The notes under the pieces were generated by a model. That model saw only the letters and a list, made by a program, of their open reading frames with translations, was not told the DNA's origin and ran no database searches. Shown here piece by piece: positions 1-35,303 of a stretch of 35,303 nucleotides of DNA. Made by a program: the position numbers and the translations under genes. The DNA is from a virus, in IMG/VR virus record IMGVR_UViG_3300033149_000088, positions 1-35,303 of that record; one strand, 5' to 3'. Position 1 is the first letter of the stretch, and each line of letters begins with the position of its first letter.

Positions 1-308
1 CATTGACCTGATCTTAATGCTCTCATTGCCGCCAACATTGCTAAGTAGGTTTTACCTGTTCCAGCGGGGCCACTTACCATAACGATATCTGTTTCAGGGT
101 CATTTAATGCTATAATATATTTTTCCTGATTTATACTCTGGGGTACTAATTCGATTGGTCTACGTGACTTTTGCCTTTTACTATACTTGCTAAAGTCGAT
201 GGTCTTTGAGGAGTTCATGTAGAACGTGTCCTCTGCGTTGTATTGAGTTTCCCTGTGTCTGTATGGTTCATGTTTTTTCCTTAATGCTCCTGTTTTGCGT
301 TTACTCAT
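1..308 (-). CDS. phoH: PhoH-like P-loop ATPase (3' end cut by window edge)
   Basis: This leftward gene has its ATG at 308-306 and runs off the left edge, so only about 102 N-terminal residues are visible. A basic N-terminus (MSKRKTGALRKKHEPYR) is followed, near residues 83-90, by the Walker A motif GPAGTGKT and then TYLAMLAAMRALRSG, which is the PhoH pattern. PhoH-like ATPases are widespread in marine T4-like phages; their role is not settled, though they are often linked to phosphate stress or RNA handling. The start is supported by a GGA-containing Shine-Dalgarno (cataggaaacaattATG read on the minus strand). It is divergent from the gene at 483, with an operator-like palindrome between them. 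Family assignment is fairly sure; function is not. Confidence 0.85.
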   Translation of the reverse strand, partial: MSKRKTGALRKKHEPYRHRETQYNAEDTFYMNSSKTIDFSKYSKRQKSRRPIELVPQSINQEKYIIALNDPETDIVMVSGPAGTGKTYLAMLAAMRALRSGQ

Positions 309-339
309 AAATTGTTTCCTATGTGATTTATTTTAAAAC

Positions 340-354
340 GAGAACTAAGTTCTC
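340..354. promoter_or_regulatory. Operator-like palindrome between phoH and the rightward gene
   Basis: GAGAACTAAGTTCTC is a perfect inverted repeat with 7-bp arms and a single central base. On the minus strand it lies directly downstream of a possible -10 (TTTAAT, 360-355), with a weak -35-like TTTACA at 385-380. It would therefore cover the transcription start of phoH. The core GAAC-N3-GTTC resembles a LexA-type half-site pair but with 3 bp spacing instead of 4. Binding by a repressor is inference only. Confidence 0.4.
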
Positions 355-415
355 ATTAAATATTTACCGATATCAGGTATGTAAAGAATGTACGGATGAG
401 GAATCACCGTTTTTT

Positions 416-424
416 GATAAATAC
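416..424 (+). promoter_or_regulatory. T4-type late promoter (GATAAATAC), first of a tandem pair
   Basis: GATAAATAC contains ATAAATA, matching the T4 late promoter consensus TATAAATA at seven of eight positions. An ATG follows at once (425) and opens an 18-codon frame, MVPADYRKNLLRSHRDKY, that stops at 479-481, one base before the next gene's ATG. That frame might be a leader peptide coupling translation to the gene at 483, or chance. Confidence 0.55.
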
Positions 425-469
425 ATGGTACCAGCAGACTATCGTAAAAATCTTTTGCGATCCCACAGA

Positions 470-478
470 GATAAATAC
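470..478 (+). promoter_or_regulatory. T4-type late promoter abutting the ATG at 483
   Basis: GATAAATAC is followed by TAGT and then ATG. The same 16-base block GATAAATACTAGTATG recurs exactly at 24813-24828, and nearly so on the minus strand at 33501-33486. The T4 late promoter box sits around -10, so transcription should start at or very near the A of ATG, giving a leaderless or near-leaderless mRNA. No Shine-Dalgarno lies at the usual distance. Confidence 0.65.
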
Positions 479-482
479 TAGT

Positions 483-1115
483 ATGACTAAAGCAATTACA
501 GGCGACAATCTTGCTAGAAAACAAGCAGATGCATTCTTTAAAGACATTGACTTTATCAGTATTGTAGATACCATTAAAAATATCTATATGTCTGACGGTG
601 CAATGAATACGTTATTGGACTTTGAAAGAGTCTTAGACGAAGCAGATATCTATGCATTTAGAAACTGGATTAACGGTGAACTTGTACAAGGACCCGATGT
701 TGGGCGTTACACATGTAAATGTACATTCATGTGGCCTTATAAACTAATGCCTGATCCAAAAGCAACATTAAGACTTGCAACTATCGGTTGTAATGTCAGA
801 ATGATGAAGTCTAAGATTGAAGTTCCTGTAGCAGTCACATCATATGAAGACTTTCAATCAGGAAGTCGTTACCCTAAAATGAAAGAAAACAAAGTTTGGT
901 TTATGCAAATTGAAATACCTTTTGAATTAATGGATGATATTAAAGAAGGTAGTGTTGATATTGCTGAAGACACCATTGACTTATCAGAAATCGAAGATGC
1001 ATATGACAACGATTTAGAGCAAACAAAGTCTGAAGAAGATACAGGTAATGATATGGAAGCAGTTGATGACATGACGCAAGGCGCACCAAATGATGGCGGA
1101 GCATTTCAAATCTAA
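483..1115 (+). CDS. Conserved T4-like marine phage protein, 210 aa, unknown role
   Basis: I place the start at 483 (MTKAITGDNLARKQADAFF) rather than the upstream ATG at 396, because the late promoter at 470-478 lies inside that longer frame. The protein has a mixed alpha/beta body rich in aromatic residues and Cys (CKCTFMWPYKL, IGCNVRMM) and a very acidic C-terminal tail from about residue 160 (DIAEDTIDLSEIEDAYDNDLEQ). I see no catalytic motif. From memory it resembles a conserved unknown near phoH in marine T4-like phages, perhaps a structural or assembly protein. Its stop overlaps the next start (TAATG), so it is co-translated with the gene at 1115. Function not recognised. Confidence 0.8.
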   Translation: MTKAITGDNLARKQADAFFKDIDFISIVDTIKNIYMSDGAMNTLLDFERVLDEADIYAFRNWINGELVQGPDVGRYTCKCTFMWPYKLMPDPKATLRLATIGCNVRMMKSKIEVPVAVTSYEDFQSGSRYPKMKENKVWFMQIEIPFELMDDIKEGSVDIAEDTIDLSEIEDAYDNDLEQTKSEEDTGNDMEAVDDMTQGAPNDGGAFQI

Positions 1116-1663
1116 TGACTATTCTATCTGAAAGTTTAAACTACTTAGATATGGAAAATCAAATGTTTCCTTTAATTTCTGTTGATGAGTATGCCGCTAA
1201 AATGGGCGAAGACAAAGACGTAGTGACCTTGACATTTATCGTTAAGTCAAAATTAGTTGCAGAAGATTTAGTTACATGGTTCGAAAGAGGTTATGACTTT
1301 ATCTTGGATGCAAGTATTTCTGAAGGAGAACTAGAACCTAACAAATGGTTAGTTTTTGTTGAAATGGAAAGACGTTCATGGGTAGCCCGCAGAATAATCG
1401 GTATAATTAAAGATTTAAAAACATTAACTGGTTTAGATGAGTCTGAATGGACTATCAACATCGACGGAGAAGAATATCCGTTAGAGTTAGAAATTATGAA
1501 ACAAAAAATTATTTTAAACCCTGCAAAATATCAAATCGAAAAAGAAGATGAGATCGAAGAAGAAATCAATGAGATGCGATTACAAGCAGGTTTAGATTAC
1601 AAAGAATCTGAAACACCCAAAGACGAATATATAAAGAACATTCAAGCCGCCGCCGGCATCTAA
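1115..1663 (+). CDS. Conserved T4-like marine phage protein, 182 aa, unknown role
   Basis: It starts by TAATG overlap with the preceding gene, indicating translational coupling. The protein is acidic. A central region (YDFILDASISEGELEPNKWLVFVEMERRSWVARRI) suggests alternating beta-strand and helix. The C-terminal third is Glu/Lys-rich and probably helical (EKEDEIEEEINEMRLQAGL). No enzyme motif, signal peptide or membrane segment is visible. From memory, similar proteins follow the previous gene in marine T4-like phages, so the two may act together, possibly in virion assembly. Its end is followed closely by the sigma70 promoter for the dnaJ-like gene. Confidence 0.8.
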   Translation: MTILSESLNYLDMENQMFPLISVDEYAAKMGEDKDVVTLTFIVKSKLVAEDLVTWFERGYDFILDASISEGELEPNKWLVFVEMERRSWVARRIIGIIKDLKTLTGLDESEWTINIDGEEYPLELEIMKQKIILNPAKYQIEKEDEIEEEINEMRLQAGLDYKESETPKDEYIKNIQAAAGI

Positions 1664-1679
1664 TCTGGGAAAATCAATG

Positions 1680-1708
1680 TTGACTTTAACACGTGTGGCT
1701 GTTATAAT
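1680..1708 (+). promoter_or_regulatory. Sigma70-type promoter, leaderless configuration
   Basis: TTGACT (1680-1685), a 17-bp spacer and a perfect TATAAT (1703-1708) form a near-consensus host housekeeping promoter. The ATG of the J-domain gene begins five bases after the -10 box, so initiation about 7 bp downstream would fall at or just inside the start codon. No Shine-Dalgarno is present. This indicates early expression by host RNA polymerase and a leaderless message. Confidence 0.75.
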
Positions 1709-1713
1709 ATAGC

Positions 1714-2532
1714 ATGGACCACTATCAAACATTAGGCGTCTCGCCTCAAGCAGATACAAAAGAGATTAAAAAAGCCTATAGAAAACTGGCTGGGAAACAT
1801 CATCCAGATAAAGGTGGAGACGAAAACGAATTTAAGAAAGTACAAAAAGCATATGAAACTTTAAGTGATCCACAAAAACGTGCTGAGTATGATAATCCTA
1901 ATCCGTTTAATCAAGGCTTTGGTGGTGGCAATCCTTTTGATATAAATGATATCTTTGGAGATATATTCGGTCAAAGACCGCGTCAGCCTCGCAATCAAAG
2001 ACCGATGTTTAGAACACAATTGAATGTTACTTTACGTCAAGCATATACAGGTGGGCAACAGACAATGGAATTGCAAACACCTCAAGGTAAAAAGGTAGTT
2101 ACAGTCAATATCCCTAAAGGAGTAATGACTGGACAACAAACTAAGTACGATAATCTTGTACAACCAAATAGTACAATGGTTGTTGATTTTCATGTAATGC
2201 AAGACGCCTGGTTTGAAAGACACGGTCCACACTTACTATGTACGCATAATATATCTGTATTAGATTTAATTGTAGGTACGAAATTTAAGTTTACAACAAT
2301 AGGCGGTAAAGTAGTTGAAGTAAAAGTAAAAGCAGGCACTGCTCCAAATACACAAATTAAATTAGCAGGGCAAGGTATGCCTGTTGCTGATCCAAGAGGT
2401 CCTAATATAACTTCTGGGCAATTCGGTGACCAATTAATATTGCTTAAAGGAATCATTCCTGATAATATAGAACAAGGTATCATCGATTCTATTATGAAAT
2501 ATAAAGATATACAGGACTTGAAAGACAACTAA
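1714..2532 (+). CDS. DnaJ/CbpA-type J-domain co-chaperone, 272 aa
   Basis: The N-terminal J domain (about residues 1-62) has the HPD tripeptide within HHPDKGG and the typical helix end [20 protein letters not shown] short Gly/Phe-rich linker follows ([24 protein letters not shown]). The rest matches DnaJ C-terminal peptide-binding domains ([39 protein letters not shown]). The Cys4 zinc-finger domain of classical DnaJ is absent, so this is a type II or CbpA-like protein. It should stimulate a host DnaK-type Hsp70 ATPase and deliver substrates. It lies 23 bp upstream of the Clp ATPase, suggesting a phage chaperone module. A sigma70 promoter directly precedes the ATG. Confidence 0.92.
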
Positions 2533-2539
2533 ATAAATA
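2533..2539 (+). promoter_or_regulatory. Candidate late promoter (ATAAATA) before the Clp ATPase
   Basis: The context CTAAATAAATATAG includes an exact ATAAATA, 16 bp before the TTG start at 2556. An AGAGGT Shine-Dalgarno (2541-2546) lies between. With the upstream sigma70 promoter, the Clp gene could be expressed both early and late. AT-rich background makes a chance match possible. Confidence 0.4.
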
Positions 2540-2555
2540 TAGAGGTAAAATAAAT

Positions 2556-4835
2556 TTGAACACATCACCAGAAATCGAAAACATTATTTCTAGGTCAGTA
2601 GAGACTGCTAAGTCTTTCAACCACGAATACGTTACAATTGAACATCTATTACATGCATTAGTAACGCACCCGCCATTTAAGAAAGTATTGAATCAATTTA
2701 ACGTTGATACTGAATTGATGATTGGCGAGATTGAAGCATATCTTAATGGACTACATGCTATTGAATCTAAAGATCCAGAGTGTGTACCTAAGAAAACTAA
2801 TTCATTAGAACGTGTGATGAACAGAGGTGTTACACAAGTATTGTTCACAGGGCGTAGACAAGTCACTACTATCGATCTATATTTGTCAATTGCAACTGAA
2901 GGAAATACCCATGCACATTACTTTTTATTAAAGTATGGCGTAGTTAAATCTCAGTTTATTGATTTCTGGCAAAAACATTACAGACACCAAGATACTCAAA
3001 ACGTCAGTGCTGATCAAGCAGATGAAATTTTAGAAGAATACACAACTAATCTTACACAACTGGCTAGAGACGATAAACTAGAGCCCGTTATAGGACGTGT
3101 CGGAGAGATCGATGACATTATTAATGTACTAGCAAAACGTTTCAAAGCAAATGTATTAATGGTAGGAGATCCAGGTGTAGGTAAAACTGCAATCGCAGAA
3201 GGTATTGCACAAGCAGTTGTTAACGAAGAAGTGCCAGAGTTCTTAAACGACCATGAAGTCTATTCACTAGAGATTGGTAACTTACTTGCTGGATCAAAGT
3301 ATCGTGGTGAGTTTGAAGAAAAAGTTAAAGAAGTCATTATGGCTTTAGAAGTTAAAAAGAATTGTATCTTATTCATTGACGAAGCACATACAATGGGCGG
3401 AGCTGGTTCAACATCTAATGGATCAGTTGATTTTGCAAACATGATTAAGCCTGCTATTACTAAGGGAACTCTTAAAGTAATCGCATCTACTACATGGGAA
3501 GAATACTATGAATCTTTTGAAAAAGATAGAGCCCTCATGCGTAGATTCTATCGTGTTTCAATTGATGAACCTAGTACAGATACAACACAAAGAATTTTAC
3601 GTGGATTGTCAGAACGATTAAATGACTTCCACGATGTCAATATCACAGAAGAAGCAATCGAAGCCGCAGTTGAAATGGCTGGTAGATACATACACGAAAG
3701 AAAGAATCCAGATAAGTCTATTGACTTACTTGATGCCGCTTGTGCAAAGCAACGTGTAGCAGAGAACAAAGGTGTTGACATTACTAAAACATTGATCTTT
3801 GATCAAGTAGAGAAGTTTACTGGCGTCCCTGCTGATAAACTTAAAGGAGACAACGTAGATCGTATTACTAACTTAGATGTAAACGTCAAAAGTAAGTTGT
3901 ATGGTCAAGACGATGTAGTTGATAAAGTAATCGAAAGAGTTTATGTGTCGTTTGCAGGAATCGGTAACGAGACTAAACCTATCGCAAGTTTCTTATTTTT
4001 AGGCCCAACAGGCACGGGTAAAACAGAATTGGCTAAACTGCTGTCTAGTAATTTAGATATGCCACTGCTCAAATACGATATGTCCGAGTATTCTGAGAAA
4101 CACAGTGTAAGCAGTTTGATAGGACCTCCCCCTGGTTATGTAGGCTTTAGTGATTCACAAGTACAAGGCGGACGTTTGATATCAGACTTGAGTAAGCAAC
4201 CTCATTCAATTATGTTGTTTGACGAAGTAGAAAAAGCACACCCTGATATCTTTAATATCTTCTTACAAATGTTAGACGAAGGTACAATTACTGGATCTAA
4301 TGGTAAGCAAGTATCATGTAAGAACTGTTTAATCATTCTCACATCTAACTTAGGTAGTGCAGACGGTGAACGTTCAAACATCGGATTTGGTGATACGAAT
4401 AAGCACGGTGAAGATGAAAAAGCAATGAAACAATTCTTTAAACCAGAGTTTAGAAATAGACTTGACATGGTTTGTAAGTTCGGTAAACTTGATACACTAT
4501 CTGTTAAAAAGATTGTTGTCAAATTTACAGCAGACTTACAGAAGGCTTTGCTTGACAAACATAATATTACTCTTAACTTTGATGAAAAAGCAATTGAGCA
4601 TCTTGCAGACGTAGGTTATGACAGTAAACTAGGAGCAAGACCGTTAGCAAGAAAAATTGATGAACTTGTAAGAGTACCACTAAGTAAAAAGATTTTGTTT
4701 GAGAAAATAAAAGATGCAAATGTTACTTGTGTACTTGAAAAAGATGAAATTGATTTTGGTGTAACGAAAAAACAAGTTGCTCACATAGGAGACGACGGCA
4801 TTATCGAAGTCAAAGACGGACCTGAGTTACCATAA
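2556..4835 (+). CDS. clpA: ClpA-like double AAA+ unfoldase, 759 aa
   Basis: It uses a TTG start, supported by AGAGGT about nine bases upstream. Domain order: Clp N-domain repeats (about 1-145), first AAA+ module with Walker A GDPGVGKT (about 205-212) and Walker B ILFIDEAH (about 271-278), second module with Walker A GPTGTGKT (about 483-490), Walker B IMLFDEVEKAH (about 552) and FRNRLD sensor/Arg-finger region (about 627-632). The long coiled middle domain of ClpB is missing, and the length equals that of ClpA (758 aa). A loop reading SNIGFGD near residue 608 sits where ClpA has its ClpP-docking IGL loop. It may therefore feed substrates to host ClpP. The adjacent J-domain gene suggests joint action. 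Confident as ClpA/ClpC class; ClpP partnership is inferred. Confidence 0.92.
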   Translation: MNTSPEIENIISRSVETAKSFNHEYVTIEHLLHALVTHPPFKKVLNQFNVDTELMIGEIEAYLNGLHAIESKDPECVPKKTNSLERVMNRGVTQVLFTGRRQVTTIDLYLSIATEGNTHAHYFLLKYGVVKSQFIDFWQKHYRHQDTQNVSADQADEILEEYTTNLTQLARDDKLEPVIGRVGEIDDIINVLAKRFKANVLMVGDPGVGKTAIAEGIAQAVVNEEVPEFLNDHEVYSLEIGNLLAGSKYRGEFEEKVKEVIMALEVKKNCILFIDEAHTMGGAGSTSNGSVDFANMIKPAITKGTLKVIASTTWEEYYESFEKDRALMRRFYRVSIDEPSTDTTQRILRGLSERLNDFHDVNITEEAIEAAVEMAGRYIHERKNPDKSIDLLDAACAKQRVAENKGVDITKTLIFDQVEKFTGVPADKLKGDNVDRITNLDVNVKSKLYGQDDVVDKVIERVYVSFAGIGNETKPIASFLFLGPTGTGKTELAKLLSSNLDMPLLKYDMSEYSEKHSVSSLIGPPPGYVGFSDSQVQGGRLISDLSKQPHSIMLFDEVEKAHPDIFNIFLQMLDEGTITGSNGKQVSCKNCLIILTSNLGSADGERSNIGFGDTNKHGEDEKAMKQFFKPEFRNRLDMVCKFGKLDTLSVKKIVVKFTADLQKALLDKHNITLNFDEKAIEHLADVGYDSKLGARPLARKIDELVRVPLSKKILFEKIKDANVTCVLEKDEIDFGVTKKQVAHIGDDGIIEVKDGPELP

Positions 4836-4858
4836 TCTTATCTACAGACTTTAAAAGC

Positions 4859-4865
4859 ATAAATA
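4859..4865 (+). promoter_or_regulatory. Candidate late promoter (ATAAATA) upstream of 4888
   Basis: GCATAAATACT places ATAAATAC 22 bp upstream of the ATG at 4888, in the 52-bp intergenic gap after the Clp gene. A Shine-Dalgarno-like GGAG (4878-4881) precedes the start. It would begin the unit running through the nucleotidyltransferase protein. Confidence 0.5.
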
Positions 4866-4887
4866 CTCTAATAAAACGGAGATAATT

Positions 4888-5055
4888 ATGGCTAAAATAG
4901 TCGAAGACATAGTTGCTATCAAACTAAGTAAGATTGCAAAAGATGATGCTCCTGATGGTCAGAAAATTATAACTGATGAAATCGCATCACAATTAGAAGC
5001 AGTCGCACAAGAGTTAGTTGGCGAGTCAGTTATTGTCGAAATAGTAAGAGGATAA
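4888..5055 (+). CDS. Small conserved phage protein, 55 aa
   Basis: ATG at 4888 opens a 55-residue frame starting MAKIVEDIVAIKLSKIAKD and ending VAQELVGESVIVEIVRG. An upstream GGAG and a late-promoter word support it. The composition suggests one or two amphipathic helices and a terminal beta strand, with no motif I can assign. From memory a very similar small protein occurs near the same neighbours in T4-like cyanophages. Its stop is 3 bp before the next ATG, so the genes are coupled. Function unknown. Confidence 0.75.
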   Translation: MAKIVEDIVAIKLSKIAKDDAPDGQKIITDEIASQLEAVAQELVGESVIVEIVRG

Positions 5056-5058
5056 GTA

Positions 5059-5427
5059 ATGTCACAATCAACAATCCTTACATTATTGCCACAGACAGTA
5101 TATGAGAATGATGGCACAGGCGCACCTTATAATGTAACGGGTAATGCTGTACAAGGTGCAAGTTATTACTTGGGTAATCAAGACCTACAAACATTAACAT
5201 ATAGTTTTTCAGAAGTGACAGGCAATTTAGTTATAGAAGCCGCACTTTCTAATCCTCCTGCTGACGATGATTGGTTCAAAGTCTGGGAAACATCAGCAAA
5301 CAACGCATCGAATGTGAATTCTAATTTAAACTCATACACAAACTTAGTAGGTAACTTTGTTTATATGAGAGCAAAAATAGAAGGCTTTAATAACGGTGTC
5401 GTTCAACACGTAAAAGTAAGTTACTAA
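5059..5427 (+). CDS. Unknown 122-aa protein, probably beta-rich
   Basis: The sequence has the Thr/Asn/Gly/aromatic-rich look of a beta-sandwich (TYSFSEVTGNLVIEAAL, FKVWETSANNASNVNSN, FVYMRAKIEGF) and almost no charged helices, unlike its lysine-rich neighbours. That composition is typical of virion surface or fibre-associated proteins, but I recognise no family. It has no signal peptide. The stop overlaps the next start (TAATG), coupling it to the nucleotidyltransferase protein. Structural role is a guess from composition. Confidence 0.75.
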   Translation: MSQSTILTLLPQTVYENDGTGAPYNVTGNAVQGASYYLGNQDLQTLTYSFSEVTGNLVIEAALSNPPADDDWFKVWETSANNASNVNSNLNSYTNLVGNFVYMRAKIEGFNNGVVQHVKVSY

Positions 5428-7346
5428 TGGCCAACATTGTTATTATGCCTGGTGGTTTTCACCCATTTCATGCAGGGCATGCCGCACTTTATAATTCCAT
5501 AAAACAAAAGTATGGCGAAGGCTCTGACATCTATGTAGCCGCTAGTAACAATCAAAAAGAAAGACCTTTCCCGTTTGAAATCAAAGAAAAATTAGCACAA
5601 CTTTCAGGGGTACAGCCAGGAGAATTTGTACAAGTTAAGTCTCCATTTGTACCTAAAGAAATTACAGACAAATACGATCCAGACAAAGATACAATTGTTT
5701 TTGTACGAAGTGAAAAAGATAAAGATGAGTTTCCAAAACCCGGAGCAGTTAAGAAAGACGGATCACCGGGATACTTTCAACATATAGATCAAGCAAAAAG
5801 AGGTGCACAACCCTTTAGTAAAGTAGGTTACATGGATTACTTACCAGTCAAAGAGTTTGCAGGTATCACTAGTGCTACACAGATACGAGACACTTGGCCT
5901 AGTCTTAACGATGAACAACGAGAAGAATTTATAACTCACATTTATCCTAAACTTGAGGGTAATGATAGATTAATTAAAAATGTAGTTAACTTATTAAGTA
6001 AAGGAATGTCTTTAAATGAAGGCTTAGCATACATTGATAAAGATGGTAACAGAGTTGATTATACAAGACCTGACTTACCCACAGATATTGAAAATTTAGT
6101 CATTGATTGGTTTAATGACAGAGACAAATACACTAAAGCAACGTTACAATCTAAAGGATATAAAGTAGACGTTGATGATAAGTTTAATAACATTGATATT
6201 ACAGACAAAAGAGGTAGAAAATACACCGTGTCTACAGATGATGCAATGTCTAAACTTATACAACAAGCATATGCAGAACCATTAAACGAAGACTCTAATG
6301 ATAAGTTACTTGATACAAAACGTGCAAGAGCAATACTTCAACTTTATACAAGAACAAACGGTTTTGATTTAAGAAAAATCATATCAAGCCGTAAACGTGG
6401 CGGTGCTGATAACGAAAGAATAGTGACAGCAATGCTTATGCCAGACTCTAAGACTTTCAGTAGAGACGATATAGATAATCTTTCCGATGAACTTCAAAGA
6501 AGATTTAGTGTTACAGTTCCTAGAATGACTATTACAGGTAACGGTACTTATCTTAATCTAAATCCTGTTGTAGTTAAAGTTAAAAATATGGATGAAACAT
6601 TTGTAAGTCCAGACGAATCTAAACAGTACTGGAATCATAACCCGCAAAATTATCCATTCGGAGATCAAATAGATATGCCTTTAAGAGATACAGATCGCAA
6701 TGGAAGAAGACAAGGATTTTCAGGTCATGGGGCATGGTCAGTAAATGAAAGTTTCGGTAAGATTCGTAATATGATTAATGATTCTACTGACGAACAAAAA
6801 TCTAAATCAGTTGATTTGCATCGTAAAATGTTTGAACTGTTAGAGAATGAATTCAAACCTAACGTTATTAAACTGCGAGGATTCGGCAGAGAACAAGACA
6901 AAGAAATACCAGACATTAATAAAGTTAGACAAGAAAAAGAAAAAGAAAAACAAAGAAATCAAGTAGAGTACGATAATAAAAGACAACAGCAATATGCATA
7001 CCTAAGAAAGATACAAGAAGTCTTATTTGAATTGCATGAAGAATTCGCAGAGATGGAACAGTTAGGTCTTTTACCTATCGAAATGAAACAAAACTTTGAA
7101 AACGTAAAAGAACTCATAGACTTTGTAGAAAACTACAGTGCTGATGATTATCCTTTTACAGACGATGATGGGAACTTACTTGAAATGCTTCATGTAAAGA
7201 CTGTCAAACTAAAAGAATACTTTGGTGGTTGGAGAGATACACAAGCACCTAGAGTATTAAGAAAACACACTCCTAAACTAGAACCAGACTCCTTCTGGAA
7301 CAAATTTGATTTGTCCGAAACCGCTGATTACATCGAAGAAAAATAA
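5427..7346 (+). CDS. HxGH nucleotidyltransferase-domain protein, 639 aa
   Basis: Residues 1-160 form a cytidylyltransferase/NMNAT-like domain: PGGFHPFHAGH with HAGH at 15-18 is the nucleotide-binding HxGH motif, and ITSATQIRDTW near residue 148 is the second motif (ISSTxIR). Such domains join a nucleotide to a phosphorylated small molecule; the substrate here is unknown. About 480 further residues are unlike any enzyme I know. They include YPFGDQIDMPLRDTDRNGRRQGF-like charged stretches, a helical Lys/Glu/Gln region near 500-560 that could be a coiled coil, and LNE tripeptides at about 197 and 288. It may be a phage fusion of catalytic head and structural tail. It starts within the preceding stop codon. 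Confidence 0.85.
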   Translation: MANIVIMPGGFHPFHAGHAALYNSIKQKYGEGSDIYVAASNNQKERPFPFEIKEKLAQLSGVQPGEFVQVKSPFVPKEITDKYDPDKDTIVFVRSEKDKDEFPKPGAVKKDGSPGYFQHIDQAKRGAQPFSKVGYMDYLPVKEFAGITSATQIRDTWPSLNDEQREEFITHIYPKLEGNDRLIKNVVNLLSKGMSLNEGLAYIDKDGNRVDYTRPDLPTDIENLVIDWFNDRDKYTKATLQSKGYKVDVDDKFNNIDITDKRGRKYTVSTDDAMSKLIQQAYAEPLNEDSNDKLLDTKRARAILQLYTRTNGFDLRKIISSRKRGGADNERIVTAMLMPDSKTFSRDDIDNLSDELQRRFSVTVPRMTITGNGTYLNLNPVVVKVKNMDETFVSPDESKQYWNHNPQNYPFGDQIDMPLRDTDRNGRRQGFSGHGAWSVNESFGKIRNMINDSTDEQKSKSVDLHRKMFELLENEFKPNVIKLRGFGREQDKEIPDINKVRQEKEKEKQRNQVEYDNKRQQQYAYLRKIQEVLFELHEEFAEMEQLGLLPIEMKQNFENVKELIDFVENYSADDYPFTDDDGNLLEMLHVKTVKLKEYFGGWRDTQAPRVLRKHTPKLEPDSFWNKFDLSETADYIEEK

Positions 7347-7421
7347 TTCGACCAGGCATTCCTGTAGTAAATATTATAAGTTATATATCGAAGCAACTAT
7401 GCAATTTATCAAGGAGTAAAC

Positions 7422-8405
7422 ATGGCATCGAAGAAAAAACCCGCAACTAAAAAAGCGGTAAAGAAAACGACAAAGAAGCAAGAAGAGGCTAATATTCCAT
7501 TAGAGAAGTTAGAAGAAGCAGTTGAAGAAATCAACGAGCAACCACCTCAAGCACCGCAAGATGGACAAGTTCAAGTAAACGTAGACTTCTTACGTACAAC
7601 AAAAGTTCATATCGCAATGCCTTGCTATGGGGGAATGCTGACTGAATCGACATTTATGTCATTCATTAAGTGGGCAAACACTGCTCGTCAATTAAACATT
7701 GACTGGACATTAGAAACAATGGTTAATGAATCATTAATCAGTAGAGCAAGAAATACATTAACTGCTAAATTCTTACATATGGAAGATGCAACTCACTTAA
7801 TGTTTATTGATGCTGATATTGGTTGGGAGCCTTGGCATCTACTAGTTCTATTGAATAGAGACGTAGACGTTATTGGTGGATTATATCCAATGAAGACTAT
7901 GCCGATCAAGTGGGTAGTTAATGGTTTCGACGGCGCAGAAGAAGGACCAGATGGATTCCAAGAAGTATCTAAAGCAGGTACAGGTTTCTTATTGATTAAG
8001 AGACATGTATTTGAAAAACAAAATTCCCACCCTGCTGTGAAGCAGTATAAAAACGACATCGGATTAGATCCAGTTTACGATCAGTATCTTAAAACTTATT
8101 TTGATACTGCGGTGAGACAGAATCGTTACTATTCAGAAGATTGGACATTCTGTGAAAACTGGAGAGATATCGGAGGAAAAATTTATGTCGATAAAAGAGT
8201 TCTGTTAAGACACTCAGGATCATATGTATTCTGTATGGAAAATCAACAGTTCTTGCTTGACAACATTGGCCCTATGTATGTGCAAATGGAAGAGCAGAAA
8301 AAAGCGGCAGGATTAAACTCTGACTTAACACCTGATAGTGATGGTAACGTCACATTAGATGTTCCGGTTAACGATGCAACTTTTGAAAAACCGGGTACTC
8401 CGTAA
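7422..8405 (+). CDS. GT-A type glycosyltransferase with Lys-rich N-terminal tail, 327 aa
   Basis: A good AAGGAG Shine-Dalgarno lies just before the ATG. The first 25 residues are an alanine/lysine repeat-like tail (KKKPATKKAVKKTTKKQ), then an acidic stretch and, from about residue 60, a glycosyltransferase core: VHIAMPCYGG, SLISRARNTL, and HLMFIDADIGWEP with the DxD metal/sugar-nucleotide motif near 129-131, followed by GGLYP and AGTGFLLIKR. It probably transfers a sugar from a nucleotide-sugar, either to a virion protein, phage DNA or host envelope; the acceptor is unknown. It ends a transcription unit: a hairpin terminator follows about 30 bp downstream. Confidence 0.85.
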   Translation: MASKKKPATKKAVKKTTKKQEEANIPLEKLEEAVEEINEQPPQAPQDGQVQVNVDFLRTTKVHIAMPCYGGMLTESTFMSFIKWANTARQLNIDWTLETMVNESLISRARNTLTAKFLHMEDATHLMFIDADIGWEPWHLLVLLNRDVDVIGGLYPMKTMPIKWVVNGFDGAEEGPDGFQEVSKAGTGFLLIKRHVFEKQNSHPAVKQYKNDIGLDPVYDQYLKTYFDTAVRQNRYYSEDWTFCENWRDIGGKIYVDKRVLLRHSGSYVFCMENQQFLLDNIGPMYVQMEEQKKAAGLNSDLTPDSDGNVTLDVPVNDATFEKPGTP

Positions 8406-8436
8406 ATATAGTTCCTAAACTATATAACTAAGTATA

Positions 8437-8463
8437 ATGCCCCTCTCCCAAGGGGCATTTTTC
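8437..8463 (+). terminator. Rho-independent terminator
   Basis: ATGCCCCT (8437-8444) pairs with AGGGGCAT (8451-8458) across a 6-nt loop and is followed by TTTT, a classic intrinsic terminator. It separates the glycosyltransferase unit from the internal-protein-like genes. A weaker hairpin (ATATAGTT / AACTATAT, 8406-8425) lies just before it, immediately after the stop codon. Confidence 0.9.
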
Positions 8464-8483
8464 CTTGTGTATTCCTCTTTATT

Positions 8484-8492
8484 GATAAATAC
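8484..8492 (+). promoter_or_regulatory. Late promoter (GATAAATAC) for the gene at 8518
   Basis: GATAAATAC lies 25 bp before the ATG at 8518 and just after the terminator, so it starts a new unit. An AAAGGA Shine-Dalgarno (about 8502-8507) lies between. This site has a leader, in contrast to those at 470, 24813 and 33501. Confidence 0.7.
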
Positions 8493-8517
8493 TTATATTA
8501 ACAAAGGATTGATATCA

Positions 8518-9591
8518 ATGAAGTTCAATGAAATAACCGAAAATGCATCAGCGGGTGCTACAGGCGCAGGATCAGTTGCATCTGTGAATATGCCAATGAG
8601 TACTCAATCACGCAATCCTAGCATTTATGGTGGCAAAAAGGCTGGAAACTTACTGACAGGTAAAAAATCAAAGGGCAAATATGCTAATTCTGTCCAAGCA
8701 CGTAAGCAAACTAAAGTCAACGAATCTCAACAATTAAACGAAGTGGCTCCTCTAGTCCTTAATGGAATAAGACTAGTTGCTCCTTATGCTATAAAAGGGG
8801 CCAAACATCTTTGGAAGCATAAAAAGAAAGCCGCAGGTGCTGGTGTAGTAACTGACGTTGTGGTAAACGATGGGGAGGCTACATTAGGGGCCGCGAAAGA
8901 GGTCGCAAATTGGCTTTTGGATGTAGATGCTGATGAATCTTTACTTGTAGAGATAGCCAAAAAGATTTTAGAAGTAGCAAAAAAGTTTCCATGGGCAACG
9001 GCAGCCATTGTTGCGTTCTATGGTGGTAAAGCGGCTTGGGAATATTATCTCGACCGACAAGAAGATTTAGAACAAAAAGAACGAGATGAATTAATGCGTT
9101 TACAAGCACGTACACTTGAAAGAATTTCTAAGCAACTAGAAGTACAACCTGTAACAGAAGACGAAGTATCAGAAGCAGAAGTTCTTGTAGTCAAAGGTGC
9201 AAACAGAAAAGATCGCAGGTCTGGATTTGTTAAACACGGTGAAAGCAGAGTAGACCATGAAGTTAAAATGGCAAAAGCAGATTTATTTGCAACAGCAAAA
9301 AATGCACAAGAAATTATGATGCTACTTAAAGACAGAACTGAAGAAGAAGGGATCAAAGGTTGGATGCAATCTTATATTACATTAGCAAATGATTACCTTA
9401 ATTCAGTTGCAGAATCATTACAGTATGAAATGCAAATGCATGAAGATCAACCCGCAACTTACGGCAACGGAGAAGATGACAGATATCACGTAAGTAAATT
9501 AGACACAGAGCCATATGGTGAGCCCAGTTCAAGTTACCCAGGAGGTACGTTGACAGGTACAAACTTGGCAGAAGATGGAGACAAACAATGA
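8518..9591 (+). CDS. Putative capsid-targeted internal protein, 357 aa
   Basis: I start at 8518 (MKFNEITENASAGATG), because the longer upstream frame would begin inside the terminator. The N-terminus has an ITE tripeptide at 6-8, like the T4 prohead-protease site (L/I)xE, followed by an Ala/Gly-rich stretch. A second candidate site, QLNE, occurs near residue 80. Residues 28-70 are very basic (GGKKAGNLLTGKKSKGKYANS). One or two hydrophobic segments follow (about 83-95, and FPWATAAIVAFYGG near 160-173), then a charged coiled-coil-like region. This fits an internal head protein with a membrane-active segment, but no homologous function is known to me. Stop overlaps the next start. Confidence 0.75.
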   Translation: MKFNEITENASAGATGAGSVASVNMPMSTQSRNPSIYGGKKAGNLLTGKKSKGKYANSVQARKQTKVNESQQLNEVAPLVLNGIRLVAPYAIKGAKHLWKHKKKAAGAGVVTDVVVNDGEATLGAAKEVANWLLDVDADESLLVEIAKKILEVAKKFPWATAAIVAFYGGKAAWEYYLDRQEDLEQKERDELMRLQARTLERISKQLEVQPVTEDEVSEAEVLVVKGANRKDRRSGFVKHGESRVDHEVKMAKADLFATAKNAQEIMMLLKDRTEEEGIKGWMQSYITLANDYLNSVAESLQYEMQMHEDQPATYGNGEDDRYHVSKLDTEPYGEPSSSYPGGTLTGTNLAEDGDKQ

Positions 9592-10823
9592 GTTCAATAT
9601 TACGTGGACTAAATGAAAATGAGATGCCTACAGAAGCAAATCCTGATCAAATGAGACAACAATTATCTGAATTAGATAAAGCGGCAGATAAGGCAAAATA
9701 CGCCCTTGATGAAGTTGATCAAGCAACACGTGTTATAAAGTATGGTACTGACACTACAGAAATTATAGTAGCGGTACAAGGTATTGCAGATACTTTAGGT
9801 ACTATGTTTGATCATAAAGAACTTCATTACTATGAAGATAAAGTCAGAGAAGCAAACAATGCGTTAGAATCGGCTGTATACGGTCTTAGAGAGCCTTTTA
9901 ATGATCTTGCACGTGATTTACGAAATAAACATGATGAACTTGAAATGGATATTGAAGATTTAGATGAAGGACAACGTTGCTGGAAAGGTTACAAAAAGCA
10001 AGGCACAAAAATGATGTTTGGAAAACGTGTCAACAATTGTGTTAAAGCAGACGAATCATTAGAAAACGTTGCAGATGATATTGCAAAAGATTTAGGTAAG
10101 CAAGAGTGGGACGCGGCTATGGGAGAAAACATAGATATCGACGGCGCATTTGAAAAAGTTTTTAAAGATAGAAAAAGAGATCCTAAACATTATGATAAAG
10201 GACCGACTCCGGCTCCTAGAAAACCTCGTTCATATGACAAAGGACCTGAGAAAAAATCTGACATGGGTAAAATCATGTCTGAACCCTCAACTGGTTATAA
10301 CTTTGAATCTTCAAAGAAATCTAGTATGGGTAAGGTCATGGAAATGTATGATGACTATCTCTTTTTAATTTACATTAATGGTAAATTAGCGGCAGAGACG
10401 CCAATTGAAAAGAAACAAAAGAATCAATACGAAAGAGTTATTAAACAAGCATTACCTGATGCAGAAGTTACATTCAAACCTACACCAAGACATTACTATA
10501 GTGCTGAACAATTAACAGAAGGTACAGGTAGAATCAGAGCCGCTATTTTCGGTATTGCATTAATATCAGCAATGTTTGGTATTAATAATAAGATGGCACA
10601 AGAGACTTATGAAAAGAGCCATCAATTGCAACAGTTAACACAAGTTTATGCTCATGCAAAGCAATGTGGTGACGAAGCAAAAATGAAGGATGTTGAACGT
10701 AGAATGGGCAATCATAAAATGAGACTTGATCTAGGTAAAGGTGATGTTGATTTTGACGGTAGACCCGGTGATGACGATATTAAAGATATCGATTATATAA
10801 AAACAAGTTGTGAGGTTAACTAA
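9588..10823 (+). CDS. Unknown 411-aa protein with Cys-flanked basic module
   Basis: It overlaps the previous gene by four bases (ATGA). The N-terminus MSSILRGLNENEM has LNE at 8-10, compatible with a prohead-protease cut. Residues about 15-120 are a heptad-rich helical region (LSELDKAADKAKYALDEVDQATRVI). Near residues 127-150, DEGQRCWKGYKKQGTKMMF begins a Cys-to-Cys basic module that ends in NNCVK; similar modules recur in marine phage proteins (from memory). A Pro/Lys-rich linker follows with repeated MGK[IV]M, then a small compact domain (about 260-300), QLTEG, and a hydrophobic helix (AAIFGIALISAMFG, about 318-331). It could be an injected or virion-internal protein. Function unknown. Confidence 0.75.
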   Translation: MSSILRGLNENEMPTEANPDQMRQQLSELDKAADKAKYALDEVDQATRVIKYGTDTTEIIVAVQGIADTLGTMFDHKELHYYEDKVREANNALESAVYGLREPFNDLARDLRNKHDELEMDIEDLDEGQRCWKGYKKQGTKMMFGKRVNNCVKADESLENVADDIAKDLGKQEWDAAMGENIDIDGAFEKVFKDRKRDPKHYDKGPTPAPRKPRSYDKGPEKKSDMGKIMSEPSTGYNFESSKKSSMGKVMEMYDDYLFLIYINGKLAAETPIEKKQKNQYERVIKQALPDAEVTFKPTPRHYYSAEQLTEGTGRIRAAIFGIALISAMFGINNKMAQETYEKSHQLQQLTQVYAHAKQCGDEAKMKDVERRMGNHKMRLDLGKGDVDFDGRPGDDDIKDIDYIKTSCEVN

Positions 10824-11242
10824 TGGAACAGGATGTAGATTTAAGTCATTTAGAAAATTTTATTGTAGAAGCAATTGAAACAGATACCGTTAAAGAGTAT
10901 ACAGTTCCTCTCAATGATGATGCCCAATTTATTAATAGTCATTATTTTGAAGAACACATCAAAAAAGCAGAAATTAAAGTCAGTGTTGTCGATCACATTA
11001 TAGGTGAAGAAGGTAACATATGCGATCTTTGGGTAGTAGAATTAAAAGCAGGTGACGAACAATACTCTAAAGAAATATCACTAGGTGAAACAGCAAGTTT
11101 CTTAGTTGAACAAAAAGATATTCCAGAATCAGATGAAGGCGTAGATCCTATTGAGATGCCTGGTTATGGATTTATAGAACTTTCTATTATTGCAGATTCA
11201 AAAGACCACGCATTAACGAGTATTAAATTAGAGGTTTCATAA
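10823..11242 (+). CDS. Unknown acidic protein, 139 aa
   Basis: The start overlaps the upstream stop (TAATG). It is strongly acidic and looks beta-rich after residue 20 (IKVSVVDHIIGEEGNICDLWVVELKAG). It has an IVE tripeptide at 14-16 that could be a prohead-protease site, though such tripeptides are common in acidic proteins. No catalytic motif, signal or membrane segment is visible. Its place between two candidate internal proteins suggests the same late unit. Function unknown. Confidence 0.7.
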   Translation: MEQDVDLSHLENFIVEAIETDTVKEYTVPLNDDAQFINSHYFEEHIKKAEIKVSVVDHIIGEEGNICDLWVVELKAGDEQYSKEISLGETASFLVEQKDIPESDEGVDPIEMPGYGFIELSIIADSKDHALTSIKLEVS

Positions 11243-11257
11243 CCCTCGAGGTATCTT

Positions 11258-12265
11258 ATGCGATTACGTGAATTGCAAGAAGGTATGGGGGCATCAGCAG
11301 GAGGAGGCACTCCGGGAGCCGCTGGCGCAGGTGGTTCATCATTGGGTCTTCCATATCCATCAACTTACGAAGAAGAAAACGACAAGTTCAAATACCGTGG
11401 ACCACAAAAAACTGTGGCTATGACAACTGAAGAAGAACAAGGAGAGTTCTTTAATGATCATCAGAAGATGCAAGAAATGATGGATGAGAAAAATTGGCCA
11501 ACTGACTTGCAAATAGAAGTGTTACAGAAGTATTCTAGCAATACAAATCAAGGCGAAGACTTTATATTAGATCATAGTTATAAAGGAATTAGACGTTTAA
11601 ATAACTACGGTTTACTACAGAATACAGAAAACTTACAGATATTAACAAAACTCCCACAAGATGTTATAGACAAGATCAATCAAACATGGCAAATGTCTAT
11701 TCCTAAATTACAAGCAAGTTCTGTTTCTGATTTAGCATTTGAAAAATATATTAATCAATTTGGTTTTCTTACAAAACCCGCAGTTGCTATTGATGCTGAC
11801 ATTGTAATGGCAGAAGCAAGATGGGTTGCTAGTATTATTAAAGGTGAAAAAGCAAAAGCCTGTCATATTTTAACACCAAAAGGGCCAGGTGTCAAGTCCA
11901 ATGAACTTGATCCTAGTCTGTCACCTGCTAAACAAAAAGAACTAGCATTCGTAGAAGATAAACATTGGCCTAGAAGTGAACTACCACAACTCAATATTGA
12001 TGATCTTAAAGACGAAGACATTGAAGAAAAACATGTACGATTTGAAATACTGAAACCTGTACAGACTGAACGTGAAAAAGGCCTTGTAAAGAAAACATTA
12101 AAGATGCTAAAGAAAGGTAAACACAAGCCTATAGTCATTGATCAGTTAGGTTATATTGTCAATGGACATCATAGATATGATGCGTACAAAAAATTAGGTG
12201 CAACTTATGTTCCTGTCATTAAGGTAAATGCAACCATCGAAGAACTAATCGATAAATACATGTAA
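11258..12265 (+). CDS. ParB/sulfiredoxin-like nuclease-domain protein with capsid-targeting-like N-terminus, 335 aa
   Basis: MRLRELQEGMGASAGGG opens with LQE at 6-8 followed by a Gly/Ala-rich stretch, as expected after a gp21-type cleavage. The C-terminal 80 residues carry a ParB/Srx-like domain: KPIVIDQLGYIVNGHHRYDAYKKLGATYVPV, with the GHHRYDA core near residue 303 matching the ParB nucleotide-binding motif GxxRxxA. ParB-like domains bind CTP or act as nucleases or ATPases. A packaged ParB-like enzyme could act on host DNA on entry, which is inference. The middle (about 60-220) is helical and unassigned. It lies 15 bp after the preceding gene, with GAGG before the ATG. Confidence 0.8.
   Translation: MRLRELQEGMGASAGGGTPGAAGAGGSSLGLPYPSTYEEENDKFKYRGPQKTVAMTTEEEQGEFFNDHQKMQEMMDEKNWPTDLQIEVLQKYSSNTNQGEDFILDHSYKGIRRLNNYGLLQNTENLQILTKLPQDVIDKINQTWQMSIPKLQASSVSDLAFEKYINQFGFLTKPAVAIDADIVMAEARWVASIIKGEKAKACHILTPKGPGVKSNELDPSLSPAKQKELAFVEDKHWPRSELPQLNIDDLKDEDIEEKHVRFEILKPVQTEREKGLVKKTLKMLKKGKHKPIVIDQLGYIVNGHHRYDAYKKLGATYVPVIKVNATIEELIDKYM
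12251..12259 (+). promoter_or_regulatory. Candidate late promoter (GATAAATAC) for dps
   Basis: GATAAATAC lies in the last codons of the ParB-like gene (coding Asp-Lys-Tyr), 20 bp before the ATG at 12280. An AGGA Shine-Dalgarno lies between. It could raise expression of the Dps-like gene and the giant gene after it. The overlap with coding sequence means chance cannot be excluded. Confidence 0.45.
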
Positions 12266-12279
12266 CAGGAACAATTATA

Positions 12280-12723
12280 ATGCTCTCAGAGAACCTTAAA
12301 ATACTATTAGCAACTTCTTATGCTTTTGTCATAAAAGCACAAAACTTTCATTGGAATATCGAAGGTTCTAACTTCCCACAATATCACAAATTTTTTGATG
12401 ATTTAAACAATGAAGTCTATGAAAACGCAATAGATAGAACTGCGGAATACATTCGTACACTAGAAGCATATACACCTGGTTCTATTGGACGTTATGCAGA
12501 ACTGTCATTAATACCTGATCAAGTAAAAATACCTAGAGCAGAATTAATGTTTGCAGAACTATATAGAGACAACGAAATCATCCTCGAACACTTAAACACA
12601 TGTTATGATTCAGCAGAAGCAGAAAAACAATATGGTATTTCTAACTTTGTTGCTGAACGTTTAGATGCACACAACAAACATCAGTGGATGATAAGAAGCA
12701 CACTTAAGACTAACAGGGAGTAA
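12280..12723 (+). CDS. dps: Dps-like ferritin, 147 aa
   Basis: It matches the Dps/ferritin-like fold: SYAFVIKAQNFHWNIEGSNFPQYHKFFDDL with His24 and His36 at the 12-residue spacing of E. coli Dps His51/His63, then Asp40/41, Asp52 and Glu56 (AIDRTAEYIR) completing the inter-subunit ferroxidase site. The spacing from Asp40 to Asp52 is one longer than in E. coli. The C-terminal helix ends DAHNKHQWMIRSTL. Dps dodecamers oxidise and store iron and can coat DNA. It lacks the lysine-rich N-terminal tail used for DNA binding, so ferroxidase or peroxide protection is more likely. It sits in a late unit of candidate internal proteins, 2 bp before the giant gene. Confidence 0.88.
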   Translation: MLSENLKILLATSYAFVIKAQNFHWNIEGSNFPQYHKFFDDLNNEVYENAIDRTAEYIRTLEAYTPGSIGRYAELSLIPDQVKIPRAELMFAELYRDNEIILEHLNTCYDSAEAEKQYGISNFVAERLDAHNKHQWMIRSTLKTNRE

Positions 12724-12725
12724 AC

Positions 12726-15700
12726 ATGCTCTCTAGTCAATTTGAAAACATCATACTAGAATATAAGCAAGACATCACAATTAAAAAGATGGGTGAACCT
12801 TTGGTTGCACGATTTGCTAAAGATGTCATACGAAACCCACAGCAATTAGCACCAGAAACTAAAAAGATTGTAGATGCTCTTGGTAAAACAGAAGAAGCAC
12901 TTATTCATGCTCCTAATCCAGAAGGCGCATCTCCTGCAGATTTAGCAAAGATAGAAGCAAAGAAAGAAAAGTTAAAAGAAAAATCTCTCATCTTAAAGAA
13001 TCAACTTGCTGTTAAAGTCTTAAATAAACTTGAAGCGGCAGATCCTACAAATAACAAAGGATATGTACAGTGGTTAGCACGAACATATATTAACAATGAT
13101 GATATGTTGGAAGATGTAGAATCTACTGTTGCTGATTACTTAGATAAGTTTCATAAATTAAAAGTTAAACGTCATTTGGCTAATGCAGACATAGGGCAAT
13201 ACAAAGACTTTGATACGTTTATGAATGACATGGATCAGTATCCTAATGACGTTTTAGACGATGATGAAAAATCAAAGAAAACATACAACGCAGACAAAAT
13301 ATATGATGAAAACGGTATCTTAATTATTCATCCAAAAGATAAAGAAGCGGCATGTCGTTACGGTCGAGGAACTCGTTGGTGTACAGCCGCAACACGTGGG
13401 TACAATCACTTTGCTTCATACAATCGTAGAGGACCTCTCTATATATTTGTTCCGCGTAAGCCAGATCATCCAGGAGAGAAATATCAATTTCACTTTGAAG
13501 ACAACGTAGTTGCAGATGAATCAGATGCTTACTTAGGTCAAGATCAATTAATTCAATTAGTAACTAGATATCCTGCACTTAAAGATGCTTTCCAAGAACA
13601 AGCAGAAAAGTACGGCCTTATATATCTACAGAAACCTAAAAGAGTTATGAAAGGTTCTAACTTTGAAGTAGAAGAATATAGAAAAGATAATAAACCTATA
13701 TACTTAATGAAGGGCGAAATGGATGTAGGCGGCGAGTATGGCAAACAAGACTTATACATGATATGGAAAAATGACCCTGACGACCCTGACTACAAGATCA
13801 AATCAATAGGCACTAGTCGGTATGGTGGAGACGCAGAATTAAATGTATTACAACAACATAAATTAGTTAACAAATATCCTGAACTCATCTCTAAATATGG
13901 ATTAAAAACAAAACACATTGAGCAAGAACCTGGACGCAGTAAAACAAAAGCAGGAGCCGATGTAGAGATGCATGGCACTACTGCTATTTTAAAAGACAAG
14001 CAAGGACATAAAACAGCAGTCGAAATAGAAAATGTTAACTCTGCCCGCGAGGGCGGCCTTTTAATAAAAACATCAAAAACAAATCCTTTTGAGCATAATA
14101 AAAAAGATCGAAAAGAAATCAGAAATCAAATTAATCCTTATGAAGTAACACTTCAACACCCTGAACTTATTGATGTATATGCTCCTATACTAGATAAAAA
14201 AATTAAAAATGCGTTACGTCAATTCGATGGCAGTACTAAAGAGAAAAGAAAATTTAAAGAAGACTTATATCAAAAATATGCGCCTTTGACGCCTTATAAA
14301 TTGTATAAAAAAGATGATGCAATAATCAAAAGTCATGTGACGCCAGAAGGAAAACCTATTTTAGATTATATCATTACAAAAGAAAACGATAAAGAAACAA
14401 ATGCGATAACAGTAGTTCATCGTAATCAACGTGATGGTAATGTTGAGAAAATTGTACAAGCAGAACCTACACGAATGTATGATTTATCTGGTGATGAAGA
14501 TTACAATCTAAGAACTCCAGACGGAGAAATTTATGGTAACGCAGAAACAGAACCTAAGTATCAACGTTATTATACACCGGTAAGGAGAAACTTGGAAGAC
14601 CAACGTGCATTGCCTTTTTTACCTTCTGTTGCATACTTAGACAAATATCCTAGTTTAAAAGAATTATACAAAGACACTTCTTTAGCAACACCCAAAGAAA
14701 AAGAACTATCAAATGCTACTCTAAAAGATTTTGGAAAAACAAAACGTGACAAAGACTCCAGTTCATATTATAGACAAGATTGGCATGATGAGAATGCAGA
14801 GACAATGCGTAACTTTATTGTTAAACCTAAAGATGCAAAAGAAGGTGAGTCGTATGCAATTAGTTGGAGTCCAGAAGTTCCGGCACTATCACAAATATAT
14901 CACTCTGCCGCTGACGGTACTCAAACAAAATTAGACAAAGCAGAAACTAAAAGACATGTTCTAAAAAGTTTTCCTGAAATTAGAGAAATGCAAGTAAAAG
15001 ACTGGGACAAATTTATTAAAGATAATCCTGAGTATCAACCAAATCAACACGGCGAAGGTTCTCGTTACAATGACGATATGTTACAAGATTGGTCGTTTAC
15101 TCCCACAGAAGTCGAAGATAATGATCGTGTAATAGTATCACAGTACGGACCTAAACAGGGAGATCCTTTCCAACTACCTAGTTTTGAAGTTTTCCCTAAA
15201 CAAGAGAATCCTTTCGGTAAAGTAGGAGATACATTCTTTGTTTACTTAAGTTTAAAAGATTATCGTGGTAAAACAGGAAAAATTAGTGACATTCGTATAG
15301 AACGAGTAGGAAAAAACACACATCATCAAGTACCTATTGATCAGTATGGTAGACAACAAAAACCAGACGACACAAATTTTAAACCTGCAGGACAAGAACT
15401 CGTAGAAAACAGAACTTCTTTAGATTCCAAAGAAATTATTGATTTTTTCAGATACTATCCTGAGTTAAGAAACATGATTAAAGATGAAAACATTCATCCT
15501 AAAGTTCCGCATCCAGCACTCGCACAGAAGCCAGAAGAAAGTGATGAAAACACTCAACAAATGGACGGGTTTAAATTAGAAAAACAAGTAACAAATAATC
15601 CTAACTTAGACAAATACTTTATTGTACCAGATGAAGAAAGATATCCCGGTGAGTATTTTACTATGTTTGAGTATCATCCTTTAAAAACAGATCCACTTGG

Positions 15701-18650
15701 AAAAGCAAACAATCTTTTTACAGATTATGGAAGACCTGTTGCATTTGACAACAGAGGAGTCATTCAATTAGGTCAAGGTGAACAGTCATCTAATAGATAT
15801 CATAATGTCAACGATGCGATGGCAGACTTTGTAGAATCTGCTAGGGGAGGAGAAGGAAGTATCACACCTAACACACCACTCTACAATGAAATCATGGAAC
15901 GTTTCCCTGAGTTAGCAAATTATGTTGCTGAAAAAAGTAAAGAAATCGGCGATGTTAGGACACAAAATTTAACAGAAGAAGATGTAGTTGAATTAGGACA
16001 AAATAGAGTCTACACATTTAAAAATAGTGACGGTAGTGATTGTTATTATATTACTCCAATTGGAAACGAAGTTAGAAGAACTAACGGTGAGATCAGTGAT
16101 AGAACTTTATCTGACGATAGTGAAAGAGGACGAGAGCAATATCAACGAACTGCTCATAGTAGCCCAAGAAGAATAGGAAGACATGAAGAAGATTGGGAAG
16201 ACGATGATCACTGGAACTCTGGTGAGTCATATGTGATTAACTTTGAAAGCACAGAAAATAATCCATTCTTAGTAGTTCCTTTGTACACTGATCCTTTTAA
16301 AGGTGTCGCAGAATTACAAGTAAATGCAATTGAATTCAATGAAAAGAACGAGAGATATAGTTCTAGTGAGACTCCAAAAAATAAACAACATATAGTTAGT
16401 ATGTTAAGTGCTGTACCTGACTCAGACCCAGATTCACCCGGATCAACTCAGTTTAATTCTAATAACTATCTTACAAGAGTTAAACAAAATCCAGAATTAT
16501 TAGCATGGCTAGAACAAAAAGCAGAAGAAGCAAACGCAAAGACTAACGGTGTTGGAGCATTTATTAATTTCTTACCTATAACAACTGACCAAATGACAGA
16601 CTCAGCAAGAGATGTACCAAAAGCAAATGGTGTAGATGTAGTAGGTATAGCAAAGATAGGTATTTCAAACCCTTTATATATTTGGCAAGGAAGACGAGAT
16701 GCCCACAGAGAAATAGAAAGAAGATTGGGTACAGGAAAAGAAGATCGTAGTTACTATTCATCTGATAAAGAAGATGAAGAATCTGCTCCTTATGAAACAT
16801 GGGCTAATGAATTTGCCAGAGAGAAAAAATTAAGTCCATTTGTATCGATTGCTCCCGCAGCCGGAAGATTTCTACATGATCAAGTAACAGAAGGTAATGT
16901 TGCTATGAAGCCTGAATCAGGTGGTAAGTTTATAGATTATACTAAAAGCAGTTATCGCCGGGATGGTATTCAGTTAAGTCAAATTCCAGATTCTAAATGG
17001 ATTACGATAGGCTCTCAATTAGCAAACGTAGAAAAGATAGCAAAACCCAAAGAATTAAAACAAATGGGTGCAGTTCCTACACAGACGTGGTCACCTAGAG
17101 CAGTATCTCAATTACCTAAACCTAAAGTAACAAACAAAGGCAAACCATGGATTCATAGTATCAAAGAGTATAAGTTTCCTGATGGTATAGGTATTGATTC
17201 AAGTGGGTACGGCAACAGATATCCACAAAGAATTTTAGGTCCGGGAACAGGATATGAAATCACACTAAATCCTATCAGTGATGAAAATTATAAAAAACGA
17301 AGGGACGGGAAAATAGTAACAGTCGCAAGTCCATGGCGTACTATGCTAAATGCTACTTCAGATTTAGATTTACCATGGGACTTTACTCATAGTGTTTTAG
17401 ATTATTCAAGAGGAGAACATCAAAAGTACAACAAGTTCTTTGTTTACTTTGCTAATAATCGTGTTGCTTATCTATTACACAGTCATTATAATGATTGGAA
17501 GAAATTTAACTTATCACAAGATCAAAAGAAAAACTTATTCTTTAATCCTGACTCAGGAATTTTCCCTGAACTAAAACCTCTATTCGATCAATACTCAAAA
17601 TCAAATAAATGGTTGCGTGAACATGAAATACATGCTATAATGTCTAAGATACTATTTGAAAGCCTAGGAGATCAAGCATACTATGCACAACAGAAGCAAC
17701 GAGCAAGACCAAACTATGGTAAACTTGTATTCTTAAATAACATACGATTGACAGGAAGTTATAGTAACGAACAATTAAAAGCAATGGGCTTCTTTATGAA
17801 GAACGGCTCTTGGGCAATACAAAAGCCTAAGTATGACAGACTTGTCAGTGACGGTAAGTTAAAAGAAATGATTAACAGACCATTAAAGACTGGTACAAAT
17901 AGAATACCTAAAGTAGGTAAAAAGAAAGTACAAGAAAACGTTTGGGCATTTGATGCAGAAAAAGCATTAGAGTTATTGAAAGAACCTTTACTAAGAGGTG
18001 GAGATAATGATGATGTTGATTTAAGTTGTGAAGTGTGTCAAGGACATGGTTGTGGGCCAGGATACGACATCAAAGATGACTTGAGACGTTGGAAAGAAAT
18101 GCTTATTCCAGATGCTGATTCAAAACCTGAACATCTTACAAACGAATACATTGAAGCAAGAGTAAAGAAACTAGAAGCACTTGTCAATAAGTATCCAAAC
18201 GGAATACCTGACAACATAGATTGCACTGCTGGCATGTCTAATATGAAACACAGAGAATACGAAAAGATTAAAAGACATGATGCAGAAGATGTATTATATG
18301 ATGTTATCGGTGACGATGGGTTATTTGATGATATGTCTGAATTAGATGAAGAAGATGATGTTAGACCACTAATAATGAATTGGCTTAATCCAGACTGGAG
18401 AGCAAAACAAAGACCAGGGTTACCTGAATATCCACTAGTAGCAGATGTTGACTTTGCAGACCTATACAAAAGAGCAAGAAAAATTTATAACCCTTTACGT
18501 GTAGTTAAAGAAGGTAAGAAGTTACCTAGAACTAGTGAGTTCTTACATGTAAAAGAATTAGAAGACATTAAACGATTGTCTGGCGTGTATGAACGTTATC
18601 AGATACCAGTGTGCATCAATGGGTTCAAACATATCACGTACTGCAAGTGA
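12726..18650 (+). CDS. Giant repeat protein, 1974 aa, unknown function
   Basis: This single frame is 5.9 kb long. The N-terminus MLSSQFENIILEYKQDI has ILE at 10-12, a possible prohead-protease site. Near residues 210-240 is CRYGRGTRWCTAATRGYNHF, followed by a YNRRGPLYIFV strand; I have seen the GT[KR]WCTA pattern in large phage proteins of unknown function. At least nine copies of a helix start of type [YF]-P-[EAS]-[LI] occur (near residues 281, 382, 477, 640, 748, 910, 1059, 1255, 1612), each after a beta-rich segment. This indicates tandem diverged modules of about 95-195 residues. The C-terminal part has Cys-rich CEVCQGHGCGPGYD (about 1766) and an acidic helical end. It could be a very large injected effector or structural protein. 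Not recognised further. Confidence 0.8.
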   Translation: MLSSQFENIILEYKQDITIKKMGEPLVARFAKDVIRNPQQLAPETKKIVDALGKTEEALIHAPNPEGASPADLAKIEAKKEKLKEKSLILKNQLAVKVLNKLEAADPTNNKGYVQWLARTYINNDDMLEDVESTVADYLDKFHKLKVKRHLANADIGQYKDFDTFMNDMDQYPNDVLDDDEKSKKTYNADKIYDENGILIIHPKDKEAACRYGRGTRWCTAATRGYNHFASYNRRGPLYIFVPRKPDHPGEKYQFHFEDNVVADESDAYLGQDQLIQLVTRYPALKDAFQEQAEKYGLIYLQKPKRVMKGSNFEVEEYRKDNKPIYLMKGEMDVGGEYGKQDLYMIWKNDPDDPDYKIKSIGTSRYGGDAELNVLQQHKLVNKYPELISKYGLKTKHIEQEPGRSKTKAGADVEMHGTTAILKDKQGHKTAVEIENVNSAREGGLLIKTSKTNPFEHNKKDRKEIRNQINPYEVTLQHPELIDVYAPILDKKIKNALRQFDGSTKEKRKFKEDLYQKYAPLTPYKLYKKDDAIIKSHVTPEGKPILDYIITKENDKETNAITVVHRNQRDGNVEKIVQAEPTRMYDLSGDEDYNLRTPDGEIYGNAETEPKYQRYYTPVRRNLEDQRALPFLPSVAYLDKYPSLKELYKDTSLATPKEKELSNATLKDFGKTKRDKDSSSYYRQDWHDENAETMRNFIVKPKDAKEGESYAISWSPEVPALSQIYHSAADGTQTKLDKAETKRHVLKSFPEIREMQVKDWDKFIKDNPEYQPNQHGEGSRYNDDMLQDWSFTPTEVEDNDRVIVSQYGPKQGDPFQLPSFEVFPKQENPFGKVGDTFFVYLSLKDYRGKTGKISDIRIERVGKNTHHQVPIDQYGRQQKPDDTNFKPAGQELVENRTSLDSKEIIDFFRYYPELRNMIKDENIHPKVPHPALAQKPEESDENTQQMDGFKLEKQVTNNPNLDKYFIVPDEERYPGEYFTMFEYHPLKTDPLGKANNLFTDYGRPVAFDNRGVIQLGQGEQSSNRYHNVNDAMADFVESARGGEGSITPNTPLYNEIMERFPELANYVAEKSKEIGDVRTQNLTEEDVVELGQNRVYTFKNSDGSDCYYITPIGNEVRRTNGEISDRTLSDDSERGREQYQRTAHSSPRRIGRHEEDWEDDDHWNSGESYVINFESTENNPFLVVPLYTDPFKGVAELQVNAIEFNEKNERYSSSETPKNKQHIVSMLSAVPDSDPDSPGSTQFNSNNYLTRVKQNPELLAWLEQKAEEANAKTNGVGAFINFLPITTDQMTDSARDVPKANGVDVVGIAKIGISNPLYIWQGRRDAHREIERRLGTGKEDRSYYSSDKEDEESAPYETWANEFAREKKLSPFVSIAPAAGRFLHDQVTEGNVAMKPESGGKFIDYTKSSYRRDGIQLSQIPDSKWITIGSQLANVEKIAKPKELKQMGAVPTQTWSPRAVSQLPKPKVTNKGKPWIHSIKEYKFPDGIGIDSSGYGNRYPQRILGPGTGYEITLNPISDENYKKRRDGKIVTVASPWRTMLNATSDLDLPWDFTHSVLDYSRGEHQKYNKFFVYFANNRVAYLLHSHYNDWKKFNLSQDQKKNLFFNPDSGIFPELKPLFDQYSKSNKWLREHEIHAIMSKILFESLGDQAYYAQQKQRARPNYGKLVFLNNIRLTGSYSNEQLKAMGFFMKNGSWAIQKPKYDRLVSDGKLKEMINRPLKTGTNRIPKVGKKKVQENVWAFDAEKALELLKEPLLRGGDNDDVDLSCEVCQGHGCGPGYDIKDDLRRWKEMLIPDADSKPEHLTNEYIEARVKKLEALVNKYPNGIPDNIDCTAGMSNMKHREYEKIKRHDAEDVLYDVIGDDGLFDDMSELDEEDDVRPLIMNWLNPDWRAKQRPGLPEYPLVADVDFADLYKRARKIYNPLRVVKEGKKLPRTSEFLHVKELEDIKRLSGVYERYQIPVCINGFKHITYCK

Positions 18651-18762
18651 GATTGCAAAAATAATGAAAGAGAAAAACATTGAACCTGGAACGCCTGAAT
18701 GGTTTCAACTGTGGTTTTCAAAACCGTACTTAACAGGCGAAAAGCCAACTGGAGAGAAATAA
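18619..18762 (+). CDS. Small conserved phage protein, 47 aa
   Basis: ATG at 18619 opens a 47-residue frame overlapping the last 32 bases of the giant gene: MGSNISRTASEIAKIMKEKN and then IEPGTPEWFQLWFSKPYLTG. The compact helix plus the TPEWFxLWFSKPYLTGE pattern is, from memory, a recurring small protein in marine T4-like phages. Its stop overlaps the next ATG (TAATG), so it is translated within the same message. Function unknown; its conservation suggests a real protein. Confidence 0.7.
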   Translation: MGSNISRTASEIAKIMKEKNIEPGTPEWFQLWFSKPYLTGEKPTGEK

Positions 18763-19065
18763 TGAAAGAAGTAAATTATGATGAGTTAAATCGTATCAGA
18801 GAATTATCAGGTACGTTGCATGAGTCATGGGAAGAAAAGATGAAAGATCGCCCTATGCCATTTGATGCACAAATATTAGATGACGAGCCTGCAACTGTAG
18901 TTAACCCTATCAGCGGCGCTAGTATCAAACTTGAATCCACAAGAAATTGCAGTATATGATGTTATCATGGGTGCTAACTTAACACAGCAATGGGACTTAG
19001 TAAGAAAAGGTTCTGACTGGTTTAGAAAATATAATCCAGAAGCATACATGGTGTTGATAGACTAA
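18762..19065 (+). CDS. Conserved small phage protein split by a +1 frameshift
   Basis: Frame one begins at 18762 (MKEVNYDELNRIRELSGTLH), passes MPFDAQILDDEPATVVNPIS and stops at 18959. A second frame, reached by skipping one base near 18931-18936, continues PQEIAVYDVIMGANLTQQWD and ends in NPEAYMVLID at 19065, overlapping the next ATG. The joined product, about 100 aa, reads like one conserved marine phage protein (from memory). The shift region is AAA CTT GAA TCC; Leu-tRNA slipping from CTT to TTG would give IKLNPQEIAVYD. It is either programmed +1 frameshifting, a mutation or a sequence error. Function unknown. Confidence 0.65.
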
Positions 19066-19346
19066 TGAGAGCCGTCGAATTTTTAACAGAAGTAAAACGT
19101 GACACTCACTGTTCACCCAAGTGTTGTGGAGCAGATGTGTTGGCAAAAGATTGCGGTTGTGCTCCAGACTGTGCCCACTGTAATTGCAATGCTAAGTTAG
19201 ATGAAGCAGATGTAGAATATAGTTCTACAAAGCAAGGGAAACGTATGCATAAGATAGGTGATGTATATGGTAAAAAAAATACTGACTTGCCCACTGCTAA
19301 ATATAAAGATAATAGAAACAATAAACAAAAGGGGATATTTAAATGA
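19065..19346 (+). CDS. Cys-rich protein with capsid-targeting-like N-terminus, 93 aa
   Basis: It begins MRAVEFLTEVKRDTHCSP, with EFLTE at 5-9 closely matching the T4 capsid-targeting ending EFIAE. Nine cysteines follow within about 30 residues (CSPKCCGADVLAKDCGC, CAHCNCNAKLDE), a dense cluster that could bind zinc or other metal. The C-terminus is basic and probably disordered (YGKKNTDLPTAKYKDNRNNK). It starts by TAATG overlap and its stop overlaps the lipoprotein start. Proposed: a packaged small metal-binding internal protein. Function not known. Confidence 0.75.
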   Translation: MRAVEFLTEVKRDTHCSPKCCGADVLAKDCGCAPDCAHCNCNAKLDEADVEYSSTKQGKRMHKIGDVYGKKNTDLPTAKYKDNRNNKQKGIFK

Positions 19347-19841
19347 AGAAATACGTATTTGGGGCAATTGCATTAGTAGTAATGTTACTTGCATTTGCAG
19401 GTTGTCAAACACAAGTTGGTAGTGATCCAGTCACGTTAGCATTACAAGTTACTAACAAAGGAGATCAATCATTCCAATGTAAGCAAACTTGGGGTGTCGA
19501 TAAAAAAGATGTTACTACTGATGTTGCTGTAGGACAAACTGTAAACTTAAACTGTAAACTTACAGTCTAATACACATTCACCATCAGGTTCAGTACTTAC
19601 ATGTTACATTACTCCGCCGACATCAGTAAAAGACCCTAATCCAGGTAACGGTAACTTTCAAATGAGTTATGGATACTGGAGTGGTTCAGCACACGTAACC
19701 TGTGATAACGATTGTAACAAAGGTTATCCTACTGCAACTGTTCATTACACAGGTAATAATTGGAAATATACAGCAACTTTTTCTAAACCACAATCAGAAC
19801 CTTATAACTCTGTCGTAATCACTACTGGAAATTTAGACTAA
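19343..19841 (+). CDS. Phage lipoprotein split by a +1 frameshift
   Basis: MKKYVFGAIALVVMLLAFAG is a signal peptide ending in the lipobox LAFAG with Cys21, so the product should be lipidated at a bacterial membrane. Frame one runs only to 19570 (TVNLNCKLTV). The +1 frame from about 19551-19570 continues QSNTHSPSGSVLTCYITPPT through a Cys- and Tyr-rich beta-like domain and ends VVITTGNLD at 19841, abutting the next ATG. The joined protein is about 165 aa. The likely slip site is AAA CTT ACA, where CTT to TTA keeps a Leu codon. A phage lipoprotein could block receptors or superinfection, which is inference. Confidence 0.65.
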
Positions 19842-20387
19842 TGAAATCTAGGGACTTCAGAAAACTGAACGAGAGCATTGATTTTTCAGTGACGAAGTCC
19901 TATGTTGATGATAGAGGCCAAACTATACATGATATGAGTCACTTTGGTGAACGCAAAGATGTAGATTGTTGGGTTTGTGATGGCACAGGTAAAGACAAAT
20001 ATTATGATGAAGCAATCTGTGATTACTGTGAAGGTAAAGGACAAAGACTTGAGTTTGTAAGTGATGCTCCTGAAATGAATGTGAGTAACAGTAACGGCTT
20101 TAAAATCATAGATATGTTAGGTCTTGAGAAAGACTATTCAGGGCATCATGCGTAGATTGATACAATTAAAAAATGCAGACACATCACAATATACTGAACC
20201 AGGATCTCTTACAGGTGGTAAAATAGGTACATACAAAGACCGAGACGGTATGGATAGAATAGGAAGAACGAGTCCAATGATGTATAATATGGGAGTATCA
20301 GATAATCAAATATCTGGTTACATTGATCAATTAATAAAGATAGTCAAGTTTGCACAAGAGAATGATGCAGACTTCGGCTGGGGATAA
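19841..20387 (+). CDS. Zinc-ribbon-like conserved phage protein split by a +1 frameshift
   Basis: MKSRDFRKLNESIDFSVTKS begins with LNE at 9-11, a possible prohead-protease site. CWVCDGTG and CDYCEGKG are DnaJ-type CxxCxGxG half zinc fingers near residues 45-68. Frame one stops at 20155 soon after GLEKDYSG. The +1 frame continues IMRRLIQLKNADTSQYTEPG and ends IVKFAQENDADFGWG at 20387. The junction DYSG-IMRRL fits skipping one G at GGGC (about 20140), a known type of tRNA-Gly slip site; a CTT GAG upstream is the alternative. The joined protein is about 181 aa. From memory, similar unsplit proteins occur in marine T4-like phages. Function unknown. Confidence 0.65.
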
Positions 20388-20389
20388 AA

Positions 20390-20548
20390 ATGGCTAGATC
20401 AGCAACATTCAAAACTGTGCATAGAGCAATCGTTAAAACTACTTCTCAAGGACAAGGTGGTAGAGGTAGAAGTGTAAAGATTGCTATGTCCACAATGAAT
20501 AAACATAAGAAACGATCACATAAAAAATATCGAGGTCAAGGCCGATAA
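20390..20548 (+). CDS. Very basic small protein, 52 aa
   Basis: ATG at 20390 (2 bp after the previous stop) opens MARSATFKTVHRAIVKTTSQ, followed by GQGGRGRSVKIAMSTMNKHK and a KKRSHKKYRGQGR end. About a third of residues are Lys, Arg or His, with no acidic residues. That composition suggests nucleic-acid binding, for example condensation of packaged DNA or RNA binding. From memory, near-identical small proteins are common in marine T4-like phages. No (L/I)xE site is present. Function unknown. Confidence 0.7.
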   Translation: MARSATFKTVHRAIVKTTSQGQGGRGRSVKIAMSTMNKHKKRSHKKYRGQGR

Positions 20549-20552
20549 GGTT

Positions 20553-21005
20553 ATGATTTCTCCAACAGAACCGCGTTGTGGTGATTGTACAATGTGTTGT
20601 CAAACTGTAGGGTTTACAGGTGATTGGAAAATTACAGATATATACAACGAAGCAGAAGCATTTGACATTGATTTCGGTCCTTGGAGTACCTGTAATAAAT
20701 TATGTGATACAGGTTGTTCTATACAATCAAACAAACCCAAAGTTTGCACAGAATTCTATTGTCAGTATATAGAATTAAATCTATCAGAAAAACATTTTCC
20801 TAAGAATACAGGATTCGTTACTGTTAAAGACGACCAGGGTCATATTTTTATACATTCTGTAGACAAAACGTTGCCCCCGGATATTCAATACAATAATAAC
20901 AAACAATTAATTAATGATATGCTAGATGAAATATCATCAGAATTAAAACAAGACTATCTATATGCTACGTTACGTACTAAACAAGGAAACAAAAGAATAA
21001 GATGA
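20553..21005 (+). CDS. YkgJ-type Cys-cluster (CxxCxxCC-like) protein, 150 aa
   Basis: The pattern PRCGDCTMCCQTVGFTGDWK (Cys 9, 12, 15, 16), followed by CNKLCDTGCSIQSNKPKVC and FYC, matches the YkgJ/UPF0153 family that binds an iron-sulfur cluster or zinc through conserved cysteines. In bacteria the family's role is largely unknown. The C-terminal half is shorter and mixed. Its stop overlaps the next ATG (ATGA), coupling it to the asparagine-synthetase-like enzyme and suggesting a shared modification pathway. Family is likely; metal and substrate are unknown. Confidence 0.8.
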   Translation: MISPTEPRCGDCTMCCQTVGFTGDWKITDIYNEAEAFDIDFGPWSTCNKLCDTGCSIQSNKPKVCTEFYCQYIELNLSEKHFPKNTGFVTVKDDQGHIFIHSVDKTLPPDIQYNNNKQLINDMLDEISSELKQDYLYATLRTKQGNKRIR

Positions 21006-22471
21006 GATTTTTTATATGCAAAGATAAATCTAAATTCACTAAAGACTGGAATGTTGAAAAGTTTGGTGATTGGTATTTTATGCGTGAAGATGATGTTGAG
21101 TTATTTGAAGGCAAAGATTATATTATATTATGGTGTGGTTACCTAATTGAAGGTGACATGCGAAATGTTTTAAAAAACTTCAGTTTTAGAAATGCAAACG
21201 GAAACTTTTTTGCTATCAAACTAACTAAGACAGACTATCAAATAGAATTAGATTACTTTCAAAATCATAAACTATTTGTTGGAGACAAGTATGGCATTGA
21301 AATTACTAACTATATGCCATACATGACAATTAAAAAAGAAGATATAGTTAGAAAACATGTCGTGCCTGATGAACATGAACGTGAACATACTCCTGCTGAA
21401 AAAACAACTTACTATGATAGAATCTTTATCTATGATCCTAAATATGATTATATAGGAGATGCTAAAAAAGCATTTGCACAAAACTTTTGGCATGATCAAA
21501 ACGAATTGACAGAACACATACACAAGTGTATGAAACAACACTCAGAAATAATCAAAGCAAAATACCCAAAGAGAATGTGTGCATTAAGTGAGGGTATAGA
21601 TTCTTGTTTACAAGGTCAATTTTTTAGAGAAGATAAACAGTTATTATATATTTTAAATCCTTGTGATTCAGGAGAGAATCATAAAAAGTATATAGAGTAT
21701 ACTGCATCACAGTTTCCTGATACACATATTTTAACATTTGAAGCAAAAGATAATAGACAACACTGTATAGATAATTTAATAGATTCTTCTTGTCGTTGGC
21801 AATCAATGATGCCCACACTAAAACAAGTAAAGATGCAAGATGAAAAACCAGACATGCTTATGTATGGTGGAAACGGAAACGAAATGTTTTGTAGAGATTT
21901 AATTCCTCATATGCTTTACTTATGTTTAAAGTATTATGAAAGAGATACAGAAAAGATGAAAGAAAATCTTTTAAAAGACATATCAGGAAAACACAATCTA
22001 TATGGATCGATGTATTCAATGCCTGCAGAAGAACTTGGTGGCGGTGCAGATGCCAATATGATACTAACACATCACGGCTTTTCTGCTCTTGTTAATAAAT
22101 TTATGGGAAATATGTTTGGTAATGAAGCAAACCGAATGCATTACTTACAGAAAAAATCTTACGAAGAATTTGAACATGTATTGATGAATCTTACAACACC
22201 TAAATTATATACACGTGTCATTGCAGGTAATTTAAATATAATGTCTTCATCGTTATATAGTGATCGTAGAATCTTTTATGAGTTTTTAAAATCAGAAGAT
22301 CGTTGGTTATCAGGCAATGCTATGGATGCACCTATCCAAAGAGCATTGCTAGATAAATACAACTACAAGTTCATTACGCCACGTAATGATATAGTAGGCG
22401 CTCCGTATGAAGAATTATACTCTACATCATATGAAGCAACTATTGACCATGATTTAGAGCAAAACTTATGA
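21002..22471 (+). CDS. Asparagine-synthetase-like enzyme lacking the catalytic Cys, 489 aa
   Basis: The C-terminal part has the ATP-pyrophosphatase P-loop ALSEGIDSC near residues 193-201 (equivalent to SGGxDS) and GGNGNEMFCRD near 289 (equivalent to GDGGDEL), typical of asparagine synthetase B-like enzymes that activate a carboxylate with ATP. The N-terminal part keeps some shape of the glutaminase domain (GNFFAIKL, LDYFQNHKLFVGD) but the start MRFFIC lacks Cys2. It may thus use ammonia or another amine, or receive ammonia from a separate amidotransferase. A class I glutamine amidotransferase gene lies 6 kb downstream. A GATAAATAC at 22352 is probably coincidental. Stop overlaps the next ATG. 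Confidence 0.82.
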   Translation: MRFFICKDKSKFTKDWNVEKFGDWYFMREDDVELFEGKDYIILWCGYLIEGDMRNVLKNFSFRNANGNFFAIKLTKTDYQIELDYFQNHKLFVGDKYGIEITNYMPYMTIKKEDIVRKHVVPDEHEREHTPAEKTTYYDRIFIYDPKYDYIGDAKKAFAQNFWHDQNELTEHIHKCMKQHSEIIKAKYPKRMCALSEGIDSCLQGQFFREDKQLLYILNPCDSGENHKKYIEYTASQFPDTHILTFEAKDNRQHCIDNLIDSSCRWQSMMPTLKQVKMQDEKPDMLMYGGNGNEMFCRDLIPHMLYLCLKYYERDTEKMKENLLKDISGKHNLYGSMYSMPAEELGGGADANMILTHHGFSALVNKFMGNMFGNEANRMHYLQKKSYEEFEHVLMNLTTPKLYTRVIAGNLNIMSSSLYSDRRIFYEFLKSEDRWLSGNAMDAPIQRALLDKYNYKFITPRNDIVGAPYEELYSTSYEATIDHDLEQNL

Positions 22472-23094
22472 GAGCAAGAGAATTTTTAAGTGAGATGGGC
22501 TTTGCAGGGATACCTGATTACAAAACTATGCCTGCTTATAAACTTAAAAAAGCATCTAAAGGCAAACACAAATTCTTTTTGCCTACAGACACTCCTGTTC
22601 CTGCAGGTGTATCAGCATTAGATGAATATAACTTAGACAATGAAAAAGGTCTAGGTGTTGTTCCTAATAACTCAGGCGGCAATCCAGATTATTTCGGTAT
22701 TCGTGTTATGATGAAGCCCTCTACGTTTCATAAGTTAGCATTACATTTGCCAAAAGACATGCGTAGTACACAATACCAAGACTTAGTTGACAAAGTTGCT
22801 AAGGGAGTTCCTATAGCAAGTCCTTTCTTATCTATAAAAATACCCGATGAGTGGGAAGATGGTGATATATCACAGCCTGCGAAGGTCACAGGGCATGAAG
22901 GTAGACATAGAATGTATGCAGTCGATGAAGTTGACGGAGACGTTCCAGTTGAAGTACATATATGGGGAAGATTTGCATCTAGTGAAATGCGTAGACGCCA
23001 TCTCAACGATGAAATGGTACAAGAAATAATAAACGGACTCATTGATGAAACGGGAAACAATTACGTTCCTAACATCGGCACATTAAAAGATTAA
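22468..23094 (+). CDS. ParB/Srx-like protein with capsid-targeting-like N-terminus, 208 aa
   Basis: MRAREFLSEMGFAG opens with the clearest capsid-targeting-like tag here: EFLSE at 5-9, predicted to be cut after Glu9. Near residues 141-150 is VTGHEGRHRMYAVDEVDGDV, then VPVEVHIWGRF. GHEGRHRM resembles the ParB/sulfiredoxin-type motif GxxRxxA and the EGRHR pattern I associate with large injected phage proteins. The middle region (GVVPNNSGGNPDYFGIRVMM) is unassigned. It overlaps the asparagine-synthetase-like gene by four bases and is followed after one base by the radical SAM gene. Probably a packaged effector; activity unproven. Confidence 0.75.
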   Translation: MRAREFLSEMGFAGIPDYKTMPAYKLKKASKGKHKFFLPTDTPVPAGVSALDEYNLDNEKGLGVVPNNSGGNPDYFGIRVMMKPSTFHKLALHLPKDMRSTQYQDLVDKVAKGVPIASPFLSIKIPDEWEDGDISQPAKVTGHEGRHRMYAVDEVDGDVPVEVHIWGRFASSEMRRRHLNDEMVQEIINGLIDETGNNYVPNIGTLKD

Positions 23095-23095
23095 C

Positions 23096-24811
23096 ATGTC
23101 TAAAGGGCACATGATTATGCTGGGTGGTCTAATGGAAATGTGGACTAACGGCGACAATCCAACATTACAAGGCCCCAATTCTAAAGTTTCAAAACTGTTT
23201 TGGCCTAGTGTCAAACGATCTGCCGGCGGGCATCGCATCGCAACATATTTAAGAGAAGAAGGTTACGATGTAGAAGTTTTAGATTTCTGGCCTGCTTGGA
23301 CTCGTTTAGAATTACTACAATTCTTCCAACAACGTGTAAGAGAAGATACTTTAGTAGTAGGTATTTCTATTATGTTTCCTTTTGGAAACATGTTAGGACA
23401 CAATGAGTCTCGTCAAAAAGTAACTGAGATGTTAGAAACAATAGATTACTTAAGAGACATCTATCCTCAAATTAAATTTATCGGAGGAGCCCAAAACTTA
23501 TCTGCACTTTTAGGATATAATTTAGATTATTACATAACAGGGTATGCAGAGTATGCTGTTGTTGAATTATTTAAGTATTTCAAACGTGAATTTAATACTT
23601 TAAGAATAAGAGAAGAAGTACTTAATGGTAAACATATAAAGATAATAGATTGCCAAAAAGATTATCCGGCATTTCCGATGCCGAATGCTAGTGTCAAATA
23701 TGAAGAAAGAGATTATATACAACCACAAGAAGTATTGACATTAGAATTAGCACGTGGTTGTAAATTCAAGTGTAAGTTCTGTAGTTTTCCTATATTAGGG
23801 GTCAAAGGAGACTATTCACGTTGCGGAGAAAGTCTTAAAGAAGAACTACTAGACAATTACAATCGTTGGGGAGTTACAAACTACACAGTAAGTGACGAAA
23901 CAGTTAATGATAATCCAGATAAATTAGCCAAACATGCTAAAGTGATTAGAGACTTACCTTTTCAACCTCACTTAGCAGGCTATGTAAGAGCAGATTTACT
24001 AGTAAACAAACCTGAAACATGGCAAGACATTTATGATATTGGATTACGATCACATTTTTATGGTCTTGAAACATTTAATCAGGAAGCAGGAAAACAAATA
24101 GGTAAAGGTATAAACCCTGATAAGTTAAAGAAAGGATTACTTGAAGTGCAAGATTGGTTTACAGACAAAGAAGCAGGAAGAGGAGATTATCATTGTGAGA
24201 TAGCAATGATGTTAGGACTGCCCGGAGAAACAAAAGAAACATTCTTAGATGGATTAGATTGGATCAACAATAATCTTCCTGGATACCCAACTTGGACTAC
24301 AACTTTATATATAGCCGGATCTGATCAAGTATCTGTATTAGATAATCCGTCTGAGTTTGATCGTTCATGGCAAGAAGAAGGTATCTTTAGAGAAATGTCA
24401 ATACTAGAACTTAATGACTTGTGGTTAAAAGATCCTATCGATTCTGATTATGTAAAAACACAATTGTTTCATAGAGATCAATTAAAGTGGGCACATGATA
24501 CAATGAACATTTACGAAGCATACAAGATACTTACCGAAGTTATTAATAATCCTAACTCAGTAAGAAATAAAAAAGTAAAAGGCCCAGACATATTTTTCTA
24601 TCACAGATATCTTACTGTTAATAAATACAATATAGACGATATCTATCAAAAACATTTTGGAGAAGATGGTTTTGAATCGATTTCTGATGATGATTTAGAT
24701 GATCATATGTCGTTCATTCATCAGTATATTGATAAAAAATTAGGTACAAAAAAGAAAAGAAAAAAGAAGGTTAAACGTATACATGGATATGAACCTAATC
24801 TACTGCCTTAG
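23096..24811 (+). CDS. B12-binding-like radical SAM enzyme, 571 aa
   Basis: The N-terminal 190 residues look like a B12-binding-type Rossmann domain (GGHRIATYLREEGYDVEVLD, VVGISIMFPFGN, IKFIGGAQNL), although the DxHxxG cobalamin signature is not seen. The radical SAM core begins with LELARGCKFKCKFCSFP: Cys222, Cys226 and Cys229 form CxxxCxxC for the 4Fe-4S cluster. Further strands include VSDETVNDNPDKL, FYGLETFNQEAG and MLGLPGETKETF, all typical of the family. The C-terminus is highly lysine-rich (KKKRKKKVKR). Such enzymes methylate or rearrange unreactive carbons; the substrate is unknown. Adjacent to the asparagine-synthetase-like and Cys-cluster genes. Confidence 0.88.
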   Translation: MSKGHMIMLGGLMEMWTNGDNPTLQGPNSKVSKLFWPSVKRSAGGHRIATYLREEGYDVEVLDFWPAWTRLELLQFFQQRVREDTLVVGISIMFPFGNMLGHNESRQKVTEMLETIDYLRDIYPQIKFIGGAQNLSALLGYNLDYYITGYAEYAVVELFKYFKREFNTLRIREEVLNGKHIKIIDCQKDYPAFPMPNASVKYEERDYIQPQEVLTLELARGCKFKCKFCSFPILGVKGDYSRCGESLKEELLDNYNRWGVTNYTVSDETVNDNPDKLAKHAKVIRDLPFQPHLAGYVRADLLVNKPETWQDIYDIGLRSHFYGLETFNQEAGKQIGKGINPDKLKKGLLEVQDWFTDKEAGRGDYHCEIAMMLGLPGETKETFLDGLDWINNNLPGYPTWTTTLYIAGSDQVSVLDNPSEFDRSWQEEGIFREMSILELNDLWLKDPIDSDYVKTQLFHRDQLKWAHDTMNIYEAYKILTEVINNPNSVRNKKVKGPDIFFYHRYLTVNKYNIDDIYQKHFGEDGFESISDDDLDDHMSFIHQYIDKKLGTKKKRKKKVKRIHGYEPNLLP

Positions 24812-24812
24812 A

Positions 24813-24821
24813 GATAAATAC
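24813..24821 (+). promoter_or_regulatory. Late promoter (GATAAATAC) abutting the ATG at 24826
   Basis: GATAAATACTAGTATG is identical over 16 bases to the block at 470-485. The promoter box ends four bases before ATG and no Shine-Dalgarno is present, predicting a leaderless late mRNA. Confidence 0.7.
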
Positions 24822-24825
24822 TAGT

Positions 24826-26190
24826 ATGGACAAATATAAATTAACTGCAGGACTAAACTATTTGAAAGAAAACTCATACAAAGGTGACGGTTCACCTGGT
24901 ATGGTGATGGGTATTGCAAGTGATGCTCGTAGTGATACTAACACATATGAAGGTAAGGGCGTTAATAGAGGCCCTACAACTAATAGTAAGCATAGTACTG
25001 AAAGAGAATTAAAAAAGTACGATCCAGCACATGGTCATACAAAACCAGTAGGGGGCAATCCTCAAGTATGTCCTAATTGTAAGGGAGAAGGCTGTGAGCC
25101 TTGTGGGAACACAGGAGAAGTCATCAGCAAAAAACGTAATGATCCTAAAGTCGATGAAGGCTTCCCAGACTATAAGATGATGACTCGTGGTTATGACCAT
25201 AACGATAAGACTTGTCCTGTATGTAAGGGCAGTGGTAATGAAAAATCATACGATGGGTTGAATAACAAACCGGGACACGTTTACATTCAAAAGCCAAAAC
25301 CAAAATGTCCAAGATGTAACGGCACAGGTAAGAAGATCGAAGAAGGCGCTATTAGTAGACAACGTGATGAACTTATAGATGAATTACAATCTTGGACTCA
25401 ATCCAGAGATATTAACGAATTTGAAGACTGGAATGCATATTTAGAAGACTTACGTAACCAAGTACCTAGTAGTTATTATGGTGATACTGCAAAAATGTTA
25501 GAAAAAGTTGTTTGGGGTATTGATGATGGAGTATTTGATTTTATCATTGCTAATAGAGATCCAGATGACGGTGATGTATTTGAAGACATTATGAGACTTG
25601 CTGGTGTCAAAGAAGCATTTGCTTGGGATAGTATCGAAGAAGCAAAACGTAAGCCAAGACATGATGACGATGATGAAGAAGACGAAGAAGAACCAGAAGA
25701 TCCTGAAAAAGATAAAGTACAACACATCTTAATGCAATTAAGAAAAGCACAAGATGTAGACGGCGATCATCCAATTAAATTTTTAGATGGTACAAAAGTT
25801 AAACTACCATTGAACGACATTAATAAGTTTATGCAAATGTACATGAATGTCAAGCCACAAGATAGAGAAAGATTACAACAAGTGGCTATTATGAGCAAAG
25901 ATAAGTTTTATAAACTCTTAACATTCTTTAAACCTAAACACGGTAAGATGGAAAAAAGTATTTACGAAGATGGCATACCATTCAATACATGTCCTAAATG
26001 CTTAAATGAAATTTATTCACTAGAAGAAGCAAAAAAGAAAGGGAAGAAAGACGCCTGTTATCACAAAGTCAAGTCCAGATATAAAATATGGCCTAGTGCA
26101 TATGCATCTGGTGCTTTAGTTAAGTGTCGTAAAGTCGGCGCTAGTAACTGGGGCAACTCCTCCAAAAAGAAAAAGTCTAAAAAGAAATAA
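24826..26190 (+). CDS. Protein with DnaJ-type zinc fingers and basic C-terminal module, 454 aa
   Basis: Three CxxCxGxG-like half fingers occur: CPNCKGEGCEPCGNTG (about 82-97), CPVCKGSG (about 131) and CPRCNGTG (about 162). They are as in the DnaJ zinc domain, but there is no J domain. A helical region follows, then an acidic run of Asp/Glu (about 283-298). Near residue 385 is a CPKC pair, and the C-terminus has DACYHKVKSRYKIWPSAYAS followed by GALVKCRKVG and a poly-Lys end. That last module is, from memory, a recurring C-terminal cap in marine phage proteins. YLKE at 12-15 is a weak prohead-protease candidate. A late virion-associated role is inferred. Stop overlaps the next start. Confidence 0.75.
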   Translation: MDKYKLTAGLNYLKENSYKGDGSPGMVMGIASDARSDTNTYEGKGVNRGPTTNSKHSTERELKKYDPAHGHTKPVGGNPQVCPNCKGEGCEPCGNTGEVISKKRNDPKVDEGFPDYKMMTRGYDHNDKTCPVCKGSGNEKSYDGLNNKPGHVYIQKPKPKCPRCNGTGKKIEEGAISRQRDELIDELQSWTQSRDINEFEDWNAYLEDLRNQVPSSYYGDTAKMLEKVVWGIDDGVFDFIIANRDPDDGDVFEDIMRLAGVKEAFAWDSIEEAKRKPRHDDDDEEDEEEPEDPEKDKVQHILMQLRKAQDVDGDHPIKFLDGTKVKLPLNDINKFMQMYMNVKPQDRERLQQVAIMSKDKFYKLLTFFKPKHGKMEKSIYEDGIPFNTCPKCLNEIYSLEEAKKKGKKDACYHKVKSRYKIWPSAYASGALVKCRKVGASNWGNSSKKKKSKKK

Positions 26191-26804
26191 TGAATCCTAA
26201 TCATGGTCGACTCTCTGCGGCCGGGTTTATCGATGTCGGCATATACGGGCATCCGTTAGGCGCATGTTCACGTGTAGGCAATGATGCTTTAGTGTGGATA
26301 CCTAAAAATGCTTCTGGTACATTAAGAACTCTATTTGGTGAAGTTCAACATAGTATTTTTGATTTTGATGTAGAGACCTATTATGTTTTTTTAAGAGATC
26401 CTATAGAACGTTGGAAAAGCGGCTTAATAGAATATATTTGTCGCCACATAGATCCAAAGAATCACAGGGGCTGGATTTTAAATAATTTAAGTAAAATACA
26501 ATTCGATGAGCATACTGTGCCTCAAGCAAGATTTTTAAATTTTACAGGCAGAATAAATTATTTTGATATAAGCAGAAATGATTGGATCGAGGAACTTATT
26601 AGAACATTAAATGATAAACATGAAGCAGTTCTGCCTGAAAATCACCATTTGACTCTAAATATGAATTCATATAAAGGCGATAAATACAAAGTAGAGTTAC
26701 GTAAAGTTATCGATGATTTAACATCACCAGCACTTTTAGAAAAAGTACATCACTTTTACAGAGCAGATATTGAATTGTATGGAAAAATAAAAAATGTTAA
26801 TTAA
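26190..26804 (+). CDS. Sulfotransferase-family-like protein, 204 aa
   Basis: LVWIPKNASGTLRTLFGE (about 34-51) resembles the 5'-phosphosulfate-binding loop of sulfotransferases, and YVFLRDPIERWKSGLIEYI (about 65-83) resembles the 3'-phosphate-binding motif (RDPxxRxxS) of the Sulfotransfer_2 type. PAPS would be the donor, and an APS-kinase fusion gene at 29380 could supply it. The acceptor, such as a sugar or tyrosine, is unknown. Overlaps upstream and downstream genes by a few bases, so it is co-expressed. A clear family resemblance, but activity is unproven. Confidence 0.8.
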   Translation: MNPNHGRLSAAGFIDVGIYGHPLGACSRVGNDALVWIPKNASGTLRTLFGEVQHSIFDFDVETYYVFLRDPIERWKSGLIEYICRHIDPKNHRGWILNNLSKIQFDEHTVPQARFLNFTGRINYFDISRNDWIEELIRTLNDKHEAVLPENHHLTLNMNSYKGDKYKVELRKVIDDLTSPALLEKVHHFYRADIELYGKIKNVN

Positions 26805-27093
26805 CGAAATAATAACAGAAGATTTACGAGCCTGGTTTGGCAAAGGCAAGAAAGGTGGTGCTGGAGGCGGAGGCTGGGACCGTTATAATACTAAAGGCGA
26901 ACGTGTAGGTAAATGCGGTGATGGTAAAGGTAAAGGCAAACCTAAGTGTTTATCTAAAAGTAAAGCCGCAAGTCTGCGTTCATCTGGTGGAAAGAAAGCA
27001 ATTGGAAACGCAGTTAAAAGAAAGAAAAAGAATGACCCTAATAAGAATCGTAAGGGTAAAGCAAAAAACGTAAACAACAAGCCGAAGAAATAA
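26794..27093 (+). CDS. Very basic putative internal head protein, 99 aa
   Basis: MLINEIITEDLRAWFGKGKK carries EIITE at 5-9, a good (L/I)xE prohead-protease site directly followed by an acid residue and then a basic body. The mature part is Gly- and Lys-rich (GKGKKGGAGGGGWDRYNTKG, ERVGKCGDGKGKGKPKCLSK) and ends in strings of Lys/Asn. Such composition matches small internal DNA-associated proteins such as T4 IP proteins. Two cysteines flank a basic segment, a pattern shared with the genes at 9588 and 24826. Role in condensing or accompanying packaged DNA is inferred. Confidence 0.75.
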   Translation: MLINEIITEDLRAWFGKGKKGGAGGGGWDRYNTKGERVGKCGDGKGKGKPKCLSKSKAASLRSSGGKKAIGNAVKRKKKNDPNKNRKGKAKNVNNKPKK

Positions 27094-27094
27094 A

Positions 27095-27289
27095 ATGAGA
27101 GCATCTGAAGTTGTCAAGCCATATCATCTTTATGCCGCAACTGTGTTTGTTCAACAGCCGGGTTACACAGGCAACATGGACTTCACTGTCTCTGCTCAAA
27201 CTCACTTTGAAGCAAGACAATTAATGAAAAAGATGTATAATATTCCTGACTACAGAATAGGAAGTTTACGTTTAGTTAAACGAGGTTAA
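27095..27289 (+). CDS. Small conserved phage protein, 64 aa
   Basis: It starts one base after the previous stop: MRASEVVKPYHLYAATVFVQ, then beta-like and helical segments (FTVSAQTHFEARQLMKKMY) ending GSLRLVKRG. The first four residues match the MRAxE start of the tagged proteins, but no (L/I)xE site follows, so packaging is not predicted. From memory, similar small proteins with a YxxxAxVxV start and a repeat-like AxxxxEARxLM are common in marine phages. Its end overlaps the converging methyltransferase by four bases. Function unknown. Confidence 0.7.
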   Translation: MRASEVVKPYHLYAATVFVQQPGYTGNMDFTVSAQTHFEARQLMKKMYNIPDYRIGSLRLVKRG

Positions 27290-28029
27290 GCAGGTTTACT
27301 GTAAACAAAATACTTTCTATCATTAGCATCTTGTTTGAACGTTTCTAGTTCTAAACCAAACTCTTTAGCAAAGTTGTGAGCAACTTCAAAACTCCACTCA
27401 AATACTTCTACCCAGGGCCCGTTCTTATGTTGAATACCGGGATTGACTCTAAAGAACATCTTACCACCTTTAGCAAGTAACTTATTACAGTTTGCTAATC
27501 TTACTCTGATATCTTCAATACTATTAAAGTTAATAGATCCCAATGCAATTATTGCATCAAAGTGTTCATCAACGTTTGCATATTCTAAGACATCAACTTG
27601 ATAATCTGACATGTTATTATAAGGATCGATGCCGATCAAATTTGGAATACGTTCTTTAAACTGATTGTAGCCACAACCTACGTCTAATACTGCTTTAGGA
27701 TTAAGTTTTTTAACTTCATCAACTAACTGCCAGCCTGTGTAACTGTACATTTCTGTTTGTGGTTTCCAAATCTCACCAAAGAACATGTTAGAGTATTTGA
27801 TATCTAGTTGATCGACAACAGATTCAATCGTGCCTTCCCATCTAATCTTTGCATCTAAGTCCATTGTTTCTAAAATATCTTCTTTAAACTTATCAAACTT
27901 GACTGGAGTAATAGCCATTTCTTCAAACGTAGTTTGCTCATTGAGATTCGTTCTGATATGATCATATTTAGGTAAGTTAAGTGCCTCATCTAAATTTTCC
28001 ATAACCAAGTTAAAAATTTTACTATTCAT
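27286..28029 (-). CDS. Class I SAM-dependent methyltransferase, 247 aa
   Basis: AVLDVGCGYNQFKERIPN (about 114-131) is motif I of class I methyltransferases, with LIGIDPYN as the following acidic strand (Asp binding SAM ribose), then FDAIIALGSINF as motif IV and LLAKGGKMFFRV as the post-motif strand. The N-terminal 90 residues are an extra helical region, and no substrate-specific motif is seen. It is transcribed leftward inside a rightward gene block and has its own palindromic late-promoter-like element upstream. It may be an accessory insertion. Small-molecule or sugar methylation is the likely role. Confidence 0.88.
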   Translation of the reverse strand: MNSKIFNLVMENLDEALNLPKYDHIRTNLNEQTTFEEMAITPVKFDKFKEDILETMDLDAKIRWEGTIESVVDQLDIKYSNMFFGEIWKPQTEMYSYTGWQLVDEVKKLNPKAVLDVGCGYNQFKERIPNLIGIDPYNNMSDYQVDVLEYANVDEHFDAIIALGSINFNSIEDIRVRLANCNKLLAKGGKMFFRVNPGIQHKNGPWVEVFEWSFEVAHNFAKEFGLELETFKQDANDRKYFVYSKPA

Positions 28030-28057
28030 TGATTTTTTCTGCCCTTCTTGTAAATTG

Positions 28058-28073
28058 TATAAATATATTTATA
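28058..28073. promoter_or_regulatory. Palindromic, bidirectional late-promoter-like element
   Basis: TATAAATATATTTATA is a perfect 16-bp palindrome and carries the full T4 late consensus TATAAATA on each strand. It lies between the divergent methyltransferase (start 28029, minus) and ferritin-like gene (start 28175, plus). The minus-strand copy ends about 28 bp from the methyltransferase ATG, a normal leader length. In AT-rich DNA such palindromes can arise by chance. Confidence 0.5.
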
Positions 28074-28110
28074 ATTTTTATGAAGTGCGTATATTTTTCT
28101 CACTCCCAAT

Positions 28111-28119
28111 GATAAATAC
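28111..28119 (+). promoter_or_regulatory. Late promoter (GATAAATAC) for the ferritin-like gene
   Basis: GATAAATAC lies 55 bp before the ATG at 28175. The leader contains a small inverted repeat (TTAGTGAG...) and ends with a strong AAGGAG Shine-Dalgarno (28163-28168). Confidence 0.65.
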
Positions 28120-28174
28120 TATTAGTGAGTAAAATCACTACTGATATCAGAACAACTTAATTAAGGAGAGTAAT

Positions 28175-28865
28175 ATGAAATCAAATAAAGAATTTGTTGC
28201 TAGTATTGTCGAAGGCAATCAAGCATTATTCAAAGCAAGCCAACTTAACGTTGCAGAGTATTTCGATAACATGCCTGACGAGGATGCGTTAGTAGAACAC
28301 TTTGTCGGACGTATGGTTAACGAAAGAATGAACATGGTAGAGATCAGCAATAATATTGCATCTATGCCTGCTGACGCAGATCCTGTTGAACTTCAAAACT
28401 TAACTAAACAAGCAAATGACGAAGCCGTTCATTTCCGTTTAGTAAAAGAAGTTATTGAACACATCAAAGGTGAAGAGATTGACGTTGCAGAAGCAATCGC
28501 CGCTGAAGAAGCAAAGCCTACTGCTAAAGGTGCAAGCCTTTTAGAAAAGTATGATGCTGATTCTGATCCAGCCGCACTTGCCGCTTATCAGTTAGTTTCG
28601 TGCAGAAGCAGTTTGGAACACAATGGCAGATGTCATCGAAGATGAGTTCATCTCAACACGTTATGCAAAAATTGCTAAAGACGAAGGTTTCCACAGCACA
28701 ATCGGTGCAATGAAACTTGAAACTCTAGTTGGTGATGCAGAAACTCAAGCACGTATTGAAGCACTTGTTGCTGACATGCGTAAAGACTTGTATGAAATTT
28801 CATGCAAAAACACTAGCCATAATGCAGAAGGACAGAAAATAGTATCAGAAGCATACGGTTGGTAA
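28175..28865 (+). CDS. Ferritin-like diiron protein split by a +1 frameshift
   Basis: The joined product (about 229 aa) is helical and has two ExxH motifs, DEAVHF near residue 87 and DEGFHS near 170, plus Glu in NERMNMVE (about 50) and AEAVWNTMADVIEDE (about 147-160). That is the E, ExxH, E, ExxH pattern of four-helix diiron carboxylate proteins. Frame one runs to 28645. The +1 frame, entered near 28590-28605 (GTT TCG TGC), restores AEAVWNTMADV and ends SEAYGW at 28865. An unsplit protein would be a ferritin-like oxidase or iron-binding protein. A strong Shine-Dalgarno and late promoter indicate high expression. Split could be programmed, mutational or artefact. Confidence 0.7.
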
Positions 28866-28878
28866 GTAGAAGTATGTA

Positions 28879-29383
28879 GTGAATATCGGTCTATCACAGA
28901 GGATATTACATTATAACAACGTGGCGTATGATTGCTTAGAACACGGTTGGTACAACCTACTAAGTGGTCATACGTTTTTTTATATCCCTAACATAATAGA
29001 ACAAGACTATAAAGAATTAGTTAGAGATTTAGACTTAGTAATCTTAACAGGTGGAGACGCAAGTCCTCAAAGAATACTAGTCGAAACAAAAGTATTAACG
29101 CAATGTTACATACAAGACAAACCTGTACTAGGAGTTTGTCACGGTGCATTTCTTATTAACTACTCACGGAATTATTTTAGAAGATGAGAAGTACGAAGTA
29201 AATAGTTTTCACATGAATCAGTTAAAGGAAGTTGGAGCAGATTTAAATGCTATTGCACATGCAGATGATGGAAGTATCGAAGCATTTAGACACAAAAACA
29301 GAAAACTTTGGGGACTAGTTTGGCACCCTGAAAGAATGCAAGATCCTGTTTTGCCTGATGACCTTAGGAGTTTTATACTATGA
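28879..29383 (+). CDS. Class I glutamine amidotransferase, disrupted by a shift and apparent internal deletion
   Basis: A GTG start gives MNIGLSQRILHYNNVAYDCL, then DLVILTGGDASPQ and the nucleophile elbow PVLGVCHGAFL. Frame one stops at 29187. The +1 frame, entered near the CTT ATT at about 29148-29153, gives LTTHGIILEDEKYEVNSFHM and later LWGLVWHPERMQ, which supplies the His of the catalytic triad. The family usually has about 18-20 more residues between the Cys motif and the IILE strand, so a short deletion is likely. It would be a PuuD/gamma-glutamyl hydrolase-like amidotransferase that could supply ammonia. As it stands it may be broken. It precedes the APS-kinase fusion. Confidence 0.65.
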
Positions 29384-30159
29384 GAGTATTAATATTTGGT
29401 TTACCCGGCAGTGGTAAAACATACTTAGCGGAACGACTAGTTGAATATCTAGGGGACAATGTTGCCTGGTTCAACGCAGATAAAGTCAGAGAAGAAGCAG
29501 ACGATTGGGACTTCTCTGAAGAAGGTAGATTAAGACAGAATCAACGCATGATTGATCTGTGTACGAAAGCAGAAGACGATGGTAAAATAGCAATAGCAGA
29601 TTTCGTTGCTCCACTTAAAGAAGCAAGAAATAAATTTTTTGCAGACTACGAAATATTTGTAGACACTATAAAAGAAAGTGAATACGAAGACACTAATAAT
29701 ATATTTCAAAGACCCTGTGCTACAGACTACAATATACATGAAAAACGAGGTGATGTAGATGCAAAAATTATTGCATATGAAATAGGGCAAAGATTTATAT
29801 GGGATAATACTGCACCTACAACACAAATGCTAGGTAGATGGCAACCATGGCACGGTGGACATCAAGCATTGTTTGACAGAGCAATAACAAAACACGGGCA
29901 AGTTTTTTTAATGGTAAGAGATATGCCCATAGATATCAATAATCCTTTTCCAGCATATGAAGTTGCAGAGAATTTACAACAAGTTCTATACAGATATGCA
30001 GGTAAAGTAAAAATATCAGTTGTACCTAACTTATTAAACATTACTTATGGCAGAGATGTAGGTTATAAGATTGAACAAGAAACGTTTGAACGTGAAATAC
30101 ATGACATAAGTGCAACTAGAATACGTGAACAAATGAGAAAAGAAGGGGTATTAGAATGA
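29380..30159 (+). CDS. APS-kinase-like / HxGH nucleotidyltransferase fusion, 259 aa
   Basis: Residues 1-135 match adenylylsulfate kinase (CysC): P-loop GLPGSGKT at 7-14, FNADKVREEADDWDFSEEGR (cf. DGDNxR and GFSxxDR), IAIADFVAP and a YEDTNNIFQRP segment. Residues about 145-259 form a small nucleotidyltransferase domain: GRWQPWHGGHQALF (HGGH about 158-161) and ISATRIREQM (about 244). The kinase would make PAPS from APS and ATP. The second domain adenylylates or cytidylylates an unknown phosphorylated substrate and is too short for a full ATP sulfurylase. Start overlaps the previous stop (ATGA). Sulfotransferase-like genes nearby could use PAPS. Confidence 0.85.
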   Translation: MRVLIFGLPGSGKTYLAERLVEYLGDNVAWFNADKVREEADDWDFSEEGRLRQNQRMIDLCTKAEDDGKIAIADFVAPLKEARNKFFADYEIFVDTIKESEYEDTNNIFQRPCATDYNIHEKRGDVDAKIIAYEIGQRFIWDNTAPTTQMLGRWQPWHGGHQALFDRAITKHGQVFLMVRDMPIDINNPFPAYEVAENLQQVLYRYAGKVKISVVPNLLNITYGRDVGYKIEQETFEREIHDISATRIREQMRKEGVLE

Positions 30160-30827
30160 AAGGAATGGTAAATGTTTTTGGAACATTAGATATAAAAGAT
30201 CGTTACAATATGTCGATCATTAAATTAGAAGCCAATGAAGTTAAAACTTACGAGCCAATTGGCATGGCATATGTTATGTTGAGAAATGCTAGTTTTGAAA
30301 GCAATAACATTACATTAACAAAGAAAAATGCATGTGTCAATACAGGAGACAACTTTACAGTATCTTGTAGTGAAGATAGTTCTGCTTGTATCGTTGAATT
30401 TCCAGGACTTAGTTTATTAGAAAGTCGTATCTATATACAAGAATGCTTAGACATAGGCAACTTAAGTTATATGGATGGCGGAACAAATACTACAGCAATC
30501 AATCCAGGTAGATTAGGTGATCCTGTTATTAACTATGTGCATTTTCCTGCAGGCATGTATCAGACATTACACACGCATCCTTCTCACAGAGTTGGATTAG
30601 TAGTCAAAGGTAACGGTAAGATAGAATTAGACAATAAAGAATTCTATGATGTCAATGAAGGTGAAGTATTTTTCATGCGAAGAAATTGTCTGCATAACTT
30701 TATCTGTGACAAAGGTGAAGATGTGATTGTATTTGTATGGGCACCGGACAGTGGTACAGGCCCTACAGATGAAGTTAACCCATTAAAGATTAGAACATAT
30801 GTCGGACAGCAAAGATATCACAAATAA
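30156..30827 (+). CDS. Cupin-domain protein, 223 aa
   Basis: The C-terminal half has the cupin metal-binding motifs: TLHTHPSHRVGLVVKGNGKI (two to three His and an aromatic region at about 131-150) and then GEVFFMRRNCLHNF with a His near residue 182, as in G(X)5PXG(X)2H(X)3N cupins. The N-terminal half is also beta-rich and may be a degenerate second barrel. Cupins act as small-molecule dioxygenases, isomerases or binding proteins. It overlaps the upstream gene by four bases and the downstream gene by 29. It is part of the sulfate/P-loop cassette. Substrate unknown. Confidence 0.82.
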   Translation: MKGMVNVFGTLDIKDRYNMSIIKLEANEVKTYEPIGMAYVMLRNASFESNNITLTKKNACVNTGDNFTVSCSEDSSACIVEFPGLSLLESRIYIQECLDIGNLSYMDGGTNTTAINPGRLGDPVINYVHFPAGMYQTLHTHPSHRVGLVVKGNGKIELDNKEFYDVNEGEVFFMRRNCLHNFICDKGEDVIVFVWAPDSGTGPTDEVNPLKIRTYVGQQRYHK

Positions 30828-31464
30828 GAAAATCTTAATCATTACAGGTCCACAAGGATCTGGCAATCATTTATTCAGTAGACTGTTTAGTCTACATGAT
30901 AAAGTAGGTGGTTGGAAAGAATTAAATGACAAGTACTGGGTACCTAGTGATGAAGAAACATTTGCTGAGTATTGGGTTTATCCAGAACGTTTAAAAGACT
31001 TTGACTTTAGTGAACATGATTACTGGGTAGCAAATGTCAGTTGTCCATTTATGTATGACGGCACACGTTACGTACCTAAGATAAAAGAGTTTGCAGACGA
31101 ATGTATCAGATTAGGTATTGATGTTACGATAGGTATAATCGTAAGAGATAAAAATATAAATGTAGAACAACAGAAAAGAGTTAGGAAAGAAATAACACTT
31201 CCAATAGCACTTGACTATTACTATACAAATCTGTTAGACTATAATGTGCATTTCTTAGACCATGAAGCATTCTTTTTACATAAGGCTTATTATCTAAGAT
31301 ATGTAAGTAAAGTTTTAGACTTTCCAGTTGCATATGACAATCCAGATATAATGAAATTTATTTTGGAAGATGCTAATCATAAGTATGTCAAATATGTAGA
31401 CGAGCATTGGCTTGACAAAGAAGTGTGGGACGGTATTAGAACTAAAGAGGAAAGAAACGTATGA
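30799..31464 (+). CDS. P-loop kinase/sulfotransferase-like protein, 221 aa
   Basis: KILIITGPQGSGNHLFSRLF (about 10-29) is a P-loop-like nucleotide-binding turn, with the GNHLFSRL pattern often seen in marine phage proteins of the sulfotransferase or kinase class. Later GIIVRDKNINVEQQKRVRKE (about 113-132) resembles a 3'-phosphate-binding strand with conserved Arg. The rest is helical, with many Tyr and Trp residues. It begins within the end of the cupin gene (29-bp overlap) and stops at the next start. It probably uses PAPS or ATP on the same unknown substrate as its neighbours. Confidence 0.7.
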   Translation: MSDSKDITNKKILIITGPQGSGNHLFSRLFSLHDKVGGWKELNDKYWVPSDEETFAEYWVYPERLKDFDFSEHDYWVANVSCPFMYDGTRYVPKIKEFADECIRLGIDVTIGIIVRDKNINVEQQKRVRKEITLPIALDYYYTNLLDYNVHFLDHEAFFLHKAYYLRYVSKVLDFPVAYDNPDIMKFILEDANHKYVKYVDEHWLDKEVWDGIRTKEERNV

Positions 31465-32081
31465 AGTATATATTTGTAGCAGGCGCACCCGGATCTAAAT
31501 GGAGTAGTGTATGTAAAAACATTTACTACAGTGATTCTATAGATCAAAGTGATGCTAGTGAAAATAGAGAGTATTGGCATGATGCAAGTGGACAACTCGA
31601 CTTGATGCATATTGGTGCATACTTTGATCCAGGTATGGAGTTCGGAGAATTCTTCGGCGATATCAACAAGTATACAAAAGAAGAATGTGAAGCAGAGTTT
31701 GATAGACCTTTTTCAGGCGAAGGTGTGCGTATTATTAAAAGTCATGTGTTCGCACATCACATAGACTTTCTAAAAGATAACTGGCCAGACTGTCCTATCA
31801 TTTTAGTTCACAGAGATAATGATGCATGTTTGGGTTGGTGGGTAAGATGCGGACACTTTGATATTACATATCCTTTATATCATAAATATTATGTGAACTT
31901 AAGAGAAATGAGTAAGATTGTAGACGATCAAAATAGAGATATCGTCAATGCATGGAAAAGATATGGTGGCATTAGTCCTAAAGATAATAGAGATTTATCA
32001 GATATATTAAAAATCAACAGACCGCCAGAAGAATACGAACAAGACTACAACCTAAAAGATATCGGAGTAAAGGTAATATGA
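31461..32081 (+). CDS. Sulfotransferase-like P-loop protein, 206 aa
   Basis: MKYIFVAGAPGSKWSSVCKN (1-20) is a modified P-loop or phosphosulfate-binding loop (the usual GSKWS form). CPIILVHRDNDACLGWWVRC (about 112-131) matches the HRD-type 3'-phosphate-binding strand. RIIKSHVFAHH (about 90-100) may hold the catalytic His region. It forms with the preceding gene a pair of related proteins in an operon with ATGA overlaps. Role in PAPS-dependent sulfation is proposed from the APS-kinase fusion two genes upstream. Confidence 0.7.
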   Translation: MKYIFVAGAPGSKWSSVCKNIYYSDSIDQSDASENREYWHDASGQLDLMHIGAYFDPGMEFGEFFGDINKYTKEECEAEFDRPFSGEGVRIIKSHVFAHHIDFLKDNWPDCPIILVHRDNDACLGWWVRCGHFDITYPLYHKYYVNLREMSKIVDDQNRDIVNAWKRYGGISPKDNRDLSDILKINRPPEEYEQDYNLKDIGVKVI

Positions 32082-32749
32082 CACAAAGCAGTTGGGAACA
32101 ATTAAAACAAAGAAGCAGTTATCACTTTGACCCTGATTTGATGCATCCTTTATATGATACAGTAGATAGAGTAGGCGTAATTGATTTGAGTAGTATCACA
32201 CAAGAAGAATTAGACAACGTTGTAGCAGAGTCTAAAGAAGCAACGTGGCGTACGAGAGGCAATCCTAAAAAAGAATCTAAAGTCAGAGGAGAAGATGAAT
32301 TTAAAACTGAAGACTATGACTTAGAAAAGACAGGTTATGGTATCGACTATGTTGTCAGTAATCTTAATTGGGAAGTACCACCAAGCATACAAGCAATTGC
32401 AGATCAGTTTGGTTTAGATGATATGATGACTAGAATTCATGTACAGAATCCAGGTCAAGTATGGAACTTGCATATGGATAAATTAGAAAAATGGAACTTT
32501 GAAGATCCAAGTACTGTGGAAAGATATATGATTCAATTATCTGATTGGAGACCCGGACAATGGTTTAGTTATGGTAACTATACTTTTGAACATTGGAAAG
32601 CAGGAGATGTAACTACGTTTAGATGGCAAGACGTGCCCCACTCTACAGCAAACGCAGGTCATCACCCTCGTATAACTTTACAAGTTACTGGTGTTCGGAC
32701 TGAAAAATCTAAAGAGTTTATACGATTGTTACGAAAGGGAGAGTTATAA
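32078..32749 (+). CDS. 2-oxoglutarate/Fe(II) oxygenase-like protein, 223 aa
   Basis: VWNLHMDKLEKWNFEDPSTV (about 128-147) supplies HxD, and DVPHSTANAGHHPRITLQVT (about 185-204) supplies the distal His and the 2OG-binding Arg, the metal triad arrangement of aspartyl/asparaginyl hydroxylase-type oxygenases. DWRPGQWFSYGN is a typical strand between them. It is the last gene of the cassette and ends at a bidirectional hairpin. It probably hydroxylates a small molecule, sugar or protein residue. Overlaps the previous gene by four bases. Confidence 0.87.
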   Translation: MTQSSWEQLKQRSSYHFDPDLMHPLYDTVDRVGVIDLSSITQEELDNVVAESKEATWRTRGNPKKESKVRGEDEFKTEDYDLEKTGYGIDYVVSNLNWEVPPSIQAIADQFGLDDMMTRIHVQNPGQVWNLHMDKLEKWNFEDPSTVERYMIQLSDWRPGQWFSYGNYTFEHWKAGDVTTFRWQDVPHSTANAGHHPRITLQVTGVRTEKSKEFIRLLRKGEL

Positions 32750-32758
32750 CTCTCTTTT
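32735..32758. terminator. Palindromic terminator shared by convergent genes
   Basis: GAGAGTTATAACTCTC (32739-32754) is a perfect 16-bp palindrome, extended by A-A-G/T-T-T-T pairing to 32735-32758, with TTTT on the plus strand. Both converging genes end inside it: the plus gene with GAG TTA TAA and the minus gene with GAG TTA TAA as well. It should act as a terminator for rightward transcription and perhaps leftward. Confidence 0.75.
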
Positions 32759-32977
32759 GTTGACATCCTTGCAGATTTCTTTTGCAAGATCACTACCAGT
32801 TGTAACAAACAAAAACGGAAAGAACGCATGTATGATAACAGCAAAGCCTGTTAATAGCATACTTACACCATAGTACAATGCACAACTTAAATGTTCCGTG
32901 TATGTTTCACCCAAAGAGTGCGGATGTTCTGTAAATTTGTTTCGGAGTTTATTGAAAAATGTGATGATTTTGCTCAC
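32744..32977 (-). CDS. DUF6356-like small membrane protein, about 77 aa
   Basis: The frame has FTEHPHSLGETYTEHLSCAL followed by hydrophobic YYGVSMLLTGFAVIIHAFFP and FLFVTTGS. The TxHPxSxGExYxEH motif then HA(x)nPF is the DUF6356 signature I recall, a family of short membrane proteins with one or two helices. I place the start at a GTG (VSKIITFFNKL) at 32977; an ATG at 33010 would overlap the upstream metallopeptidase more. It is probably translated after the metallopeptidase on the same minus-strand message. Role unknown. Confidence 0.7.
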   Translation of the reverse strand: MSKIITFFNKLRNKFTEHPHSLGETYTEHLSCALYYGVSMLLTGFAVIIHAFFPFLFVTTGSDLAKEICKDVNKREL

Positions 32978-33488
32978 CGTATATTTTGATATACTTACCA
33001 GCAATTTCATCTGCTTCCATCTCAATAGGAGAACCAGGATAACTTGAACCAGGTGTTATCTCACCTTTTTCTCCTTGTCGAATATGAACAAGTTCATGGA
33101 ATACTGTTCTAAGAATATCAACTAAGTTTCTGTTGCCATAGACCCAAATTTCATCTGATCCTAATTCGTGTCTACCTGTATGATGCCCGTCTTGTGCTTC
33201 TTCAGTATCGTAACTTAACTTTACTTTAGGCATATCTTTAACTTTTAAAACATCTCCCATCCAATGTGCCGCTTTTGTTACTTCATCTTCAATGTTTAAA
33301 CCATCAGTAAACATTTGATCAGATGCAGTTAATTCTTCTCTTGCTTTGTGTGCTTGTTTGGCAGCCTGCTTGGCGCTACGATAAATTTTACCTTTTTCGT
33401 CTACGTTATATTGATCACTCTTAATCTTGGGAAGTCTATTTTCCAAGTCTTTAAGCGGTGTTTCGTTAATAAATTGATGGGCTCTCAT
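32949..33488 (-). CDS. Zinc metallopeptidase with capsid-targeting-like N-terminus, 179 aa
   Basis: I start at 33488 (MRAHQFINETPLKDLENRLP), since a late promoter lies directly upstream, inside the longer frame. QFINE at 5-9 fits the (L/I)xE prohead-protease tag. VFHELVHIRQGEKG has HExxH at 131-135, with Glu in PIEMEADEIAG (156-161) as the likely third ligand, an ImmA/IrrE- or SprT-like zincin arrangement. The region 38-60 is basic. It lies antisense between rightward units. A packaged protease could attack host proteins early; alternatively it cleaves virion or repressor proteins. Confidence 0.8.
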   Translation of the reverse strand: MRAHQFINETPLKDLENRLPKIKSDQYNVDEKGKIYRSAKQAAKQAHKAREELTASDQMFTDGLNIEDEVTKAAHWMGDVLKVKDMPKVKLSYDTEEAQDGHHTGRHELGSDEIWVYGNRNLVDILRTVFHELVHIRQGEKGEITPGSSYPGSPIEMEADEIAGKYIKIYGEQNHHIFQ

Positions 33489-33493
33489 ACTAT

Positions 33494-33501
33494 TATTTAT
33501 C
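33494..33501 (-). promoter_or_regulatory. Late promoter (GATAAATA) abutting the metallopeptidase ATG
   Basis: On the minus strand the order is GATAAATAATAGTATG, matching the composite at 470 and 24813 with C changed to A. The ATG begins five bases after the box and no Shine-Dalgarno is seen. Confidence 0.65.
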
Positions 33502-33528
33502 AAAAATTGACTTTGGGAAATGTTTTGC

Positions 33529-33557
33529 TTGACTCTAATCGCATTAAATATTACAAT
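33529..33557 (+). promoter_or_regulatory. Sigma70-type early promoter, leaderless configuration
   Basis: TTGACT (33529-33534), a 17-bp spacer and TACAAT (33552-33557) closely match host sigma70. The ATG at 33565 is seven bases after the -10, so transcription would begin at about 33564. No Shine-Dalgarno. It faces away from the late promoter of the metallopeptidase. Confidence 0.75.
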
Positions 33558-33564
33558 AGAACAC

Positions 33565-33786
33565 ATGATATTACCTGAAGTAGAAAAAGCACTACATATC
33601 ATTTGGGAACTAGAGTATGAAATGTTGAATGAAAGAAACTGTGGTTACACGGGTTCAGACATGAAAAAGAAACTCTGGGAAATCAAAATGAGAGTAGATA
33701 AAGCAATTGCCAAGGCTCCAGTCTATCATGGTGACCCGAATTACGAACAAGAATATCTTGTAGCAAAAATTAAAGGCGAAGTATGA
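33565..33786 (+). CDS. Small conserved early protein, 73 aa
   Basis: I start at 33565 (MILPEVEKALHIIWELEYEM) because the sigma70 promoter lies within any longer frame. The protein is helical and charged (LNERNCGYTGSDMKKKLWEI, KMRVDKAIAKAPVYHG). No motif recognised. Its end overlaps the dehydrogenase start (ATGA), so both are on one early message. Function unknown. Confidence 0.75.
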   Translation: MILPEVEKALHIIWELEYEMLNERNCGYTGSDMKKKLWEIKMRVDKAIAKAPVYHGDPNYEQEYLVAKIKGEV

Positions 33787-34586
33787 AGTTAGGCATAATC
33801 GGTAAAGGGTTTGTTGGCTCAGCAGTCAGCAATGGCTTTACTAACGATACAGAACAATTTATTGTTGACCCTACAATCAACTCGCATACAATCAAAGATT
33901 TAGTAGAATGGAACCCAGACATGATATTTGTCTGTGTACCCACACCACAACAAGACTCACATTTAGATGTAGATACTCACATAGTACGTGAAGTATTACT
34001 TAACATTGGATTTACAGACTATGCAAACGTTGTAGTAGTTAAATCTACTATCACTCCTAATCATCTAACGCAGTTTAAGAAACTTTTTAGTGGATTACGA
34101 CTTGTATATAACCCTGAGTTCTTAACTGAAGCAAACAGTTTAGAAGACTTTATTAATCCAAATATGCAAATACTAGGCGGAGACTTACAAGACTGTATCG
34201 AAGTAGAACAAGCATACATTCATCATAGTCAAGTCAAAATCGTACCCACATTCAAAACAGACTTCACAACAGCAAGTCTAATCAAATACACAATTAACAG
34301 TTGGTTAGCAACGAAAGTATCATTCTTTAATGAATTATTTCATTTGCACCAATCAAGCAATGCAGAGACTACATGGGAGCAGTTTACTGATATGGTAAAA
34401 CGTGATCCAAGAATAGGAGACAGTCATATGCAAGTCCCAGGACCAGATGGTATGTTTGGTTTTGGAGGACACTGTTTTCCAAAAGATACTAAAGCATTGT
34501 TATATTATTCTAAACTAGAGGGGGCACCACTCACTCTACTAGAGAAAGTTATCACTCAAAATGATGACGACAGAAACGGGCAATAA
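33783..34586 (+). CDS. UDP-glucose/GDP-mannose dehydrogenase-like protein, short form, 267 aa
   Basis: MKLGIIGKGFVGSAV gives the NAD-binding GxGxxG at 7-12. IFVCVPTPQ, VVKSTITP and YNPEFLTEANS are typical of nucleotide-sugar dehydrogenases, and GFGGHCFPKDTKAL near 227-240 holds the catalytic Cys231. Bacterial family members are about 390-430 aa; here the C-terminal UDP-binding domain is missing, though the frame ends naturally. Short forms occur in marine phages (from memory). It should oxidise UDP-glucose or GDP-mannose to the uronic acid, though loss of the third domain makes this uncertain. Confidence 0.88.
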   Translation: MKLGIIGKGFVGSAVSNGFTNDTEQFIVDPTINSHTIKDLVEWNPDMIFVCVPTPQQDSHLDVDTHIVREVLLNIGFTDYANVVVVKSTITPNHLTQFKKLFSGLRLVYNPEFLTEANSLEDFINPNMQILGGDLQDCIEVEQAYIHHSQVKIVPTFKTDFTTASLIKYTINSWLATKVSFFNELFHLHQSSNAETTWEQFTDMVKRDPRIGDSHMQVPGPDGMFGFGGHCFPKDTKALLYYSKLEGAPLTLLEKVITQNDDDRNGQ

Positions 34587-34601
34587 TGCCTATAAAAATG
34601 C

Positions 34602-34630
34602 TTGACAGTATGCAGAATATCCTGTATACT
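34602..34630 (+). promoter_or_regulatory. Sigma70-type early promoter for the dsbA-like/DNA polymerase unit
   Basis: A perfect TTGACA (34602-34607), a 17-bp spacer and TATACT (34625-34630). Start expected near 34637, giving a 29-nt leader with an AGGAGA Shine-Dalgarno at about 34655 before the ATG at 34666. The only sigma70 promoter here with a normal leader. Confidence 0.85.
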
Positions 34631-34665
34631 ATATGCATAGATTTACATAATCACAGGAGATAATA

Positions 34666-34926
34666 ATGGCAGGTAAATACTTTAATCCAGAGCAAGTTAA
34701 CAAAATGAAGCAACTTGTAAATGAAGGCATGGCAGTGATGCAAGAAGTTGAAACACTTAATGGTGGACTCAATGACACTGTAAAAGCAATCGCAGAAGAA
34801 CTTGAAATCAAGCCTTCTATTCTTAAGAAAGCAATTAGAATTGCATACAAAAGCAATCTAATAGACACGAATGCTGACCACGAACAATTGAATGATATCT
34901 TGGAGACTGTTGGTAGAACTCTTTAA
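34666..34926 (+). CDS. dsbA: DsbA-like dsDNA-binding/late transcription factor, 86 aa
   Basis: Length and pattern match T4 DsbA (89 aa), a protein that binds double-stranded DNA and helps late transcription. The helical N-terminal half (KMKQLVNEGMAVMQEVETLN) is followed by KAIAEELEIKPSILKKAIRI and AYKSNL, which resembles the helix-turn-helix-like middle of DsbA (IRIRAKDELGVDGKMFNRLL as I recall it). The similarity is by eye from memory, so family is likely but not proven. It precedes DNA polymerase with a TAATG overlap under an early promoter. Confidence 0.7.
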   Translation: MAGKYFNPEQVNKMKQLVNEGMAVMQEVETLNGGLNDTVKAIAEELEIKPSILKKAIRIAYKSNLIDTNADHEQLNDILETVGRTL

Positions 34927-35303
34927 TGTCTTATGTCGATGCCATACATGATAAGTCTGCGGAACGTATCCATGTCGTAGAACGTACCCCTGAGGGTAAC
35001 AGAGAGTTTAAGGAATATCCTACTAACTACGTTCTATATTACGAAGATCACAAAGGCAAACATCGATCACTTTATGGCACATCTGTCAAAAAGTTTTCAT
35101 CACGTAAACAAGCAGAGTGGGAAAAAGAAAAACGCATACACGGTAAGAAACGTCTGTTTGAAGCAGATATTCCTATCGTCTTTAGATGTCTTAGTGAAAA
35201 CTATCTGAAGGTTGATGCCCCTAAACTGCATACGTGTTTCTTTGATATCGAGGTAGACTTTGATCCTAGTAGAGGATTCTCTCCTCCAAGTGATCCATTC
35301 AAT
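34926..35303 (+). CDS. 43: Family B DNA polymerase, T4 gp43-like (3' end cut by window edge)
   Basis: The ATG overlaps the previous stop (TAATG). The 126 visible residues begin MSYVDAIHDKSAERIHVVER, include TNYVLYYEDHKGKHRSLYG and LFEADIPIVFRCLSENY, and reach CFFDIEVDFDPSRGFSPPSD, whose DIE is the first acidic exonuclease motif (Exo I) of T4-type replicative polymerases. The N-terminal domain is thus present; the exonuclease and polymerase domains lie outside the window. It will carry out phage genome replication with proofreading. The strongest lineage marker in the window. Confidence 0.92.
   Translation, partial: MSYVDAIHDKSAERIHVVERTPEGNREFKEYPTNYVLYYEDHKGKHRSLYGTSVKKFSSRKQAEWEKEKRIHGKKRLFEADIPIVFRCLSENYLKVDAPKLHTCFFDIEVDFDPSRGFSPPSDPFN

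Follow-up and report, generated by a model that had tools for sequence, protein, structure and literature searches.

The window analysed here (the whole stretch of 35,303 nt) contains three sites at which a box of the T4 late promoter type, NATAAATA, ends 4–5 nt 5' of an ATG start codon (boxes at 470, 24813 and, on the minus strand, 33501). These composites are very probably gp55-type late promoters that start transcription at the A of the ATG or 1–3 nt before it, giving leaderless mRNAs that are translated independently of a Shine-Dalgarno (SD) sequence. The box and its spacing, their conservation, the lack of an SD, a deficit of box-to-ATG distances of 9–14 nt and the replacement of this layout by an SD-bearing leader in orthologs are all observed; leaderless transcription itself is inferred, with RNA 5' ends unmeasured. 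In the proposed mechanism, the start directed by the late promoter would coincide with the start-codon A or lie 1–3 nt 5' of it, and the resulting AUG-first messages would be initiated by 70S ribosomes. Initiation by 70S ribosomes on AUG-first messages is established for other leaderless mRNAs. The leaderless class would coexist with ordinary leadered genes and would also be served by sigma70-type promoters.

The 16-base block GATAAATACTAGTATG occurs on the plus strand at 470–485 and 24813–24828, and its variant GATAAATAATAGTATG on the minus strand at 33501–33486. The initial annotation had reported two identical blocks and a one-base minus-strand variant; this description is exact, and the three are the only matches in the window with two or fewer mismatches, where shuffled sequences predict 0.03. 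The related sequence GATAAATAC is present eight times, on the plus strand only (0.67 expected). A chance origin of the composites was ruled out by the shuffle counts and by the heptamer comparison given below, and an origin of the box as a by-product of protein coding (DKY or INT peptides) was rejected because the box occurs in different frames. None of the three composite ATGs in the window (483, 24826 and 33488) has an SD, while the genes starting at 8518 and 28175 possess both a leader and an SD (AAAGGA and AAGGAG, respectively), so that both statements of the initial annotation hold. The protein encoded at 32949–33488 contains the motif HELVH and was judged, by eye only, to be zinc-peptidase-like. 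No Rfam families or tRNAs were found in the window. The relevant features are as follows.

416..423, plus strand: second GATAAATA box, 54 bp 5' of the box at 470; a leader starting there would lack an SD
425..481, plus strand: short frame from ATG to TAG, stopping one base 5' of ATG 483; not conserved among relatives
470..477, plus strand: late-promoter box GATAAATA, 5 nt (CTAGT) from ATG 483; kept in ~50 relatives
483..1115, plus strand: phrog_12928 virion structural protein gene, 210 aa, predicted leaderless and without an SD
8484..8520, plus strand: contrast case, late box followed by a leader with AAAGGA (8503–8508) and ATG 8518
24813..24820, plus strand: late-promoter box GATAAATA, 5 nt from ATG 24826
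24826..26190, plus strand: 454-aa gene, predicted leaderless; layout also found in G015, G016 and L235
28111..28177, plus strand: contrast case, late box followed by a long leader with AAGGAG (28163–28168) and ATG 28175
33494..33501, minus strand: late-promoter box GATAAATA, 5 nt (ATAGT) from ATG 33488
32949..33488, minus strand: 179-aa gene, predicted leaderless

When the composite was counted in related phages, as the initial annotation had suggested, it proved to be kept at the 483 gene in ~50 divergent, non-redundant relatives, down to ~57% protein identity. In 51 non-redundant loci the box lies 4–5 nt (once 7 nt) from the ATG corresponding to 483, the sole exception being L047, which carries a box variant with one base changed. 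Among these loci neither the bases separating box and ATG nor the frame of the box relative to the gene is constant. The same layout is kept in all eight distinct relatives of the gene starting at 33488.

The class extends well beyond the window. Spacings between the end of NATAAATA and the first ATG that begins a frame of 80 or more codons were pooled from six clade contigs, some of them close relatives of each other, and the window. Their distribution is bimodal, with 85 genes at 3–8 nt (the near class), 118 at 15–26 nt (the far class) and only 6 at 9–14 nt. An SD of at least four bases is present in 84 of the 118 far-class genes (71%) versus 12 of the 85 near-class genes (14%), the latter count including bases 5' of +1. 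Three genomes of 335–364 kb carry 15–27 near-spaced genes apiece. Among heptamers of the same base composition (A5T2), ATAAATA precedes an ATG at 4–5 nt in 46 cases, TAAATAA, matches to which can overlap the ATAAATA motif, in 15, and each of the others in 0–5. The box is strand-biased and lies 5' of late genes, like a T4-type late promoter, and its commonest first base in the leadered genes of the clade is G. No conserved −35 element was detected, there being no information content 5' of the box in either class. Divergent upstream neighbours are found at 35% of near-class genes versus 15% of all genes, an excess expected of promoters. The use of ATG, GTG and TTG start codons does not distinguish the near class (46/3/1) from the far class (66/4/2). 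Genes with the leaderless layout include those for a portal protein (phrog_213), virion structural proteins (phrog_11591, phrog_12928 and phrog_13484), a baseplate-wedge-like protein and a superoxide-dismutase-like protein.

The T4 late box occupies positions −13 to −6 (PMC1524935), which makes +1 the sixth base past the box, that is, the A of the ATG at a spacing of 5 nt; with a spacing of 4 nt, transcription would have to begin one base closer to the box than it does in T4. This start site is an inference from T4 geometry, as RNA 5' ends have not been mapped. At a spacing of 5 nt, 39 of 46 genes have a pyrimidine immediately 5' of the ATG, whereas 44 of 115 leadered genes have one at the equivalent promoter position (p = 7e-8); this is the pattern expected of a transcription start at the A of the ATG. 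The absent distances of 9–14 nt correspond to leaders of ~4–9 nt. Mapped leaders in Lactococcus cremoris are likewise either shorter than 5 nt or longer than 14 nt, with none between, and leaders of the missing lengths were suggested to impede initiation (PMC10986495).

Orthologous genes provide a direct comparison of the two arrangements. Among distinct upstream regions of the phrog_11591 gene (MPRLSL...), none of the 44 leaderless ones has an SD and all five leadered ones do. Leaderless and leadered relatives of one gene have ACGATAAATAAAGAT in common, the leadered ones having 11 additional bases, AGGAGAATAGT, from +1. The upstream sequence CGATAAATAAAGAT of the phrog_11591 gene is common to the leadered L419, L426 and L428 and to L422, L423, L424, L425 and L427; it is followed by AGGAGAATAGT and then ATG in the first three and directly by ATG in the other five. 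Regions of the L423 type read GATAAATAAAGAT-ATG and those of the L426 type GATAAATAAAGAT-AGGAGAATAGT-ATG, and the two types diverge precisely at the predicted +1. Further sets of orthologs are similarly mixed; the Paride homolog of the 483 gene has the box, 23 nt and GGAT.

A cultured phage, the T4-type Ca. Pelagibacter phage HTVC008M, has 12 near-spaced ATGs, and all 12 are annotated CDS starts. They lie at 6280, 7562, 16007 (minus strand), 18916 (minus strand), 19456, 31132, 49760, 59714, 75559, 109429, 117049 and 142360. The genes concerned include those for the tail tube cap, baseplate wedge, tape measure, DNA end protector and head-tail adaptor, and among IMG/VR relatives of the tail tube cap gene the layout is kept in 20 of 20 distinct upstream regions. 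Near-spaced genes number zero in Syn9 and two in Paride, and pattern counts gave no excess in RaK2, CBB, 121Q, Atu_ph07, Phosso, SCTP-2, S-PM2, P-SSM2, KVP40 or Vibrio phage 2.275.O.

Composite conservation, the bimodal spacing, the near-class lack of SD, the ortholog pairs and the HTVC008M starts together support the proposal of the initial annotation that leaderless placement forms a regular class. The class is not confined to late promoters: sigma70-type promoters show the leaderless layout as well, including two in the window.

1680..1708, plus strand: sigma70-type promoter TTGACT-17-TATAAT, ending 5 nt from ATG 1714
1714..2532, plus strand: DnaJ-like gene, 272 aa, predicted leaderless from the sigma70-type promoter
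33529..33557, plus strand: sigma70-type promoter TTGACT-17-TACAAT, ending 7 nt from ATG 33565; divergent from the minus-strand late promoter at 33501
33565..33786, plus strand: 73-aa gene, predicted near-leaderless

The layout at 1714, with the promoter ending 5–6 nt from the ATG, is found in nearly all of 39 relatives, to ~45% protein identity, and leaderless expression of an early type is predicted for the DnaJ-like gene. Among TTGAC-17-TATAAT promoters of the clade, 27 have an ATG at 4–10 nt, 4 of them with an SD, versus 79 whose ATG lies at least 19 nt away, 65 of them with an SD. As these promoters split in the same manner, leaderless expression appears to be a property of the phage group rather than of its late sigma factor. 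The stretch 33494–33565 forms a compact divergent pair, with a gp55-type late promoter on the minus strand and a sigma70-type promoter on the plus strand, each abutting a start codon, and the two ATGs ~75 bp apart. This pair is kept in most relatives; in L330 the plus side has an SD-bearing leader (AGGAG). A further promoter-like element, GTTGACTTC...TATAAATA, lies 6 nt before the ATG in a family of ~92-aa proteins (MRYLLIQYIRKPNGQIDE...; L009:8467, L012:7696 and similar), with an unusually short spacer between its −35-like and −10-like parts.

The main alternative is that messages start farther 5' and that the A/U-rich GAUAAAUA beside the AUG serves, at the RNA level, as a ribosome-binding element other than an SD. 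Many near-class genes do lie close behind a co-directional gene, and at the 483 gene nearly all relatives have an upstream second box, 50–65 bp away (twice ~90 bp). This second box, at 416–423 in the window and at the corresponding place in L009–L088, lies ~54 bp 5' of the composite and may add a leadered message for the 483 gene. Few other near-class genes have tandem boxes, however (4 of 77), and transcription starting at the AUG is consistent with both the 9–14 nt gap and the −1 pyrimidine. The late box of the composites is also found at 15–26 nt, together with an SD, in other genes as well as in orthologs, which shows that it is not tied to the AUG, and an RNA element of this kind is considered unlikely.

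Two further alternatives carry much less weight. The initial annotation had offered reinitiation after a short upstream frame as a means of translating the 483 gene, and the frame 425–481 does exist in the window, with TAG-T-ATG recurring among the closest relatives. The frame is not conserved, however: in close relatives the upstream box reads GATAAATACTAGC and the ATG at 425 is missing, and distant relatives lack the TAG-T-ATG coupling yet keep the box and its spacing, leaving reinitiation highly improbable. It is equally hard to credit that the abutting ATGs are incidental and that the true starts lie elsewhere, at a downstream ATG with an SD or in an upstream open frame. Starts in the window are predictions, and the frame of the 483 gene is open 5' to 396 (396–1115), so that ATG 483 is not forced by the window alone. 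A start at 483 is nonetheless supported by comparison with relatives, in which the matching ATG often follows in-frame stops and codons further 5' are not conserved. More generally, the near-class ATG is the first of its frame in 74 of 85 cases, against 25% for random ATGs, and an in-frame ATG with an SD of at least five bases within 25 codons is similarly infrequent in the near (3 of 80) and far (5 of 111) classes. Differences between leaderless phages at codons 2–6 of the phrog_11591 gene are synonymous, indicating that translation begins at the abutting ATG, and the HTVC008M starts were annotated independently. Leaderless transcription from the abutting promoters thus remains the preferred explanation.

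The GenBank relatives of the 483 gene are jumbo myophages (Paride, PA5oct, RaK2, 121Q, GAP32, CBB, Atu_ph07, Phosso and SCTP-2), and its close relatives are uncultivated environmental contigs of up to 364 kb. A comparison with genome contigs gave a single match, to a Burkholderiaceae MAG contig, covering only 39 residues, from which no host is inferred. The phage groups with the PA5oct/Paride, RaK2 and Atu_ph07 jumbo myophages and is not close to T4, so that the term "T4-like" used in the initial annotation suits the promoter system but is loose as taxonomy. A gp55-like late sigma factor (phrog_12791) is encoded by six of the seven clade contigs of at least 240 kb, with no match in G007 (335 kb); the window, a 35-kb fragment, does not itself contain the gene. 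A search for gp45 (phrog_223) matched T4 only and none of the clade, and activation may therefore differ from that in T4. Phage-encoded bS21 was considered as an enabling factor and rejected, being found in leaderless and non-leaderless phages alike; its gene is present in G007, G009, G010, G013, G015 and HTVC008M (91237–91392), and also in Paride, Atu_ph07 and SCTP-2. IF3 disfavours leaderless initiation in E. coli. An IF3 homolog is present in 121Q, RaK2 and Atu_ph07 and was found in none of 10 clade records and not in HTVC008M, Paride, T4 or SCTP-2; these phages are too few for a claim to be made from the pattern.

In the textbook picture of T4-type late transcription, the late mRNAs have leaders with ribosome-binding sites. 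The composites resemble T4 late promoters (gp55/gp33/gp45; PMC2988020, PMC1524935) in having the same 8-bp box and no −35 element, and relatives of the window phage have a gene for a gp55-like factor; they differ in that T4 has no late box 3–8 nt before a start codon, its late genes having leaders with an SD. The related jumbo phages CBB and GAP32 share the ATAAATA late motif and a gp55-like sigma factor, and gp45 and gp33 were undetected there (PMC5259590), as gp45 is in this clade, but CBB, RaK2 and 121Q show no excess of boxes 4–5 nt from an ATG. The classic leaderless message is that of lambda cI (PMC9031893). The lytic Thermus phage phiYS40 offers a parallel for leaderless genes as a regular class, in that most of its middle and late messages have no leaders (PMC3594737); there the RNA was mapped, the host phylum is rich in leaderless genes and the promoters are not of T4 type. 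Promoter −10 elements abut genes in Deinococcus-Thermus (PMC12340547), but there, as in L. cremoris, these are cellular genes served by cellular sigma factors. No description of leaderless late genes in T4-type phages was found in the literature searched, although such papers may exist beyond it.

It is likely that this lineage runs both SD-leadered and leaderless modes from its sigma70-type and gp55-type promoters, with genes passing from one to the other when an SD-bearing segment is gained or lost exactly at +1. In a second branch of the T4-type phages the same design is seen in HTVC008M, and the layout may explain why a survey of pelagimyophages was unable to predict late promoters (PMC7029224). 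The natural leaderless and leadered pairs are usable for testing translation initiation, and gene finders should accept SD-less starts adjoining a promoter. If the interpretation is correct, core virion proteins, including those of the portal, virion and baseplate-like genes, would be translated independently of SD sequences, and the hosts of these phages, including SAR11, are predicted to translate leaderless messages well.
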